64,000 nt of DNA, from assembly GCA_023664775.1 (NCBI GenBank), contig JAMPEW010000010.1:1-64000 (forward strand). Direction: 5' to 3'. Under the pieces are notes generated by a model, which ran no database searches, had not been told where the DNA came from, and was given only the letters and a program-made list of their open reading frames with translations. Source of the stretch: Clostridium sp. (GTDB lineage Bacteria > Bacillota > Clostridia > Lachnospirales > Lachnospiraceae). How positions within the stretch are numbered: position 1 is the first letter of the stretch; each line of letters opens with the position of its first letter. Position numbers and translations under genes: made by a program. This document shows, piece after piece, positions 1-64,000 of the stretch.

Positions 1-94
1 TGACATAATCAAATAATGTACTGAAAAAATCAGTCTTGTTTCCAATTTGAATGATGTCAAAGGTTCTTCTTTTAATTTTTTCAATCCCAGACAC
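1..94 (-). CDS. N-terminus of a probable ion-channel/ion-transporter protein (partial)
   Basis: This is a 31-codon 5' end that runs off the left edge of the window. It starts at GTG (92-94) with GGAGG at 102-106, seven bases upstream, so the start is convincing. The peptide is basic and begins MSGIEKIKRRTFDIIQ, followed by a stretch ending FFSTLFDYV. That pattern resembles the cytoplasmic N-terminus of voltage-gated-channel-like ion transporters, in which a basic helix precedes an S1 segment starting near SRLFD. The family call is an inference from very little sequence; any other inner-membrane protein is possible. Confidence 0.4.
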   Translation of the reverse strand, partial: MSGIEKIKRRTFDIIQIGNKTDFFSTLFDYV

Positions 95-340
95 CTTGTT
101 TCCTCCGTTTTTACCATGAAGCTATGCTCTTGCTAAATTTGACACAATACCGATATATGCTATTTGCCAGAAATGAGCCGAAAAAGGCTTAATTTTTAGT
201 TTTTTCATTAAAGCCAATTATTCCTTGGCGTTGTATCAAACTCCACAACTTTATATCAAGAATTTCTCTTGCATGCTTGAAAATCTGTTTATTAAATATT
301 GTACGGGAACACCCAAGCCTTAAACACTAAGCCCTATCAT

Positions 341-817
341 CTAATCATATTGTTTTGTTAAAAGAAATGCAAGCAGTTCCTTACAGCCAATCTCGATATC
401 CCGATATGTAACATCAAACTTTCCCGTATACCACGGGTCTGCCACATCCCTGTCGCTTCCTGCAAAGGAAAGCAGCTTATAAATCTTCCCCTTTGTGTCT
501 TTTCCCAAAATCCGTTTCATATTTCTTATATTAGCACTATCCATCCCAATTAGATAGTCATATTTTTCATAATCTTCACGTTTTAACAAAACCGCATGCT
601 TATCCCCGCAGGAAAGTCCATGCTTTGCAAGCTCTGCCTTGGCAGGCGGATAAACAGGATTTCCGACTCCGTTCCAAATCTCCTCCGAACTGGTTGCAGC
701 AGAAGAAACAAAAAATTGGTCGGCAAGGTTTTTCTGCTGTATCATGTTTTTAAATATAATTTCAGCCATTGGGGAACGACAGATGTTGCCGTGGCAGATG
801 AAAAGTATTTTTATCAT
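341..817 (-). CDS. Low-molecular-weight protein tyrosine phosphatase
   Basis: A 158-residue cytoplasmic phosphatase of the LMW-PTP family, which hydrolyses phosphotyrosine (in bacteria sometimes phosphoarginine) on proteins. The P-loop CHGNICRS lies at residues 8-15, giving the nucleophile Cys8 and phosphate-binding Arg14. The general-acid loop DPW is near the C-terminus in DVADPWYTG. The length is normal. The frame stays open further upstream to 982, but the start at 815-817 has GGAGG at the proper distance and matches the family N-terminus, so the extension was dropped. It lies between an ion-channel-like start and an integrase remnant, and no partner kinase is visible. Confidence 0.93.
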   Translation of the reverse strand: MIKILFICHGNICRSPMAEIIFKNMIQQKNLADQFFVSSAATSSEEIWNGVGNPVYPPAKAELAKHGLSCGDKHAVLLKREDYEKYDYLIGMDSANIRNMKRILGKDTKGKIYKLLSFAGSDRDVADPWYTGKFDVTYRDIEIGCKELLAFLLTKQYD

Positions 818-968
818 TGCTCTAAAGCCTCCGTAAATGCTTGATTTTGTTGTATTTTCAAGGGTTTCAAACAATTTTACAATATATGCATGATAGTGTG
901 TTTGTTCACGTTTTTCAGCATAACTTAGAATAACTTTGCATAATTTCTTATTCGTTTGGGCTAAATTA

Positions 969-995
969 TGGGCTAAATTCAAAACTTTTAGCCCA
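969..995. repeat. GGGCTAAA inverted and direct repeat next to an integrase remnant
   Basis: A perfect 9-bp inverted repeat, TGGGCTAAA (969-977) and TTTAGCCCA (987-995), encloses a 9-base loop. A further direct copy, TTTGGGCTAAAT, lies just left of it near 955-966. The structure sits immediately beyond the stop codon of the integrase fragment. It could be a terminator-like hairpin or the residue of an attachment-site region; the sequence alone cannot separate these. Confidence 0.5.
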
Positions 996-1367
996 CTACT
1001 TATTATAGACTTTTTTCATTTCTTCTTTGGCATCATCAAATTGCAAATGCGTATAAGTATTGAGTGTTACACCTATATCAGAATGTCCCATAATATACTG
1101 TAGTATTTTCGGATTCATACCAGATTTTGCCATGTTACTACAGAATGTATGTCGGCATACGTGAGGTGTAATAATTGGCATTTGTACTTTGTAGATACTG
1201 TTGTACTTTTCCCTGATATGTTGAAAATATTTTTCCCAATGCAAAGCTACCATCGGCATATCATTTTTATCAAGAAATAGAAAACCCGACATGCCACCAA
1301 TCATAGGTTCAATTTTAGGTTTTTTTCTGTTTTTAATGATACGCTTGAAACATTTAAAAACTATTCC
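996..1367 (-). pseudogene. Tyrosine recombinase (integrase), C-terminal fragment
   Basis: The open frame encodes only the C-terminal part of the catalytic domain of a Tn916/ICE-type tyrosine integrase. Visible motifs are HVCRHTF (the H-x-x-R box), LGHSDI-type box (here MGHSDIGVTLNTYTH) and the catalytic Tyr in NTYTH. In-frame similarity continues upstream of the first Met as far as about 1367 (KRIIKNRKKPKIEP is typical of these integrases), where a stop codon interrupts it. The core-binding domain and the first catalytic Arg are absent. It is therefore a decayed remnant of an integrated element and not an active enzyme. Confidence 0.85.
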
Positions 1368-1477
1368 TTATAAAATGAACTATCAACTTTCAGTTTATTT
1401 TAGCCAATAGAATAACAAAGATTTTTTATTTTTTTTGGAATAAGATATTATGTATAGATATTATCCTTTATTTTTTA

Positions 1478-2347
1478 TTAATATTGTAATTTCAAATCTC
1501 CGAAACCATATGTTGCATGCCAATCTTCAGATACTATTTCAATTTTTAAATGTTTTCCGTAGTTTAATGGCACACTGATAGGGCATATATCTGAATCTGG
1601 TTGTTGTTCAACTGTTTTAATTAAATTATTATCTAAATATATATTTAATGTACACGGATTTTGATAACTTCCATCAACATGTCCAAAATCAAATTCAAGA
1701 AGAGAGAATTGTTTATTCAAATTAATTAACGCATACTGACTACCACCATGAAGGTACATAGAAAACCCCTCATAATTTATTCCAGTCATTTTAAAGGTTT
1801 CCGTAGAATAACGATCATTATCAGAAACGTCATATGGTGGACAAATATCCATTAAATAGACCTTTTCCGCAGTTGTATGTCCTATATATAAAGTATTGTC
1901 TTCATAACTAACATCTTCTCCTACTATATCTTGAACGGAGTCGAGTAATATAAAATTTCTGCCATCAATATTTAGAAATCCTTTTGTATAATTATTTCCA
2001 GATATTCCTTTCTTATTAATCCCTAGATCGGAATATTCAAACTTTGGCATGTCATTAGATAATGTAGTTATTTTTTCTTCAGCTTCAGACAAATTGGATT
2101 GAGCGGTTGATAAACATTCTTTTGTCTGTTCCAACTCTGCTTTAACCCCTTCTAGCTCATTTTTAAGTTCTGTATTTTCGTTATATAAATTAGTATATTT
2201 TTCTTGTGTTACTATTACTTTTTCTCCGTTAATAGTGAGATTTAATTTTATTGTTGACGGAAAAATTAATTGGAATATTATTGTTAGAGCCGAACCTATA
2301 AATCCATTAATTAATGCTATAAATATTTTATTTGATGTTTTTTTCAT
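1478..2347 (-). CDS. Membrane-anchored coiled-coil protein with C-terminal NPCBM-like domain
   Basis: A 289-residue protein of unknown function. Residues 8-30 form one hydrophobic anchor. Residues about 50-97 are a heptad-rich coiled coil (LKNELEGVKAELEQ). The C-terminal 150 residues contain YSTETFKMTGINYEGFSMYLHGGSQYALINL, followed by LNIYLDNNLI and a final GFGDLKLQY; this layout resembles NPCBM-type carbohydrate-binding domains. The outward-facing topology is inferred. The gene is AT-rich, sits alone between mobile-element debris, and has its own ribosome binding site, which fits horizontally acquired cargo. Confidence 0.6.
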   Translation of the reverse strand: MKKTSNKIFIALINGFIGSALTIIFQLIFPSTIKLNLTINGEKVIVTQEKYTNLYNENTELKNELEGVKAELEQTKECLSTAQSNLSEAEEKITTLSNDMPKFEYSDLGINKKGISGNNYTKGFLNIDGRNFILLDSVQDIVGEDVSYEDNTLYIGHTTAEKVYLMDICPPYDVSDNDRYSTETFKMTGINYEGFSMYLHGGSQYALINLNKQFSLLEFDFGHVDGSYQNPCTLNIYLDNNLIKTVEQQPDSDICPISVPLNYGKHLKIEIVSEDWHATYGFGDLKLQY

Positions 2348-2641
2348 ATATTTCTCCCCTTTTTGTTATATAGTAAATATAAGTTTTATTATATGATAAT
2401 AAAATTGACTATATTAATTAAATTTTCAATGTAGTTTTTAACGATGTTGATTTACTTATATAAACTATATATAGTTTATCATATTTTGTAATATTATGGT
2501 AGTATAAATGTTTGTTTATTTTGATCAATCGTCATTATCACTTTATTATTTTGAGTATTTAAAATATATATGTATGGTTGAAAATACGTTTTTATCTTGG
2601 TATAATTACTACATTATTTTAATTTGAATGGAGAATGTATT
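2348..2641. other. AT-rich intergenic stretch between accessory genes
   Basis: Very AT-rich sequence without a convincing open frame. It presumably carries the promoter of the minus-strand membrane protein and, at the right end, a GGAG-type ribosome binding site (2630-2633) for the short plus-strand ORF. No repeat or strong hairpin was found. Confidence 0.5.
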
Positions 2642-2773
2642 ATGAGTGATATAATCAAGAAAGGTTTTGAAGAATTAAATTCAAGACAATTTACAAAACA
2701 AGGATCTTCTGATGGAACAAACACTTATCTGCCTGCAAATCATATTCCGCAATATCCTGCTCTACCTGTATAA
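2642..2773 (+). pseudogene. 5' fragment of an unidentified gene cut at a breakpoint
   Basis: An ATG with a good ribosome binding site (ggag, about eight bases upstream) opens a 43-codon frame beginning MSDIIKKGFEELNSRQF. Its first ~20 codons look like a genuine N-terminus. From roughly 2700 onward the frame reads through sequence that is antisense to the sigma-factor fragment, so the native 3' part is missing. I do not recognise the family. It marks one side of the rearrangement junction. Confidence 0.35.
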
Positions 2774-3080
2774 ACAGCTCCTTGTTATTGCGCCTGAAAT
2801 AATCCATGCTTTTATGAAATGTAATACTTTTTATCCAGCCTAAAGCCGCATGAATGTCCCTAAGTGTTTCAAGGCTTCCATAAATTGCAGCGTAAACCTC
2901 CTGCATAACATCAGCAGCCTCATCCTCCGGTACGCCATGCATCCTGATACAATAATAGACATACTTTTCCGTACAAGAATATAATTTGCTAAATGCCTCT
3001 CTTTCTCCACTGCGTATGCCTGCAATTGCTTGTTCCAACAGCTTCTGCTGTTTCTCCTGCCACTCATTTGATTTACTCAT
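2691..3080 (-). pseudogene. ECF-type sigma-70 factor, truncated after region 2
   Basis: The 5' part of an ECF sigma factor gene, starting at 3080 behind GGAAGGA. Region 2 is clear: AFSKLYSCTEKYVYYCI, then DEAADVMQEVYAAIYGSLETLRD and GWIKSITFHKSMDYFRRNNK, corresponding to core binding and -10 recognition. The protein becomes atypical after EYDLQADK, and the whole region 4 (-35 recognition) is missing; the frame stops at 2691. Full-length relatives are around 180 residues against 129 here. The truncation point coincides with the truncated plus-strand ORF, so a deletion or insertion removed the 3' half. It is unlikely to work as a normal sigma factor. Confidence 0.75.
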
Positions 3081-3166
3081 TTGTCCTTCCCAAATCCTTT
3101 GTTCAATTTTATATTAACAGCCGTTTTAGTGCTGCTTTCCTCATCTGATATTTCTTCCACATAGGA

Positions 3167-3207
3167 ATGGGCTGCCCGCTACGAATCTTTATCGTACGAC
3201 AGCCCAT
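3167..3207 (-). terminator. Hairpin downstream of tktC
   Basis: ATGGGCTG (3167-3174) pairs with CAGCCCAT (3200-3207), and an inner TACGA/TCGTA pair extends the stem. It sits about 20 bases beyond the tktC stop. It lacks a strong U tract, but belongs to a dispersed GGCTGtCGxA hairpin family in this window that always lies at gene ends. Confidence 0.6.
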
Positions 3208-3226
3208 ATAGCTTCCGTTTTTACAA

Positions 3227-4162
3227 TTACATTGCAGCCTTTATCTGCTCATAAATCCCCTCGGCATCCAGCTTATATTTATGGATAAGCTCCTTCGCAG
3301 GACCCGACTCACCGAACATATCCTTAATTCCAAGCCTTGTAAGCCTTACAGGACATTTTTCGGAAAGCACTTCAGAAACTGCACTTCCAAGGCCTCCGAT
3401 TACGGAATGTTCCTCAACGGTAAATAACCTTCCTGTCGTCTTTGCCGCCGCAACAATCATATCCTCATCAATCGGCTTGATTGTATGAATATTGATAACC
3501 TGCGCATCAATGCCATCATCAGCAAGCAGCTTTGCCGCGTCAAGCGCCTCTGACACACAAAGTCCCGTTGCAATAATCGTTATATCCTTGCCCTTTTTAA
3601 GCTCCACGCCCTTTCCAATTTCAAACTTGTAGGTTTCCTCATCATTTATAACAGGCAGTGCCAATCTTCCAAACCTTAGATAGCAGGGACCCACATACTC
3701 ATAGGCTGCCTTTACTGCCGCACGGGCTTCAACATCATCACAGGGATTTATAACAACCATTCCAGGTATTGTCCTCATAAGGGCAATGTCTTCATTGCAC
3801 TGATGGGTCGCCCCGTCCTCGCCTACCGATATGCCTGCATGGGTTGCGCCTATTTTAACATTCAGGTGCGGATAACCGATTGAATTTCTTACCTGCTCAT
3901 ATGCCCTTCCCGCCGCAAACATGGCAAACGAGCTCATAAACGGAACAAAACCACTTGTCGACATCCCCGCAGCTATGCCTGTCATATTTGCCTCCGCTAT
4001 ACCACAGTCAATATGTCTGTCAGGAAATGCCTCCCTAAACTTAATTGTCTTTGTTGCTTCTGCAAGGTCTGCATCAAGCACAACAATATTGTCATGCTTC
4101 TTTCCAAGCTCCACCAACGCATTACCGTAGCTGTCTCTTGTTGCAATCTTATCTCCTAACAT
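3227..4162 (-). CDS. tktC: Transketolase, C-terminal (pyrimidine-binding) subunit
   Basis: A 311-residue subunit of a split transketolase, the pentose-phosphate enzyme that moves two-carbon units between ketose and aldose phosphates with thiamine diphosphate. It contains the pyrimidine-binding domain with the cofactor-activating Glu57 in CGIAEANM, then the C-terminal transketolase fold (FTVEEHSVIGGLGSAV). The start codon overlaps the 3' end of the N-terminal subunit gene by seven bases, indicating translational coupling and equal subunit production. The length is normal for the split form, and the GGCTG hairpin follows the stop. Confidence 0.93.
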   Translation of the reverse strand: MLGDKIATRDSYGNALVELGKKHDNIVVLDADLAEATKTIKFREAFPDRHIDCGIAEANMTGIAAGMSTSGFVPFMSSFAMFAAGRAYEQVRNSIGYPHLNVKIGATHAGISVGEDGATHQCNEDIALMRTIPGMVVINPCDDVEARAAVKAAYEYVGPCYLRFGRLALPVINDEETYKFEIGKGVELKKGKDITIIATGLCVSEALDAAKLLADDGIDAQVINIHTIKPIDEDMIVAAAKTTGRLFTVEEHSVIGGLGSAVSEVLSEKCPVRLTRLGIKDMFGESGPAKELIHKYKLDAEGIYEQIKAAM

Positions 4163-4986
4163 AATGCGTCACCTGCCTTTCTAAGCTCCTCTGCCGCCTG
4201 TTGGTACTGCTCATCATTTGGCGCCTTACCATGCCAGCCCGCCTGATTTTCCATAAATGATACACCCTTGCCCTTTACCGTGTTGGCAATAATCGCAGTC
4301 GGCATACCCTTTGTATTTTTTGCTTCCTGAAATGCACTGTCAATCTCATCAAAATCATTTCCATTTATTGTTATAACATGAAATCCAAATGCCTTAAATT
4401 TCTCATCTATCGGATATGGCGAGCATACCTCCTCAACGGTTCCGTCAATCTGAAGATTATTGTTGTCAACGATAACAACAAGATTGTCAAGCTTACGGTG
4501 TCCTGCAAACATTGCAGCCTCCCAAATCTGACCCTCCTGTATCTCTCCATCACCGCAAAGGCAATAGGTTCTGTAAGCCTTCCCCTTCATTCGTGCTGCA
4601 AGCGCCATGCCAACAGCAACTGAAAGTCCTTGTCCAAGTGAGCCTGACGACATATCCACGCCTGGAATATGCTTCATGTCAGGGTGTCCCTGAAGAACAG
4701 AGCCGACATGTCTTAAGGTAGTTAAATCTTCTGTAGGAAAAAAGCCCTTGATTGCCAGTGCCGCATAATATCCCGGCGCTGTATGTCCCTTTGAAAGAAC
4801 AAATCTGTCTCTTTCCTCATCCTCCGGCTTTTTGGGATTAACATTCATTTCCTCAAAGTACAAATAAGTAAAAATATCCGCCGCTGAAAGCGAGCCGCCC
4901 GGATGTCCGGACTTTGCACTATGAACGGAAGAAATTATGCCCTGACGGACCTCATTTGCCTTCTTCATTAGATTTAACTTGTCCAT
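4156..4986 (-). CDS. tktN: Transketolase, N-terminal (diphosphate-binding) subunit
   Basis: A 276-residue subunit carrying the thiamine-diphosphate diphosphate-binding domain. SGHPGGSLSAADI (His28) and the cofactor motif GDGEIQEG (145-152) through DNNN (174-177) are intact. With the downstream tktC product it forms a complete transketolase. The start at 4986 has AAAGGAAT upstream. The 5' leader is long (about 165 bases from a TATAAT at 5159-5164) and highly foldable, so leader-level regulation is possible. Confidence 0.94.
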   Translation of the reverse strand: MDKLNLMKKANEVRQGIISSVHSAKSGHPGGSLSAADIFTYLYFEEMNVNPKKPEDEERDRFVLSKGHTAPGYYAALAIKGFFPTEDLTTLRHVGSVLQGHPDMKHIPGVDMSSGSLGQGLSVAVGMALAARMKGKAYRTYCLCGDGEIQEGQIWEAAMFAGHRKLDNLVVIVDNNNLQIDGTVEEVCSPYPIDEKFKAFGFHVITINGNDFDEIDSAFQEAKNTKGMPTAIIANTVKGKGVSFMENQAGWHGKAPNDEQYQQAAEELRKAGDALC

Positions 4987-5027
4987 TTGAAAATTATTCC
5001 TTTCATTTTTTATTTGTCGCGTTTCTT

Positions 5028-5153
5028 CGCATAAACGCTCACCTCAAAACCTTCGGTTTTTCGGTGTTCGTTACACTCACATAGTTCCTTGAACATTCGA
5101 TTGACTGCAAGCCGTCATCGAATGTTCTTCGTAACTGCGTTCGCGTTTATGCG
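5028..5153 (-). promoter_or_regulatory. Structured leader / imperfect palindrome upstream of tktN
   Basis: A nested inverted-repeat element. The outer arms CGCATAAACGC (5028-5038) and GCGTTTATGCG (5143-5153) are perfect 11-mers. The inner arms GAACATTCGAT (5091-5101) and ATCGAATGTTC (5117-5127) are another perfect 11-bp stem, and AAAACC/GGTTTT (5046-5060) forms a third hairpin. An extended -10 (TGGTATAAT on the minus strand, TATAAT complement at 5159-5164) would start transcription near the outer arm, making the element the 5' leader of tktN. It could be a regulatory RNA or a REP/MITE-like repeat. Confidence 0.5.
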
Positions 5154-5220
5154 TTCACATTATACCACGACTTTTTTGCCAAAAACAGTATTATAATGTC
5201 CAAAGATAAGACGGCAATTC

Positions 5221-6147
5221 CTAAAACTTTGCCAAAAGTATACAAAAAACTGCAAGCGTCAAAATCATATACAAGGACAAAACACATGAAACAATATCCC
5301 TGCTTTTTTCTTCCTTGACATATACCGACAAGATAAAGCTTGGCGGCAGACAGAAATATAAAATAAAGGATGCTGTAAGTGCAGGCGTAAAGCTTATATG
5401 TCTTCCAAAAATAAGGAAACCAACTGCTGCCGTAATCCCAACAACACATACCCTTTCAAGGATTATCAGAAGGGCATCCTTTATCGTTTCCTTTGATATG
5501 CGGATTCCATATCCAAGGCTTATGAGTATCAACGGCGTAAGCGGCGCAGAAAACATTTCCACTACATTTTCATAAACCTCCCCTGCACCTGAGTCAAGTA
5601 TCATGTGCCCAAGTCCCGTAAGCCCAAATATAAGTCCCAAGACCGCCGCAATAAGCGTGGGCGTTGTCAAAATGCTTTTAACAATTCCCTTTTCTTTTCC
5701 TTCACGGGAATTTTTATTGCAAAGGCGTTCCAGCATAGTAATCCACACAGTAAATGAAAACAATGCTCCCGCAAGGTCAATGGTTGCAATATAATAAAGC
5801 TTGTCTGCTCCTACTAAAACCTGTGCAAGGGCATATCCAAGCATGCCGCCCTCAAATGTAATGGTAATATACGGAATGTAATCCCGATATGTTTTTTTGT
5901 ACAGCTTTTTTATTACAAAGCCAATGGAAAAACCTGCCACAAGCACAAACATAGACGTGAAGAAAATAAACATGGAATCCTTGTTAAAATCTGCCGTTGC
6001 AAGAGCGTTAAAAATGACGACAGGCAAAAAAACATTAGCTGCTATATTTTTTATGCCCGCTATCGTTTCCTCTGATACAAATTTTATCTTCTTTATAAAA
6101 ACTCCCGTCAAAATTAAAGCAATAATAGGAACAAGTGCTTTTGTCAT
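5221..6147 (-). CDS. AEC-family (auxin efflux carrier-like) permease
   Basis: A 308-residue integral membrane protein with about ten hydrophobic segments arranged as two five-helix halves, separated by a charged loop near residue 145 (NKNSREGKEKG). The N-terminus PIIALILTGVFIKK and the C-terminal LPPSFILSVY segment are typical of the AEC/BASS-related family, which exports or exchanges organic acids such as malate in bacteria. The start has GAGAGGA upstream. No substrate gene is adjacent, so the substrate is unknown. It is followed by the tktN leader element and not by an obvious terminator. Confidence 0.8.
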   Translation of the reverse strand: MTKALVPIIALILTGVFIKKIKFVSEETIAGIKNIAANVFLPVVIFNALATADFNKDSMFIFFTSMFVLVAGFSIGFVIKKLYKKTYRDYIPYITITFEGGMLGYALAQVLVGADKLYYIATIDLAGALFSFTVWITMLERLCNKNSREGKEKGIVKSILTTPTLIAAVLGLIFGLTGLGHMILDSGAGEVYENVVEMFSAPLTPLILISLGYGIRISKETIKDALLIILERVCVVGITAAVGFLIFGRHISFTPALTASFILYFCLPPSFILSVYVKEEKSRDIVSCVLSLYMILTLAVFCILLAKF

Positions 6148-6188
6148 AATCCTCTCTCTTTCGTACTAGTTTACATAATTCGTTTTTC

Positions 6189-7103
6189 CTACGCCTGTAC
6201 TCCATTTTCCTTTAATATGTCATTAATCATATTCGGATTAAATACACCTTTTCTAATCATCTCAAGCTCATGCTTATATGGCGCATAGGATTTTTTTGCA
6301 TCCTGCGGGTCCTTGATATAAGGTGTTTCAAGTATTTTAGGAATATCCTCAAAATCACTGCAATAAATAATACGCTGCAATGCATCAAAACCGATATTGC
6401 CAAAGCCGATATTTTCATGTCTGTCCTTCGCTGCGCCGGGTGCATTTTTGCTATCATTTATATGAAATACGGAAATCTGCTTTTTCCCTATTATTTTGTC
6501 AAACTTATCCATGACGCCATCGAAATCATTTATAATGTCATAGCCTGCGTCACTTGTGTGGCACGTATCAAAGCAAACCCGAAGCTTATCGTTATAAACA
6601 ACGCCATCATAAATCATTGCAAGCTCCTCGAAGCTTCGCCCAAGCTCGCTGCCCTTTCCTGCCATTGTTTCAAGGGCGATGTTTACCTCTGTGTCCTTCG
6701 CAAGCACCTCATTCAAGCCCTTTACAATCTGTGCTATACCCGCCTGCATGCCCTCTCCTACATGAGAACCGGGATGAAGCACAAGTATACGCGAACCCAT
6801 AGCCGTTGTCCGTTCAAGCTCAAGCGCAAGAAAATCCACTGCAATTTTGTAGGTTTCAGGCTTAACAGTATTGGCAAGATTGATAATATAAGGGGCATGC
6901 ACAACAAATTCATCTATGCCGTTTGCCCTCATAAGCTCCCATGCCTCGGATATTTTAAGCTCGGACACATCCTTTCTCCTCGTATTTTGGGGTGCGCCTG
7001 TATAGAGCATAAACGTGTTTGCTCCATAGCCAAGTGCCTCCTTGACAGAGCCAAGCATCATATCCTTTCCACCCATACTTACATGACTTCCTATTTTAAG
7101 CAT
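6189..7103 (-). CDS. nfo: Deoxyribonuclease IV (AP endonuclease, Nfo family)
   Basis: A 304-residue endonuclease IV, which cuts the DNA backbone 5' to abasic sites in base-excision repair. All nine expected metal ligands can be read: His69, His110, Glu145, Asp179, His182, His214, Asp227, His229 and Glu259, in motifs such as [29 protein letters not shown] and ILETP. The length is slightly above the E. coli enzyme. The ribosome binding site GGAGA precedes the ATG, and the gene lies 11 bases downstream of the MATE gene on the same strand, so co-transcription is likely. Confidence 0.95.
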
Positions 7104-7114
7104 ATACGTCTCCT

Positions 7115-8491
7115 TTATTCATAATCATCAGCCTCTAGCCGCTTGAGCTTTATCATATACGATACTCCGATTGGAAGCGTCAGTAAAAATGTAAGCAGGT
7201 CAGCGGCAGGCTGTGCAATCTGTATTCCAAATAAACCAAACAAATTACTAAATAACAAAAGCAGCGGTATGAAACAGGCTCCGCTTCTTAAAAGCGACAC
7301 AAATGCCGCCTTTTTGTTTTCTCCCACGCTCTGAAAAAGCATGGAGGTACAAATGGAAAACGGCTGGACAAAAAGGGCTAAAAGCTGGTATCTTAAAGCA
7401 ACCGTGCCAATTTCTATAACGCTCTTGTCATCCCTGAAAATGCCTACAAGATTTCCCGATAATATAATTCCAATTATGGCAAGAATGCCAAGCAGAACCT
7501 CTCCTGCCGCCCAAGTAAAATAAAATGCCTTTCTTACCCTTTCAAACCTTTTTGCGCCATAATTAAATGCGGCAACAGGCTGAAAGCCTTGTCCGATTCC
7601 AAGTCCAACCGCAAATATGAAGAAGCATATCCTATTTACAATCGACATGGCAGCCACAGCCTCATCGCCGTAATTTCCTGCCATACTGTTCAAAATCATC
7701 GTAGATACGCTTGTAAGCCCCTGTCTTAAAAAGCTCGGAAATCCGGTTTGCATAACAAGAATAACCATGCCTACATTTGCACATGCAGTTGTAAGGCTGA
7801 TTTTACTCTGTGTTTTTCCCCGAAGAAACATGCTCAGCAATATTAGAAAGCTGACGCACTGTGAAAGTGCCGTTGATATTCCTGCGCCTGCAATTCCAAG
7901 GTCAAAAATGAAGATACAGACAGGGTCAAGGGCAATGTTTATAATTCCTCCAATCGTAAGACCGATCATTGAGAGGTATGCTTTTCCTTCGTATCTTAAA
8001 ATATTATTTAGTACAAAGCTGCCCATAGATACGGGGGCTGCCATGAGTATAAACCTTCCGTAATCCTTCGCATACGGCAGTATGGTTTCCGTGCTTCCAA
8101 GAAGCTTCATCAACGGCGTTATAAAAATAAGACCGAATGCGGTCACGCAGACGCCTGCCAAAAGCGAGGCAAAAAAGCTTACGGATGTATATTTTGTTGC
8201 ATTTTCAGGATCCCGCTCGCCAAGACGTCTTGCAACGATGCTTCCTGCCCCATGCCCAAACATAAAGCCAACAGCCTGATTAATTGCCATAAGTCCAAAA
8301 ACAACACCTACTGCTCCGCTGGCGCTGTTTCCAAGCTTTCCCACAAAATAAGTATCTGCCATACTGTAAATCGTTGTAACCATCATGCTTATAATGGTGG
8401 GAATAGCAAGCCTTGTGACAAGCCTTGCCACAGGAGTATTTACCATTTTTTCGTAGTTTGCGGTGCCCGCCGCATCCTGATGTGTACCCAT
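7115..8491 (-). CDS. MATE-family multidrug efflux transporter
   Basis: A 458-residue membrane protein with twelve predicted helices and the MATE signature at the N-terminus ([26 protein letters not shown] in shifted form: [17 protein letters not shown], then [18 protein letters not shown]). It is expected to extrude cationic compounds using a Na+ or H+ gradient. [16 protein letters not shown], conserved in the second half, is present. The start has GGGGAT upstream. It probably forms an operon with nfo downstream. No regulator is adjacent. Confidence 0.92.
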
Positions 8492-8545
8492 TTTATTTAT
8501 CCCCTGTTCCTATCATAACTGCCTCCATACAGATAAAATAATCAG

Positions 8546-8848
8546 CTATATTTCATAATCAATACAGCTTCTTGCCACAGTATAAGGTCTTACAAAGGTG
8601 TCAGCCACCTTAACATGCTCCGGATGCTCCTGGTAACCCTTTAATGCATTTTCATCCTCAAATGTGCTGTCCATCATAACATCTACATTTGATGAGGAAA
8701 GCGGGTTGATATTTATTTTCATGCTTACAAGTCCGGGTATTTTCCCACACAACCCTTCTAAATTTTTCTTTATGCCTATTCGCACTTCTTCCTTTTTGGC
8801 GCCCTCAAGCGTTTCATTTAATTTCCATAAAATAATGTGCTTTACCAT
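8546..8848 (-). CDS. Dabb-family (stress-responsive A/B barrel) small protein
   Basis: A 100-residue protein with the Dabb dimeric alpha-beta-barrel fold: it begins MVKHIILWKL and has SMKININPLSSSNVDVMMDSTFEDENALKGY, then HPEHVKVADTFVRPY. The usual active-site-like His near the N-terminus (VKHIILW) and HPEHV are present. Family members are small cytoplasmic proteins; most bacterial ones have no assigned reaction. The length is complete and AGCAGGTG precedes the ATG. It may be transcribed with the MATE gene downstream. Confidence 0.85.
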   Translation of the reverse strand: MVKHIILWKLNETLEGAKKEEVRIGIKKNLEGLCGKIPGLVSMKININPLSSSNVDVMMDSTFEDENALKGYQEHPEHVKVADTFVRPYTVARSCIDYEI

Positions 8849-8930
8849 ATTTACACCTGCTTTCCTTCATAATAATCATTGACACCCATAATTTCCACTT
8901 TTTGTAAAAGCATGCCCACAGAAATGATAC

Positions 8931-9356
8931 TTATTCCTCCATAACCGGTGTAATTCCGTGATTGGAAAAAAGTGCCTTTAACTCGTCCCAGCTTTGTGTT
9001 CCTGCATAATTGTCATCCATCACGTACTTTGTATGTGCAGCGTCATTTTCGTTGATAATCTGTTCAATATCAGTAAGCGTTACTTCCTTATCGTCAATGA
9101 AATACTGTCCCTGCTTTACCTCGATTGTAATTGTCTTTTCATCCTCCGTTGCATCGGCCTCGGTGTTTTTTTCTGTTCCCTTATCGCCTGAATTAAAAAA
9201 GCCAAAGCCTCCCCCTTTACCAAAGAATAACAGTGCGGCAATAATAAGCACCAAAAGCAAGAAAAGCAGCCAAGGAAATTTTCGTTTCTTTTTCTTCTTT
9301 TCCTTTTTTGTTTGTTCGTTTTCATTCATTTCGTTATAATTGTCCTTTTTACCCAT
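8931..9356 (-). CDS. ExbD/TolR periplasmic-domain-like membrane protein
   Basis: A 141-residue protein. A very basic cytoplasmic head (KKEKKKKKRK) precedes one transmembrane helix (about residues 28-46) and a glycine-rich linker. Residues about 78-141 (ITIEVKQGQYFIDDKEVTLTDIEQII, then WDELKALFSNHGITPVM) resemble the extracytoplasmic domain of ExbD/TolR. The membrane helix lacks the protonatable Asp of ExbD, which the upstream protein has instead. The start at 9356 was chosen for AGGAAA at proper distance; an upstream Met at 9392 has no such site. It is the last gene of the motor-like locus. Confidence 0.6.
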   Translation of the reverse strand: MGKKDNYNEMNENEQTKKEKKKKKRKFPWLLFLLLVLIIAALLFFGKGGGFGFFNSGDKGTEKNTEADATEDEKTITIEVKQGQYFIDDKEVTLTDIEQIINENDAAHTKYVMDDNYAGTQSWDELKALFSNHGITPVMEE

Positions 9357-9400
9357 AGTTTTTTCCTTTCTGTTTTTTATTATGTCAGGCAATTGCCTTT

Positions 9401-10060
9401 CTATTTCTTCATTTCCTCAATGTAACAGGTAATATTTTTGTCTGCCTCAATCATATCAACGGCATCACATATAATTTCCAAATCTGCATTGGAAAAATTC
9501 TCATCCCGATAGTCATATTCTATTAACACCCATATCAGCTTTGTATCAGTGTATGTGAGATATTTTTCAAGCTCCGCTTTCATGCTTCCTATCTGCTTTG
9601 CATTAAATGCATCCCGTTCCTTCCTCGATAAATCAAAGTCATGGATGATTTTCGCAGTCGTCTGTCTTGCGGTTTCATTCTTATGTTTTATCACAATATC
9701 AATGGACACCATATGCTTATTTGTTTCCGTATCCATACCCGTTTCGCATTTCATAATGACCTTTGTCGTGCTGTCAAGCATCGCTTTATAGGCTTCAGAA
9801 GGAACAGGGTCGCCATCGTTAATCTGATACTCGCTAAGCTCCATCTTTAAGGCTTCGTTGTCAGCGGACAGTGCATCAAGCTTGCCCTGCATGTCCTCCA
9901 TCTTTATCTCGGCATCTGCAAGGCTTTCCTGTGATTTTTTTGCATTTTCATTTGCCTCCAGGGATGCATTGCTCATATTACATATGACAACGAAAAGCAA
10001 AATCATTATGACATCCAAAAGGGAGGTAAAATCCAATATTAAATTTTTCTTTTTTCTCAT
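9401..10060 (-). CDS. ExbD/MotB-like ion-channel subunit with coiled coil
   Basis: A 219-residue protein. Residues 9-28 (LDFTSLLDVIMILLFVVICN) match the ExbD/TolR/MotB transmembrane helix, including a single Asp at residue 16 in the position of the proton-carrying Asp. A coiled coil follows (about 31-77) and then an extracytoplasmic alpha/beta domain of unknown type ending CYIEEMKK. It starts behind GGAGA. With the ExbB-like gene upstream it would form an ion-driven stator; the second membrane protein downstream appears to supply the ExbD-like outer domain. The substrate or coupled machinery is unknown. Confidence 0.6.
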   Translation of the reverse strand: MRKKKNLILDFTSLLDVIMILLFVVICNMSNASLEANENAKKSQESLADAEIKMEDMQGKLDALSADNEALKMELSEYQINDGDPVPSEAYKAMLDSTTKVIMKCETGMDTETNKHMVSIDIVIKHKNETARQTTAKIIHDFDLSRKERDAFNAKQIGSMKAELEKYLTYTDTKLIWVLIEYDYRDENFSNADLEIICDAVDMIEADKNITCYIEEMKK

Positions 10061-10121
10061 ATGAATATTCTCCGTATTTAAATGTCAGTCCGTTACTTGG
10101 CAGCTTCCTACAAACTGGAAT

Positions 10122-10787
10122 TTATCTTTTTGCTAAAGTAGCAATCAATTCTTCATATCGTTTTGTTTTTTTATCAATATCTTCTTGCGAAACTCCATAG
10201 TATTTATAAATATCACGAAATATTTTATCAAAGGTTTTTACGTTCTTTGTTCCTGACGCAGAACCGCCAATATAACCATATTTTTTCTCTATGATAACTT
10301 TTGAACAAACATCATTCTCCCGTCTTTCCAAAATGCACAACTCTATATCGAATAATTCTTTAGAAATTTCTTCTGCCACTTTCTTTCGCTCGTCCATTTG
10401 CTCCATGAATGCCTTTACAGCATCAGCACTATGATTTTCAAGCCCAGGAAACTCTGCCAAGTCCCCAAGTAGCTTTGGGTTATATTGCAAAAGAAATGCG
10501 GCTCTTAATTCTCGGTACTCTATTTGAAATTCTGTCGTATCCCTATCAGTTTCCGAAAATCCCCACTTTGTTTTGGTATATCCTATCACTTCATCCATAC
10601 TGTGAGGATTTGCTTTTATTGATTTAATGACACGCTTTTTCCTTTTTGCATAAAGGATTTTATAAATAATCTGCTTTAATGTTGCTTTTCCATGCTTTTT
10701 ACCAACTATGAAAACCGATGTAGGACCATCTGCACCGCCTATAATTTCTACATGGCTGACAGCTTTTTCATCAGACTGTTGTTTCAT
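10122..10787 (-). CDS. Soluble protein with N-terminal GGADGPT motif, unknown function
   Basis: A 221-residue charged, probably cytoplasmic protein. Near the N-terminus it has VEIIGGADGPTSVFIVGK, a motif otherwise known from the Na+-translocating decarboxylase beta subunit, where it lies in the membrane; here no membrane segments follow. The rest is helical and rich in Lys and Glu (QMDERKKVAEEISKELFDIEL). The start at 10787 was chosen because AGGTG lies eight bases upstream; a TTG at 10805 is an alternative. Its position inside the ExbB/ExbD-like locus suggests it is the cytoplasmic partner, but this is inference only. Confidence 0.5.
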   Translation of the reverse strand: MKQQSDEKAVSHVEIIGGADGPTSVFIVGKKHGKATLKQIIYKILYAKRKKRVIKSIKANPHSMDEVIGYTKTKWGFSETDRDTTEFQIEYRELRAAFLLQYNPKLLGDLAEFPGLENHSADAVKAFMEQMDERKKVAEEISKELFDIELCILERRENDVCSKVIIEKKYGYIGGSASGTKNVKTFDKIFRDIYKYYGVSQEDIDKKTKRYEELIATLAKR

Positions 10788-10911
10788 ATCATTATCACCT
10801 GCCAAATCACGATTTATCTTTCAAGCATCCTGTCATAGCCAAGACATTCCCTAAATAATTTTCTGCCAATATATTTGTGAAATTTGTGCTCCCTATTTCT
10901 ATAAAATTCAT

Positions 10912-11013
10912 TTAAAATAACAATCCATGGTCATGGTACTTTTCATCCAACTTTCGCTCATTTGCTAATGCATTAACAACATCCCGTAAATGCTCTATTT
11001 TGCAACCACGTTT
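10912..11013 (-). pseudogene. YafQ/RelE-type toxin fragment
   Basis: A short reading frame (KRGCKIEHLRDVVNALAN, then ERKLDEKYHDHGL before a stop) matches the N-terminal half of YafQ-family mRNA interferases, in which KRG..L..L..V...L..G..L...Y.DH.L is characteristic. The start region and the catalytic C-terminal half are missing. It overlaps the antitoxin remnant in another frame, so an internal deletion fused the two genes. It is inactive. Confidence 0.6.
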
Positions 11014-11141
11014 TTTTGCATTTCCTTATATTCGTCCATTGCGGCTCTTGTTTCTGCATTGTGCATCGGACGTTTTACTTCAAATGGAATACCATTGTAA
11101 TTGACCGCTGAGTGCAGGAACATATTAATTGCAGAAGACAT
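10995..11141 (-). pseudogene. RelB/DinJ-type antitoxin fragment
   Basis: A 48-codon remnant, SSAINMFLHSAVNYNGIPFEVK and then NAETRAAMDEYKE, matches the middle and C-terminus of RelB/DinJ antitoxins (the S.AIN.FL....  ..GIPF signature). The N-terminal ribbon-helix-helix DNA-binding part is gone; an in-frame stop lies just upstream. Together with the toxin fragment it shows that a toxin-antitoxin module once sat between the ExbB-like gene and the GGADGPT gene. Confidence 0.6.
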
Positions 11142-11162
11142 ATTTAATCACATAGAAACTTT

Positions 11163-11684
11163 CTAACGCTCCTTGTAAGCCTTGTCCGGAATGTAAACAG
11201 TTTCTATATATAACTCATCATCCTCAATGGTCGGTGAAATTCCTGCATCCAATATCTTACATATGATAGCTGACAGTATTCCCCAAAAGGTTGACGTCAG
11301 GGCAGTAAAAAAGAGTCCTGTTGACTGTTCTCCCATTTTATCCACCATTGGAATGAGCGATACTACAGTGCCAAACATTCCTAATAGTGGAAAAATGGAG
11401 GTTATGCTTGTATAATATGCATAGAGCGAATTCATGTGCTCCCGCAGGGAAAAAAGCTCATTGATGTCAAATTTCTTCTCCTCTATCTGCTCTGTTTTCA
11501 AGAGATTATTTTTTACCCTGTCAGGCAAATTCTTACTGTAATCCTTTGGGTAGAGGACGTTATGCATACGCTCTGCTTTTTCCTTGACCCTTATAAATAT
11601 CAGAATATTTACCACCAAAAGCACAATAATAAAAAAATCTATAAAGCCAAAATTTTGGAATATAATTTTTATCATGTTTATCAT
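11163..11684 (-). CDS. ExbB/TolQ/MotA-family proton-channel-like protein
   Basis: A 173-residue inner-membrane protein with three predicted helices: residues about 13-31, 95-117 and 121-146. The second helix contains FPLLGMFGTVVSLIPM, the hallmark LLGxxGTV of ExbB, TolQ and MotA, and the third has ALTSTFWGILSAI in the place of the family's ALx TxxGL motif. A cytoplasmic loop of about 60 residues separates helices 1 and 2. It should pair with the ExbD-like protein at 9401-10060. The start has AAAGGA upstream, and a good promoter lies just before it. Confidence 0.75.
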   Translation of the reverse strand: MINMIKIIFQNFGFIDFFIIVLLVVNILIFIRVKEKAERMHNVLYPKDYSKNLPDRVKNNLLKTEQIEEKKFDINELFSLREHMNSLYAYYTSITSIFPLLGMFGTVVSLIPMVDKMGEQSTGLFFTALTSTFWGILSAIICKILDAGISPTIEDDELYIETVYIPDKAYKER

Positions 11685-11725
11685 ATGTTAAATTCCTTTC
11701 GTACTTGCTCATTGCTCACAAACCG

Positions 11726-11754
11726 ATTATACATCAAATTATGGTTCAAATCAA
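11726..11754 (-). promoter_or_regulatory. Promoter of the ExbB-like gene
   Basis: On the minus strand TTGATT (complement at 11749-11754) and TATAAT (complement at 11726-11731) are 17 bp apart, close to the vegetative consensus. It would start transcription about 35 bases before the gene, so the motor locus need not depend on the flavodoxin gene upstream. Confidence 0.55.
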
Positions 11755-11801
11755 AATATATTTCAATATGCAAGAACAAACATAGATGCAATGACATCCT
11801 G

Positions 11802-12422
11802 TTATGGTCTTACCAAATTTGTGCGTATCGGCGTTTCCTTTTCAGGCAGTCCCATCTGCTCTTTTCCAAGCCTAATTGATTTAATCAGAAATGCCATATT
11901 ATATGCCAAGGTTCTCATCTGCTGTAAGCCTTCCTCGTCCTGATTTGCCTCGCCTGCCAATCTGCCGTGTATTCCGTTCCAATACTGTCCCGTTGCAATC
12001 GGCATTCCGCAAATTGCAAAATATTTATTCAGCTCATCGAAGGTTGATGTAAGACCTCCCCTTCTTGCTGCCGCCACTGCTGCCCCCACCTTCATGGTTT
12101 TGTCGAAATGCGTGCTGTAAAATAATCTGTCCAAATAAGATATTAGTGTTCCGTTTGCAGATGCATAATATACGGGTGTTCCCACAACAAGACCGTCTGC
12201 CTCCTCAAACAACTGTGCTGTCTCATTTACCGCATCATCAAAGCAGCATTTGCCCGATGTCCCACAGGAGCCGCATGCAATACAGCCCCGAATGTCCTTG
12301 TTGCCAATATGGACAATCTGCGTTTCAATTCCCTCGTTGTTAAATACCGTTTCCATCTCATGCAGTGCCACATATGTATTGCCTTTTTCATGGGGACTTC
12401 CATTAATTAATAAAACCTTCAT
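11802..12422 (-). CDS. Flavodoxin-family NAD(P)H-dependent FMN reductase
   Basis: A 206-residue flavodoxin-like oxidoreductase. GSPHEKGNT near the N-terminus is the FMN phosphate loop. The cysteine-rich segment CIACGSCGTSGKCCFDDA and then GTPVYYASANGTL and the YFAICGMP segment are typical of the multimeric flavodoxin/iron-sulfur flavoprotein-like group. The exact electron acceptor is unknown; quinone, iron or aromatic substrates are possible. The length is normal and the gene seems monocistronic. Confidence 0.85.
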   Translation of the reverse strand: MKVLLINGSPHEKGNTYVALHEMETVFNNEGIETQIVHIGNKDIRGCIACGSCGTSGKCCFDDAVNETAQLFEEADGLVVGTPVYYASANGTLISYLDRLFYSTHFDKTMKVGAAVAAARRGGLTSTFDELNKYFAICGMPIATGQYWNGIHGRLAGEANQDEEGLQQMRTLAYNMAFLIKSIRLGKEQMGLPEKETPIRTNLVRP

Positions 12423-12954
12423 AAGCTTACCACTCCTTATTTTTTATTTTAGCATGGTCAACTGCAAAACTTATTTTTTCAAAGCCTCGTTGTGCAATCG
12501 CCTGCTTATTCTCATATAATATATGCTGTTTTTTATTTTCTAAAAACCACATTAAGTATAGACCGATACGGTTATAAAATCAAGGAAGTAACATATTGTA
12601 CTTACAAGTAAAATATATTTACTTGAAATCTTTATAAAATTCCAAAAAACATCTTGCATTCAAAGCACGCACATGGTATTATCTATGAAAAGCATTACTA
12701 AAGTATTTCTTTCATAGGCGATACCTATTCAGACATTCAAAGAAAAGGGTGCTTCATGCACTGTAATTCGAGTCTAACAAAACAAGTTACTTCTATGCTT
12801 TATATCACAACGAATATTGGCAGAAAAGAAGCTGATTTGAAAATGTTTAGGCTTATAAACAACTTGACAAAAACCTTGAGCAGACGACAAGGTTTTCTAG
12901 TCAAGCATAAGATATTTCATTCACTTCTTTCTGTCACAAAAGGAGGAAATGAAA
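12423..12954 (+). promoter_or_regulatory. Promoter region and long leader of the Rpn-type gene
   Basis: This gene-free stretch holds TTGCAT (12654-12659) and TATTAT (12677-12682) spaced 17 bp, a good vegetative promoter facing the downstream nuclease gene. Upstream of it lies the inverted repeat AAGTAAA-ATATA-TTTACTT (12606-12624), a possible operator. The predicted leader is about 265 bases and contains a hairpin AAAACCTTG/CAAGGTTTT (12870-12896). No open frame in the leader is convincing. Confidence 0.5.
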
Positions 12955-13830
12955 ATGGAAAAAGAAACAAATTATAGGCATAGCCCATCTGCCAACAGCA
13001 GACATAAGGACACGGTTTTCAGGATGCTATTTTCAGATAAAAAGGAACTGCTTACACTTTATAATGCAGTGAACGGAACAAGCTATAATAATCCTGATGA
13101 GCTTGAAATAACAACCCTGGAAAATGCCATATATATGACGGTAAAAAATGATTTGTCATGTGTCATTGATATGAGGTTAAATATTTTTGAGCACCAGTCT
13201 ACCATAAATCCGAATATGCCGTTACGGGATTTGGATTATGTATCACGAAGCTTCAGGCGGTTTTACGACAGGCATGACATATATTCGGAACAACTAATTA
13301 AGCTGCCAAACCCAAGATTTGTTGTATTTTACAACGGCGTAAGAAAACAGCCTGAACGAAGGGAATTTAGGCTTTCCGATGCATATACACATCAGGAAGG
13401 AACACCGAGTCTTGAGCTCATTGTACTCCAACTCAACATCAATCCGGGGTACAATGATGAGCTGATGCAGAAATGCCCTACACTTAGGGAATATATGCTG
13501 TTTGTTGAACGGATACGTACATACAGACAGGATATGGATATAGATACTGCCGTCAACCATGCGGTGAACGAATGTATTAAGGAAAATATACTAGCTGACT
13601 TTTTACGAAAAAATAAGAGGGAGGTTGTTGCCATGGGTATCGATGAATATGATGCAGAGCTTCACGAAAAAACCTTGATAGATATTGGCTGCGAACGAGG
13701 TATCAATATTGGACGTGAGCAAGTTGTAGTAAACATGCTAAATGCGGGTAACTTATCAATAGAAGAAATCTCTATGTATTCAGGACTTACGGTTGAGCAG
13801 GTATCGGCTTTGAAGGACGAGCTTTCGTAA
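12955..13830 (+). CDS. Rpn-family / PD-(D/E)XK nuclease-like protein
   Basis: A 291-residue protein of the Rpn (recombination-promoting nuclease) / PD-(D/E)XK transposase-like family, which is abundant and often multicopy in Lachnospiraceae. DTVFRMLFSDKKELLTLYNA is the family N-terminus, and CVIDMRLNIFEHQSTINPNMPLRD carries the D...E-x-Q nuclease core. The C-terminal tail contains a short helical region (IGCERGINIGREQ) and a helix-turn-helix-like SIEEISMYSGLTVEQV. The Met at 12955 lies eight bases from GGAGG; a Met six bases earlier is too close. It lies alone, ending at a bidirectional terminator. Its biological role is unclear. Confidence 0.85.
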   Translation: MEKETNYRHSPSANSRHKDTVFRMLFSDKKELLTLYNAVNGTSYNNPDELEITTLENAIYMTVKNDLSCVIDMRLNIFEHQSTINPNMPLRDLDYVSRSFRRFYDRHDIYSEQLIKLPNPRFVVFYNGVRKQPERREFRLSDAYTHQEGTPSLELIVLQLNINPGYNDELMQKCPTLREYMLFVERIRTYRQDMDIDTAVNHAVNECIKENILADFLRKNKREVVAMGIDEYDAELHEKTLIDIGCERGINIGREQVVVNMLNAGNLSIEEISMYSGLTVEQVSALKDELS

Positions 13831-13886
13831 TTTCATTTTTTTATCCTGTCTTATCAGAAAGTTCGGAGAACCTTCGGAATAAAGTA

Positions 13887-13927
13887 AAAAGGCTGTCGTG
13901 CCAAACTTCTTAGCACGACAGCCTTTT
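13887..13927. terminator. Bidirectional terminator between the Rpn gene and trpA
   Basis: AAAAGGCTGTCGTGC (13887-13901) pairs perfectly over 15 bp with GCACGACAGCCTTTT (13913-13927), leaving an 11-base loop. A and T runs on both sides let it end the plus-strand Rpn transcript and the minus-strand trp operon. Confidence 0.9.
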
Positions 13928-13950
13928 AAAATTATATCTGTGTTTTTGTA

Positions 13951-14733
13951 TTACTCCTGCCTTATGGCGTCCTTCATGCGCTTAACATATTCTCTTACAT
14001 ATGGTACGGCTTGTTCTCCATGCTCTGCTATTATTTTCACGATTGCACTTCCTACAATCACTCCGTCGGCATATTGTGCCATTTTTTTTGCCTGCTCCGG
14101 CGTACTTATGCCAAAACCCACAGCACACGGAATCTCCTTTGCATCCTTCACAAGAGATACCATTTCTCCTATATCAGTCGTAATCTCCGTTCTCGTTCCT
14201 GTAACTCCAAGTGAAGATACACAATACACAAATCCATTTGCAGCTTCGGCAATCATTTTTATCCTGTGATGCGAGGTCGGCGCAATCAGTGATATAAGGT
14301 CAAGCCCGTACTTTTTGCAGAGTGGGTCAAATTCTTCTTTTTCCTCATACGGAATATCAGGAAGTATCAGTCCGTCCATGCCAAGCTCCTTACAGGTGCT
14401 TATAAACTTTTCTGCCCCATAAGAGTAAACTACATTAGCATATGTCATAAATACCATAGGTACCTTGACCTTGAGACGGAGTCTTTTTACCATGTCAAAT
14501 ATTTTATCAGTCGTCACTTTATCCTTACCGCCCAACGCCCTTATGTTTGCCTCCTGTATGACGGGACCCTCCGCCGTAGGGTCAGAAAACGGTATGCCAA
14601 GCTCTATCAGGTCGGCTCCTGCCTCCTCCATTGCACAAACTATTTTCTCCGTTGTTTCAAGGTTCGGGTCACCGCATGTTATAAACGGGATAAATGCCTT
14701 TCCCTTTTCAAATGCCCTTGCTATATTACTCAT
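13951..14733 (-). CDS. trpA: Tryptophan synthase alpha chain
   Basis: A 260-residue TIM-barrel subunit that cleaves indole-3-glycerol phosphate to indole and glyceraldehyde 3-phosphate. [12 protein letters not shown], the catalytic Glu in [19 protein letters not shown] and the Asp in [10 protein letters not shown] are all present, as is GFGISTPEQ. Its start overlaps the end of trpB by eight bases, so the two are translationally coupled for the alpha2-beta2 channelling complex. It is the last gene of the trp operon. Confidence 0.97.
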
Positions 14734-15910
14734 GGATATCCTCCCCTCTGTAGCGTGCTATTGCAGCACAGTCCTTATCTCCTCGTCCTGAAATATTGAT
14801 TACCATAATGCTGTCCTTACGCATTGTCTTTGCCAGCCTCATCGCATGAGCAACCGCATGGGCGCTTTCTATGGCAGGGATAATGCCTTCTATTCTTGAA
14901 AGGTACTCAAATGCTTCCACAGCCTCATCATCCGTTACGGCAACATACTCTGCCCTTCCTGTATCGTGAAGATACGCATGCTCAGGTCCAATTCCCGGAT
15001 AATCAAGTCCCGCGGATATTGAGTAAACGGGTGCAATCTGTCCGTATTCATCCTGACAAAAATATGACTTCATGCCATGGAAAATCCCAAGCCGTCCCGT
15101 ACTAATGGTTGCAGCAGTTTCAAATGTGTCAATTCCCCGTCCTGCCGCCTCACAGCCGATAAGTCTGACATCCTTATCCTCAATAAAGTGATAAAATGCC
15201 CCCATTGCATTTGAGCCGCCGCCTACGCAGGCAAGCACAGCATCAGGAAGCCTGCCCTCACGCTCCATAACCTGCTGTTTTATTTCCCTGCTTATGACAG
15301 ACTGAAAATCCCTTACAATCTCCGGAAACGGGTATGGTCCCATAACCGAGCCAAGTACATAATGGGTATCATCAATTCTGTTTGTCCACTCCCTGAACGT
15401 CTCAGAAACGGCATCCTTAAGAGTTGCTGTCCCGCTGTCTACAGGGTGAACCTTTGCACCGAGAAGCTTCATACGGTATACATTGAGCGCCTGCCGTTTT
15501 GTATCTTCCCTGCCCATATAAATCTCACATTCCATACCCATCATTGCCGCTACGGTTGCCGTTGCGACGCCATGCTGTCCCGCTCCCGTCTCAGCGATAA
15601 CTCTCGTCTTTCCCATTCTCTTTGCAAGAAGCATCTGCCCGATGACATTGTTTATCTTGTGGGAGCCTGTGTGGTTTAAATCCTCGCGCTTCAGGTATAT
15701 TTTTGCTCCTCCCAAATCCTCTGTCATTCTCTTTGCAAAATAAAGCCTGCTGGGACGTCCTGCATACTCATTTAACAGCTCCGTAAGCTCCCTGTTAAAT
15801 TCAGGGTCCTCCTTATACTTAAAATATGCCTCCTCAAGCTCATTCATGGCATTCATAAGCGTTTCAGGTATATACTGCCCGCCATGTACTCCAAATCTTC
15901 CTTTTGACAT
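14726..15910 (-). CDS. trpB: Tryptophan synthase beta chain
   Basis: A 394-residue PLP enzyme that condenses indole and serine to tryptophan. The Schiff-base Lys is in [11 protein letters not shown], the phosphate-binding loop in [12 protein letters not shown], and [10 protein letters not shown] is intact. It starts [19 protein letters not shown] behind AAAGGTTGAGG. It is a standard TrpB1-type sequence and lies directly downstream of trpC; no trpF lies between them, the position where that gene is common. Confidence 0.97.
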
Positions 15911-15929
15911 GTTTCTTCCTCAACCTTTC

Positions 15930-16721
15930 TTATAAATAAACAATCTTACTTCTAAGCTCATCTAACATTGCTTTCTTATCGCTGCTTTTCATCAACGTTT
16001 CTCCGATAAGAACTGCGTCCGTTCCATTATCACAAAGCCGCTTTATATCCTCTGCATTTTTTATTCCGCTCTCCGATACAAATGCAATTTCCTCCGGCAC
16101 AAGCTTCCTAAGTCTTGCAGAATTATTTATATCAACCGTAAAGGTTTTTAAATCCCTGTTGTTGACGCCTATTATTTTGGCATTTGCAAAAAGTGCATTT
16201 TCTATCTCATATTCATCATGCGCCTCAACAAGTGCGGAAAGCCCCAACTCCTCGGCAATCGCCTGATACTCGGCAAGCTCATTTTTATCAAGAAGCGAGC
16301 ATATAAGAAGAACCGCCGATGCCCCAAGCACCTTCGCCTGATATATCATGTACTCGTCTACGGTAAAATCCTTTCTGAGCACAGGTATATTGACAATTTC
16401 CACTATCTCCTTTAAGTAGCTGTCGCTCCCCTTAAAATAAAAGGGCTCTGTGAGACAGGATATGGCGGCTGCCCCTGCTTCCTCATAAGAAATGGCAATA
16501 TCTGTATACGGAAAATCCTCCGCTATGATTCCCTTTGAGGGGGAAGCCTTTTTCACCTCACATATAAACGACATTTCCTGCTTTTTTAAAGCCTTGTAAA
16601 AGGGATATTCCCTGTTTGCAGGAAGCGCCTCCGCCATCCTCCTTAGCTCAGCAAAAGGGAGCCTTTGCTTTTCAAGGTTAATCCGCTCTCTCGTTTTTTG
16701 TGCTATTTCATCTAAAATCAT
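15930..16721 (-). CDS. trpC: Indole-3-glycerol phosphate synthase
   Basis: A 263-residue TIM-barrel enzyme that cyclises carboxyphenylamino-deoxyribulose phosphate to indole-3-glycerol phosphate. FICEVKKASPSKGII, LRKDFTVDEYMIYQA and GVNNRDLKTF are the classical motifs with the catalytic Lys and Glu residues. It is monofunctional: no fused TrpF domain follows. The start has AAAAGGAT upstream. Confidence 0.96.
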   Translation of the reverse strand: MILDEIAQKTRERINLEKQRLPFAELRRMAEALPANREYPFYKALKKQEMSFICEVKKASPSKGIIAEDFPYTDIAISYEEAGAAAISCLTEPFYFKGSDSYLKEIVEIVNIPVLRKDFTVDEYMIYQAKVLGASAVLLICSLLDKNELAEYQAIAEELGLSALVEAHDEYEIENALFANAKIIGVNNRDLKTFTVDINNSARLRKLVPEEIAFVSESGIKNAEDIKRLCDNGTDAVLIGETLMKSSDKKAMLDELRSKIVYL

Positions 16722-16780
16722 AGTTCTAATCCTTTTATTTTTAATTTGTGCCTTTCCTGATATAACATAAGATACAAGCT

Positions 16781-18382
16781 TTAATTATTCGTCGCTTCAA
16801 CAAACTGCTCAAGCTGTCTCATTGCCGCACCACTGTCTATCATCTCGTTGGCAATTCTTATTCCCTCGTCAATGGAAACACCCTTAACAATGTGAATGGC
16901 TGCGCCTGCGTTAAGCACTACAACATCCCGCTTTGCTCCTTTCAGCTTTCCCGTAAAGATGTCCTTTATTATCTGTGCATTTTCTTCAGGTGTCCCGCCC
17001 ACAAGTTCAGCCTTATCGCAGCTTGCAATTCCAAACTGCTCAGGACTTATCTCGTAGCGTGTTATCTCTCCGTCCCTAAGCTCACATACAATCGTAGGCG
17101 CGCTCAAGGATATTTCATCAAGGCAGTCCGTTCCATACACAACCATGGCAGCCTTTAAGCCAAGCTTTTTCAGTGCCTCGGCAATCGGCTCTACCAAATC
17201 CTCCTTGTACACGCCAAGAAGCTGGTGGGTATTGCCTGACGGATTTGTAAGAGGTCCAAGTATGTTAAACACAGTAGGCACGCCTATATCCTTTCGCACA
17301 GGTCCCACATATCTCATTGCTGTGTGATATTTTTGCGCAAACATGAAGCATAGGTTTAAGTCCTGCAGTACCTGAGAATTTTTATCAGGCTCAAGCATCA
17401 AATTTACGCCAAGCGCCTCAAGACAATCGGCTGTTCCACACTTACTGGACGCTGCCCTGTTTCCATGCTTTGCAACGGCAATTCCCGCTGCGCTCGTCAC
17501 AAATGATGCGGCAGTTGAGATATTAAATGTATTGGAACGGTCACCGCCTGTTCCCACGATATCTATAACATCCTTTCCATGTCTGTCAACCTTTGTTGCA
17601 AATTTTCTCATGCCCTCAGCACATGCTGAAATTTCCTCGGAGGTCTCACCCTTTATGTGAAGTCCTGTAAGAAATGCGGCAATTTGTGCAGGTGCAGCCT
17701 TACCGCCCATTATCTCATCCATAACCGAAAGTGCTTCCTCCCTGTTAAGGTTTCTGCCATCCGTAACCTTTGCTATCATATCCTTGATTATGAATTTTTC
17801 TTCTTCCTTCTTAATCTTTATATTCAAAAACCGTTCCAAAATCTGCTTTCCGTTCGGCGTAAGAATTGACTCAGGATGAAACTGCACTCCGTATATCGGA
17901 TATTCCACATGCTCAACAGCCATAATCTCATCAGACTCCGTCCTTGCAATCACCTTTAAATTGTCAAGCAGGCTGTCCTTTACCGTTGCCAGCGAATGAT
18001 ACCTTGCCACCTGTATTTTAGGCTCCATTCCGCCAAATATCTTGCTTGTCAAATCAAGGGTTACCATGGAGGTTTTTCCGTGCATCAGCTTATCAGCGTA
18101 CCCTATCGTACCTCCAAAGGCCTCACATATTGCCTGATGTCCGAGGCACACACCCAAAATCGGTATTTTCCCCTTGAAATAATCAACAACACTTTCACAT
18201 ATTCCTGCGTCAGCCGGTCTTCCCGGTCCCGGTGAGAGGATAATATGCGATGGCTCAAGCATCTCAATTTCCTCCAGCGTCATCTCATCATTTCTAATAA
18301 CCTTTATATCTTGATTGATTTCTCCTACCATCTGAAAAAGATTGTAGGAAAAGCTGTCATAATTATCGATCAGTAATATCAT
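16781..18382 (-). CDS. trpGD: Fused anthranilate synthase glutaminase / anthranilate phosphoribosyltransferase
   Basis: A 533-residue bifunctional protein. Residues 1-190 are the class-I glutamine amidotransferase: LSPGPGRP, nucleophile Cys79 in GVCLGHQAI and the His-Glu pair in GVQFHPES. After a short linker, residues about 198-530 are the TrpD domain with DIVGTGGDRSNTFNIST, HGNRAASSKCG and GPLTNPSG. It supplies ammonia to TrpE and then attaches phosphoribose to anthranilate. The fusion couples the first two steps. The start follows GGAGGTAAAAG. Confidence 0.96.
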   Translation of the reverse strand: MILLIDNYDSFSYNLFQMVGEINQDIKVIRNDEMTLEEIEMLEPSHIILSPGPGRPADAGICESVVDYFKGKIPILGVCLGHQAICEAFGGTIGYADKLMHGKTSMVTLDLTSKIFGGMEPKIQVARYHSLATVKDSLLDNLKVIARTESDEIMAVEHVEYPIYGVQFHPESILTPNGKQILERFLNIKIKKEEEKFIIKDMIAKVTDGRNLNREEALSVMDEIMGGKAAPAQIAAFLTGLHIKGETSEEISACAEGMRKFATKVDRHGKDVIDIVGTGGDRSNTFNISTAASFVTSAAGIAVAKHGNRAASSKCGTADCLEALGVNLMLEPDKNSQVLQDLNLCFMFAQKYHTAMRYVGPVRKDIGVPTVFNILGPLTNPSGNTHQLLGVYKEDLVEPIAEALKKLGLKAAMVVYGTDCLDEISLSAPTIVCELRDGEITRYEISPEQFGIASCDKAELVGGTPEENAQIIKDIFTGKLKGAKRDVVVLNAGAAIHIVKGVSIDEGIRIANEMIDSGAAMRQLEQFVEATNN

Positions 18383-18467
18383 TTTCTTTTACCTCCTGCT
18401 TCATTTTCTCTATGTCATTTCCAAATTCTCATGTATCGTCCAAAAAAATCATTTTGGAAAGACAAAA

Positions 18468-19952
18468 TTACATTTCATCCTTGCTCATGTCCTGTGACGC
18501 CTCAATTGCCGTAACAACCGCCTTCGCCTTATTTATGCACTCCTGAAATTCATTCTCAGGAATACTATCCGCTACAATTCCTGCTCCCGACCTTACAAAA
18601 ATCTTCCCGTTTTTCTTGTAGGCAATTCTGATTGCTATGCAGGTGTCAAGGTTTCCGGTAAAGTCGATATATCCTACAGCTCCTCCGTAAATGCCTCGCT
18701 TATTGTTTTCAAGCTCACGTATGATTTCACAGGCTCTTATTTTCGGTGCTCCCGATAATGTTCCTGCCGGCAAAACCGCATCCACGGCATCAAGGGCGCA
18801 TTTATCCTCCCTGATTTCGCCCCGTACCGTCGAGCCGATATGCATAACGTGAGAATATCTCTCAACGGACATATATTTCTCAACCTTTACCGAGCCAAAC
18901 CTACTAATTCTTCCAAGATCATTTCTTCCAAGGTCAACAAGCATGTTGTGCTCTGCACGCTCCTTCTCGTCCGTGAGAAGTCCTCTCTCAAAATCCCTGT
19001 CCTCCTTAGCCGTTGTTCCCCTCGGTCTTGTTCCTGCAAGGGGGAATGTATGAAGCACGCCATCCTCAAGCTTTACAAGCGTTTCCGGTGATGCTCCTGC
19101 AACCTCTATCTCATCACCGCTGAAATAAAACATGTACGGCGACGGGTTTATCGTCCTTAGCACCCTGTAAGTATCAAGCAGGCTTCCCTCAAAATCTGCC
19201 TCCAATCGGTTTGACAGCACAACCTGAAAGATATCGCCCTCGTATATGTACTTCTTTGCACGATTCACCATGCCGCAAAACTGCTCCTTGTCAAACAGCT
19301 TTCTAAACTCAGATTTCAGCTTCGGGCTTTCTACCTTTTCTTCCTCCCCATTTCTTACAAGCTCTATTATGCCGTCTATTTCCTCAATCGCCTTTGCATA
19401 ATTTTCCGAAATGTTATCGGTCTTTGCATTTACAATAATAATCATCTTCTGCTTTTCATTGTCAAATGCAATTACCTTGTCAAAGAGCATAAGGTCAACG
19501 TCATTAAAGCCCTCCGTGTCGCAAGCTTCCTGATTAAGCTTTGGCTCGTTGTACTTTATATAGTCGTAAGCAAAATATCCTACAAGCCCGCCTGTAAATG
19601 ACGGCATGCCCTCTATTTTCGGGCTTTTGTACTCCCCTAGAATTTTGTTTATGTAATCTCTTGGGTGCGTGGTTTTTTCCTCCGTTATCACGCTTCCGTT
19701 TACATCCGTTATTTTTATGGCTCCGTTTATGCAGGTCACACAAAGCTTTGGCATGTAACCAAGAAATGTGTATCTTCCCCACCGTTTTTGATTTTCCACG
19801 CTCTCAAGCATGTAACAGTGTCCGCTTACCTTTTTCAGCTTGCGAAGCACCTGTATCGGCGTCGTAAAATCTGAATAAATTTCCTTGCAGACCGGAATTA
19901 CCTTATAATTTTTTGCAAGATGCATTGCTGTGTCTAAAGTTGGATTAATCAT
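18468..19952 (-). CDS. trpE: Anthranilate synthase component I
   Basis: A 494-residue chorismate-binding enzyme that makes anthranilate from chorismate and ammonia. The LLES-like feedback site (CYMLESVENQ near residue 50), GGLVGYFAYDYI, and the catalytic C-terminal motifs PLAGTRPRG, DEKERAEHNMLVDLGRNDLGR and GTLSGAPKIRA are visible. The Met at 19952 lies behind AAGGAGGTAAAAAA; the frame remains open upstream into the leader but that extension is not coding. It is the first gene of the trp operon and is preceded by a T-box leader. Confidence 0.96.
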   Translation of the reverse strand: MINPTLDTAMHLAKNYKVIPVCKEIYSDFTTPIQVLRKLKKVSGHCYMLESVENQKRWGRYTFLGYMPKLCVTCINGAIKITDVNGSVITEEKTTHPRDYINKILGEYKSPKIEGMPSFTGGLVGYFAYDYIKYNEPKLNQEACDTEGFNDVDLMLFDKVIAFDNEKQKMIIIVNAKTDNISENYAKAIEEIDGIIELVRNGEEEKVESPKLKSEFRKLFDKEQFCGMVNRAKKYIYEGDIFQVVLSNRLEADFEGSLLDTYRVLRTINPSPYMFYFSGDEIEVAGASPETLVKLEDGVLHTFPLAGTRPRGTTAKEDRDFERGLLTDEKERAEHNMLVDLGRNDLGRISRFGSVKVEKYMSVERYSHVMHIGSTVRGEIREDKCALDAVDAVLPAGTLSGAPKIRACEIIRELENNKRGIYGGAVGYIDFTGNLDTCIAIRIAYKKNGKIFVRSGAGIVADSIPENEFQECINKAKAVVTAIEASQDMSKDEM

Positions 19953-19995
19953 TTTTTTACCTCCTTTTTTGAACCAAACTAAATTCATATAAAAC

Positions 19996-20277
19996 AAAAA
20001 AGTCCCTGACATATGTCAAGGACGGATAAACAGTTCCGCGGTGCCACCTTGTTTCATAGATAAAATCTATGCCCTTACGAAGTACAAATATACCTCCTGC
20101 AACTAACGTATGCGAACGTCATGGAATACTCGGATCAGCTCCTTTGACCATGCCCTCAGTGGTCCATTTGCCATACTGCGTTCTATCGGGCTCTCAGCCG
20201 CCCCCGACTCTCTGTGAGTGCACATATAACGTTATCTCCACGTCATAGGTTTCAGTGAACCTTATTCAATTAAGACA
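19996..20277 (-). promoter_or_regulatory. T-box riboswitch leader of the trp operon
   Basis: The minus strand carries the T-box core AAGGTGGCACCGCGGAAC (around 20034-20051), which pairs with the uncharged tRNA acceptor end. It is followed by an intrinsic terminator GTCCTTGAC/GTCAGGGAC (20002-20023) with a U run at 19996-20001. The long upstream part folds into the expected Stem I and Stem II region. The specifier codon is presumed to be Trp UGG because the leader precedes trpE; one UGG followed by A lies at 20164-20166, but I could not prove it sits in the specifier loop. Confidence 0.92.
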
Positions 20278-20283
20278 TACTTT

Positions 20284-20311
20284 ATTATATACGCTTCTGA
20301 AAATATGTCAA
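20284..20311 (-). promoter_or_regulatory. trp operon promoter
   Basis: On the minus strand a perfect TTGACA (complement 20306-20311) and a perfect TATAAT (complement 20284-20289) are separated by 16 bp. The predicted start, near 20277, opens the T-box leader. The strong promoter fits control mainly by transcription attenuation. Confidence 0.8.
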
Positions 20312-20320
20312 CAAAAAATT

Positions 20321-20782
20321 TTACAGCTTTAATATTTTTTCATTTATAAAGCTTTTTATCCTTGAGGTTCTCCTGTATGCATTTATTGTATATGTACCAT
20401 TGGCGGTATAGGTTGCCTTTATTGTCACGGAAACCGGTCCCTGCTCTCCCTGCCAATTAAATTGCTCCAATTGATGCTCCCCCTTTTCCAGCTCTAGCTC
20501 CTTAATATCCTTGCCATTTTGTGAAAACACGACCATCGCCTTTCCCTCCGATACAGTTACCGTTCCTAATACATAATACTCATAGCCCTTTTTATCTGCA
20601 TCGGCAAAATTTATTTTTTGCGTATTTGAGTCAATGCTGTCATCCAGCTTCATAATATTAAGCTCACCGCTTTCATCCGAAAACATATACCAATCGGTTT
20701 TTTTGAACATAATCACACCCATCACTGCCGCTAAAAGCAGTACAGCCGCCACCCCAATTACAAGCATCATTTTTTTGCTCAT
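20321..20782 (-). CDS. Small single-pass membrane protein, unknown function
   Basis: A 153-residue protein with one N-terminal hydrophobic helix (residues 5-24) and an extracytoplasmic beta-rich domain. Residues about 65-140 (YYVLGTVTVSEGKAMVVFSQNG, then SVTIKATYTANGTYTINAYR) look like a small Ig-like sandwich. The strong ribosome binding site AAGGAGG precedes the start. The stop is about ten bases from the -35 of the trp promoter. I do not recognise a family. Confidence 0.6.
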   Translation of the reverse strand: MSKKMMLVIGVAAVLLLAAVMGVIMFKKTDWYMFSDESGELNIMKLDDSIDSNTQKINFADADKKGYEYYVLGTVTVSEGKAMVVFSQNGKDIKELELEKGEHQLEQFNWQGEQGPVSVTIKATYTANGTYTINAYRRTSRIKSFINEKILKL

Positions 20783-20960
20783 GCATCGTCCCTCCTTTTT
20801 ATCCTATAACCGTGAGCCAAACTCTGCTTTTGCAAATATTCGTTATACAATACAAAATCGTAAGTTCTGCTCATCTTTATTATTATGACAAAAAATAAAA
20901 GTATGCAAGACGGTTAAGCAAGTTATAAAATACTCTTAATACATTCTTAAAAAATAAAAA

Positions 20961-20994
20961 GGGCTGCCGCACTAAATCCTGCATGCAGCAGCCC
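20961..20994 (-). terminator. Orphan terminator-like hairpin
   Basis: GGGCTGCCGCA (20961-20971) pairs with TGCAGCAGCCC (20984-20994), with one G-U pair. A run of T follows on the minus strand (complement of 20946-20960), which makes it an intrinsic terminator in that direction. No gene lies upstream on the minus strand within about 1.2 kb, so what it terminates is unclear. It shares its core with the other GGCTG hairpins of the window. Confidence 0.6.
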
Positions 20995-21444
20995 AAGGTT
21001 CACGTGAAATCCTTTTATATGAAATTCTACCGGAGCATTTACCGATACAATTCATCTTTTTATTGTGGACTTTATATCAACATCTTCCCAAGATTAAATA
21101 AAGCTTATCATTTATATGTAAATCTCCCCTAAAATATATATTAATGATAAACTCCTCATTTCATCCACGGTCGTACCTGATTGTGATTGCACCGTAAATA
21201 AAAGTTTTCACTTTCTAGTTTTAATTAAACCTAGTATAATTTTAGCGTAGAATTCCATTTTCAACCATTTCGCCGAAAACGGTCTAGTCATATTTTTATA
21301 TGACAGTTTAAATTTAATATTTTTTATGGCAAAAGTCCTAACCAAATTTTGCCATTTTTTAGTTTACTTTAAATAAAATGGCTTTGTTTTCGGCTGCATC
21401 TAAATTGTTAAACCAATTATCTTTATCGAAAGGTGGTTCTTGTT
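20995..21444 (+). promoter_or_regulatory. Promoter and attenuator-like leader of the XRE/S24 regulator
   Basis: This gene-free stretch has a consensus TATAAT at 21235-21240 facing the downstream regulator; its -35 (TTTCTA, 17 bp upstream) is poor. The resulting leader is about 200 bases. Inside it ATGGCAAAA (21326-21334) pairs perfectly with TTTTGCCAT (21347-21355), and a T run follows immediately. This is terminator-like and could act as an attenuator, or the inverted repeat could be an operator for the adjacent repressor. On the minus strand only very short frames exist. Confidence 0.45.
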
Positions 21445-22188
21445 ATGACAAAAAGACAAATTGTGGATAACTTTGCTGCCAATATCGAAATTGAACGTGC
21501 AAAATTAGGATTAACGCAATTAGAAATGGCTCAAAAATTGGAAATGTCTTTATCTTCGTATAAAAACATGATTAACGGAATTTCCGCCAACATACCTATT
21601 TATGTCGCACTTCTTGTATATATGATTACAGGAAAACAGTTCTTTGAATTATGCGGCTACATTACTCCCGAAATACAGCTAATGATAGATTTTTGCAAGC
21701 TTCCCAAATACAGACAGAAAGCTATTATGTCATTGGTGAGCCTCGAAGCGGAGCTTTCTATGGATGGCTGTAAATTAACTTCCAAATCAGAGAAAAACCT
21801 CATTCCACTTTATACTTTTACCGGTAACATGACTGACGGAATGATATATGACAGCACAAACATACAGCCCTTTAACATAGGAGAATATAAACAAATATAC
21901 GGCGACTTAATTGATTGCGCAATAAAAATAACTTCAAATCATTTACACCCTGTATATCATTCAGGTGATATTCTACTCGTCCACTGTGTATCACCAAGAG
22001 ATGGCGACACCGGCATATTTATAAACAGGGAGGACGGCAGAGTCTATATACGCAAGCTAAGACAGACAAGTCCCGTTCAGCTTATTCCCATAAACGGCAA
22101 TGGTAAAATTATATACGTAGATGATCAAGAGCCAAAAGAAATGAAGAAGTGGATAAAATTTGGACACGTTATTACAAAGATACGGTAG
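21445..22188 (+). CDS. XRE-family regulator with degenerate S24 (LexA/CI-like) domain
   Basis: A 247-residue transcription factor. Residues about 8-60 form a helix-turn-helix (RAKLGLTQLEMAQKLEMSLSSYKNMING). The C-terminal ~95 residues follow the S24 repressor fold: HPVYHSGDILLVHCVSPRDGDTGIFINREDGRVYIRKLRQ. In self-cleaving members the P of this motif is preceded by Ser-Met-x and the later VKRL carries the catalytic Lys; here those positions read His-Leu-His and Arg, so RecA-stimulated autocleavage is unlikely. ATG at 21445 lies behind AAAGGTGG. It stands alone and probably regulates itself or distant genes. Confidence 0.75.
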   Translation: MTKRQIVDNFAANIEIERAKLGLTQLEMAQKLEMSLSSYKNMINGISANIPIYVALLVYMITGKQFFELCGYITPEIQLMIDFCKLPKYRQKAIMSLVSLEAELSMDGCKLTSKSEKNLIPLYTFTGNMTDGMIYDSTNIQPFNIGEYKQIYGDLIDCAIKITSNHLHPVYHSGDILLVHCVSPRDGDTGIFINREDGRVYIRKLRQTSPVQLIPINGNGKIIYVDDQEPKEMKKWIKFGHVITKIR

Positions 22189-22194
22189 CATTTG

Positions 22195-22244
22195 ATGGGC
22201 TGTCGCAGTAAAGATACCTATATTCTCCTACTGCGACAGCCCAT
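22195..22244. terminator. Perfect 16-bp hairpin between convergent genes
   Basis: ATGGGCTGTCGCAGTA (22195-22210) is exactly complementary to TACTGCGACAGCCCAT (22229-22244). It lies between the convergent regulator gene and azlD and touches the azlD stop codon. Its core is the same GGCTGTCGCA seen elsewhere. It lacks a long U tract in either direction, so the terminator role is inferred from position and strength. Confidence 0.65.
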
Positions 22245-22555
22245 TAAATAATCAGCTCAAGGATAAACACCACAAGACATGCCGAGGCAGAAACGCAAAA
22301 CAAGCTCTGCTTTTTCCACGCTAAAAACATTGCAACCAGCATGCCCGCCCACCCCGCAGCGATACTATCTGTTGCATACAGAATTGACGGAAAGGTCATA
22401 ACTGCAAGGGTAACATATGGCATGTAATATAAAAAAGAACGGATATGCCTGTTTTTGATTTCCTTTTTAATCAGGGTAAGGGGCAGGACACGAATAAGAT
22501 ATGTGACCGCCGCCATGACAAGTATATAAATGTAAATATTATTCTGCACCGGCAT
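22244..22555 (-). CDS. azlD: AzlD-type branched-chain amino acid exporter subunit
   Basis: A 103-residue, four-helix membrane protein of the AzlD family. It starts behind GGAGGAG, and its TYLIRVLPLTLI and MPYVTLAVMTFPSILY segments fit the family. It is the small partner of AzlC and overlaps the azlC 3' end by 17 bases, so the pair is translationally coupled. The family exports leucine, isoleucine, valine or analogues. Confidence 0.88.
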   Translation of the reverse strand: MPVQNNIYIYILVMAAVTYLIRVLPLTLIKKEIKNRHIRSFLYYMPYVTLAVMTFPSILYATDSIAAGWAGMLVAMFLAWKKQSLFCVSASACLVVFILELII

Positions 22556-23252
22556 ACTCCTCCTCTATCGGAAATAAAAATGCCGCAGCCATGGAAATAA
22601 CAACGGTCAGAATAATAACCCGCATACCTGAGGAAATACCTTTCAGTATGGGAGCAGCCGAGAACACATAGCTTGCCGCCATGGAAAGCACAACAAGAAG
22701 TGCAATATTTTTATTGTCCCTTGCAGGCGGTATAATCACAGCAAGAAACATTCCATACAAGGCAATGCTTAACGCACTTATTATATTGGCTGGCAGGACA
22801 GCGCCCAAAACGACCCCGAAGCATGTCCCTAAAGCCCATGCAGGAATGGCAAGGCTCATGGCGCCATACATATAAAATGGGTTTAATTTTTCAGGCACTG
22901 ACACGGAAATTCCAAATATCTCATCTGTTACGCCGCCGCCCATGATAAGACGATGCAGCATCCCCACCCTCGTATCTATTTTCTGTGACAATGCACAGGA
23001 CATCAAAAGATAACGCAAATTAATGACCGCCTGCATAACTGCCATTTCCAAATATGTAGAGCCTGCACATATAGCAGATATTGCTGCAAACTCGCCCGCA
23101 GATGTACTGTTTGTCAGGCTCATAAGCGTTGCCTGAAATGCAGTAAGCCCCGCCTTTTTTGCCGCAATGCCAAGCGTAAACGACACGGCAAAATAACCAA
23201 GGGCAATTGGAATGCCATCCCGAAGTCCTTTTTTATAACTATTACGATTCAT
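22539..23252 (-). CDS. azlC: AzlC-type branched-chain amino acid permease
   Basis: A 237-residue membrane protein with about seven helices. GLRDGIPIALGYFAVSFTLGI, the STSAGEFAAI segment and RYLLMSCALSQKI are characteristic of AzlC/YgaZ. It forms an amino-acid exporter with AzlD. ATG at 23252 was preferred over a GTG at 23264, although its ribosome binding site (AGGA, three bases away) is close. It lies 23 bases downstream of the aldolase gene, so the three genes may form one transcript. Confidence 0.88.
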   Translation of the reverse strand: MNRNSYKKGLRDGIPIALGYFAVSFTLGIAAKKAGLTAFQATLMSLTNSTSAGEFAAISAICAGSTYLEMAVMQAVINLRYLLMSCALSQKIDTRVGMLHRLIMGGGVTDEIFGISVSVPEKLNPFYMYGAMSLAIPAWALGTCFGVVLGAVLPANIISALSIALYGMFLAVIIPPARDNKNIALLVVLSMAASYVFSAAPILKGISSGMRVIILTVVISMAAAFLFPIEEEYAGAE

Positions 23253-23275
23253 AATCCTAATCACATTCTGTTATT

Positions 23276-24241
23276 TTACTCGTATATCTCCTTGTAAAAC
23301 TCTGCGTAATCCTTTCTCTTATCCTTTGTAAACTGAATGGCAGTTCTCGGATGCTGATTGAGCAGACCAGTCAGAAGATACTGTATGTCATATCCCCATA
23401 CGATGCCGTCCTCCACAAGCGAAACCATATTCTCCTCAATAAACTTAATTACAGGATAAACATCATATTTTGGATTTTTCAGGAAGCCGAGCAAAAGCTC
23501 CATTGCACAGTTGCCTGCACCTCTGCCCATGGCAAGATACGTTCCGTCAAGCCAGTCAACGCCGTCTCCACATGCCTCAATTGTATTTGCAAATGCAAGC
23601 TGTTGATTATTATGGGCATGAACACCAACCTTTTTGCCATATTTCGCCGCAAACTCCAGATACAAATCCGCAATTCTTGCCATCTGCTCAGGATAAATTG
23701 ACCCAAAGCTGTCTACGATGTAAATAACGTCCACTGGCGTTTTCCCCAGCATATCAAGGGCAACCTTCATGTCCTCCTCCTGAGCATGTGAAATTGCCAT
23801 AATGTTGCAGCTTGTCTCATATCCCTTTTTTGCAGCATCCTCTATCATGTCAATTGCATCAGGAAGCTGATGTATGTAAGCGGCAACTCTTACAAGGTCA
23901 ACAGGCGAATTTGCCTTTTGGTCGAAATCATTTTTATCATGTCTTCCTATGTCTGCCATAATGGCAAGCTTTAGGTCAGTGTCATTTTCACCGACAATTT
24001 CCCTGATATGGTCGTCGGCACAAAACTTCCACTTGCCGAATTTTGACTCGTCAAAAACCTTTTTGGAGGCACGGTAGCCCATCTCCATATAATCAACACC
24101 AGCCTCAATATTTGCCTTATATAAGTTTTTTACAAAATCATCCGTAAAATAAAAATCATTTACCAATCCGCCGTCACGAAGCGTTGCATCGACGACCTTT
24201 ATACTTTTTCTGTAATCAAGCAGTTTTGAAACCTCTTTCAT
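23276..24241 (-). CDS. DmpG/HMGL-like aldolase catalytic-domain protein
   Basis: A 321-residue TIM-barrel protein related to 4-hydroxy-2-oxovalerate aldolase and the HMG-CoA lyase / isopropylmalate synthase superfamily. VVDATLRDGGLVNDFYF carries the metal-binding Asp and catalytic Arg, and GVHAHNNQQLAFANTI provides the two metal-binding His residues. MGRGAGNCAMELLL closes the barrel. The dehydrogenase partner of true DmpG is not nearby, so the substrate is unknown. The Met at 24241 lies behind AAAGGAAT; an upstream Met at 24259 does not. Neighbouring azlCD may hint at branched-chain keto-acid chemistry, a weak inference. Confidence 0.8.
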   Translation of the reverse strand: MKEVSKLLDYRKSIKVVDATLRDGGLVNDFYFTDDFVKNLYKANIEAGVDYMEMGYRASKKVFDESKFGKWKFCADDHIREIVGENDTDLKLAIMADIGRHDKNDFDQKANSPVDLVRVAAYIHQLPDAIDMIEDAAKKGYETSCNIMAISHAQEEDMKVALDMLGKTPVDVIYIVDSFGSIYPEQMARIADLYLEFAAKYGKKVGVHAHNNQQLAFANTIEACGDGVDWLDGTYLAMGRGAGNCAMELLLGFLKNPKYDVYPVIKFIEENMVSLVEDGIVWGYDIQYLLTGLLNQHPRTAIQFTKDKRKDYAEFYKEIYE

Positions 24242-24302
24242 AATAGTAATTCCTTTCAATTTGTTTTTTCTTTACCACGTTAAGGCGGCAAAGAAACTAT
24301 AG

Positions 24303-25427
24303 TTATTCGTACCTCTCGGCAACACTTTTCAGATGCTCAATAATCGGCAGATGCTGTGGACATACGTTCTCACACTGTCCACATGCTACACAGGCTGACG
24401 CTTTTCCAAAGCTTTGTGACACAAGCTGATAATTTGAAAGATTTGCCGTCCAGCCCTTATCTTCAGCCTCACGCATATCCTCATTATACATGGAAAAATA
24501 CTGTGGTATCGCTATCTTCATCGGACAGCCCTCCGTACAGTAGGAGCAGGCAGTACAAGGAACGGCAGTCTGTGCGTTTATAATATCAGCCACCTTGAAG
24601 CAAAGTGCCTTTTCCTCCTCACTCATAGGCTTAAAATCTTCCATATAGCTTAAATTATCCTGCATCTGCTCCATGCTGCTCATGCCCGAAAGCACCATCA
24701 TTACATTGTCAAGCGATGCCGCAAAACGAACAGCCCATGATGCAATAGAAGCGTCAGGGTTATAATCCTTCAACAGCTTTTCTGCCTCATCAGGAAGCTT
24801 TGCAAGCGTGCCTCCCTTAACAGGCTCCATGATAATAACAGGAATGTCATGCTTTTTTGCTATCTCATAGCATGCACGTGAATGAATCCACTCACTTTCC
24901 CAATCAAGATAATTTATCTGAAGCTGTACAAACTCCATATCAGAGTGCTTTGTCAGTATCTCGTCAAGAAGTGCAGGGGTATCGTGGAAGGATAAACCCA
25001 TATGCTTTACAAGTCCCTGCTTTTTCTTATCACGAAGCCAATTAAAGCAGTCGAACTGCTCATATTTCGGGTAGCTTCCTGCGTCAACGCCATGAATGAG
25101 ATAATAGTCAAAATATCCAGCCCCCGTATTTTCAAGCTGTGCATTGAAAACCTTATCCCTGTCCTCAAGGGAATCAAAAAATCCACTGTGAAGCTTTGTC
25201 GCCAAAGTATATTTATCCCTTGGATAACGGTCAACTAAGGCTTCCTTTGCCGCCTTTTCACTTGCAAAGCCGCAATACATCCATGCAGTGTCAAAATATG
25301 TAAATCCCTTTTCAATAAAGGCATCTACCATTCTTTTTGTTTCCTCCAAGTCAATACCTGCCGCATCATTCTTGTCAAGCAGCGGAAGCCGCATTAACCC
25401 AAAGCCTAACTTTTTTTCATTATTCAT
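24303..25427 (-). CDS. Aldo/keto reductase with C-terminal double [4Fe-4S] ferredoxin domain
   Basis: A 374-residue cytoplasmic oxidoreductase. The N-terminal 280 residues are an aldo/keto reductase barrel with the tetrad Asp and Tyr in FDTAWMYCG, Lys in LATKLH and His in YLIHGVD. The C-terminus has two ferredoxin clusters, CTACSYCTEGCP and CVACGQCENVCP. This AKR-ferredoxin fusion is common in anaerobic Clostridia and may let ferredoxin electrons feed carbonyl reduction. No metabolic partner lies next to it. About 230 bases upstream are gene-free and show no clear signal. Confidence 0.92.
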   Translation of the reverse strand: MNNEKKLGFGLMRLPLLDKNDAAGIDLEETKRMVDAFIEKGFTYFDTAWMYCGFASEKAAKEALVDRYPRDKYTLATKLHSGFFDSLEDRDKVFNAQLENTGAGYFDYYLIHGVDAGSYPKYEQFDCFNWLRDKKKQGLVKHMGLSFHDTPALLDEILTKHSDMEFVQLQINYLDWESEWIHSRACYEIAKKHDIPVIIMEPVKGGTLAKLPDEAEKLLKDYNPDASIASWAVRFAASLDNVMMVLSGMSSMEQMQDNLSYMEDFKPMSEEEKALCFKVADIINAQTAVPCTACSYCTEGCPMKIAIPQYFSMYNEDMREAEDKGWTANLSNYQLVSQSFGKASACVACGQCENVCPQHLPIIEHLKSVAERYE

Positions 25428-25661
25428 ATCTACTCCAATCTGCTGTAAGCATATACTTACAGCGCTTTTAATACTTCCCCTTGTTTCATACTATACAATA
25501 TACAGTAAATATATGTAAAATACAATCTGATTTTTCCATCATTCATACCTATAACCTTCCAGTCAAAATCAGACTTAAAGCCAATCACGCCTATCGAATT
25601 GCAACAGACGATGCTTTAAAGTGTCCCATAACAAAAGCCTGACGAAACACAATTGATATGC

Positions 25662-26687
25662 TCATACAGTTCCAGTCTCACGCTTTAACAGCTCCATAAT
25701 CAGCAGCTCAACCGCAAGGTTGTCCTTCATCCTGCCTGATTTTATGCTGCCGTCTGCCTGCTGGCACAGCTCCACACATGCTATAAGCTGTTTATACGTG
25801 TAGCCCTTGCACTGCTCCATGTATTTTTTTACCGTAAAGGGCGGTATTTTTGCAAAGCCTGCAATACCTGAATTTTGTACGCCTGTCTCTACGGCAAATT
25901 TTATCTTTAGCAAAATGTTAAACTGCCTCGTAATTAAAAAGAGCACTCTCATCGCAGGCTCCCTGAGCGTAAGCAAATCGTCATAGAGCCTCATTGTTTT
26001 TTCCACGTTTCTTTGGGAAAGCGCATCCATCATGTCAAATATCTTGCTTTCCACCTGATTTGTGCAAAGCTTTTCCACGCAGTCCATGGTAACCCTGTCC
26101 TTTTCCATGCAGTAACATATCAGCTTCATGCTCTCATTGTACAGGGTATTCATGTCCGTTCCCACACCCCTTACAAGTCCGTAAACAGCCTCATCATCTA
26201 TATGCATTCCTTCCCTCGTAAACAGGGATTTCACCCACTTTAAAAGCGTAGCCTCATCCGGAGTATGAAACAAAGCTATCGTACCTTCCTTTTGCACAAG
26301 CTTATAAAGCTTCAGCCTTTTATCAATGTTTGCCTCCACAAATACAATAACCGTTGTTTCAGGGATTTCTTCCAGAAATGCCTCAACTGCATCATTTCCC
26401 TTATTGAAAAAGTCTGAGTCTTCAACAAGAATCACTCTCCTGTCAGCAAAAAAAGGCATCGTCATGGCAAACTCCCTTATATCCTCTGCCACAGCCTTTT
26501 CCCCCTTGTATGCCATATAATTCATGCTGTCGGTTCTGTCACAGAGGGCATCTATGAGCTTATCCTTATATTGTCTTACAAGATAGCCCTCATCACCGCC
26601 CAAAAGATATACCCTTGAAAAGCTTTGATTTTCGATATGGGAATTTATGATTGCCATGCCATCTGCCGATTTTTCTTTTCCTGCCAC
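25662..26687 (-). CDS. holA: DNA polymerase III delta subunit
   Basis: A 341-residue clamp-loader subunit that opens the beta sliding clamp. It starts at GTG (26685-26687) behind GGAGACAAAAAA. VYLLGGDEGYLVRQY near the N-terminus and the central ADRRVILVEDSDFF segment match HolA; the remainder is a helical collar-binding domain (VLFLITRQFNILLKIK, GRMKDNLAVELLIMELL). HolA often lies downstream of comEC in Bacillota, as here. Confidence 0.93.
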   Translation of the reverse strand: MAGKEKSADGMAIINSHIENQSFSRVYLLGGDEGYLVRQYKDKLIDALCDRTDSMNYMAYKGEKAVAEDIREFAMTMPFFADRRVILVEDSDFFNKGNDAVEAFLEEIPETTVIVFVEANIDKRLKLYKLVQKEGTIALFHTPDEATLLKWVKSLFTREGMHIDDEAVYGLVRGVGTDMNTLYNESMKLICYCMEKDRVTMDCVEKLCTNQVESKIFDMMDALSQRNVEKTMRLYDDLLTLREPAMRVLFLITRQFNILLKIKFAVETGVQNSGIAGFAKIPPFTVKKYMEQCKGYTYKQLIACVELCQQADGSIKSGRMKDNLAVELLIMELLKRETGTV

Positions 26688-26721
26688 TTTTTTGTCTCCG
26701 TTTTTATTATTCTATGATTTC

Positions 26722-26838
26722 GCAGTGCAGCTCGATTTCGCTATGCTTCATCTCGCTCACGGGCATTCGCCCTATCAGTCCGTAATCTGAAAAAACGGTC
26801 TGCCAGCAGCCGTTTTTCATCTTCCAGACTGGCACTGC
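26722..26838 (-). repeat. Nested inverted-repeat element between comEC and holA
   Basis: The outer arms GCAGTGC (26722-26728) and GCACTGC (26832-26838) flank CAGTC/GACTG and an inner terminator hairpin. The segment between contains GTGAGCGAGATGAAG-like sequence on the minus strand, reminiscent of REP-type clostridial repeats. It resembles the tktN leader element in its nested layout, although not closely in sequence. Confidence 0.4.
26790..26817 (-). terminator. Intrinsic terminator after comEC
   Basis: On the minus strand AAAAACGGCTGC pairs with GCAGaCCGTTTTT (26790-26817) and is followed by six U residues. It lies about 95 bases beyond the comEC stop and before holA, so holA may need its own promoter or read-through. 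Confidence 0.75.
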
Positions 26839-26909
26839 TCATTACATTCGTGCATATTTTACCATAAAAAACGGAATACGAAAAGACGCGAACCTCCCTT
26901 TTAAAGCTT

Positions 26910-29375
26910 TCATTTTTTATATTCCATACATTCCACCCTGCCACCTTTTTTATAAATGCACACAGCCCCACTCTCATCCGTTCGGTAAATGCTGCACCCG
27001 TACCGGTTCAGCTTATCCACCACCTCACTATGCGGATGCCCGTAGGAATTATTTTTGCCACATGAAACAATCGCCGTCTGCCCTTTCATCAAATCATACA
27101 ACGGTTCATATACTGAATTTTTAGAGCCATGATGGGGAACCTTGAGATACAGATACTCATTTTGCAGCAAAGCACCGTTTTTTGTAAACATATAATCAAG
27201 TGACGCCTGCGACATATCTCCTGTAAACAGACAGCTTATGTCAGGTGACACATATCCTAGTGCGAGAGATGCATCGTTTGTGTCATCCGCCGCATAGTTT
27301 TTGTCAGGATGACAGCAGACAAGCGATGCACTTTTATCCTCTATCTTATCTCCTGCACCAAGATAAACAACGTCAATGCCATTTCCTTCCGCAAGCAGTT
27401 TTATTTCCTCAAGCTTCTTTGAATGACTCCCCTGCCCTGCCATTAAAATGCAGTCTATGCTTATATTGGACAGCTCATAATTTTCTAGTATGTACACAAG
27501 CCCGCTTACATGGTCTGTATCTCCATGGGTCACAACCCAAAAATCCACGTCAGCCATTCCAAGTGATTTTAACGCAGGCTTCAGGGTATACTCTGCCAAA
27601 CTCTCTGCACTCTCACTTGTAGAGCCGCCGTCTATCACAACAACCGTTCCCCCGGGTGTTGATATAAGAATACCGTCCCCCTGTCCCACATCTAAAAATA
27701 CAAGCAGCTCCCTGTGAATGAAAATTCTCACGCAAATGGAAACGGCTAGAAGCAGTGTACAAATTCCCAACGAAAGAACAACCCTAAGCCTTCTCCATGT
27801 TCTTCGGTTCAGCCGTGCCCGCATCCGTACATAAAAAGCCTCACACATTTTGTTATCCGAAAGCATTACGACAACAATCAAAACCACATAATAAAAAACA
27901 AGAAACCATATGCTTGGCTTTCCTGTATTTATCACAGAAAACGGCAAGCCTAAAACCATAGCTGCAAGCCGCTCAAACATATTTAACAGCCAGACGCCCG
28001 GTGCAATCACAAGCTGCCCCGCAAAAACAGAAGCGGCCGATACAATAACCCCAAAAAAGCCTGCATAAACCACTACAGCCATAAGAGGCACGACGAAAAT
28101 ATTGAGAAGAAAGCTATATAACGGAATTTCATAGTACATATACGCTATGATGGGAAATGTGACAATATTAACGCAGCAAGACATGATAAGCCCCTCTGCA
28201 AGCCGTCTTATCCATCTATGCCTTTTCAAATACTTTTTTATCCTTTTCCTTTTCATAATAAGACGCATCACTTTTATTCCGAGACAAACGCCTGATGCGG
28301 CACACACGCTTAATAAAAGGCTTTGGTCTTTGATGCTTGCGGGATTATGCAGCAACATAAGAAAAGCCGCCATTCCAAGTCCCGTAAGCATATCATAACT
28401 CTTTCCAAGCCGTTCCCCAAGCATAGCAATGACAAGCATAATAACTGCCCGTATTGATGCCATGCCAAAGCCTGTCACGGCTCCGTAAAAGACGGCACCC
28501 AGCACCGAAAGTAGCGAAGTAAGCCAAAACGGTGCATAAAGTCCTCTTAAAATAAAATAAACAAGTCCGCTTACAACCGATATATGAAGCCCCGACACAG
28601 CAAGAATATGTGCGATTCCACTAACCTGATACAACCGTTTCGCCCCGGCATTCACCGACTTCTGATTTCCAAAAATAATGCCTTCATAAATGGAAGCCGT
28701 TTTTTTGTCACATGTTTTCCCAAGCTGTCCTATCCCCCACTCCTTGACAGTGCTTACTAAATCAAGGAAAGCATTATGTGATTTGTCTTCAAAAAGCATA
28801 TGCTCCACATCAAAAACAAATAAAATCCCCTTTGCATTATAGTAGGAAAGGAAATCAAATCCACCCGGATTTGAAGGCGTTTGGGGCAGTGTAAGCATCC
28901 CCTCAGCAGTAACGCCTGTCCCTGCCCTTACGTCACTGTCACAGCCAAATACAATAACCTTGTATGTGTCCCTGACGCTTCCCTGAAAGCCGCAATAGGA
29001 TTTTTTTATTTCCGTTGCGCTTACTTCAATGACAATGTTATATCCTCCAGTCCCCTCCTCCACGCTTTTTATCATGCCCTGCACACGCACCTTCGCCCAG
29101 ACATTTTCAGAGTCACAATGAATATCAACCGTATCGTCAGGTAAAAGGCATACGTTAATCGGACGTACAAGCTGAACATACATGACAGCAAATCCTGCAA
29201 TTCCCATAGCAAGCACTGCTGCCGCCTCATACTGCTTCTTTATAAGCAAACCTATTACACAAATAAAAACAGGCACACAAAAAAGCATGCCTGCTGGCAT
29301 TGTTTTATTTGGCATCATGCAAATCACCTCTCCAAGTGCAAACATAACCGCCGCATTCAACAATGGTCTTTTCAA
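26910..29375 (-). CDS. comEC: ComEC/Rec2 DNA-uptake channel protein
   Basis: An 821-residue membrane protein for transport of single-stranded DNA across the membrane in natural transformation. The N-terminal part has several helices and an OB-like domain. The central competence domain includes GNQKSVNAGAKRLYQVSGIAHILAVSGLHIS. The C-terminal ~260 residues are a metallo-beta-lactamase-like nuclease domain with FLDVGQGDGILI and THGDTDH, whose metal-binding motif is intact. The start is TTG behind AGGAG. A full-length ComEC with ComEA nearby suggests competence machinery, though pilus genes are not in the window. Confidence 0.94.
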   Translation of the reverse strand: MKRPLLNAAVMFALGEVICMMPNKTMPAGMLFCVPVFICVIGLLIKKQYEAAAVLAMGIAGFAVMYVQLVRPINVCLLPDDTVDIHCDSENVWAKVRVQGMIKSVEEGTGGYNIVIEVSATEIKKSYCGFQGSVRDTYKVIVFGCDSDVRAGTGVTAEGMLTLPQTPSNPGGFDFLSYYNAKGILFVFDVEHMLFEDKSHNAFLDLVSTVKEWGIGQLGKTCDKKTASIYEGIIFGNQKSVNAGAKRLYQVSGIAHILAVSGLHISVVSGLVYFILRGLYAPFWLTSLLSVLGAVFYGAVTGFGMASIRAVIMLVIAMLGERLGKSYDMLTGLGMAAFLMLLHNPASIKDQSLLLSVCAASGVCLGIKVMRLIMKRKRIKKYLKRHRWIRRLAEGLIMSCCVNIVTFPIIAYMYYEIPLYSFLLNIFVVPLMAVVVYAGFFGVIVSAASVFAGQLVIAPGVWLLNMFERLAAMVLGLPFSVINTGKPSIWFLVFYYVVLIVVVMLSDNKMCEAFYVRMRARLNRRTWRRLRVVLSLGICTLLLAVSICVRIFIHRELLVFLDVGQGDGILISTPGGTVVVIDGGSTSESAESLAEYTLKPALKSLGMADVDFWVVTHGDTDHVSGLVYILENYELSNISIDCILMAGQGSHSKKLEEIKLLAEGNGIDVVYLGAGDKIEDKSASLVCCHPDKNYAADDTNDASLALGYVSPDISCLFTGDMSQASLDYMFTKNGALLQNEYLYLKVPHHGSKNSVYEPLYDLMKGQTAIVSCGKNNSYGHPHSEVVDKLNRYGCSIYRTDESGAVCIYKKGGRVECMEYKK

Positions 29376-29435
29376 TTTTAATTTCTCCTATATGTTTCGC
29401 GAAAGCACATCGCAAGCCTTCAATTGACAATATTT

Positions 29436-29912
29436 CTAATAGTAATAGAATGTATCTCTCCCATAGCTTTCCTCGAGCAGAGCCTTGCCGTTATCATCAT
29501 CAAGAATTATAATTATGCTTTTTATATCCTCCATCTGAAACAGCGTCTTTGTTACCGCTGCCCTTGCCAAAAGAAAATACTCCCTATCATATTCCCCTAC
29601 AAGCGCAAACTCAAGGGTTACATTATTGTCGGCATCAATCATATACGTGTGGTACTGTATCTTCTCCTGTCCCAGCTTTTCAGACATGACCGCCATAATC
29701 TCCTCCACAGAAACAGTGATGGAATCCGGCTGTTTTATCTGATAAGGCTCGCTATCCTTCAAAATCTGCATATTCTCAGGATAATATATGCTTATCATGT
29801 TTTCATCAAGCTCCACAATCTCTGTATCAGACGATTCTCCCACTTTTTCACAGGCAGTAAAAAGCACCATCACACATACGATTAAAATAAATAGCTTTCT
29901 ATTTTTCATCAT
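29436..29912 (-). CDS. GerMN-domain lipoprotein
   Basis: A 158-residue exported lipoprotein. The lipobox VLFTAC places the lipidated Cys at residue 20. The rest fits a GerMN domain: ISIYYPENMQILKDSEPYQI and VTLEFALVGEYDREYFLLARAAVTKTLFQ. GerMN proteins occur in spore-germination and cell-wall lipoproteins. The Met at 29912 follows GAGGAATAAAATC. It is 25 bases after the histidine kinase gene, the place where accessory lipoproteins of WalK-like kinases often lie, so a sensory or regulatory partnership is possible. Confidence 0.75.
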   Translation of the reverse strand: MMKNRKLFILIVCVMVLFTACEKVGESSDTEIVELDENMISIYYPENMQILKDSEPYQIKQPDSITVSVEEIMAVMSEKLGQEKIQYHTYMIDADNNVTLEFALVGEYDREYFLLARAAVTKTLFQMEDIKSIIIILDDDNGKALLEESYGRDTFYYY

Positions 29913-29937
29913 GATTTTATTCCTCTTTTGGGAACAA

Positions 29938-31380
29938 TTACTGCTCCACAGAAGCCCTTTCCTCGGCACGCTTCATCGGCAGCCTGATTGTAAAGGTGGT
30001 TCCCTCACCTGACTCACTGTAAAGCTTGATTGTTCCCTTATGCATCAGTATTATGTTTCTTGTAATTGCAAGACCAAGCCCTGTTCCTCCTGTGTCCCTG
30101 CTTCTTGCCTTATCAACTCTGTAAAATCTCTCAAATACCTTATCCTTGCAATCATCCGGAATGCCAACTCCCGAATCTGCTACCTTGACATAAAAATTCC
30201 TGTGATCCGCATTTAATGTTACCTTGACCCAGCCGTTATCTACGTTGTACTTTACCGCATTTTCGATAATATTTGTAAATGCAAGCGTAAGCTTAACCTC
30301 ATCAACATCAGCAACAACATCACGGTAGCTCTCATAGGTTATCGTAATGCCTCTCGCCTCTGCCAAAGGTGCAACACGCTTTAATATAATCTCCAAAAGG
30401 CTGTTGATATCAACCTCAGAAATATTCATGTCTGCATTTTTTCTATCCGTCTTAACAAGCGTGAGCAAATCCGTAATAATTTCACTTTCCCTATCGATTT
30501 CAAGAACGATATCTGACATAAACTCCTTATACATTTCAAGGTCCGCCTGCTCATTTTGTACAAGAGAATCTGCAAGCACCTTCATGGATGCTATCGGTGT
30601 TTTAAGCTCATGGGACACATTTGACACAAACTCCTGCCTTGAGGTATCTATTTCCATAAGCTTTTTTATCGAGCTGTTGTAGTTTTCCGTAAGCGCGCGA
30701 AACTCCTTAAATCCACTTACCGGTATATCCTGTCCAATTTGTCCATGCTGGACAAACTCCATATGCTCATTCATGCTCTTTAGCCCACGGACACTGATAT
30801 TTGCGCCAACGCATACCAAAACAATGCCAAGTGCCGCTGCAACAATGGCAATCAGGTAATTTCTGTCAGCAATTTGTGATTTCATGCTGTCAATCCTGTT
30901 TTTAGATGCGCATACCAAAATAACGCCCTGTATTGTTCCGTTTTCAGTGATAGGGTAACTATATTGATAATAATTTTCGAGCTCGCTTATGCTGCGTCCG
31001 ATTTTTCCGGTCATGGTATTCATGACAGCTTCGCTGATTATGTATGAACCCTCAGCTTGTCCCTGCGTGTCCTTTATAATCCTATAATCGGAATTAACCA
31101 CAATAAGAAATCCATCAAAAAAGCTTACAATGTTATCAACGCTGTAATTCAAATCTCCTGTTTCCCCAGCCATAGCAAACTCATTTGCAATAAGATCCTC
31201 AGATAATTTGTTACACTGCTCCCACACATCCTCGTCAAGCTGTTTCTTCTGACTGTCCATATCAAACTGAATGGTAACAATGGAATATGTGAGTATTATA
31301 AGCACCAAAGCAATGGACATATAAATAATGATAAACGCCTTAAGACTGATTGGAGCTGTTTTTATATAATTATTTTTCAA
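29938..31380 (-). CDS. Two-component sensor histidine kinase (WalK/PhoR-like)
   Basis: A 480-residue membrane kinase. A first helix (about residues 14-36) and a second (about 176-196) enclose an extracytoplasmic sensor domain of around 140 residues. HAMP follows, then the dimerisation domain with the phosphorylated His in SHELKTPIAS, then the ATPase with NIIENAVKYN, DSGVGIP and GGTGLGLAI. The start is TTG behind GAGGAT. No PAS domain is apparent. It pairs with the response regulator directly upstream. Confidence 0.93.
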   Translation of the reverse strand: MKNNYIKTAPISLKAFIIIYMSIALVLIILTYSIVTIQFDMDSQKKQLDEDVWEQCNKLSEDLIANEFAMAGETGDLNYSVDNIVSFFDGFLIVVNSDYRIIKDTQGQAEGSYIISEAVMNTMTGKIGRSISELENYYQYSYPITENGTIQGVILVCASKNRIDSMKSQIADRNYLIAIVAAALGIVLVCVGANISVRGLKSMNEHMEFVQHGQIGQDIPVSGFKEFRALTENYNSSIKKLMEIDTSRQEFVSNVSHELKTPIASMKVLADSLVQNEQADLEMYKEFMSDIVLEIDRESEIITDLLTLVKTDRKNADMNISEVDINSLLEIILKRVAPLAEARGITITYESYRDVVADVDEVKLTLAFTNIIENAVKYNVDNGWVKVTLNADHRNFYVKVADSGVGIPDDCKDKVFERFYRVDKARSRDTGGTGLGLAITRNIILMHKGTIKLYSESGEGTTFTIRLPMKRAEERASVEQ

Positions 31381-31418
31381 CTCAATATCCTCATTTCATG
31401 GCATGCCTTTTCATAGTA

Positions 31419-32105
31419 TCAGGATTGAAAATAATATCCGACGCCCCACTTTGTATGAATGTACTTTGGATTGGCAGGCGTTGCCTCTATTTTCTCTCTG
31501 AGCCTTCTTACGTGAACATCAACTGTTCTTGCATCTCCCGGATATGATGCTCCCCATATCGTCTTTAAAAGCTGGTCCCTTGAATAAACCTTGTTGGGAT
31601 TTGAGATAAGCAGATACACGAGGTCAAATTCCTTTGCAGTGAGATTAACCTCCTTCTCATCTATGTAAACCCTTCTGCTGTCACAGTCAATCTTAAGCCC
31701 CTTCGCCTCAATAACCTTGCTTTCCTTCGGCTCACTTACGCCTTTAATGTTTCTTCTGAGTATCGCCTTTATCCTCGCCTTGACCTCCAATATGTTAAAA
31801 GGTTTTGTGATGTAATCATCTGCACCATACTCAAGCCCAAGGATTTTATCCATATCCTCTCCCTTAGCCGTGAGCATGATAATTGGAACATCGGAAAATT
31901 CCCTTATCATCTGACATATCTCAAGTCCTGTCATCCCCGGCAGCATAATGTCAAGCAGAATAATGTCATAATGATTCTCCTTTGCCATGCTAAAGCCTTC
32001 CTCACCGTCATATGCAACATCAACGTGCATATCATCCTGCTCAAGCGAAAATTTAATTCCTTTTACTATGGACTTTTCATCATCAACTACCAAAACCTTT
32101 TTCAT
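31419..32105 (-). CDS. OmpR-family response regulator (WalR-like)
   Basis: A 228-residue DNA-binding regulator. The receiver has acidic residues Asp8-Asp9, phospho-acceptor Asp52 in LLDIMLPG, and Lys in YITKPF. The C-terminal winged helix (EFDLVYLLISNPNKVYSRDQLLKTIWG, TVDVHVRRLREKIE) is close in pattern to WalR/VicR, which controls cell-wall genes. It begins nine bases after comEA, so it is probably expressed with the competence gene. Confidence 0.92.
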   Translation of the reverse strand: MKKVLVVDDEKSIVKGIKFSLEQDDMHVDVAYDGEEGFSMAKENHYDIILLDIMLPGMTGLEICQMIREFSDVPIIMLTAKGEDMDKILGLEYGADDYITKPFNILEVKARIKAILRRNIKGVSEPKESKVIEAKGLKIDCDSRRVYIDEKEVNLTAKEFDLVYLLISNPNKVYSRDQLLKTIWGASYPGDARTVDVHVRRLREKIEATPANPKYIHTKWGVGYYFQS

Positions 32106-32114
32106 GTTCTCTCC

Positions 32115-32750
32115 CTACCTTACACAAATAATGTCTTTTATATTGTTGTAGATGCTTTCTTTAATACCCTTAACATTTTTTATATCTTCAATACTTGAAA
32201 AACCACCGTGCTGCTCTCTGTAATCCAAAATGTCCTGTGCTCGTTTTTCCCCTATGCCCGGCAGTGTCATAAGCACATCCTTATCAGCAGTGTTGATGTT
32301 AATTAAGCCCTCTGAACCATCAGTCTCTGTCCCACTAACAAAAATGCCGCTTTCTAATTCCTCCTCATAGGGAAAATATATTTTCTCGCCGTTTTTTACA
32401 GCCTCTGCCAAGTTTACATAATCTGTTGCCGCACCCGCATCAAAGCCTCCCGCTGCCAAAAGGGCATCCCGCTTTATGGCGCCCTCCTGTAACATATATA
32501 CGTCAGGGCACTTGACGGCACCACAAACATACACTGCAAATTCCGGTTCTGCCCCTGCGTCAGCCAAGCCTTCACTAATCCCTGCCGTCAGAGAACCATA
32601 CTCCACCGCATCCGCATTTTCCAAGGCTTCAACATCCTCGTATGGCTGCTCAGAATAAGAGCCTGATGTTATCACAGCCTTTCCCGAAGCACATGCAGTC
32701 AAAAGAAACGTACACAGACCAATCAATATGATATTCAAAAAATTATGCAT
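32115..32750 (-). CDS. comEA: ComEA-like DNA-binding competence protein
   Basis: A 211-residue surface protein. A signal/lipobox (LLTACAS) anchors it outside the membrane. Residues about 85-135 form a SLBB domain (FAVYVCGAVKCPDVYML), and residues about 148-211 carry the helix-hairpin-helix pair ININTADKDVLMTLPGIGEKRAQDIL, which binds double-stranded DNA at the cell surface. It is the first gene of a comEA-regulator-kinase-GerMN-comEC block. The lipoprotein anchor differs from the plain transmembrane anchor of Bacillus ComEA. Confidence 0.9.
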   Translation of the reverse strand: MHNFLNIILIGLCTFLLTACASGKAVITSGSYSEQPYEDVEALENADAVEYGSLTAGISEGLADAGAEPEFAVYVCGAVKCPDVYMLQEGAIKRDALLAAGGFDAGAATDYVNLAEAVKNGEKIYFPYEEELESGIFVSGTETDGSEGLININTADKDVLMTLPGIGEKRAQDILDYREQHGGFSSIEDIKNVKGIKESIYNNIKDIICVR

Positions 32751-32809
32751 TTACGAAATACTCCCTTCCTATCCGAAAAGGTATTCCATAACACAATGAC
32801 AAAACATAC

Positions 32810-32846
32810 TACTATTGTAACATTTTTGTAAAATAATACAATAGTA
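32810..32846 (-). promoter_or_regulatory. comEA promoter embedded in an inverted repeat
   Basis: On the minus strand TTGTAT and TACAAT are spaced 16 bp, giving a plausible promoter about 60 bases before comEA. Both elements lie inside a perfect 10-bp inverted repeat, TACTATTGTA and TACAATAGTA, with 17 bases between. The arrangement could be a dimeric operator, although two promoter hexamers can also produce such symmetry by chance. Confidence 0.45.
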
Positions 32847-32860
32847 AAAAAGCATAATAC

Positions 32861-33304
32861 TTACTGCTTTTCCCACTTAAATATGATAAATCCTACAATC
32901 GCAATTACAATTCCTATCAGCTTGCTCCACTGAAACGGGACTTTTTCCACCTCAAAAATACCGAAAAGCTCTATCAGATACGCAATTAAAAGCTGCGCAA
33001 TGACAATCAGCAGCACTGCCTTTGCAGGTCCAAGCTCCGACATGCTCTTTATGACCGTCCAAGTAATAAAAGTACCGATAACGCCGCCGATAAGCATATA
33101 TTTATTGTCCACTTTAAAAAGCGACATAATGCCTGCCTGCTCTCTCTCAAATATAAACCATAAAATAAATGCAAGCACGAAGCCTGAAAAGGCAACCCAT
33201 GCAGTTGTAAGCCAATTTGAAGTCTGCTTTGTTACGCCTGTATTAAATACGCCCTGTATACTCATAAGTGCGCCCGATATAATGGCAATTAACAATCCCC
33301 ACAT
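32861..33304 (-). CDS. DMT-superfamily transporter, DUF606/YdcZ type
   Basis: A 147-residue membrane protein with five hydrophobic helices. The N-terminus MWGLLIAIISGALMSIQGVFN and the later LGPAKAVLLIVIAQLLIAYLIELFG match the short DUF606 branch of the drug/metabolite transporter superfamily. Substrates are unknown. The ATG at 33304 lies behind GGAGG, which is part of a long hairpin. It follows argB on the same strand at 99 bases distance. Confidence 0.85.
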   Translation of the reverse strand: MWGLLIAIISGALMSIQGVFNTGVTKQTSNWLTTAWVAFSGFVLAFILWFIFEREQAGIMSLFKVDNKYMLIGGVIGTFITWTVIKSMSELGPAKAVLLIVIAQLLIAYLIELFGIFEVEKVPFQWSKLIGIVIAIVGFIIFKWEKQ

Positions 33305-33310
33305 AAAATA

Positions 33311-33392
33311 AAACCTCCGTTTTTTACAAATAATACGTTTGCTCATCTTGGTGCAAATAATCATGCTTATTATTTGTAAAAAAAGAAGGTTT
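33311..33392 (-). promoter_or_regulatory. Long hairpin sequestering the ribosome binding site of the DMT gene
   Basis: The segments 33311-33335 and 33368-33392 are 25-base inverted arms with two mismatches (one a G-U pair), including a perfect 15-bp block at 33320-33334/33369-33383. The loop is 32 bases. In the mRNA the downstream arm contains the GGAGG of the transporter gene (33314-33318), so the folded form would hide it. It lies between argB and the DMT gene and looks like a translational switch or a processing site. Confidence 0.6.
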
Positions 33393-33402
33393 ATACAATA
33401 TT

Positions 33403-34293
33403 TTATAATAACGGTTCCTTCATAATTGCAGTTCCGATACCCTTTTCGGTAAAAATTTCAAGAAGAAGGCAGTGCTCCACGCGTCCGTCCAGCATATGCA
33501 CACGTGACACGCCGTTTTTCATTGCATCAATGCAATTTGTAAGCTTTGGCAGCATTCCACCGCCCACAATTCCCTTATCGATAAATTCCTGCGCCTCGGC
33601 AATGCTCATCTCGGAAATAAGTGTTGATTTATCCTCAGGGTCAACGAACACGCCCTCAATGTCAGTTAAAAATACAAGCTTTTCTGCATTAAGCGCTGTC
33701 GCAATTGCACAGGCGGCATCATCTGCATTGATGTTGTAGCCGTGATAGTCCTCCACTCCAAGTCCGATAGGCGCAACAACAGGAATAAAATCATTTTCTA
33801 TGAGTGTATCGAGAATTGTACAGTCAGAGACAACAACCTCCCCTACATAGCCGATATCTTTTCCACTGCTTAATTTTTTCTTGACCTGAAGCAGTCCTCC
33901 GTCCTTGCCGCTTATACCAACAGCCTTTAGCCCAAGCTGCTCCATCATTGCCACAAGGCTTTTGTTTACCTTGGAAAGCACCATCTCCGCAACAGCAAGG
34001 GTTTCCTCATCCGTCACGCGAAGTCCGTTTATAAATTCCGACTCCTTGCCAATTTTATTCATCCATGCGCTTATTTCCTTACCGCCTCCATGAACGATAA
34101 TCGGTTTAAGACCCACAAGCTTAAGCAACGCAACGTCCTTTATTACATTGTATTTCAGGTTGTCATCTATCATGGCGCTTCCGCCGTATTTTACAACTAC
34201 CTTTTTTCCATTAAATTTTTGGATGTATGGCAGTGCCTCTATCAGTGTTTGTGCCTTTGCAAGCACTAAATCCATGTTATCGTTATTTGTCAT
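33403..34293 (-). CDS. argB: Acetylglutamate kinase
   Basis: A 296-residue amino-acid kinase that phosphorylates N-acetyl-L-glutamate in arginine synthesis. [22 protein letters not shown] and the ATP-site segment [15 protein letters not shown] are present; the N-terminal helix before the first strand is the kind seen in arginine-sensitive hexameric enzymes. The start at 34293 follows AAAGGAAAAAG. It is the third gene of argC-argJ-argB. Confidence 0.96.
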
Positions 34294-34360
34294 TTTCTTT
34301 TTCCTTTCCCACATTTCGATGCAGCCGCTAATTTCGGTTTTTGTATCATTTTTATTAAAA

Positions 34361-35587
34361 TTAAGACCTGTAATCAGCGTTTATCTCAACATATTCATAT
34401 GTAAGGTCACAGCCCCATGCCGTTGCCGTTTCATTTCCTGATTTTATGTCACATACTGCAATTACCGTTTCCTTTGCCATAATTTCCGAAGCAGTTTCCT
34501 CATCAAAATCCGCATACATTCCGTCCTTGACAAGCTGTAAGCTCCCCCGCTCGCTTTTTATTGTTATGTCAACCTTATATGGGTCAAATTCTGCGCCTGA
34601 ATATCCCATTGCACAAAGTATTCTTCCCACATTTGCGTCCATGCCATATATGGCACATTTTGTAAGATTGGAGGTAACGACAGACTTTGCAAGCGCCTTT
34701 GCCGTTTTCTTGTCAGGCGCACCCACAACATCCACCTGAAACAATCTTGTTGCTCCCTCGCCATCTCCCGCAATCTGCTTTGCAAGAAATGTGTTTACCT
34801 CATTTAATGCCTGCTTAAATGCATCATATGCGGCTCCCTCAGCATCTATTTTTTTGTTTCCTGCAAGTCCATTGGCAAGAATGAGCACAGTGTCGTTTGT
34901 AGAGGTATCGCCGTCCACGGACACCATATTAAATGTATCTTCAATATTTTCCTTTAACGCCTTTTCAAGAAGCTTTTGGTCTATGTCAAGGTCTGTTGTT
35001 ATAAAGCCAAGCATCGTTCCCATATTAGGGTGTATCATGCCTGAGCCCTTGCACATTGCTCCCATTGTAACAGGGGTTCCGTCAATGTCAAATGTCACTG
35101 CTATTTCCTTTTTATGGGTATCAGTTGTAAGGATTGCCGTTGCCGCATCAACGGCAGCTTCCCTTGTATCACTTACCAAATCCTTTAATTTGTCTATGCC
35201 TAACTCTATTACATCCATCGGAAGCTGAAAACCGATTACGCCTGTAGAGGCAACCAACACCTGCTCAGGCTTTACATTTAACGCACCTCCCATGAGTTTT
35301 GCCATGCGTTCCGCATCCTCATAGCCCTTATCACCTGTACACGCATTTGCAATCCCGCTGTTTATCACAACCGCCTGCGCCTTTTTTTCTTCCTTTACAA
35401 CCTTCATATCCCAAAGCACTGGTGCAGCCTTCACGATATTTTTTGTAAATGTGCCTGCCACGTTTGCAGGTACCTCCGAATATATCGCAGCCATATCCTT
35501 ATTTGTTTTTCCCTCTTTTATGCCTGCCCTCACCCCGGCAGCCTTAAATCCTTTTGGAGCAGTAACTCCACCATCGATTATTTTCAT
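34361..35587 (-). CDS. argJ: Bifunctional ornithine acetyltransferase / N-acetylglutamate synthase
   Basis: A 408-residue enzyme that recycles the acetyl group from N-acetylornithine to glutamate. The self-cleavage site is in [16 protein letters not shown], where Thr191 becomes the nucleophile; the residue before it is Gly and not the commoner Ala. The N-terminal oxyanion region STGVIG is intact. The Met at 35587 follows AAAGGAGATG; the longer frame upstream is not coding. It lies between argC and argB. Confidence 0.96.
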
Positions 35588-35686
35588 ACTTGCATCTCCT
35601 TTCCATTGAACATTATCCATTCCAAATTTGTTTTCAGCATATGTTCCAATTTGCCTTGTAAATCGGAAGCTCATGGTTCATAGTTT

Positions 35687-36730
35687 CTATGGGAACAGCG
35701 GCGGCATCATAAGTCCCTTTGTTTCAGGCAGCCCCATGATAAGGTTCATATTCTGTACTGCCTGACCTGCCGCACCCTTCACAAGGTTATCCATCGCTCC
35801 CATGACTACCACCCTGTTTGTCCTCTCATCTATAATAAAATTTACGTCCACATAGTTGCTGCCCTCAACCCATCTTGTTTCAGGACAAACACCCTTTTCA
35901 AGCACTCTGACAAATGGTTCCTCCTTGTAATATTTGTCGTAAGCGGCTTTTATATCCTCGCAGGTACATTGCTTTACGAGATTTGCGTAAGCAGTTACAA
36001 GTATGCCCCTATTCATCGGAACAAGATGCGGCGTAAAGTTTAATGTAAGAGGCGCTCCATCATAAGCATAACCAAGCTGCTCCTCTATCTCAGGCGTATG
36101 CCTGTGGGTTGTGACGCCGTAAGCCTTTATGCTCTCATTCACCTCACAATAAAGATTTGCAAGCTTTGCTCCTCTCCCTGCGCCTGACGTTCCCGACTTG
36201 GCGTCTATGATTATCGTATTTACATCAATCAGCCGATCCTTTACAAGCGGATAAAGGGATAATATGGAGCAGGTTGTGTAACAGCCCGGATTGGCAATCA
36301 GCCTCGCTTTTTTTATATCCTCCCTGTTTATCTCGCAAAGTCCGTATACTGCCTCATCTATAAACTCAGGACTTTTATGCTCAATGCCGTACCATTTTTC
36401 ATATGTGGCAACATCCTTAATACGAAAATCTGCTGATAAGTCAACAAGCTTCGCTTTGGAGAGTATCGTTTCATTAACAAGAGATGCACAAAGTCCCTGC
36501 GGCGTAGCCGTAAAAATAACGTCCACCCTATCCGCAAGCTCCTCCATATTGTCATCCATGCATTCGGCATCAACAATCTGAAACATATTTCCATAAACGT
36601 CTGAGTACCGCTTATCTATATAGCTTCTTGAACCATACCACTCTATGGACACATCGCCATGTCCGAGAAGCAGCCGCACAAGCTCCTGTCCTGCATATCC
36701 TGTCGAGCCGATTATACCTGCCTTTACCAT
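35687..36730 (-). CDS. argC: N-acetyl-gamma-glutamyl-phosphate reductase
   Basis: A 347-residue NADPH-dependent reductase, the third step of arginine synthesis. GIIGSTGYAGQELVRLL is the nucleotide-binding loop, and the catalytic Cys is in ANPGCYTTC. KSGTSGAGRGAK and HRHTPEIEEQL are also conserved. The start at 36730 follows GAGGAATTTG. It is the first gene of the argCJB operon and is divergent from argG across a shared control region. Confidence 0.96.
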   Translation of the reverse strand: MVKAGIIGSTGYAGQELVRLLLGHGDVSIEWYGSRSYIDKRYSDVYGNMFQIVDAECMDDNMEELADRVDVIFTATPQGLCASLVNETILSKAKLVDLSADFRIKDVATYEKWYGIEHKSPEFIDEAVYGLCEINREDIKKARLIANPGCYTTCSILSLYPLVKDRLIDVNTIIIDAKSGTSGAGRGAKLANLYCEVNESIKAYGVTTHRHTPEIEEQLGYAYDGAPLTLNFTPHLVPMNRGILVTAYANLVKQCTCEDIKAAYDKYYKEEPFVRVLEKGVCPETRWVEGSNYVDVNFIIDERTNRVVVMGAMDNLVKGAAGQAVQNMNLIMGLPETKGLMMPPLFP

Positions 36731-36787
36731 ACCAAATTCCTCTTTTCCAATATTAATCATTTCTTCCATCAAAGGATAACTATACCG

Positions 36788-36816
36788 ATTATACAACCGT
36801 CCGTACAAATATGCAA
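36788..36816 (-). promoter_or_regulatory. argC promoter
   Basis: On the minus strand TTGCAT (complement 36811-36816) and TATAAT (complement 36788-36793) are 17 bp apart. It would start argCJB transcription about 50 bases before argC. ATGCAT-rich ArgR-type boxes lie just upstream. Confidence 0.65.
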
Positions 36817-36850
36817 TATAATATTTATTTTTTGTGTATATTTTCCTGTT

Positions 36851-36891
36851 TTATGCATTATTTTGAATTTTATGCATAATTTTATGCATAA
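36851..36891. promoter_or_regulatory. ArgR/AhrC-type operator between argC and argG
   Basis: Three ATGCAT cores occur at 36853-36858, 36872-36877 and 36884-36889, the last two within a near-palindrome TATGCATAATTTTATGCATA. This matches the ARG box pattern (TNTGNATWWWWATNCANA) bound by the arginine repressor. The position between two divergent arginine operons supports joint repression by arginine. Confidence 0.75.
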
Positions 36892-36911
36892 AGCTGTTAG
36901 ATTTGTTCTTT

Positions 36912-36937
36912 ATAGAAAACGCATCTGCATTTTCTAT
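36912..36937 (+). promoter_or_regulatory. Hairpin in the argG leader
   Basis: ATAGAAAA (36912-36919) pairs with TTTTCTAT (36930-36937), and GCA/TGC extends the stem inward. It lies near the expected start of the argG transcript, about 115 bases before the gene. It may stabilise the 5' end or contribute to regulation; no terminator U tract follows. Confidence 0.35.
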
Positions 36938-37052
36938 CGGCATGCCTCTTACGAAGCCTGCTAAGATGCAAACTTTGTTCTGCTTTATTATTGCATTATC
37001 TACGTTTAAGTGTTATTCTAAGCCTATGATTTTTAATAGGAGGATAAAAGAC

Positions 37053-38270
37053 ATGAAGGAAAAAGTAATTCTTGCATATTCAGGCGGACTTGATACAACT
37101 GCCATCATTCCTTGGCTCAAGGAAACCTACGATTTTGACGTTGTATGCGTTTGTATTGACGTTGGACAGGAAAGCGAGCTTGAAGGCTTGGAGGAAAGAG
37201 CAAAATATTCAGGCGCAGAAAAGTTATACATATTGGATGTTGTTGATGAATTTTGTGACGAATATATTGTACCCGGCGTTCAGGCAGGCGCCGTTTACGA
37301 AAATAAATATCTTCTTGGAACGTCATATGCAAGACCACTCATTGCAAAGAAGCTTGTGGAGATTGCGCGAAAAGAGGGCGCAACGACAATCTGCCACGGT
37401 GCTACAGGCAAGGGCAACGATCAGGTACGTTTTGAAATTAACATAAAGGCGCTTGCTCCTGACTTAAAGGTCATTGCTACATGGAGACAGCCTGAATGGA
37501 CCATGCAGTCACGTGAGGACGAGATTGCTTACTGTAAAGCACACGGAATTGACCTTCCGTTTGATGCTTCCTCCTCCTACAGCCGTGACAGAAATATATG
37601 GCATATCAGCCACGAGGGACTTGAGCTTGAGGATCCGTCACAGGAGCCGAACTGGGAGCATCTGCTTGTACTTGGCACTTATCCTGAAAAAGCACCGGAT
37701 GAGGCTGAATACGTTACCATGACATTTGAAAAGGGCGTGCCAAAGTCAGTAAACGGCAAGGAAATGAAGGTTTCCGACATTATACGTGAGCTGAACCGTC
37801 TTGGCGGCAAGCATGGCATCGGCATCGTTGATATAGTGGAAAATCGTGTTGTAGGCATGAAATCCCGCGGCGTCTATGAAACTCCGGGTGGAACAATTCT
37901 TATGGAGGCACATACGCAGCTTGAGGAGCTTATCCTTGACAGAGATACAATTGCATTCAAGAAGCTTATCGGCGACAAGTTTGCAGATATGGTTTACGAG
38001 GGCAAATGGTTCTGTCCGTTACGTGAGGCGCTTCAGGCATTTATTGAAAGCACACAGGAGCGTATCACCGGCGAGGTTACATTCAAACTCTACAAGGGAA
38101 GCATCATAAAGGCAGGCACAACCTCACCTTACTCACTCTATTCAGAAACGCTTGCGAGCTTTACTACAGGCGACTTGTACGACCACAAGGATGCAGAGGG
38201 CTTCATAAAGCTGTTCGGACTTTCCATGAAGGTTCGTGGAATGTTGGACGCTGAAAGGGATGGAAAATAA
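37053..38270 (+). CDS. argG: Argininosuccinate synthase
   Basis: A 405-residue enzyme that joins citrulline and aspartate using ATP. The PP-loop AYSGGLDTT is at residues 8-16, and CHGATGKGNDQVRFE and SYSRDRNIWHIS match the substrate-binding motifs. The Met at 37053 lies behind AGGAGGATAAAAG; the frame is open for 150 bases upstream but includes the operator-proximal leader. argH is not adjacent. Confidence 0.97.
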   Translation: MKEKVILAYSGGLDTTAIIPWLKETYDFDVVCVCIDVGQESELEGLEERAKYSGAEKLYILDVVDEFCDEYIVPGVQAGAVYENKYLLGTSYARPLIAKKLVEIARKEGATTICHGATGKGNDQVRFEINIKALAPDLKVIATWRQPEWTMQSREDEIAYCKAHGIDLPFDASSSYSRDRNIWHISHEGLELEDPSQEPNWEHLLVLGTYPEKAPDEAEYVTMTFEKGVPKSVNGKEMKVSDIIRELNRLGGKHGIGIVDIVENRVVGMKSRGVYETPGGTILMEAHTQLEELILDRDTIAFKKLIGDKFADMVYEGKWFCPLREALQAFIESTQERITGEVTFKLYKGSIIKAGTTSPYSLYSETLASFTTGDLYDHKDAEGFIKLFGLSMKVRGMLDAERDGK

Positions 38271-38290
38271 TAAAATAAATTGAAAATAAT

Positions 38291-38334
38291 AAGAGGCTTG
38301 CCGCAGTAAGGGTACTTACGCAGACATGCCTCTT
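38291..38334 (+). terminator. argG terminator
   Basis: AAGAGGCtTG (38291-38300) pairs with CAtGCCTCTT (38325-38334), with an inner GTAAG/CTTAC hairpin, and a T-rich tract follows. It belongs to the same GGCTGxCGCAGTA hairpin family as the others. Confidence 0.8.
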
Positions 38335-38365
38335 TTGTTTTTTATTTTGAGCTTAATTTACAAAA

Positions 38366-39826
38366 TTACAATTTTCCGTTTTGTCCGTCCGCCTCTGCCT
38401 TCCCCAAAAGATATAGGAAAGCAATGGCAGGTATGCGTAGAATCGGGACTTTTGTTTCGTGTGTGGACAACCCAAAGTCCTCCAACTGCTTCGTGACAAG
38501 AAATGCACTTGTCACTTTTGATTTCTCGTCCCTGCAAAGCTCCACGATAGCATCTGAAGCAGGAATGTGGGAGTTATTGCGGTATTTAACCTCGCACAAA
38601 ATTTTTTCACGTGGCAGTTCGATTACCACATCAACCTCCTTCTGATTGTCCTTTGCCTTTCTGAAATATCCGAGTTGTGCCGTACTGCCCTGATAGAATG
38701 ACACAATATGCTTGTAAACTGTTGTTTCCACCATTGCGCCAAGCTCTTTTTCGTCTGAAAGAACATCATCAATCATTAGAACCGCATTACGGATAGCTGC
38801 ATCAGCAACAAAAATTTTAGGTTTGCCTTTCAGTGCCCCTTTGCTGCCAACATCCAGTGGTTTTGCAAGATAAATCAGATTGGACATTTCCAAAGCTTCA
38901 ATATAGCTGTCAATCGTGCTGACAGAGGTGTTTTCCAATTCTTTCGCCGCCGTGGTAACGCTGAAAATCTCCGTAGAGTTCATACAGAGATACAGAAACA
39001 GCTTTTCCATCAGAAGCGGGCTGCGGATGCCCCACAGAGTCAGCACATCCCGTTTGATAACTTTGTCTACCACATCCTCCCGCAGCATCCTTTGGGCATA
39101 AATATCATCGTCGGATAACACAAGCTCCGGGAAACCTCCAATCATAAGATAGCGGTTAAAATGTCCCTCAAGCGGCAGAAACTTGTCCATTAAATCGCCC
39201 AGCTCCGAATATGTCAGTTGCACGAGCTTTGTCAGTTGCAGGTTATCCGGCAGCATCGGCTCATCAAGTTCAAGTAGTCGGCAGTACTCATAAAAGGACA
39301 TAGTATGAATCCTCAAGACGCTCCACCTGCCTGTACCGCTGTCCGCCGCACCTTTTTCCAATATCGGACTTGCCGAGCCTGTGGCTGCCAACCGAATATC
39401 CTTCCTGCTGTCATAGATAACTTTCATCCATAGCTCCCAATTATCCGTATATTGGACTTCATCAAAGAAAATATAGCGTGTTCCCTCAATTGGGTACAGC
39501 GACTCATAGATGGAAAGCACGCTCTCCACATTGACGAGCTTTACAATCGGGTTATCAAAGGACACATAAAGGATATTTTTCGGGTTTATGCCCTCATCAA
39601 TCAGATTTTCTATCATCTGGTACATTATCGTTGTTTTTCCGACACGTCTTGCGCCAGACAGCACCGCAAACCGCCTGATTGTCTTATGTTTTATCATTTT
39701 GAGTGCTTCATAATAAGCAATCCTTTTCTGCGGCTTGCTTTCTTCTTTGATTGTATACGGGTTGCGCCACCATGGATTGTACTGCCGTAAAACCTTGATG
39801 ACCTGTTCATCACTTACAATAGGCAT
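38366..39826 (-). CDS. AAA-type ATPase with DUF4143 domain
   Basis: A 486-residue protein. The P-loop SGARRVGKTT is at about residues 57-66 and Walker B RYIFFDEVQ at about 114-122, followed by the sensor region ATGSAS. The C-terminal DUF4143 part has a restriction-like nuclease pattern, KEVDVVIELPREKILCEVKYR, with D, E and K in PD-(D/E)XK spacing. These proteins are scattered and often multicopy in anaerobes; their biological role is unknown. ATG at 39826 follows CGGAGG. A shorter relative lies at 55842-57161. Confidence 0.88.
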   Translation of the reverse strand: MPIVSDEQVIKVLRQYNPWWRNPYTIKEESKPQKRIAYYEALKMIKHKTIRRFAVLSGARRVGKTTIMYQMIENLIDEGINPKNILYVSFDNPIVKLVNVESVLSIYESLYPIEGTRYIFFDEVQYTDNWELWMKVIYDSRKDIRLAATGSASPILEKGAADSGTGRWSVLRIHTMSFYEYCRLLELDEPMLPDNLQLTKLVQLTYSELGDLMDKFLPLEGHFNRYLMIGGFPELVLSDDDIYAQRMLREDVVDKVIKRDVLTLWGIRSPLLMEKLFLYLCMNSTEIFSVTTAAKELENTSVSTIDSYIEALEMSNLIYLAKPLDVGSKGALKGKPKIFVADAAIRNAVLMIDDVLSDEKELGAMVETTVYKHIVSFYQGSTAQLGYFRKAKDNQKEVDVVIELPREKILCEVKYRNNSHIPASDAIVELCRDEKSKVTSAFLVTKQLEDFGLSTHETKVPILRIPAIAFLYLLGKAEADGQNGKL

Positions 39827-39971
39827 AAAAACACCTCCGTATTCTTTCTTCTCCCGCCAAATTATAAAGTTATACTTGTGTAATTTCAAAGGAGTTATGC
39901 AAGTATATTGTAACAACAGTCAAAAAGAAATACAAGAGGCAAGCCGTAAATACACAAAAAATTTACGGAGG

Positions 39972-40079
39972 TTATCCTTGACTTGCCATATCAAGAATAT
40001 TTATATCTTTTCCATCATCAAAAATAGCATGCAGCAAATATCCTTGTAATGGTTTAATACTCTTAATTCTTGGTATCAT
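39972..40079 (-). CDS. Truncated DUF2442-like small protein
   Basis: A 35-codon frame behind GAGAGGTG reads MIPRIKSIKPLQGYLLHAIF and then DDGKDINILDMASQG. The first 25 residues match the N-terminus of DUF2442 proteins (short proteins of about 80 residues often paired with DUF4160), but the C-terminal half is missing. It is probably a decayed gene. The end of the preceding frame (NGKDGVYEIDFDIVRGVVI) shows more coding debris just upstream. Confidence 0.45.
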   Translation of the reverse strand: MIPRIKSIKPLQGYLLHAIFDDGKDINILDMASQG

Positions 40080-40141
40080 ATAACAACACCTCTCACAATA
40101 TCAAAGTCTATTTCATAAACACCATCTTTCCCATTACTACA

Positions 40142-40714
40142 TCACCTTGATTTTCTTTTATGCTTCATAATAACAGGTTTATCAATAATTGAAGCATAAT
40201 ATTCCGAATATGGTTCCATCCCAGAATTAGCAAATCCCTCGGAACCTTTTTTCAGCAATACAATATTATCTCTCCTTTTCCAGCATTTGACAAATGTTCC
40301 CTCTGATGTAAATTCAGGTGATGTTGTTTCTATCTTCAATCCCTGTAAGCCTTTTTCAAACGCAGTATACTCTATAACATCAGAAAAATCATTGTGATAT
40401 AAATTTATATCCTCCCATGTCAGCCCTGATGTATATGGTTTTACCCACAAACAATCGTTAAGTCCCAAACAATGTGTTACATCAATAAATCCCTTTATTG
40501 TATCCAGATTCCATTCCTTCAGCCATTTTCTCAAGTGATCCTTATGCTTTGCATAGTTTCTGTTTGTTACCCATTCATTAATATTTGTAAACCCAATTGG
40601 TCTTAAATCACAAAAGCTTTCATGCTCAACACATCTTTGACTTCCAATACGCTCCTCCACAGAAAAGCTTAAAAGCTTTTTATCTTTATTTAAAAGCAAA
40701 TATCTGTCTTCCAT
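40142..40714 (-). pseudogene. HipA-like kinase-domain protein, N-terminal fragment
   Basis: A 190-residue frame behind GGGGGGTG. LNDCLWVKPYTSGLTWEDINLYHNDF and GTFVKCWKRRDNIVLLKKGSEGFANSGMEPYSEYYAS match the N-terminal half of the HipA-like proteins widespread in Bacillota, in which GTLxKxW is followed by a kinase-like core. The ATP-binding and catalytic half is absent; after YSEYYASII the sequence becomes atypical and stops. Full relatives are about 300 residues or more. It is likely the remains of a toxin-like kinase gene. Confidence 0.55.
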
Positions 40715-41010
40715 CTGTCTCACCCCCCAATCACTTGCCTAATCTTCACTTGTTTTTCCTGCAAGCTCATTTATACTTATAACCAAATACATACTTTGTA
40801 GCCTGCCCTATTGTTTTGGCATATATTATATCATCTTATTTTGTTTTCCACAATCAACAAACCATTTATTGATTGCGTAAGGTATTTATTGTCTGTAAGT
40901 CAACAGCAAAAGAATTTTTGTACATATTAAATGCAGCAAAATAAATAAGAAAGAGACTGTCACAGTATGAACAGCCTCTTTTGATTTTACCTCAAGCTTA
41001 ATTTTACAAA
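40715..41010. other. Gene-free stretch with terminator
   Basis: About 300 bases without a credible reading frame. The right end contains the terminator of the lipoprotein operon (40951-40980). The left part is AT-rich and presumably includes the promoter of the HipA-like fragment. Confidence 0.5.
40951..40980 (-). terminator. Terminator of the surface-protein operon
   Basis: AAGAGACTGT (40951-40960) pairs with ACAGCCTCTT (40971-40980) with one mismatch, and a T-rich tract follows on the minus strand. It lies 30 bases after the lipoprotein stop. Confidence 0.7.
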
Positions 41011-41886
41011 CTATTGGGTTTGATTGCTAATATACTTACTCAACCTCTCGCACAGTACATCGCTTACCAAGCTATCGTCCAATAATTTACCATCATCTGA
41101 ATCCTCACTACCTAATGCTTCATCAGACGTCATTTCTTTTTTTGATATTGCCATGCATAAACCGTCATAATCCTTTGGCATGGTAATATCATATACAGTT
41201 TCAAGATGTAATGTTGAGCTATAGGTTCTTGTTCCGTCCTCATTATCCTCATATTCCAGCTCAGACCATTCACCAACCTCAGCATCCTTTACTTTTTTAA
41301 TCAATACCTTGTAGGTTTCATCTTCCCATACAATTTCATATTCCTGATACGTTTCGTTTTCTTCTTCCTCCTCTGCGTCCATGACATTTCCCGTATAATA
41401 ATCAAAAAAACGAATTTCCCTGACAGTTGTATACCATGAAAAACTATTTATTCCGTCCCAATTAAAACATATCGGAGCATCTGCAATAAACTGTACCGTT
41501 AAATTCACATTTCCTTCCTCATCTTCTCCGTTTATCGTTACATCACCCAACGAATATTTAGCTTTTTGCTGTATTACCTCGACACCGTCTATCTCTGTAG
41601 GTTGTTTTTCATTTTCATTTGGATAAACATATGTATATGATACCGGAGCCTCAACAGAATTTATTTCACCAAAAGTCAAATTCATTTCCTCCGAGTATGG
41701 CATCGGTTTAGGCTTCTCTGTTGTTGCTTCGGTTGTCGCAGCTTCAGTTGTCGCTTCAGTTTCTTCAGATAATACAGCTTCTTCCGTAGGTTCAGCGTCT
41801 GAAGAATTACCCTTATCTGTGTTCCCACATGCAGTAAGCATCAGCACCATGGCAACGCTTATCGTAATCAGCTTAAATTTCTTCAT
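41011..41886 (-). CDS. Secreted lipoprotein of unknown function
   Basis: A 291-residue lipoprotein. The lipobox LTAC puts the lipidated Cys at residue 20, followed by a Thr/Glu/Ala-rich linker (EATTEAATTEATTE) and an acidic beta-rich domain without a family I recognise. The start follows CAGGAGG. It is 28 bases after the DUF4062 gene and is the last gene of the predicted operon that begins with the small membrane protein at 52689. Confidence 0.65.
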   Translation of the reverse strand: MKKFKLITISVAMVLMLTACGNTDKGNSSDAEPTEEAVLSEETEATTEAATTEATTEKPKPMPYSEEMNLTFGEINSVEAPVSYTYVYPNENEKQPTEIDGVEVIQQKAKYSLGDVTINGEDEEGNVNLTVQFIADAPICFNWDGINSFSWYTTVREIRFFDYYTGNVMDAEEEEENETYQEYEIVWEDETYKVLIKKVKDAEVGEWSELEYEDNEDGTRTYSSTLHLETVYDITMPKDYDGLCMAISKKEMTSDEALGSEDSDDGKLLDDSLVSDVLCERLSKYISNQTQ

Positions 41887-41914
41887 AATTATTTGTCCTC
41901 CTGTTATCCATTAT

Positions 41915-43183
41915 CTAATCAATCATATTTAAAGCCACATAATAAACTGCATTCATGTTAATTTCTTCATTTTGGTTATCCCATCTCAAACGATAATTTC
42001 TCTGCACTCCATCATTTCCAATCATAACAAACCTTCCTTTACAGTTTCTTATAACGCCGGCTTCTGATGTCCTTATTTCGTACAAGCTTAAATCTAATAT
42101 TGGAATACTTATGTCTACGCATATATCAAATTGTAAAAACCCAATTTCCATTCCAAAGTTTTTTGGAATAAAATTAATGATTTCCTGTTTGTGCTCATTC
42201 CGATTTGTCCTCTCATTCCTATGAAACCTGAAATCCCATGCACCATCCATTGTTTCACTTAACCCCATATCATTAAATGCCCTGCCTGCTGGAACAATCG
42301 GCTCTATATTCCACTGCCAACGGCTTATTTCATTGTTTTTATGTGCGTCATCACTAATAGAAAACTCCGTTCCATTTGCACAATCCATAAGCTTTAATGT
42401 AGAATCATGTCTGTTTCCAATGTCTGTTGCAGTATAAAAATAAAATTTATCAATTACATCATTACTAATATTACGAATGGTGCTTAAGTGCCATTCTCTT
42501 TTACCATCATAAACAAATTCATCATTTTTTTCATTTTTAGTAATTGAATATAAAATATCTAGTCTCTCTATTCTGACAGGGTTACTGCACTGCTCCATAT
42601 CCATAAGCATCAGCATTTTAGGCAATACATTAAACCTGTTAAACCCTTCCCTTCTGTCATTGTTAAAGAAAAGGTATTGCATCAATTCATATTTATGCTT
42701 GAAAATCTCATTTGTAATTCCATCCAGTCTCTCACATTCATTTTCATAGTCTGTCAATATTCTTGTCAAATCTGCTCCTAAGGTCACTTCATTATCAATC
42801 GCAGGAATAAGCTGATTGCCCCTTACCAAATTAATAAAAGACTCTAATCTTTCAGGATTATCACATGGTTCATCATCATTTCCCTTCAGTATTATTTTAA
42901 TCATTTTTTTATTTCTCTCGCAGGCATATTCATACTCCATTTGTGTATAACTTTTTCCTGTTTCTTTACAAATCGTACCATACTGATTTCCTATTAATAT
43001 GAGAAACACATCGCACGCATCTATAAATTCTTTTATTACGGGCATCTGCCCTCTGTCGTCCTGTTCAAAAAACTCCATTCCAAGTGGAATATGCCCTATA
43101 TGCAAAATTGTATGTATTATATTCATTCGCACCTCCCGTAAGTCTTTATACGTTGACGAAATAAATACCTGTAATTTACTCAT
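41915..43183 (-). CDS. DUF4062 (TIR/SEFIR-like N-terminus) protein with unknown C-terminal domain
   Basis: A 422-residue, apparently cytoplasmic protein. The N-terminal ~110 residues are a DUF4062 domain: LQVFISSTYKDLREVRMNII, LGMEFFEQDDRG, CDVFLILIGNQYGTI and SYTQMEYEYA. DUF4062 is flavodoxin-like, distantly related to TIR domains, and often found in NLR-like or antiphage proteins. The C-terminal ~230 residues are a beta-rich domain I do not recognise (WHLSTIRNISNDVIDKFYFYTATD). It is 45 bases after the LRR-dockerin gene, an odd place for a cytosolic protein. A defence or signalling role is only an inference. Confidence 0.7.
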   Translation of the reverse strand: MSKLQVFISSTYKDLREVRMNIIHTILHIGHIPLGMEFFEQDDRGQMPVIKEFIDACDVFLILIGNQYGTICKETGKSYTQMEYEYACERNKKMIKIILKGNDDEPCDNPERLESFINLVRGNQLIPAIDNEVTLGADLTRILTDYENECERLDGITNEIFKHKYELMQYLFFNNDRREGFNRFNVLPKMLMLMDMEQCSNPVRIERLDILYSITKNEKNDEFVYDGKREWHLSTIRNISNDVIDKFYFYTATDIGNRHDSTLKLMDCANGTEFSISDDAHKNNEISRWQWNIEPIVPAGRAFNDMGLSETMDGAWDFRFHRNERTNRNEHKQEIINFIPKNFGMEIGFLQFDICVDISIPILDLSLYEIRTSEAGVIRNCKGRFVMIGNDGVQRNYRLRWDNQNEEINMNAVYYVALNMID

Positions 43184-43228
43184 AATAATTTCTCCTTATC
43201 GTTTTTTAATATTGATTACGCAATTTTC

Positions 43229-43420
43229 CTACCAAAATCTATCTACATAGTTAATATGGTTCCGTATTGCATTTAAGTCCTGTGAATTTATCCTGCCATC
43301 GCCTGTCACATCTGCACACCTGAATTTATACTCGTCAGCAATTTGTGCTGCATAGTTAATATGGTTACGGACGGCATTTAAATCCTGTGAGTTTACTTTT
43401 CCATCACCTGTCACGTCACC
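43229..43420 (-). repeat. Dockerin-coding repeat, copy 1
   Basis: A 192-bp unit encoding the last 63 residues and stop. It is about 95 percent alike by eye to the units at 45785-45976 and 47500-47691, with the first ~100 bases nearly unchanged. Confidence 0.85.
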
Positions 43421-45775
43421 CTTCAGACAAATGGTTACATCCTGCCTGCAATTTGTATCTGATAAATCCACATTATAATAACGTGTGACATGGCTTTTCT
43501 TGGCAATCTCCATAACATAACTTCCTTCCATAACATCAGGTATATTATAGCTGTCATTTTCTGTCGTTGTCTGATACAGAGGTTCATCGCCTTCAATATA
43601 ATCTAAACTATACAGCTTAATGGTTATGGTTTCATTTGAAATGTCCGACGCCTCATACGACTTAACTGTACCATACAAGCCTTCACCCCATCCTGCAATA
43701 TCATCATATGCCAATGCATAAAGTGAAAACTTGCTTGTCTTAAATGTAATCGTATTCGGATTATCATCTAAATCAGGAAGCTCCTCTGCAACGCCATTAT
43801 GTAATCTGATTATTGTAAATCTTCTATGACTCGAACGGTATGCCAAAGGAACATCAACTGTCATTGTTATCTCATTATCTAACTTTGTTATATTTCCCAC
43901 TACTTCGGAATCTATTTTTTTTACAATATTTATATCAAGCATCACTGCAATCTGCTTTTCCTTTGCAACATTCTTTATAGGCTCAAAATCCTCTTTATCA
44001 AGTTCTGTTTCATCCGCAACAGAAATTATGAAATCCACCTTCAAAGGAAGTCCACTATTCATTTCTTCTTCAGTAAACGATGAATTTACAAGCTCATCAT
44101 ATGCACCATTATCCATAACAATATCAGGCACATTATCACCAATTTTATCAATTACAACATCTTCCCTTTGTTTACCTGGTATATCAATAAGACAGTAATA
44201 TTCTTCTAATCTATACATATAAACAGGTATAGGTCCATTTCCATTATCCTCCATATGCACTGAATAAGCTATAATACCTATCCGATCATAGTCTGTTGCT
44301 TCTTCAGGGATTATCCCTTTTACGGTAAATATCTTTGTCTCATATGGTTCAAAAGACATATTTATCACACCCTCATACTCTGATGTAACATCACCACACA
44401 AAATCGTCCCAAAAGCTTCAGGTTCTTTACCATAAAAAGTAATATTTATATCTGTCTCAGATTTCTCATATGTATATTCTGTTGTATTTGTCACCTCTAG
44501 CTGAAATACAGCTTCCTTCCCTGGTTCAAGTTTATTATCCGTCGAAAGCGCTATAGAAAAACCTTTTGTCGGCTCAGGTTGCGGAGGAGGAATTATAGGG
44601 TCTGTACTGCCGTCTGCACTTATTTCTGTCTGCCAATAGCCTGAAAGAACCAAATCCGAGGCTTCTATAGTATCTGAATGTTCATAGTTTGTATCCAAGC
44701 CCCCATAAATACCAAAAAACATTTTCTCATTCCAAATTTTCGGCAGAGTACATCTAACTGTATACACTACAGTTTGTCCTGCCTGGAGCCTTGTTTTGCC
44801 GTCAAAGCTTATGTCCGCATACCCTCCATCTGTATTTGTAATATCTTCTCCATTTTCATTTAGTATAACCTGTACGTTTCCTTCATCATATGGAACATCT
44901 ACAATCAACCCATTATCGTCATAGGTTCTGACCCCTGCCATAAGCGTACCTAGTGAAATTTCAAAATTATTATTATTTGTTATTTGAACGTCAAAGCTTG
45001 CTTCTTTTCCTGCTTCAAGTTTATCAGGTAAACTTACATCCCAAACAACGTTTTCCAATGTTCCATATCCAACATTTACCGAAATATACATTTCCATATC
45101 ATTATTTGTTGCTACCAAATAATATGGTCCCCATTTAGGCAGCTCGTATGATAGCTTCTTTTCAGTTACATCAAATCTTTCATCAGAAATTATATTATCC
45201 AACCCTTTAATTTTTGTAAGATCTAAAGTATCTTTTCTTTTATCTACAAATATTGTTAAATACAATAAATTCTGATTATTAGATAAGTCAACGTCAATAT
45301 CATCCATATATAATGTATTAAGCAGTATATTATTTGTAATATCCAGCGTTGTAAATGGATTTCCAGAACAATATAAACTAATCAGTGCTGTGTTATTACT
45401 CAAATCCAAACTGTCAAGTTGGTTACATTGACACGACAAGGAGCGCAATGCCGTATTTCTACTTACGTCCAAGCTTGTAAGATTATTGTCGCTACAATTT
45501 AAATCTTCTAAAGCAGTAAATAATTCTATTCCCTTTAAACTGCTTATTTGCTGATTGTTTACAAATATATACGTCACTTCTTCTATAGAAACAAAGCTAT
45601 CACCATCGTTGTCAAATTCTGTTTCCAAATAACACCTAAAGTTTGCATCCGGGAAATTCGCCTCACTAAGCTCAATCAATTCCTGTTCTTCTGCCTTGCT
45701 TGGCATATTGCCTAAACACATTGCAGTAAACACAAGCACAAGACAAAACATGAAACCTAATATTTTTCTTTTCAT
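43229..45775 (-). CDS. Secreted leucine-rich-repeat protein with C-terminal dockerin
   Basis: An 848-residue exported protein. A signal peptide covers about residues 1-28. An EF-hand-like FDNDGDSFVSIEEV is followed by internalin-like LRRs (LEDLNCSDNNLTSLDVSRNT, LISLYCSGNPFTTLDITNN) to about residue 200. The middle consists of Ig/DUF11-like beta domains. A carboxypeptidase-regulatory-like domain (YQTTTENDSYNIPDVMEGSYV) precedes a dockerin at 786-848 with two calcium loops, DVTGDGKVNSQD and DVTGDGRINSQD. It starts behind AGGAGG nine bases after the transglutaminase gene. It presumably attaches to a cohesin on the cell surface. Confidence 0.8.
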   Translation of the reverse strand: MKRKILGFMFCLVLVFTAMCLGNMPSKAEEQELIELSEANFPDANFRCYLETEFDNDGDSFVSIEEVTYIFVNNQQISSLKGIELFTALEDLNCSDNNLTSLDVSRNTALRSLSCQCNQLDSLDLSNNTALISLYCSGNPFTTLDITNNILLNTLYMDDIDVDLSNNQNLLYLTIFVDKRKDTLDLTKIKGLDNIISDERFDVTEKKLSYELPKWGPYYLVATNNDMEMYISVNVGYGTLENVVWDVSLPDKLEAGKEASFDVQITNNNNFEISLGTLMAGVRTYDDNGLIVDVPYDEGNVQVILNENGEDITNTDGGYADISFDGKTRLQAGQTVVYTVRCTLPKIWNEKMFFGIYGGLDTNYEHSDTIEASDLVLSGYWQTEISADGSTDPIIPPPQPEPTKGFSIALSTDNKLEPGKEAVFQLEVTNTTEYTYEKSETDINITFYGKEPEAFGTILCGDVTSEYEGVINMSFEPYETKIFTVKGIIPEEATDYDRIGIIAYSVHMEDNGNGPIPVYMYRLEEYYCLIDIPGKQREDVVIDKIGDNVPDIVMDNGAYDELVNSSFTEEEMNSGLPLKVDFIISVADETELDKEDFEPIKNVAKEKQIAVMLDINIVKKIDSEVVGNITKLDNEITMTVDVPLAYRSSHRRFTIIRLHNGVAEELPDLDDNPNTITFKTSKFSLYALAYDDIAGWGEGLYGTVKSYEASDISNETITIKLYSLDYIEGDEPLYQTTTENDSYNIPDVMEGSYVMEIAKKSHVTRYYNVDLSDTNCRQDVTICLKGDVTGDGKVNSQDLNAVRNHINYAAQIADEYKFRCADVTGDGRINSQDLNAIRNHINYVDRFW

Positions 45776-45784
45776 AATATCCTC

Positions 45785-45976
45785 CTACCAAAATCTATCT
45801 ACATAGTTAATATGGTTCCGTATTGCATTCAAGTCCTGTGAATTTATCCTGCCATCGCCTGTCACATCTGCACACCTGAATTTATATTCATCGGTAATTT
45901 GTGCTGCATAATTAATATGGTTACGAACAGCATTTAAATCCTGTGAGTTTACTTTTCCATCGCCTGTCACGTCACC
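45785..45976 (-). repeat. Dockerin-coding repeat, copy 2
   Basis: A 192-bp copy of the dockerin unit, ending in the same residues (YVDRFW) as copy 1 and differing at scattered, mostly synonymous positions. Confidence 0.85.
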
Positions 45977-47485
45977 CTTTATTTTAAAATCCGGTATTTT
46001 GTCAGTTATATTTACTGTAATACGTTCGGTTTTGTTTCTATCGGATTTAGGGTCAAATTGTATATTTAAATACGCTTTACCATCGCCATATACCTTACAA
46101 CCCGAAATACATTCTTCTGTTCTTGTATGCGTATAAACAGTTTTAACAGTGGAATCCTTTAAATTTATAGCGTAAACATTTGTACTATCGTTAAAGAAGA
46201 TATAGTCTCCCTGTATTGAAATTTCAGGCAATAAGAGCCATACAGACGATCTATTCCATTCATAATAAGCACTCCAAGCAGGTGCACTATGTTTTACAGT
46301 GGCTGTATTTCCGTTTCTCTCCATTACGTCAAAGCTTCGGTCATCATGAATCATTACATAATAGTATAAATGATTCTTTATCAAAATTTCGCTTTCAACG
46401 AAATTCCACCAATAATCTTCCGCATCATATTTTGTTGAAGTACATTTTATAGTATTGGTCCAATTGTAATGTCCTCTATTTTGCATCTCATTATCACTTA
46501 AAAGAAAATATTTATGCTGAACTATTTTTGAATCAATGCCATTGCAGTTATCATCCCACGTAACATCCACGTGATACCATTCATTATCAATTTTTATAAT
46601 ATTCCATGCATGATCCATGTCTGCTGAACCACAATACTCACACTCAATCCCCACTTCCCGAAGAAGCAGCCTATAAGCTTCCGCATACCCCATACATACA
46701 GCATAACCATTTACTATACATCCATATGCGTCATATACATGTGGTACAGTGTATAATGTTCCTGCATCATATTCAGCTTTAGCATATGTACAATTCAAAA
46801 TCAAATAATCATGTATAAACAATGCTTTTTCCAAATCCGTCATATTATTATCTATTAAAGCAACAATTTCATCAATTTTACTATTAAATAATTCTTTTTC
46901 TTCTATCGTAACCTCATTATAATAGAACCACAAACCTTGTATTTGATCACGGGTTCCTGTCATATCTATAGAATTAAAAACATAAAAAAGCCTAGGATTA
47001 TCATTTAATACTTGCTCAAACAACGCCTCAATATCCTCAGCGTACTCGTAAGAAATGTTATACGAACTCACGTCTATGTATTCTGTTTCATTCAATAGTG
47101 CTGTCAAAATTGCATTTTTCAGACGTTCTTCATTAGATATACTGTAAAATTCTACTTTCTCTGTGGCTTCAACCTCCACAGAATCGAGTGCGTCTGTCGG
47201 TATTCCCCAGCCTCCCGCACTATATACCATATCGCTTATATCCGAAACATATACTTCTTCATATATTTCCGTACAATCTTCTATACCAGCTTCTTCATGC
47301 ACATCTACATCAGTTTCTTCACTGGCATTTTCCGTCACATCATCTTGAAGCTCCTCGGTTACTTCTGTATCTTGTTCTTCTGCCGATATTATTTCTACAT
47401 CTGCTGCCTGTATATTGAAATTACTTAAAACCATACTTGCAAGCAATAATGTAACTGCCAGTACTTTACTGTAAAATCTTTTCAT
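45785..47485 (-). CDS. Secreted transglutaminase-like protein with dockerin
   Basis: A 566-residue exported protein. After the signal peptide lies an acidic linker (about residues 35-80). A transglutaminase/protease-like core follows: LEKALFIHDYLILNCTYA, Cys264 in GYAVCMGYAEAYRLLL, His292 in MDHAWNII and Asp307 in WYHVDVTWDDN, so the catalytic triad is complete. The C-terminal ~63 residues are the dockerin. It may crosslink or cleave proteins at the surface. The Met at 47485 was preferred because it lies ten bases from GGAGG and starts a good signal peptide (MKRFYSKVLAVTLLLASM). Confidence 0.85.
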   Translation of the reverse strand: MKRFYSKVLAVTLLLASMVLSNFNIQAADVEIISAEEQDTEVTEELQDDVTENASEETDVDVHEEAGIEDCTEIYEEVYVSDISDMVYSAGGWGIPTDALDSVEVEATEKVEFYSISNEERLKNAILTALLNETEYIDVSSYNISYEYAEDIEALFEQVLNDNPRLFYVFNSIDMTGTRDQIQGLWFYYNEVTIEEKELFNSKIDEIVALIDNNMTDLEKALFIHDYLILNCTYAKAEYDAGTLYTVPHVYDAYGCIVNGYAVCMGYAEAYRLLLREVGIECEYCGSADMDHAWNIIKIDNEWYHVDVTWDDNCNGIDSKIVQHKYFLLSDNEMQNRGHYNWTNTIKCTSTKYDAEDYWWNFVESEILIKNHLYYYVMIHDDRSFDVMERNGNTATVKHSAPAWSAYYEWNRSSVWLLLPEISIQGDYIFFNDSTNVYAINLKDSTVKTVYTHTRTEECISGCKVYGDGKAYLNIQFDPKSDRNKTERITVNITDKIPDFKIKGDVTGDGKVNSQDLNAVRNHINYAAQITDEYKFRCADVTGDGRINSQDLNAIRNHINYVDRFW

Positions 47486-47499
47486 AAGCATTTTCCCTC

Positions 47500-47691
47500 C
47501 TACCAAAATCTGTTTTCATAGTTAATATGGTTCCGTATTGCATTTAAGTCCTGTGAATTTATCCTGCCATCGCCTGTCACATCTGCACACCTGAATTTAT
47601 ACTCGTCCGTAATTTGTGCTGCATAGTTAATATGGTTACGGACAGTGTTTAAATCCTGTGAATTTACTTTACCGTCACCTGTCACGTCACC
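47500..47691 (-). repeat. Dockerin-coding repeat, copy 3
   Basis: A 192-bp copy of the dockerin unit. It differs from copies 1 and 2 at the extreme 3' end, where ENRFW replaces VDRFW, and at a few sites in the first calcium-loop half. Confidence 0.85.
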
Positions 47692-50600
47692 TTTGAGGCA
47701 GATGGTTACATCCTGCTCAGTGTCAGAATCTGATATAGTGATGTTGTAACAGCGTGTCACATGATTTTCCTTGGAAACTGACATAATGTAATCACCAGCT
47801 TCAACATCATCTATCTCATATGTTCCGTCTGTGCTTTCCACTTCATAAATTGCATTATTCATTGAAGTGTCATTGCTGTTGTATAATTTAATATCCACAG
47901 CATGAGATGTGTCTGACGATGCACTAAAGGATTCGACTTGCCCAAACAATATATACCCTTGCATTGGAACTACAAATGCATCCGAAGACTCATATGGTTC
48001 ACGCTGTATGTAATTAATTTCTATAGTCCCGCTTGCATCTGATGTCGCCTGTATAATAAAAAGTATATTGTCAGTGGCGTATGGTTCGGCTGCATCTTTG
48101 TCTTTCATATCATAGAAATTATATACTGTATTTGGTTTCAGTCCTGTAAAGGTTTTTGCAGTCATGTTTCCAGTGTTTTGAACCTCTATGACTTCATCAC
48201 TTTCGGCTTGTGCCTCATCATAAGATGTTGTGAGCATCGTATACGGTTTTACAGATTTTTCTATAGCATATGTATCATCTTTATTCAGTGATGAACTTGT
48301 AGTCGGTGTAATTACTGTTGCCGGGCAACCTTCAAACATACCATCAGTGGCAGCGTTAGGGTTGATATTCAAATATACTGTTTCCAGCTTCATACAACCA
48401 TAAAACATCCCCTCCATCCTTGTTACATTGCCTGTATCAAAGTTGCTTAGATCTATTGTTGTTAGGCTATTACAATCATCAAACATATGCATCATATTCG
48501 TTACTTTACTTGTATCAAAGTTGCTTACATCTATTGTTGTTAGGCTATGGCAGAAACTAAACATTTGTTCCATATTTGTTACGTTATTTGTATCAAAGTT
48601 TCTTACATCTATCGTTATTAAACTCTTACAATTACAAAACATAGCCCTCATATCTGTTACCTTGCTTGTATCAAAGTTGTTTACATCTATTGTTGTCAGG
48701 CTAAGACAATCCCAAAACATACCTCTCATATTTGTTACCTTACTTGTATCAAAACTGCTTACATCTATTGTCATTAAGCTATGACAACCCATAAACATAC
48801 TTTCCATATCTGTTACGTTACTTGTATCAAAGTTTCTTACATCTATCGTTGTTAGGCTATGACAATCCCAAAACATACCACCCATATTTGTCACCTTGCT
48901 TGTACCAAAGTTGCTTACATCTATTGTTATCAGATTTTTGCATCCATAAAACATCTCGCCCATACTTGTTACGTTGCTTGTATCAAAGTTGCTTACATCT
49001 ATTGTTATCAGATTTCCGCATCCATAAAACATACAGCTCATGCTTGTTACGTTTCTTGTATCAAATTTGTTTACATCTATTGTTGTTAGACTATGACAAT
49101 GCTCAAACATACCACTCATATTTGTTACCTTGCTTGTATCAAAGTTGCTTACATCTATTGTTATCAGATTTTCGCATCTATAAAACATACCACTCATATC
49201 TGTTACCTTGCTTGTATCAAAGTTGCTTACATCTATCGTTGTCAGGCTATGACAATCCCAAAACATACCACCCATATTTGTCACCTTGCTTGTATCAAAT
49301 TTGCTTATATTATCTATTGTTGTCAGGTTATGGCAATCCCTAAACATACCACCCATATTTGTTACCCTGCTTGTATCAAATTTGCTTACATCTATTGTTA
49401 TCAGATTTTTGCATCCATAAAACATCTCGCCCATATCTGTTACCTTGCTTGTATCAAATTTACTTACATCGATTGTTGTTAGACTATGACAAGCATCAAA
49501 CATATTACTCATATCTGCTACCTTGCTTGTGTTAAAGTTTCTTACGCCTATTGTTGTTAGGCTTTCACAATATCTAAACATACTTCCCATATTTGTTACC
49601 TTGCTTGTATCAAATTTGCTTACATCTATTGTTGTTAGACTACGACAAAAAGAAAACATATCGCCCATATCCGTTACGTTGCTCGTATCAAAGTTGCTTA
49701 CATCTATCGTTGTTAGACTATCACAATCCTCAAACATACTATTCATATTTGTTACCTTGCTTGTATCAAATTTGCTTACATCTATCGTTGTTAGACTATC
49801 ACAATCCTCAAACATACCATTCATATTTGTTACCTTGCTTGTATCAAATTTGCTTACATCTATTGTTGTTAGACTACGACAAGACGAAAACATACTTCCC
49901 ATATCTGTCACATTGCTTGTATCAAATTTGCTTACATCTATTGTTGTTAGACTATGACAATGCCTAAACATGTCCCTGCAATTCGATATATCCGACACAA
50001 CAATTTTGGCTGTTTTAATTCTGTCTGTGTAAAAAAGCCATGTCCAATCAGCATTTGCATAATCTCCCTTCCCCCATATCTCAAGCAAACCGTCCTCATC
50101 TATAGACCACCATAAATCGCCATCTTTTCTCGGTTCAACAATAAAGTTCTTATTCTTATCCGGCCAATATATTTCAGTTTCTTCAGGATTTTCCGTTTCT
50201 CCCCCTGTTTCTCCTTCGCCTGCATCACTTGTTTTTATCATAAAGAGACTTAAACTTTTAGAATTATTTTTTACACGAATTGAATTTTTAGCTGTGCAAT
50301 CTTTATATCCTTCTTTAACCGGCACAATTTTATTTTTATACTCGCCATTTGGCACAAAAAAACTCACCTTTCCCTTTTCATTAGTAATGCAGTCATCATC
50401 ATAAACTAAAACCCCTTCTATTGGTTTTTTTGTTGAAGCATCCTTCACCTCTACTGAAACCTTGTATTTAATATGTGGACATGTGTCAAATCCAAATTCA
50501 TTAAAATCTGACGAATAATACATGTCAGTTATTTTACACTTATATTTAATTGCTTTTATTTCAAATTTTACTTTTGCAATTTTGGCACTAACAGATAAAT

Positions 50601-52185
50601 TAAATTTAGAGTCTATTTCCCCCTCAAAACATCCTTTACAATCATGTATTGAAACCGTCATATCATTTTTAGACTTGTCACAAGATTTCATTGATAATTC
50701 AACGCCTGCTTCTGCTTTCATGGAAGCATTTGCGATATAATCTGACAAAATTTTCACTTTAGGCTCCATAGATATTCCAATATACACTTTTCCTTCTAAT
50801 TTCAACTCTGTTTTAAATTTAGGATTTTTCGATATATTTTCAATTCCATTTCCTTTTATACGAAATCCTATGCTTCCTGATAAATTAGCATTTACTTTTA
50901 CGCTTACATCTGCATCTATTACAAGCGATGGCTTAAATGTTATATACACACCTGCAACAGGGCTAGTCGAAAACTCAGGAAACATCTTTATTTGATTATT
51001 ATATCCTGCATTTATGGTTACATCCTTAAATCCAACTACATACTCTAACTCAGCGTCAAAATATTTTTTATTTCTGCTCCATTTAAACTCCAATTTAATC
51101 GTTGCTGCAAAATTTAATTTACCCTTTATAGATGCATCAAACCCTCCTTTATCTTTATTTCCCAATTCAAATTCAAATCCCAAAGTTTTTTTCCCACTTA
51201 TACTTGCATACGTCTGTTGTTCGTTTTCTTCTAATCCTTCAGCAAGTCCTAAATATTCAATGTCCTCATCCATATAGGAGGTATCCACTTTGGCATCTTC
51301 AGCATCAGAAATTGTATCAACGCTGATATACTCAAACACATCTTCTTTTTCAATATCAGTACCTGTTATTCTAACATTGTTTCCGTCTACATTTATTGTA
51401 TCAACCTTAATAAGAACAACCTCATTATCAAGATATTCATATGATAGGACGTCACCTGAGGCAAGATTTATTATGCTCTCATCTGCATCAGCAAATTCAT
51501 ATACTCCATTTTCATCATCCTGCAATACAATTGTGTTTACTCCCTGTGTTTCCTCAACAATAATTGTTGAATCATTATAAACGGCAAAATTAGTTGTATT
51601 ATCATCGTCAAAATTCAAAATTTTATCCTGCTCAAAATCATCTACTGTCTTATTCACAAACTCCTGCATATCCTGTGTATATAAATCAGACTCATATTGT
51701 GTGGACAACGGCTTCATTGTTTCTGTTTCAACAAGATATGCCCGCAGGAAAAAATAATCAGGAATATCATCAAAATCAATATATGTCTGCGTTTCATCTG
51801 CAAAAACCTCTATTGACCCTGATGTCAGCATCTGTACACCCGTTTCATCATATATTGCTACAATTGCCGTACAATCAATATCTGCCGTAAACTCAACAGA
51901 CATCGTATATGTATCTACAACCTTTACATCAATAATGCGATTTGCTTCCGCTGCTTTTTCACTTGCAACGGCAATTTCTTCGTCAATTGTTTCTGCTAAT
52001 ATCCCTCCTAATACAGTATCAGAAGATGTTTCAATATTCCCCAAAGAAAATCCACTTTCAAAACCATCAGCATAATTACTTAACGCCCCTGATACAGCTT
52101 CAACTGTTTCTGCTGATATTGACATAGCATATGTATTTACCAAAACGATTACTGACATTACAATTGACAAAATCCTTCTCCTCAT
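47500..52185 (-). CDS. Giant BspA-like (DUF285) surface protein with dockerin
   Basis: A 1561-residue exported protein. A signal peptide (about 1-25) leads into a large N-terminal region with beta domains; residues about 590-660 look like a Cna-B/carboxypeptidase-regulatory Ig fold (TKKPIEGVLVYDDDCITNEKG). Residues 745-1265 consist of 20 DUF285 repeats of 26 residues (SLTTIDVSKFDTSKVTNM). A short linker, a second regulatory-like domain (YEVESTDGTYEIDDVEAGDYIM) and the dockerin end the protein. BspA-type repeats bind host or bacterial surfaces. The start follows AAGGAGGAG, and the stop is 15 bases from the next start. Confidence 0.88.
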   Translation of the reverse strand: MRRRILSIVMSVIVLVNTYAMSISAETVEAVSGALSNYADGFESGFSLGNIETSSDTVLGGILAETIDEEIAVASEKAAEANRIIDVKVVDTYTMSVEFTADIDCTAIVAIYDETGVQMLTSGSIEVFADETQTYIDFDDIPDYFFLRAYLVETETMKPLSTQYESDLYTQDMQEFVNKTVDDFEQDKILNFDDDNTTNFAVYNDSTIIVEETQGVNTIVLQDDENGVYEFADADESIINLASGDVLSYEYLDNEVVLIKVDTINVDGNNVRITGTDIEKEDVFEYISVDTISDAEDAKVDTSYMDEDIEYLGLAEGLEENEQQTYASISGKKTLGFEFELGNKDKGGFDASIKGKLNFAATIKLEFKWSRNKKYFDAELEYVVGFKDVTINAGYNNQIKMFPEFSTSPVAGVYITFKPSLVIDADVSVKVNANLSGSIGFRIKGNGIENISKNPKFKTELKLEGKVYIGISMEPKVKILSDYIANASMKAEAGVELSMKSCDKSKNDMTVSIHDCKGCFEGEIDSKFNLSVSAKIAKVKFEIKAIKYKCKITDMYYSSDFNEFGFDTCPHIKYKVSVEVKDASTKKPIEGVLVYDDDCITNEKGKVSFFVPNGEYKNKIVPVKEGYKDCTAKNSIRVKNNSKSLSLFMIKTSDAGEGETGGETENPEETEIYWPDKNKNFIVEPRKDGDLWWSIDEDGLLEIWGKGDYANADWTWLFYTDRIKTAKIVVSDISNCRDMFRHCHSLTTIDVSKFDTSNVTDMGSMFSSCRSLTTIDVSKFDTSKVTNMNGMFEDCDSLTTIDVSKFDTSKVTNMNSMFEDCDSLTTIDVSNFDTSNVTDMGDMFSFCRSLTTIDVSKFDTSKVTNMGSMFRYCESLTTIGVRNFNTSKVADMSNMFDACHSLTTIDVSKFDTSKVTDMGEMFYGCKNLITIDVSKFDTSRVTNMGGMFRDCHNLTTIDNISKFDTSKVTNMGGMFWDCHSLTTIDVSNFDTSKVTDMSGMFYRCENLITIDVSNFDTSKVTNMSGMFEHCHSLTTIDVNKFDTRNVTSMSCMFYGCGNLITIDVSNFDTSNVTSMGEMFYGCKNLITIDVSNFGTSKVTNMGGMFWDCHSLTTIDVRNFDTSNVTDMESMFMGCHSLMTIDVSSFDTSKVTNMRGMFWDCLSLTTIDVNNFDTSKVTDMRAMFCNCKSLITIDVRNFDTNNVTNMEQMFSFCHSLTTIDVSNFDTSKVTNMMHMFDDCNSLTTIDLSNFDTGNVTRMEGMFYGCMKLETVYLNINPNAATDGMFEGCPATVITPTTSSSLNKDDTYAIEKSVKPYTMLTTSYDEAQAESDEVIEVQNTGNMTAKTFTGLKPNTVYNFYDMKDKDAAEPYATDNILFIIQATSDASGTIEINYIQREPYESSDAFVVPMQGYILFGQVESFSASSDTSHAVDIKLYNSNDTSMNNAIYEVESTDGTYEIDDVEAGDYIMSVSKENHVTRCYNITISDSDTEQDVTICLKGDVTGDGKVNSQDLNTVRNHINYAAQITDEYKFRCADVTGDGRINSQDLNAIRNHINYENRFW
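48391..49953 (-). repeat. Array of 20 DUF285-coding 78-bp repeats
   Basis: Twenty tandem 78-bp units run without interruption, each coding 26 residues with the pattern LTTIDVSxFDTSxVTxMxxMFxxC. The length is 1563 bp, which is 20 x 78 plus one extra codon in unit nine (TTIDNISKF). Neighbouring units share long identical stretches, so slippage and recombination are expected. Opposite-strand frames in this array are artefacts of the repeats. Confidence 0.92.
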
Positions 52186-52215
52186 AATTCTCCTCCTTGA
52201 AATTACTTCACCCTG

Positions 52216-52689
52216 CTACTCTTTAGTAACATCCTTCCTCGTTAGCTCATACACGCCTCCCGCAGTGCCTTCCTCTCCAGTTAATGTAAGCTTGTCCCCG
52301 CTTATCGAAAATGTGTACACCGCATCATGCAGCTCCTCCGAGTTAAAATCTATATATAATCGGTCATTCTCAACCGTATATTGATAACCGTACTTAAATT
52401 CCTCTTCATCTATTAATAAATGCAGGCAGCCAAATTTTTCTCCGTCAAAATCATATATTGTATCTTCCTCATAAAAATAGCTGCCGTTCAATTTACTGTT
52501 TGGACTTTCTGCATTTGCCGTATCATTTTGCACAGCCTCCAAACCACCATTCCCATTTCCCGCCTTGTTAAGCCTCAAACTCTGTATTATTAACACAAGC
52601 ATTAAAACGATACATACGGCTGATATACTGATTAATACTTTCAAAAACAATATTTTATTTTTCTTCCTTTTTAATTCCGTCTTATTCAT
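52216..52689 (-). CDS. Single-pass membrane protein with DUF5640-like domain
   Basis: A 157-residue protein with a basic head, one helix (about 15-36) and a small extracytoplasmic beta domain: LNGSYFYEEDTIYDFDGEKFGCL through TFSISGDKLTLTGEEGTAGGVYELTR, the pattern of short lipocalin-like DUF5640 domains. The start at 52689 is chosen from the membrane topology; its ribosome binding site is weak. It lies between the cohesin-like gene and the BspA-like gene, 30 bases before the latter. Confidence 0.6.
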   Translation of the reverse strand: MNKTELKRKKNKILFLKVLISISAVCIVLMLVLIIQSLRLNKAGNGNGGLEAVQNDTANAESPNSKLNGSYFYEEDTIYDFDGEKFGCLHLLIDEEEFKYGYQYTVENDRLYIDFNSEELHDAVYTFSISGDKLTLTGEEGTAGGVYELTRKDVTKE

Positions 52690-52730
52690 ATATGTTGCTA
52701 AAATCCTTTGTATTCCCTTAAACAATATAA

Positions 52731-52751
52731 GGGCGATGTATGTCACCGCCC
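52731..52751 (-). terminator. Weak hairpin after the cohesin-like gene
   Basis: On the minus strand GGGCGGTG pairs with CATCGCCC (8 bp with one G-U) around a 5-base loop, followed by TTATATTGTT. It may only partly terminate, allowing read-through to the dockerin genes. Confidence 0.5.
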
Positions 52752-52765
52752 TTTGTAATTACAGG

Positions 52766-55021
52766 CTATTCTTTTAACCTATTTTCCTCTTTTTTGATAA
52801 ATCTTGTCATAATCACCAGCAAAATGCCCGACAAGATAACCAATAAAATCATCACGCTTATGTTTACGTTATCGCCCGTTTTCGGACTCTCCGAAATCGT
52901 TTTATCTGTAGTTGTCTCAGGCTTTACAATCTCAGGCTGTGGTGCCTCCTTATACCAGCTTACGGAAATCGGAGAAAGACCATTTACCTCAAATGTAATG
53001 CCTGTCGCAGTTTTTGTTATTTCAGGTATTTCCATACTACCCGGTGTTTGTCCATTAACAGAGGTTGCAAACATATGTACAACCTTAAAGTCGTATGTTG
53101 CGTCTGTTCCTTCAGGATATGGAATTGTTACTGCTATTTTACCTCCCACAGGGTAATTGTCCTTTGTTGCTTCAACAAAGGTTTTTCCGTTGTCAAATGA
53201 TACCATCAGCTTTGCATCATATACCATGCTGTTTTCTTTTTTATAATTGTCAGTAAGCGCTATGGCATATAAAGCTTCCTCGATTTTAGCCACGGTATCA
53301 ATACCTGCTTTTTTCAATTCGTCTGTAATATCAGCCTCGCTTATGGCTGCAATTTTAACCTCTGCCTCTGCCTTAAAGCTTTCTCCGTCAGCAATTTTTT
53401 CGCCACAGGCTTTGCAATATGTATCTCCTGTATAGCCCGCCTCATTTGCTGTTGCGTCCTTCTGATTTTTTATCTCCACCTCTCCAACATGATTTTCAGG
53501 ATTAACATCTGTAACTATATTGATTATTTCCAACTGACACGCTTCATCACTATAATATTTTCCGTCACATTTGCTGCTTCCACAGGTATAAAATTCCACT
53601 GTTCCTGTTTCCGTACAGCTTGCCGCAACCGCAGCGTGCTTTACGATATCCACATGAACATGGTCCAGCTTGTCAATTACTGTATTTTCATTGCGTGTAT
53701 ATCCACAAGCTGTACATTCCTCATGCTTTAAGCCTGTTTCATCTTCGGTAGCCGCCTTGTCAACAACCCACTTATATGTATGGGCTGTTTTTGTGCTTTC
53801 AATCAATACGCCGCAGCCTACGGTCGTGCAGTTCTTCCAGTGATTAGTTTCATCTGTCTGCCAATCACCGGGAACATGTGGTATCATGTCAATAACAAGC
53901 TCCTGCTCTGTTACCTCATTCTTAGCCGAGTCAAATAATTTATTACAAACTGAACATATATAATGTGCTTCCATTCCCTCAACAAGATGTGTTGATGGTG
54001 TCTTTTCTATCAGACTTCCATATGTGTGGGCTGCATATTCGCCATACTCGTTATCACATACGCTGCAAGTTGCAAGCTTGTTACACGTTGCTGCCGTACC
54101 CTGTGTATGCTCAGCAAGGGATAAATACGGAATTTCCGTTATTTCATCATTGCTTCCGTCAAAAAGCTGTCCACAAGCATCACATTTGGAATATGCCGTC
54201 CAACCCTTTTTCGTACAGCTTGAAGGCTCTGCTGCTACATTTGTTTTGTTTGTATGTGGACAATTAACGGTAACAGCACATGCTGCAGTTTTAGTGCCTG
54301 CTGTTGCCGTTATATTGGCAGTACCCTTTTTCTTAGCTGTTACCTCGCCTGTCGCAGCGTCAACATCTGCAACAGCACTGTTACTCGTAGACCATACAAC
54401 TGTATCTGTTGCATTGGCAGGTGTAAGTGTTGCCGTCAAGGTTTCCGTATCGCCTGCATTCAGCGTCACGCTGTTTTTATTAAGCGTTATTCCAGTAGCA
54501 GGAATTACTACGCTCACCGTTGCAGTTTTAAAGTCACATATACAAATATCAGGATTATACGGATCATCACCTGTATAGCAGTTTTCATCACTATCAGGTT
54601 CAAATCCAATGGTCAAATTACCAGTTGCCGTTTCATCAACGGTACACTGTATCGTAAATATATTCATTGACTCCGCACTTGTATAAAGATTAAATGGATT
54701 TGCCAAAAAAATCATTGATGATTCAGTAAAACTTCTAGCATCACATTCCAATATGTTATATGCATGATCCAATATCTTGTTAGACCCTGAAACATAGGTC
54801 AAACCCTCTGGTATACTTACCCTAATCCATACAGCCGCCAAATCCGTAACCGGACCCATCGACACTGTCACTGTAACAGTATCACCCGGCTTAACAGTCT
54901 GTTTATCTACTGTTGCAGTAATTGTCAATGTCTGCACTGCTGCTCTCGAAGGAATAACATCGATGCAAAGCGAGAACAACAAAACAACCATCAAAGCCAA
55001 GGATATAATTCGCGTTTTCAT
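52766..55021 (-). CDS. Wall-anchored surface protein with N-terminal cohesin-like domain
   Basis: A 751-residue exported protein. After the signal peptide, residues about 30-175 have a cohesin-like pattern: VKPGDTVTVTVSMGPVTDLAAV, then IPEGLTYVSG, a FLANPFNLYTS turn and NIFTIQCTVDETATGNLTI. A Big_2 Ig domain follows (about 178-255, VTLNAGDTETLTATLTPANAT). Then come several Cys-x-x-Cys repeats (CSVCDNEYG, CSVCNKLFD, CTACGYTR). The C-terminus has SPKTGDN, a hydrophobic helix and a basic tail, fitting a sortase-type anchor. It is the natural candidate receptor for the three dockerin proteins. The start is ATG at 55021 behind GAGAGGAG. Confidence 0.65.
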   Translation of the reverse strand: MKTRIISLALMVVLLFSLCIDVIPSRAAVQTLTITATVDKQTVKPGDTVTVTVSMGPVTDLAAVWIRVSIPEGLTYVSGSNKILDHAYNILECDARSFTESSMIFLANPFNLYTSAESMNIFTIQCTVDETATGNLTIGFEPDSDENCYTGDDPYNPDICICDFKTATVSVVIPATGITLNKNSVTLNAGDTETLTATLTPANATDTVVWSTSNSAVADVDAATGEVTAKKKGTANITATAGTKTAACAVTVNCPHTNKTNVAAEPSSCTKKGWTAYSKCDACGQLFDGSNDEITEIPYLSLAEHTQGTAATCNKLATCSVCDNEYGEYAAHTYGSLIEKTPSTHLVEGMEAHYICSVCNKLFDSAKNEVTEQELVIDMIPHVPGDWQTDETNHWKNCTTVGCGVLIESTKTAHTYKWVVDKAATEDETGLKHEECTACGYTRNENTVIDKLDHVHVDIVKHAAVAASCTETGTVEFYTCGSSKCDGKYYSDEACQLEIINIVTDVNPENHVGEVEIKNQKDATANEAGYTGDTYCKACGEKIADGESFKAEAEVKIAAISEADITDELKKAGIDTVAKIEEALYAIALTDNYKKENSMVYDAKLMVSFDNGKTFVEATKDNYPVGGKIAVTIPYPEGTDATYDFKVVHMFATSVNGQTPGSMEIPEITKTATGITFEVNGLSPISVSWYKEAPQPEIVKPETTTDKTISESPKTGDNVNISVMILLVILSGILLVIMTRFIKKEENRLKE

Positions 55022-55131
55022 AATCAAGCTCCTCTCTATTAAATCAATATGATATGTTAAAATTCTTTGTTATGCAGAAAACATAAACCTCCTTCCTCGC
55101 TATTTCACTACTAAATTTTATTTCGCTACAA

Positions 55132-55160
55132 ATTGTATCATTTTGCCGTTTGTATGTCAA
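55132..55160 (-). promoter_or_regulatory. Promoter of the cohesin-like gene
   Basis: On the minus strand a perfect TTGACA (complement 55155-55160) and TACAAT (complement 55132-55137) are 17 bp apart. The leader is about 105 bases. The divergent XRE gene starts about 110 bases away, so the regulator could act here. Confidence 0.7.
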
Positions 55161-55267
55161 TATTTTTTAACATACAGTTGTGTTATATGCTACAGTTTGT
55201 TGCCAAGGCATATTTTCAATTATCATAAAATGTATGTAATTATTTATGGATAGGGGCGTGAAACAGA

Positions 55268-55699
55268 TTGAGAAATAAATTACTTTCTTCAAGGTTAAAG
55301 GAGCTGCGTGAAGCCAACGGTTACACACAGGAGGATATTGCTGCCGCACTTGGAGTTGTGCGTCAGACTTATTCACACTATGAAACAGGCAGCCGCTCTC
55401 CAAGTGCTGAAACACTTTATAAGCTTGCAGGCATTTACAATGTAGCTGTCAGTGATTTGATGCACCTCACGATTGATGTTGACCGTAATGAGTTTTTTGA
55501 CGCACCCAATCCCACCTCCGACAGCGACGCCCTCGCCTCTTATTTAGAATACTGCAATAAACCGGCAAACAAAAAACGGCTGCAAAATTTTAGCAATTTG
55601 GAAAAAGAACTGATATATTATTTTGATATGATTTCAGAAGAAGATAAACGGGAAATTATAGAATTTACAAAAATCAAGGCAAAAAAAACACGGCAATAG
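55268..55699 (+). CDS. XRE-family transcriptional regulator
   Basis: A 143-residue regulator with an N-terminal helix-turn-helix (LKELREANGYTQEDIAAALGV, SHYETGSRSPS) and a C-terminal helical part ending SEEDKREIIEFTKIKAKK. It appears to start at TTG with AGGGG upstream. It is divergent from the cohesin-like gene, which makes that operon a plausible target. Confidence 0.8.
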   Translation: MRNKLLSSRLKELREANGYTQEDIAAALGVVRQTYSHYETGSRSPSAETLYKLAGIYNVAVSDLMHLTIDVDRNEFFDAPNPTSDSDALASYLEYCNKPANKKRLQNFSNLEKELIYYFDMISEEDKREIIEFTKIKAKKTRQ

Positions 55700-55841
55700 A
55701 ACAAAGTGCCCTTCAATCCGAGTCTGCTGAATATGTTGCGACTGCAAAAAATGTCGAAAAAATAAACTTTTTGCACTGAAATGCATAAACTTGATTTTTT
55801 TAAGAATTTGTGCTATCATCATGCCACAAGGAGGTGTATTG

Positions 55842-57161
55842 ATGATTGGTACACATATACTTAAAAAGAGAGATTTATATTTAAAAAAGATGATTGCTTT
55901 TCAAAATACAGAGCCTGTAAAGGTTGTCACAGGCATACGCAGATGTGGCAAATCCAGCTTGCTTAAATTAATGATTACGCATTTGAAGGAAAGTGGAATT
56001 GCGGATGAACAGATTATTGAGATGAATTTTGAATCGCATGCGTATAAAAAAATGAACAGTGATGAATTTTATGAGTATGTAAAACAGCATGTGCTACCTA
56101 ATAAGATAATGTATTTATTTTTTGATGAAGTGCAGCGGGTACCCAATTGGGAGGATGCAATTAATTCTTTTCGGGTAGATTTTAACTGCGATATTTATAT
56201 TACGGGTTCCAATGCATATCTGCTTTCCTCTGAGTACTCCACCTATTTATCAGGAAGATGTGTGGAAATCAAAATGCTACCTCTTTCTTTCAGCGAGTTT
56301 TTATATTTCCATGATTTTGAAGTCCGGGAGACGAAAAGTGCTTTGGGAGGTGTAAGAAAGCAGGTATTTCATAAAAATGGCGAGCATTACGAGCTGCGGG
56401 AAGTTTTTGATGCTTATATGCGTTTTGGCGGGATGCCGGGCATTGCTGATATTGGTCTCGATCAGGAAAAGGCATTGTTATTATTGGAAGGCATTTATTC
56501 TACGGTAATTGTCCGGGATATTTTGGAACGGGAAAATTTGAGAGGACAGAAACGAATTACCGACCCTATTCTTTTGAAAAAGCTTGTTACATTCCTCGCT
56601 GATAATATTGGCAGCAGCATTTCAGTTTCATCCATTGGAAATATTCTCGTAAACGAGGGATTATTAGAAGACGGAAAGCGGAAAGGAACTCCCAGTGCCC
56701 ATACTGTACAGGCATATGTAAATGCATTGCTGGAGTCATATTTTTATTATGATATCAAACGCTTTGATATTAAAGGAAAAGAATTTTTGAGGACGCTCGG
56801 CAAATATTATATTGTTGATATAGGATTAAGAAATTATCTTCTTGGATTTAGAAACCGTGACAGCGGACATGCGTTAGAAAATGTGGTCTATTTTGAACTG
56901 CTTAGACGAGGCTATGATGTCTCCATAGGAAAAGTAGATAATGCGGAAGTAGATTTTATAGCAGCCAAAGCAGATGACAAACTCTATATTCAAGTCACGG
57001 AATCGATGACAAATGAACATGTACGTGACAGGGAGCTGGCACCATTGCAGAAAATTAATGACAATTATGAAAAAATAATCCTATCGCTGGACACAGGATT
57101 GGATTCGTCTTATGAAGGAATAAAATCAATTAATGTTATGGATTGGCTGATTGACCTGTGA
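55842..57161 (+). CDS. AAA-type ATPase with DUF4143 domain
   Basis: A 439-residue protein with P-loop GIRRCGKSS (31-39), Walker B MYLFFDEVQ (about 92-100) and sensor ITGSNA. The DUF4143 C-terminus includes ALENVVYFELLRRGYDV and AEVDFIAAKADDKLYIQV, where the last catalytic Lys of the PD-(D/E)XK pattern appears replaced by Gln (YIQVTES). ATG at 55842 follows GGAGGTGTATTG. It is a typical single-gene unit ending at a terminator. It shares the family but not close sequence with the 38366-39826 gene. Confidence 0.88.
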   Translation: MIGTHILKKRDLYLKKMIAFQNTEPVKVVTGIRRCGKSSLLKLMITHLKESGIADEQIIEMNFESHAYKKMNSDEFYEYVKQHVLPNKIMYLFFDEVQRVPNWEDAINSFRVDFNCDIYITGSNAYLLSSEYSTYLSGRCVEIKMLPLSFSEFLYFHDFEVRETKSALGGVRKQVFHKNGEHYELREVFDAYMRFGGMPGIADIGLDQEKALLLLEGIYSTVIVRDILERENLRGQKRITDPILLKKLVTFLADNIGSSISVSSIGNILVNEGLLEDGKRKGTPSAHTVQAYVNALLESYFYYDIKRFDIKGKEFLRTLGKYYIVDIGLRNYLLGFRNRDSGHALENVVYFELLRRGYDVSIGKVDNAEVDFIAAKADDKLYIQVTESMTNEHVRDRELAPLQKINDNYEKIILSLDTGLDSSYEGIKSINVMDWLIDL

Positions 57162-57172
57162 TTTACACACAA

Positions 57173-57236
57173 AAAGAAGCTGTTGCTCCATAGACGAATA
57201 ATCATCTATTTTGCAACAGCTTCTTTATTATTTATC
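57173..57236. terminator. Bidirectional terminator
   Basis: AAAGAAGCTGTTGC (57173-57186) pairs perfectly with GCAACAGCTTCTTT (57223-57236), with an inner ATAGA/TCTAT pair. It lies between the convergent ATPase and hydrolase genes. Confidence 0.8.
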
Positions 57237-57249
57237 CTATATTTATTTC

Positions 57250-58173
57250 CTAGAAGAATAAGTGATCCTGTATAATTGTGTAGTCCGTATAATTGCTTGG
57301 ACTTACACTCCAAAGTGCTCTATATGAAAGATAAGAGCCAATGTTGTTGTTGCCTGACGCTGCATCCCTTACAGCCTGCACACAGCTTTCCTGTGGTCCA
57401 TTTGCCATGCAGTTTGCATAAGCTGTTGTATATACAACTGAAAACTGGTTTTCAGCATAAAGCACATCGTGAACCGTGCTTCCCCATCTTCCTGACAATA
57501 TTCTGTTTATAATAAGGTTTGCAATTGCAAGCTGTCCTTCATAGCACTGATTACCACACTCAAGGGTAAGCACACATGCCATCTCCCTTATTTCCTCCTC
57601 CGTAAAGGACATAGGTGCACGCCACTCACTTGCAATCTGCTGTGGCGGTACGGTAGGCTGTGTCGTAATGCTGGTTGTACTTTGAGAAATGGACATGCTG
57701 CCCGTATTCTCTGTGGTATTTTCTGAAGCACTCTCCGTGCTTTCCTCGGTGCTAGGAGCAGTTATTGCAAATTCAACGCCTGCTGCCTCAGCCTTTTGCT
57801 CCTCCTGAACCTGTGCCACGATCTGAAACTCGTTTGCTTCAACAGCCATCACTACATCGCTGTCCATCGCAACCTTGACAGAGGATATAGAGGTCGGGTC
57901 TATCATGGCAACCTCATTTAACACGATGCTGTCATCGTCATACTGCATAAGCTCAGTTGATGCAGCAACTCCCACCTGTGCTTCCATAGAAGCCGCAACA
58001 ACATCCTGTTCCTTGGACATGCTAATCATCTTGCTTCCACAGATAACCATTCCTACAAATGAAACACCAAGCACAACTGCCGATGTATTTCTCACTATGT
58101 ACTTTGAGTTCAAAATATTTTTCTTTAGATATAAGTTGAAATTCCTTATTTTTAACTTTGTTCTCTTATTCAT
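57250..58173 (-). CDS. SleB/CwlJ-type cell wall hydrolase
   Basis: A 307-residue exported protein with a basic N-terminus and a helix at about 32-50. A Ser/Thr/Glu-rich linker (about 130-175) leads to the hydrolase domain (about 185-307) with FTEEEIREMACVLTLECGNQCYEGQLAIANLIINRIL, where the Glu of LTLECG is the likely catalytic residue. The family cleaves peptidoglycan glycan strands, in spores or in vegetative walls. The start follows AAAGAGG. It probably acts outside the membrane on the wall. Confidence 0.9.
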   Translation of the reverse strand: MNKRTKLKIRNFNLYLKKNILNSKYIVRNTSAVVLGVSFVGMVICGSKMISMSKEQDVVAASMEAQVGVAASTELMQYDDDSIVLNEVAMIDPTSISSVKVAMDSDVVMAVEANEFQIVAQVQEEQKAEAAGVEFAITAPSTEESTESASENTTENTGSMSISQSTTSITTQPTVPPQQIASEWRAPMSFTEEEIREMACVLTLECGNQCYEGQLAIANLIINRILSGRWGSTVHDVLYAENQFSVVYTTAYANCMANGPQESCVQAVRDAASGNNNIGSYLSYRALWSVSPSNYTDYTIIQDHLFF

Positions 58174-58238
58174 GCCTCTTTACCTATTTTCATAATATTT
58201 CAGAACACATAAATTTGTTACATAATTATTACGAAAGT

Positions 58239-58267
58239 ATTGTAGCATTACTAAGATACCATGTCAA
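58239..58267 (-). promoter_or_regulatory. Promoter of the SleB-type hydrolase gene
   Basis: On the minus strand TTGACA (complement 58262-58267) and TACAAT (complement 58239-58244) are exactly 17 bp apart, about 65 bases before the gene. TTTTGTAA is repeated just upstream. Confidence 0.75.
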
Positions 58268-58315
58268 GATTTTGTTACAAAATTTTTACAAAATTTCAAA
58301 ATTGTTTAAAAACTG

Positions 58316-59185
58316 TTACTTTTCAACAAAAACAAGCGCTGCCATGCCTGCACCTACGTGGGCTCCAATGATAGGACCAATCGGCGCCAATATAATATTT
58401 TCCTCCAAAACGCCTGCCTCCATAACCATTTCCTTAAGGCGTTCCGCTTTTTCCCTTGCATCTGCATGTCCTATTACAACCGTCTGCGTTTCAGGTGCTG
58501 CTGCCTCCTCCTTAAATCTTTCGATAATATAGTCAAGTGCCTTTGATACGCCCCTTGTTTTGGATTTTACAAAAAGCTTTCCTTCTTCATCCACACTTAA
58601 AATAGGCTTTATTTTCAAGGCACTGCCGACAACAGCCTCCACAGCTGTTACCCTGCCGCCGCGTTTTAAATGAAATAAATCCTCAACCATAAACCAGTGT
58701 CTTATCTTTTTTCTGTAAGTAAGCACCCACTGCTCAAGCTCCTCCATACCCATACCCTCCTGTTTTTTCTTTGCAGCAAGATACATAAGAAGCCCCTGTC
58801 CAATGGATGCACAAAGGGAATCTATCACAACAATATTTGCATCAGGATATTTATCCTTTAACATATTTACACCCAAAAGAGCTGTCTGATAAGAACCGCT
58901 TAACCCTGATGTAAAGCAAATATATAATATGTCCTTCCCCTCTGAAACAATTTCTTCAAAATATTCCTTATATGTTATTGGATTTACCTGTGACGTAACC
59001 GGCATTGCGCCCTTTTTCATATTTGTATAAAACTCACTGATATCCCCATCTCTTTCGTCAAGATAATAGTGGTATACGTTATCATTCACAGAATACGAAA
59101 ATGGTATGATTTTAACATCAAGCTTTTTTACAACCTCCACATTCATATCTGCCGTAGAGTCACTTACCAAAACATAATCTCTCAT
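58316..59185 (-). CDS. DegV-family fatty-acid-binding protein
   Basis: A 289-residue DegV/FakB-like protein, which presents fatty acids to a kinase for incorporation into phospholipids. VSDSTADM, ICFTSGLSGSYQTA and HLKRGGRVTAVEA carry the lipid-binding and phosphate-contact residues. The start at 59185 follows TAGGAGG, ten bases after the amidase-like gene. A second DegV gene lies at 60403-61233; fakA is not in the window. Confidence 0.9.
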   Translation of the reverse strand: MRDYVLVSDSTADMNVEVVKKLDVKIIPFSYSVNDNVYHYYLDERDGDISEFYTNMKKGAMPVTSQVNPITYKEYFEEIVSEGKDILYICFTSGLSGSYQTALLGVNMLKDKYPDANIVVIDSLCASIGQGLLMYLAAKKKQEGMGMEELEQWVLTYRKKIRHWFMVEDLFHLKRGGRVTAVEAVVGSALKIKPILSVDEEGKLFVKSKTRGVSKALDYIIERFKEEAAAPETQTVVIGHADAREKAERLKEMVMEAGVLEENIILAPIGPIIGAHVGAGMAALVFVEK

Positions 59186-59195
59186 TTTTATCCTC

Positions 59196-60263
59196 CTAAT
59201 TTGCAAAATAGCTGTCTATGCCATCGGCTATTCCATTAATCATCTTTGTCTGATATTCCACATCAAGCAGATTTGCCTCATCGAGCGCATTACTCAGAAA
59301 ACCTACCTTTACAACAACAACCGGAATTTCGCTCCAATTGATAGCAGTCATTTCGTTTGTCTCATATATTCCCTGATTGACTGCGCCTGTTTCCAAAATA
59401 ATTCCCTGCAAAATTCTTGTTGCAAGATGATAGCTTTCTCCGTATAAACGTGCATTGTAAGGACTGTCGCCTGTCATCGTGACAGCCATTGTGCCTGAAA
59501 GCTCCTTGTTGGAGCTGTAATTCATCTGTATTCTGATAAAAACGGATGCCCCTGAGCTGTTTGCAAGCTCTGCCCTCTGTTTGTTTGATATGTCCGCATC
59601 ATTCGAATCACGGGTCAAAACAACCTCGTATCCCCTGCTTTCCAGCTCTGCCTTTAACAGCTTGGCATATACTAAGTTTATTTCATATTCGTTTGTATCG
59701 TATGTGCTTCCAACGGTTCCTTTTGTTGCGCTTCTTTTTGTTGCCTGACTTTCAGGTCCTATCGGCTCTGAAATTACATTTTCATTTGCCTGGTTTCCCG
59801 GATCTATGGCAACCACCTTAGGAAGCGCCTCCGTCTCAGCCTCCTCAGATGTCTCGTCAATGCCGGGTCTTTCTGCCTTTTGGAGGGTTTCCGTCAAAAT
59901 ATAGAAATCCGTATTATCTACGACAACTCTTGACCATGTATCATTATATCCCGTTCGGTTTAAGGATTCCTCTGCCTGTAAATATCTGTAAATTCCCGAA
60001 TCCATGGACGGTCTGATCATAATATTTGCAATGTCGCCTGCCGGCTTTACATAATCATTTATCGCATAAAAGCCGTCATCATCCATGGTTTTCCCCGAAG
60101 CCGCATCTTCTCCTGCATTCTCTGTAGTAAGCTCAGCCGAAGCTGCATCTGTTGCCGTGGCATGATTGCCATTTTTATTATTTTTATCCTTACAGCCTGA
60201 AATGCCGCCTGTTATTAGCATTGCCAATACAAAGAAAATTATAATCTTTTTATTTTTTTTCAT
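59196..60263 (-). CDS. Amidase_3-like lipoprotein lacking most catalytic residues
   Basis: A 355-residue lipoprotein (lipobox ISGC, Cys24) whose C-terminal ~190 residues have the N-acetylmuramoyl-L-alanine amidase fold. Canonical DPGHQ reads DPGNQ (Asn157), canonical FIRIHAN reads FIRIQMN (Gln246), and the catalytic Glu before G-[FY]-[LM]-[ST]-N is Lys319 (VKVGFLSN). Only the Glu ligand in EYEINL (Glu194) remains. Zinc binding and amide hydrolysis are therefore unlikely. It may bind peptidoglycan or regulate a true amidase. The start follows CAGGAG. Confidence 0.85.
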   Translation of the reverse strand: MKKNKKIIIFFVLAMLITGGISGCKDKNNKNGNHATATDAASAELTTENAGEDAASGKTMDDDGFYAINDYVKPAGDIANIMIRPSMDSGIYRYLQAEESLNRTGYNDTWSRVVVDNTDFYILTETLQKAERPGIDETSEEAETEALPKVVAIDPGNQANENVISEPIGPESQATKRSATKGTVGSTYDTNEYEINLVYAKLLKAELESRGYEVVLTRDSNDADISNKQRAELANSSGASVFIRIQMNYSSNKELSGTMAVTMTGDSPYNARLYGESYHLATRILQGIILETGAVNQGIYETNEMTAINWSEIPVVVVKVGFLSNALDEANLLDVEYQTKMINGIADGIDSYFAN

Positions 60264-60310
60264 TTTTTTCTCCTGATTTATAGTAAATATGTTTATTATA
60301 GCATCAAAAA

Positions 60311-60380
60311 AGTAAAGGTACAAGATGAAGATAATCCCGTACCTTTACTTTACAAAGATAATCCCGTACCTTTACTTTAC
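60311..60380 (-). terminator. Terminator with a duplicated upstream stem arm
   Basis: On the minus strand GTACCTTTACT followed by TTTTTT (complement 60305-60321) can pair with AGTAAAGGTAC at 60339-60349. A 26-base unit containing this arm is tandemly repeated (about 60328-60353 and 60355-60380), so either copy could form the stem. It follows the second DegV gene. Confidence 0.75.
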
Positions 60381-60402
60381 TTACTAAAGCCTTAGACTCA
60401 TA

Positions 60403-61233
60403 TTATAAGGAGATAATCACTCCGCCCCTGTTTTCATAGAGCGTGCTTATTCCCTTTGCTTCTAAAACAACAACATTTTTAAATCCAAACTGCTCCATCA
60501 GTACCTTTCGTATATTCATGCAGCGTTCCCTGCTGGCACACTGTGTAATCTCAACCTTCCTGTTTACATCATAGTTGCCCTTTTTTACATGCCACAAAAG
60601 CTTATTGAGTGCTTTATTCATGCTGCGTGCCTGATCCAACTGCTGTATTTCTCCGTCAACACCACAAAGCACAGGCTTGATATTGAGTACGCTTGCAACA
60701 ATCGATTTTACCTTTGACATTCTTCCATTCTTTTTCATCACATCCAAATTCTCAAGAACAAAAAGTGTCTGCTGCTTTTGTATATATGTCTCCACAGCAC
60801 TGACAATCGTCTCATATGACTTTCCTAATAATGCCTGTTCTTCAATTTTTTCACATACAAGATGCTGTGCTGCTGCCGCAGATTTTGAATCAAATACATA
60901 TATTTTTACGTCAGGATTTTCCTCCTGATACATCTGCTTTGCAAGCATGGCGCTATTGTACGAGCCGCTCAGCTTAGACGATAATGTAACAACGTATACC
61001 TCGTCGGCGCCCTTATACGCCTCCATAAATGCATCAGGCGACGGACATGCAGATTTGATTGCCTTATCCGTTTCTGACATCATTTTTAAAAGCTGCTCCT
61101 GATTATATGTGTTATCATCCTTAACTTCCTTATCTCCAATTATAAGTGTAAGCGGCACACTGACAAAATACCCCTTTGCCATGTCTTCTGCCGTAAAATC
61201 ACAGCAGCTGTCACCGACTATTTTAAAGCTCAT
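60403..61233 (-). CDS. DegV-family fatty-acid-binding protein
   Basis: A 276-residue DegV/FakB-like protein. VGDSCCDFTAED replaces the usual DST/DSA start, and VTLSSKLSGSYNSA and VMKKNGRMSKVKSI give the ligand-binding loops. It has its own promoter and strong ribosome binding site (GAGGAGG) and its own terminator. It is quite different in sequence from the other DegV protein, so the two may prefer different acyl chains. Confidence 0.9.
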   Translation of the reverse strand: MSFKIVGDSCCDFTAEDMAKGYFVSVPLTLIIGDKEVKDDNTYNQEQLLKMMSETDKAIKSACPSPDAFMEAYKGADEVYVVTLSSKLSGSYNSAMLAKQMYQEENPDVKIYVFDSKSAAAAQHLVCEKIEEQALLGKSYETIVSAVETYIQKQQTLFVLENLDVMKKNGRMSKVKSIVASVLNIKPVLCGVDGEIQQLDQARSMNKALNKLLWHVKKGNYDVNRKVEITQCASRERCMNIRKVLMEQFGFKNVVVLEAKGISTLYENRGGVIISL

Positions 61234-61272
61234 AAAACGGTCCTCCTCAAAACGTGGTTTTTAATACTACAT

Positions 61273-61301
61273 ATCATAACATGCAATAACTCATTTTGCA
61301 A
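61273..61301 (-). promoter_or_regulatory. Promoter of the second degV-type gene
   Basis: On the minus strand TTGCAA (complement 61296-61301) and TATGAT (complement 61273-61278) are 17 bp apart, about 40 bases before the gene. Confidence 0.55.
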
Positions 61302-61478
61302 TATAGTATATAAAACTATTTGTGTATTATTTGTGTTTTATTTATTTTTTTTCTTGTATATGATATAATGGGCATTGCAGTTTTTGTGCCTGTGCTAAAA
61401 ACATAAGGCACTTCGCAGGTTCTGAAGGAACATGCAATAGGAAACGATGTTTTATATTAAACAAGGAAAGGTAGTATC

Positions 61479-62387
61479 ATGGATTTTTTTATTGACTTAA
61501 TCAAGGGCATTTTTGTGGGTGTCGCAAATGTAATTCCGGGCGTAAGCGGAGGAACGATGGCAGTGTCATTCGGTATATACGACAAGCTGCTTTCCTCCAT
61601 ATCTAATCTGTTTAAAAGCTTTAAAAAGAGTATTAAAACGCTTTTACCGATTGCCATCGGCATGGTTGTGGGTATTATCGGCTTTACATTTATTATACCC
61701 ATTATTCTGAAATCTCAGCCGTTTATAACGGCAGCGGCATTTACAGGGCTTATATTCGGCGGCATACCAATGATTGTAAAGGCCCTAAAGAATGGCTGGG
61801 ATAATGATGCCCATAAATCAATTGCCGTAAACGTAATTTTGCTTCTCGTATTTACTGCATTTGCCGTTGCACTTCCTTTTTTGGGTGGAGACGGCGAAAG
61901 CGGAATTTTACTCACAGCTAATTTCATTACTATTATTAAGATGCTTTTCCTCGGTGTAATTGCTTCTGCTACAATGATTATTCCGGGCGTAAGCGGTTCT
62001 CTGGTGTTGATGATTTTGGGATATTATTTCGGAGTGATAACTGCAGTGAAAGACTTTATCACTGCCCTTAAAAACCTTGACCTGTCAGGAATGCTAGACA
62101 GGGCACTTTTGCTTGCCCCCTTTGCCATAGGATGTCTTGTCGGGATTTTTTTCATTTCAAAGCTTATCAAATGGCTGTTTGAGCATTTTTGCTCAGCCAC
62201 ATATTCTGCAATACTGGGACTTATTCTTTCATCTCCCGTATCAATATTCTGCAAGGTGCAGGAGGAATACAATATGCAGAAAACCTCCGTGGTGCAGATA
62301 GTAATAGGTGTCATACTATTTATAGCATGTACGATATTTACCCTATATCTTGGGAAGCTGGAACCGAAAAAGGAAGAAACGACATAA
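61479..62387 (+). CDS. DUF368-family membrane protein, probable undecaprenyl-phosphate transporter
   Basis: A 302-residue protein with about eight to nine helices. The two family signatures, NVIPGVSGGTMAVSFGIYD and MIIPGVSGSLVLMILGYY, are both present. DUF368 proteins (also called PopT) are reported to flip undecaprenyl phosphate back to the cytoplasmic face for reuse in wall synthesis. The start follows AAGGAAAGG, with a TATAAT about 110 bases upstream. The gene is monocistronic and ends in a strong terminator. Confidence 0.9.
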   Translation: MDFFIDLIKGIFVGVANVIPGVSGGTMAVSFGIYDKLLSSISNLFKSFKKSIKTLLPIAIGMVVGIIGFTFIIPIILKSQPFITAAAFTGLIFGGIPMIVKALKNGWDNDAHKSIAVNVILLLVFTAFAVALPFLGGDGESGILLTANFITIIKMLFLGVIASATMIIPGVSGSLVLMILGYYFGVITAVKDFITALKNLDLSGMLDRALLLAPFAIGCLVGIFFISKLIKWLFEHFCSATYSAILGLILSSPVSIFCKVQEEYNMQKTSVVQIVIGVILFIACTIFTLYLGKLEPKKEETT

Positions 62388-62389
62388 CA

Positions 62390-62415
62390 AAAAGGGCTGC
62401 TTTGGCAGCCCTTTT
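62390..62415. terminator. Bidirectional terminator
   Basis: AAAAGGGCTGC (62390-62400) and GCAGCCCTTTT (62405-62415) form a perfect 11-bp stem with a four-base loop. A and T tracts serve both the DUF368 gene and the convergent gene. Confidence 0.92.
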
Positions 62416-62416
62416 A

Positions 62417-63709
62417 CTACTTTCCCTCTAATATCTCATCAACGTCGCTTCTTCCAAATTCACACAGGAGCGTTCTTATTTTTTCCGTTGTATAATCATC
62501 TGCATGTATCTCAACCTTTTCAAAAAGCTCATCCACATACGAACACCATTTTGCATATATTTTAAGCAAATCCTCGGCATTCGGTTCCTTCAGCTTTTTT
62601 TGATTGTGCCTGCTGCCGTTTCCCATAATTTCCTTCATGGATATTGTTCTCGGCTCAATTCCATATGCGATGTACCGTATCTCCTCTGTCCTTACAAGCG
62701 CACAGTCATACATTTCAATCAGCAGCTCCTCGATACAATCCTCAGGAACATTAAAATAGTGATAATACATTTCCTTCGTCTTATAATCAGGCTTTTCTTC
62801 CACATCAAGCTTATTAAACCAATAAAAATTATCCGTTATCGGTACATTTGTTTTCTTTCTTCTTCCTGTCTGCGCTCCCTTTGCCGTCTGCGAATAAGCA
62901 CTGCTCACTGACAATGCCTCGCCAAGTGCAACTGCCTCCTTAACCGATGCGTCAATATCCTCACTGGAAATACGGTCAGGCATTTTTAAATTCTGTTCAG
63001 GAAATGCACTGTCTGTAAACGCACTATCCGTAAGTATATCATCTGAGGACGCATTATCCAAATTCTCCTTGGCATCACGTTTTTTTAGTTGTTCAATAAA
63101 TTCACGCTGTTCATCTGTTGCAATAAGCTCGTCTGTATCTCCAACCTCGTCATATGCATCGTCATATTCGTCATTATCATCGCTTTCTTCCTCATACAAG
63201 TCTTTATCTGCAAAATTTTCAGACTCCATATATGTATCAGCGGCATCAGGCTCATCTGTAAACACACTGTCGCTAAAAGCACTATCATTAAAGACGCTAT
63301 CCGTAAAGGCACTGTCACTAAAAGCACTATCCGTAAACGCACTATCCGTAAAGGCACTGTCATTAAAGGCACTATCTGTAAATGTGCTGTCCTCCGCAGC
63401 CTCTTTGTCCGCCTCCGCAAATATGCTGCCAATATCCACATTATCATGTTCTTTACGGGAAGTCTTCTTGTCATCGCTAGAAGTGCTTTTCCCAGTCAGC
63501 TTCGCCTTGTCAGGCTTCTTCTTATCATAGTCCTCATCCTCGTCATAATCTTCATCTTCATCATAGTCATCATCTGATTTGTCGGACCTGCTGGCAAGCA
63601 AGGCTATTGTCATGGCAATTAAAGCAATAAAAAACACGACCAATAGCACTACAAATAATACGGATATTGTTGATGCCTGCATTAATATTGAAATCATCTT
63701 ACCGTTCAT
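62417..63709 (-). CDS. Membrane protein with acidic linker and FxDSA repeats, unknown function
   Basis: A 430-residue protein. One helix lies near the N-terminus (about 15-39), followed by a highly acidic stretch (DEDEDYDEDEDYD). Residues 110-152 are nine five-residue repeats of the form F-[TNS]-D-S-[AV]. The C-terminal ~130 residues (YWFNKLDVEEKPDYKTKEMYYHYFNVPEDCIEELLIEMYDC) form a conserved-looking helical domain of unknown family, probably cytoplasmic. The start at 63709 follows GAGGG. It is divergent from gltX. Confidence 0.65.
   Translation of the reverse strand: MNGKMISILMQASTISVLFVVLLVVFFIALIAMTIALLASRSDKSDDDYDEDEDYDEDEDYDKKKPDKAKLTGKSTSSDDKKTSRKEHDNVDIGSIFAEADKEAAEDSTFTDSAFNDSAFTDSAFTDSAFSDSAFTDSVFNDSAFSDSVFTDEPDAADTYMESENFADKDLYEEESDDNDEYDDAYDEVGDTDELIATDEQREFIEQLKKRDAKENLDNASSDDILTDSAFTDSAFPEQNLKMPDRISSEDIDASVKEAVALGEALSVSSAYSQTAKGAQTGRRKKTNVPITDNFYWFNKLDVEEKPDYKTKEMYYHYFNVPEDCIEELLIEMYDCALVRTEEIRYIAYGIEPRTISMKEIMGNGSRHNQKKLKEPNAEDLLKIYAKWCSYVDELFEKVEIHADDYTTEKIRTLLCEFGRSDVDEILEGK
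63254..63382 (-). repeat. 15-bp tandem repeat coding F-x-D-S-A units
   Basis: Nine consecutive 15-bp units encode FTDSA, FNDSA, FSDSA and FTDSV variants. A tenth pair (FTDSAFPEQ, with LTDSA before it) occurs separately near 63010-63035. The period differs from the A(D/N)Lxx pentapeptide-repeat family in its key residues. Confidence 0.8.
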
Positions 63710-63822
63710 AATATCCCAACCCTCGTAATCATTATGCTGCAAGGCATTTCCCTACAGCCCATTCATCTTCACTCACTTATTTAACAGTATACTAAAAATC
63801 TGAATATTAATCAACTATTGTG

Positions 63823-63851
63823 TTGTAAAATAAAATTTGTTAGGTTATAAT
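63823..63851 (+). promoter_or_regulatory. gltX promoter
   Basis: TTGTAA (63823-63828) and a perfect TATAAT (63846-63851) are spaced 17 bp, about 38 bases before the start codon. Confidence 0.65.
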
Positions 63852-63888
63852 TTCCTACAGAAATCAAGGTAAACAAGGGAGAAAAAAA

Positions 63889-64000
63889 ATGTCAAAGACA
63901 AGAACAAGATTTGCACCAAGTCCAACCGGAAGAATGCATGTAGGAAATTTGCGGACCGCATTATATGCTTATCTGATAGCCAAGCATGACGGCGGCGATT
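63889..64000 (+). CDS. gltX: Glutamyl-tRNA synthetase, N-terminus (partial)
   Basis: The first 37 codons of a class-I glutamyl-tRNA synthetase, which charges tRNA-Glu with glutamate. [21 protein letters not shown] is recognised in two parts: RFAPSPTG and the HIGH-equivalent MHVG, followed by [11 protein letters not shown]. The ATG at 63889 follows AAGGGAG. The rest lies beyond the window. Confidence 0.93.

Follow-up and report, generated by a model that had tools for sequence, protein, structure and literature searches.

A compact, putatively non-cellulosomal cohesin-dockerin display locus in a Clostridium sp. of the Lachnospiraceae

Introduction

Cohesin and dockerin modules are said to occur outside cellulosomes: Peer et al. 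reportedly described non-cellulosomal modules in 2009 in organisms without cellulase systems, and reportedly as scattered modules, whereas in the locus presented here the modules are paired within one gene run and have a locus-specific recognition code. Our literature searches found no work joining BspA, dockerin and leucine-rich repeat, and among the matches listed for cohesin-dockerin combined with adhesin/sortase, Lachnospiraceae, single cohesin or peptidoglycan hydrolase no such loci appeared, as far as the available text of these articles goes; the 2009 work may describe them.

Related systems come from Ruminococcus flavefaciens, in which ScaE, an LPXTG-type wall anchor with just one cohesin, binds the adhesion protein CttA through a C-terminal X module-dockerin, and in which several group-4 dockerins are internally symmetric, with two binding modes (PMC5301203). 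In strain FD-1, the group-4b genes ORF01263-01267 lie head to tail and encode transglutaminase-like and leucine-rich-repeat (LRR) proteins with similar C-terminal dockerins, conserved sequence before them and variable N-termini; the authors suggested a possible role in cell-surface architecture for some group-4 interactions (PMC2930009). Most LRR-protein dockerins of R. flavefaciens did not bind the cohesins tested (PMC5301203). Away from cellulose, the Limousia mucinolysome of a gut bacterium is a cohesin-dockerin multi-enzyme complex for mucin degradation (PMC12997984).

In this work, we analyzed a 64,000-nucleotide stretch (hereafter, the window) from a Clostridium sp. genome. Its locus resembles ScaE, CttA and the group-4 dockerins in the single-cohesin wall-type anchor, the X-like module followed by a dockerin, and the internal symmetry. 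ScaE belongs to a large cellulosome, whereas no multi-cohesin scaffoldin or dockerin-bearing glycoside hydrolase was found in this genome; furthermore, the window cohesin and its cargoes are encoded in one gene run, and the code varies by locus. The run shares with the FD-1 group-4b cluster transglutaminase-like and LRR proteins bearing similar C-terminal dockerins, but a cohesin is encoded next door, whereas the available portion of the FD-1 article mentions no cohesin partner. As in the mucinolysome, the system appears not to serve cellulose, although its cargo is adhesin-like, LRR and transglutaminase-like, unlike the mucinolysome enzymes.

Results

Organization of the gene run

Five minus-strand genes, separated by 19, 30, -7 and 9 bases, form one apparent operon (Table 1). 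All four genes listed in an earlier sequence-only reading were recovered at the same positions and on the same strand; the fifth, encoding the DUF5640 protein, was absent from that list, and the relative L013 has a homologous frame at the equivalent position. The cohesin gene starts at TTG 55027 or at ATG 55021, the TTG being two codons upstream of the ATG.

Table 1. Features of the cohesin-dockerin locus (window positions)
Feature	Position	Strand	Evidence
Predicted single-cohesin, sortase-type anchored protein, 753 aa	52766..55027	-	ORF, profile searches
Predicted divergent cohesin domain, residues about 30-175	54503..54940	-	PF00963, PDB matches, hhalign
Cohesin part sharply different from L013, residues about 58-165	54533..54856	-	aa identity 0.57, dS 0.70
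Big_2 Ig-like spacer domain	54275..54499	-	PF02368 58.7 bits
SPKTGDN sorting motif, hydrophobic helix, charged tail (residues 714-753)	52769..52888	-	sequence features
Small DUF5640-containing membrane protein (second gene in run)	52216..52746	-	PF18692 57.8 bits
Cargo 1: secreted PARCEL/DUF285 (BspA-like) protein, 1561 aa	47500..52185	-	profile searches
Carboxypeptidase-regulatory-like (X-type) module preceding cargo-1 dockerin, approximate borders	47695..47904	-	PF13620 24.5 bits (residues 1451-1494), cut-off 32.3 not reached
Cargo-1 dockerin, Trp at end	47503..47694	-	PF00404
Cargo 2: secreted transglutaminase-like protein, 573 aa	45785..47506	-	PF01841 42.6 bits, cut-off 23
Transglutaminase-like core with Cys271/His299/Asp314	46565..46852	-	Transglut_core
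Cargo-2 dockerin, Trp at end	45788..45979	-	PF00404
Cargo 3: secreted leucine-rich-repeat protein, 848 aa	43229..45775	-	NCBI internalin J model, residues 40-192, E 9.7e-17
Module preceding cargo-3 dockerin, resembling the cargo-1 module, approximate borders	43424..43633	-	PF09430 15.6 bits, below cut-off; shared sequence by eye
Cargo-3 dockerin, Trp at end	43232..43423	-	PF00404

The description of three adjoining secreted proteins with near-identical C-terminal dockerins was borne out, Dockerin_1 (PF00404, cut-off 22.9) being matched at all three C-termini with 47.9-49.3 bits in the protein search and, over two calcium-loop repeats, with 54.2-54.9 bits in the genome search. The DUF285/PARCEL repeats of cargo 1 score far above their cut-offs. 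In cargo 2, the usual transglutaminase triad is present, as read by eye; folds of this type are often peptidases. In cargo 3, no Pfam LRR model reaches its cut-off (LRR_4, 23.0 versus 27). None of the cargoes has a sorting motif of its own, and Pfam searches of the four proteins first noted revealed no glycoside-hydrolase catalytic domain, as the earlier reading had held.

The anchor protein and its predicted cohesin domain

The sortase-like C-terminal anchor that the same reading saw in the upstream gene product was confirmed as SPKTGDN followed by a hydrophobic stretch and a charged tail, so that one cohesin is combined with a sortase signal as in ScaE-type proteins. A Sortase-family search of the genome gave a single match, of class B (150.1 bits, cut-off 153.75); SPKTG peptides are substrates cleaved by C. 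difficile SrtB (PMC4155245).

The N-terminal domain, called a cohesin by pattern only in the sequence-only reading, is now predicted to be a divergent cohesin from profiles, linkage and co-variation. Its PF00963 score lies below the curated cut-off of 24.1 in the genome search (22.7 bits, E 1.7e-4), for the domain alone (23.5 bits) and in the whole protein (18.5 bits); it is the sole PF00963 match in the genome, even at E<=10. A PDB search with the domain at E<=10 brought up ten sequences, every one a cohesin (3l8q first, E 1.8e-6), the matches covering approximately its first 40 positions. By hhalign, the window cohesin profile matched 30 reference cohesins, one of them (L091) wrongly cut, with 95.2% probability over 128 columns, versus 0.25% for a Big_2 decoy. 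PF00963 also matched five of the six members of the window-type profile set. Counting against the call, DUF11, another beta-sandwich family, matched four of the six, and its NCBI counterpart scored 20.4 bits in the window anchor protein (cut-off 24). A scan of viral contigs found no relative of the window cohesin.

Dockerin recognition positions and C-terminal tryptophan

At recognition positions 10, 11, 17, 18 and 22, transferred from other dockerins, the window dockerins read S-Q-R-N-Y. The two repeats are identical at 19 of 22 residues and at all five recognition positions, which are thus near-duplicates. Identity at these positions was 0.95 for the 6 pairs of cargoes sharing a locus and 0.86 when one repeat was compared with the other, as against 0.14 for the 60 pairs from different loci; in the latter, calcium positions reached 0.76 and other positions 0.47. 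The observed recognition-code statistic was reached by none of 5000 label shuffles. The likeness of copies within one locus may stem from duplication. The repeat-to-repeat comparison argues against duplication as the whole cause, an argument weakened by G618, where repeat-to-repeat identity at the recognition positions is just 0.40, and by the non-recognition positions, which likewise exceeded all shuffles.

All 12 dockerins beside window-type cohesins end in Trp, versus none of 29 others (0/10 and 0/19), 21 of which are C-terminal. The ten comparison dockerins do not include one dockerin of G159 or the internal ones of L110-L112; the 19 derive from 20 hand-picked, non-random loci among the matches listed, with reading frames of at least 1000 residues (the L167 dockerin was missed by the profile used; the wrongly cut reference cohesin L091 was dropped from the profile of this control), 11 being C-terminal and eight lying inside proteins, where a terminal Trp is not expected.

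Cohesin-dockerin pairing across genomes

Eight genomes have a strong homologue, and in seven of them a dockerin gene is found directly beside that of the cohesin or one small gene away from it, the latter spacing being that of the window and L013; in three genomes, dockerin genes flank the cohesin gene on both sides. Two of the seven paired genomes (G700 and G696) were detected by a profile built without them. Dockerins beside the window-type cohesin account for 2/2 of the genome's own in G637, 1/1 in G618 and 1/1 in G696. The exception, G299 (75% complete), has a strong cohesin homologue without an adjoining dockerin, its only dockerin being of the contig-7 type described below.

A full-length scan of genome contigs yielded one true relative, L013; L014 was rejected, as it shares only the C-terminal module (residues 544-693). 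Genus, order and family searches also gave weak matches (E 1e-6 to 1e-2), which we did not treat as homologues; the seven examined (L052, L053, L054, L128, L129, L130 and L131) showed no window-type pair, a dockerin being near the match in L128 and L130 and none being found in the other five.

A second cohesin-dockerin pair and the cellulosome question

Contig 7 of the genome encodes a second cohesin protein, composed of a cohesin, a cadherin-like part and a membrane helix (a hydrophobic stretch recognized by eye). Its cohesin domain matched the reference cohesins with 97.2% by hhalign; a PDB search with this domain alone gave a ScaB cohesin as best match (E 0.08), mixed with antibody chains. 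For the sequence-only reading, another dedicated scaffoldin accounting for the dockerins would have spoken against the proposed system. This is the case in part: a further cohesin protein does exist, but it is adjoined by its own dockerin gene, whose recognition positions, A-L-Q-R-G in both repeats, differ from the window code at five of five (by eye). We therefore consider it improbable that the contig-7 protein is the partner of the window dockerins and that the window anchor protein merely has an unrelated Ig-like adhesin domain at its N-terminus. The profile match and the hydrophobic stretch favor such an assignment, and the contig-7-type homologue with adjoining dockerin gene in 8/8 same-genus genomes examined cuts both ways, attesting the protein and equally supplying it with a partner of its own; in G637 and G618, moreover, PF00404 matches occur only beside the window-type cohesin.

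No multi-cohesin scaffoldin was found: PF00963 gave no further match at E<=10, in a search that is blind to the divergent contig-7 cohesin and may overlook others, and the two cohesin proteins found in this 95.9%-complete genome, of which some contigs may be missing, have one cohesin each. Dockerin_1 matched four times above cut-off, with five more matches at E<=10, all below it, and none of the four dockerin proteins showed a glycoside-hydrolase catalytic domain by Pfam. Of the marks of a cellulosome, namely a several-cohesin scaffoldin and dockerin-bearing glycoside hydrolases, neither was found, and the genome search found no cellulosome parts that a ScaE-type anchor could tie to the cell. 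These counts make it very unlikely that the locus is simply a peripheral component of a cellulosome or amylosome whose enzymes are encoded elsewhere in the genome, even though FD-1 carries dockerins on transglutaminase-like and LRR proteins in addition to its cellulosomal enzymes (PMC2930009).

Comparison with a close relative

The window and L013 have conserved flanks, between which the cohesin segment, the dockerin code and the cargo differ. From residue 166 to its end, the anchor protein has an amino acid identity of 0.94 and a dS of 0.24, whereas cohesin residues 58-103 are 46% identical with a dS of 1.06. Residues 301-400 form a second mosaic stretch (dS 0.99 and 0.42), so the exchange extends beyond the cohesin. 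The dockerins are 73% identical, differing at two of the five recognition positions (10 and 18) and at positions 13 and 21. The L013 cargo is a different protein (LRR_5/Big_2), and its readable front piece carries an SLH domain (25.4 bits, cut-off 20.8) that, from its sequence, could anchor this cargo without the cohesin. In the same two genomes, the contig-7-type pair is 99.2% identical in the cohesin domain and 98.4% in the dockerin.

The joint difference of cohesin segment and dockerin, together with the linkage in 7/8 genomes, leaves very little room for a coincidental cohesin next to three adhesins whose dockerins serve calcium-dependent self-association or folding, as the three near-identical tandem copies and the internal symmetry of the dockerins might suggest.

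Discussion

With the integration of these findings, the locus is best read, with a probability of about 0.8, as a compact, non-cellulosomal cohesin-dockerin display system in which a ScaE-like single-cohesin anchor would putatively bind exchangeable surface proteins. The earlier notion of a cohesin-dockerin surface system without glycoside hydrolases is thereby retained, but not that of an assembled complex: since the anchor has one cohesin, its anatomy fits one cargo per anchor, and display rather than multi-protein assembly.

In the mechanism we propose, the operon would make a protein that combines a cohesin at its N-terminus with a Big_2 spacer and a sorting signal of the SPKTG type; a class B sortase may attach this protein to the wall. 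The three secreted cargoes would dock on this anchor via near-identical, symmetric, calcium-binding, Trp-ending dockerins, as probable alternatives for its one docking site. The recognition segment of the cohesin, the code of the dockerins and the cargo itself appear to belong together as a set that is specific to its locus and not the same in close relatives, a pattern most simply explained by recombination. Judging from the type of cargo, the likely output would be a surface coat that can be changed and that serves adhesion and the local modification or proteolysis of proteins. Whether the locus is, further, an exchangeable island with a private code, in which every lineage has one anchored cohesin plus several large surface proteins bearing its code, and recognition segment, code and cargo are replaced jointly by recombination, allowing a bacterium to alter its coat while the anchor is kept, and whether many "orphan" dockerins of such bacteria have Pfam-missed divergent cohesins next door, is a proposition for which we see even odds.

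By Pfam cut-offs, this genome has four dockerins and zero cohesins, yet all four dockerin genes have a divergent cohesin gene in the run to which they belong. The function of dockerins of this kind can thereby be put to the test; they would serve to hold proteins at the cell surface, and not cellulases. Because a close relative has a different cohesin, dockerin and cargo at the same spot, our results suggest modular surface display in place of the usual cellulose-digesting complex. With its locus-specific code, the system would offer a naturally occurring set of cohesin-dockerin pairs, putatively orthogonal to one another, and alleles differing at few positions would be useful to study the joint change of both partners. 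If cargo exchange is real, it would offer a route to surface variation in these bacteria, which are probably inhabitants of the gut.

Gene organization of the locus

Five consecutive genes on the minus strand, with gaps of 19, 30, -7 and 9 bases, encode a putative anchor protein, a small DUF5640 protein and three secreted cargo proteins. The sequence-only reading had placed dockerins at the ends of three adjacent secreted proteins (BspA-like, transglutaminase and LRR), and this was borne out by Pfam, as Dockerin_1 was matched at all three C-termini with 47.9-49.3 bits (cut-off 22.9). One of these dockerins matched cellulosomal dockerins among PDB sequences (1ohz, E 4.1e-7), the 37 matches also including calmodulins. 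The three share 91-94% DNA identity, with dS of 0.25-0.47 and dN of only 0.016-0.026; thus, the protein sequence was kept while silent sites drifted.

Features of the window and of the compared loci
Feature	Location	Strand	Remarks
Anchor protein, 753 residues	52766-55027	minus	gene 1 of run
Small DUF5640 protein	52216-52746	minus	gene 2 of run
PARCEL/DUF285 (BspA-like) protein, 1561 residues		minus	gene 3 of run; C-terminal Dockerin_1
Transglutaminase-like protein, 573 residues		minus	gene 4 of run; C-terminal Dockerin_1
LRR protein, 848 residues		minus	gene 5 of run; C-terminal Dockerin_1
DUF4062 protein	41915-43183		immediately after last cargo gene
193-residue frame	40142-40723		
Contig-7 pair	L006 5060-8959		same genome
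Dockerin remnant	L013 18600-18714		close relative
Angelakisella sp. surface protein	L014 5566-9519		

Of the DUF4062 gene, the close-relative locus L013 showed a match to the 3' end only. Both ends of the 193-residue frame match a 388-residue L013 frame whose middle it lacks, apparently through an internal deletion on the window side.

The anchor protein ends in SPKTGDN, a hydrophobic stretch and a charged tail, in agreement with the sortase-like anchor previously read there, and no PKTG-type motif was found near the C-terminus of the three cargoes. The sole Sortase-family match in the genome is of class B (NCBI model, 150.1 bits, slightly under the cut-off of 153.75); according to an excerpt of PMC4155245, C. 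difficile SrtB cleaves SPKTG peptides. The module at anchor residues 544-693 is shared, at 40% identity, with the Angelakisella sp. surface protein, which also carries a transglutaminase-like stretch (by eye).

Identity of the N-terminal domain

Pfam Cohesin (PF00963) matched the anchor N-terminal domain with 22.7 bits in the genome search and 23.5 with the domain alone, slightly under the 24.1-bit cut-off, and matched nothing else across the window genome at E<=10. The cohesin-like character assigned by the sequence-only reading is backed by A2, a profile of five relatives: its 10 matches among PDB sequences at E<=10 (best 1.8e-6, spanning about the first 40 positions) were cohesins without exception, and aligning it profile to profile with 30 cohesins that exceed the PF00963 cut-off, one mis-cut, gave 95.2% over 128 columns, versus 0.25% for a Big_2 decoy (0.4-1.1% against A2). 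Counting against the cohesin call, DUF11 was matched in 4/6 members (Cohesin in 5/6), and an NCBI DUF11-type model gave 20.4 bits on the window protein (cut-off 24).

Linkage of cohesin and dockerin genes

Few genomes carry a strong homologue of the domain (E below 1e-19). In the genus, 4/37 genomes matched at E<=0.01, one of them weakly; in the family, 12/397 did so at E<=0.001, five strongly. Counting the window's, eight genomes have a strong homologue (the others being G159, G318, G299, G637, G618, G700 and G696), and in 7/8 the cohesin gene has a dockerin gene as its neighbour, either directly or with the small DUF5640 gene between them (window, L013); dockerin genes flank it on both sides in G159, G637 and G700. 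G700 and G696 were identified after the profile was built, and both bear out the predicted linkage. The exception, G299, is a 75%-complete genome whose sole dockerin is of the contig-7 type described below. Locus dockerins represent 3/4 of all in the window genome, 1/2 in G318, 2/6 in G159, 2/2 in G637 and 1/1 in G618, and, at E<=1e-5, 2/3 in G700 and 1/1 in G696.

Cargo domains over Pfam cut-offs include transglutaminase-like (G159), LRR_5 (G637, G618, G696, L013), Big_2 (G618, L013), Big_3 (G696), CUB (G618), and SLH with Flg_new (L013); the L013 SLH domain sits in the readable front part of a gene containing unread letters, and likely belongs to the same protein as the dockerin. G159, G637 and G700 each have one cargo with little apart from its dockerin. 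The absence of glycoside hydrolases noted in the window extends to the cargoes of homologous loci, where Pfam found no such catalytic domain; weak matches below cut-off include a rhamnogalacturonan-lyase beta-sheet domain and a pectate-lyase-like adhesive domain.

A locus-specific dockerin code

We take positions 10, 11, 17, 18 and 22 of the dockerin repeat to decide specificity. Residues at 10, 11, 17 and 18 are named in an excerpt of PMC4081043. Identity at these recognition positions was 0.95 between cargoes of one locus (6 pairs), 0.14 between loci (60 pairs) and, averaged over 7 loci, 0.86 between repeats within a protein (range 0.40 to 1.00). The corresponding within-locus, between-locus and between-repeat values were 0.94, 0.76 and 0.90 at calcium positions, and 0.81, 0.47 and 0.66 at other positions. 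When locus labels were shuffled among proteins, the observed recognition-position value was reached in 0/5000 shuffles; since every shuffle was also exceeded at other positions, and all except 9 at calcium positions, the evidence lies in the contrast between position classes. Repeat-to-repeat likeness at the positions most variable between loci almost equals that at calcium positions, which is what recognition of a single cohesin by both repeats would predict. Additionally, Trp is the C-terminal residue in 12/12 locus dockerins, in 0/10 other dockerins and in 0/19 from 20 further loci, where 11 of the 19 lie at the C-terminus.

Divergence between close relatives

In the single close pair compared, window and L013 (a Clostridium sp. 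MAG), near flanks share 93-95% DNA identity and the anchor proteins are 88.5% identical overall. Identity is 96% at residues 30-57 (dS 0.10), 46% at 58-103 (dS 1.06), 57% at 58-165 (dN 0.32, dS 0.70) and 94% from 166 to the end (dS 0.24), residues 301-400 being also mosaic. The dockerins are 73% identical, with raised dS (0.64 in one calculation, 0.6-0.9 in another), and relative to the window each L013 repeat carries S10A, L13W, N18D and N21S, changes at 2/5 recognition positions and two others nearby. As a control, the other cohesin domain and the other dockerin of these two genomes are 99.2% and 98.4% identical. The high dS would point to import by recombination over fast selection in place. 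The L013 cargo is a different protein (LRR_5/Big_2), and downstream of its intact dockerin lies a degenerate remnant of a further dockerin gene with W13, D18 and S21 like the intact one but S10, an apparent sign of cargo turnover.

A second cohesin-dockerin pair and the wider family

The existence of another scaffoldin in the genome is borne out in part: a second cohesin protein does exist on contig 7, but its own dockerin is adjacent. There, a 625-residue SH3/cadherin-like/dockerin protein adjoins a 666-residue cohesin/cadherin-like/membrane protein. The former is secreted and may, by resemblance, be a cell-wall hydrolase, for which it has no Pfam hit. PF00963 did not match the contig-7 cohesin in the window genome even at E<=10; a profile of 8 homologues reached 97.2% to reference cohesins, and only 9% or 67%, by direction, to the window-type profile. 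With the contig-7 domain as a single-sequence query, the best PDB match was a ScaB cohesin at E 0.08, interspersed with antibody chains. The pair was found in 8/8 same-genus genomes fetched (L106-L112 among the loci), chosen out of 37 for having dockerins. Because the dockerin of this pair shares none of the window's residues at the recognition positions (5/5 different, by eye), the contig-7 cohesin probably does not explain the window dockerins.

The run of genes, their domains, the anchor motif, the linkage, the dockerin code and the difference between relatives provide the sequence-level basis for a model in which the anchor protein would be attached by sortase and cargoes would dock calcium-dependently on its cohesin, one per anchor, with a possible role in adhesion or in modifying proteins locally. 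Such a system would work like ScaE with CttA, as these appear in an excerpt of PMC5301203, but, judging from this genome, outside any cellulosome.

PF00404 was matched in 129/397 family genomes at E<=1e-5. Among 20 family loci picked for long dockerin proteins, 10/19 dockerin frames had in the fetched stretch a cohesin not of the window type, either within the dockerin protein or next to it, and 0/19 had a window-type cohesin. In L161, L165, L166, L169 and L176, cohesin genes immediately adjoin genes for large dockerin proteins, and the four cargoes checked (all but that of L161) carry CHAP, GDSL lipase, peptidase M23 and subtilase domains; cohesin-tethered surface enzymes may form a broader class, to which these loci would belong. 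In this family, stand-alone cohesin-dockerin pairs thus appear to be common, the window's type being one subclass.
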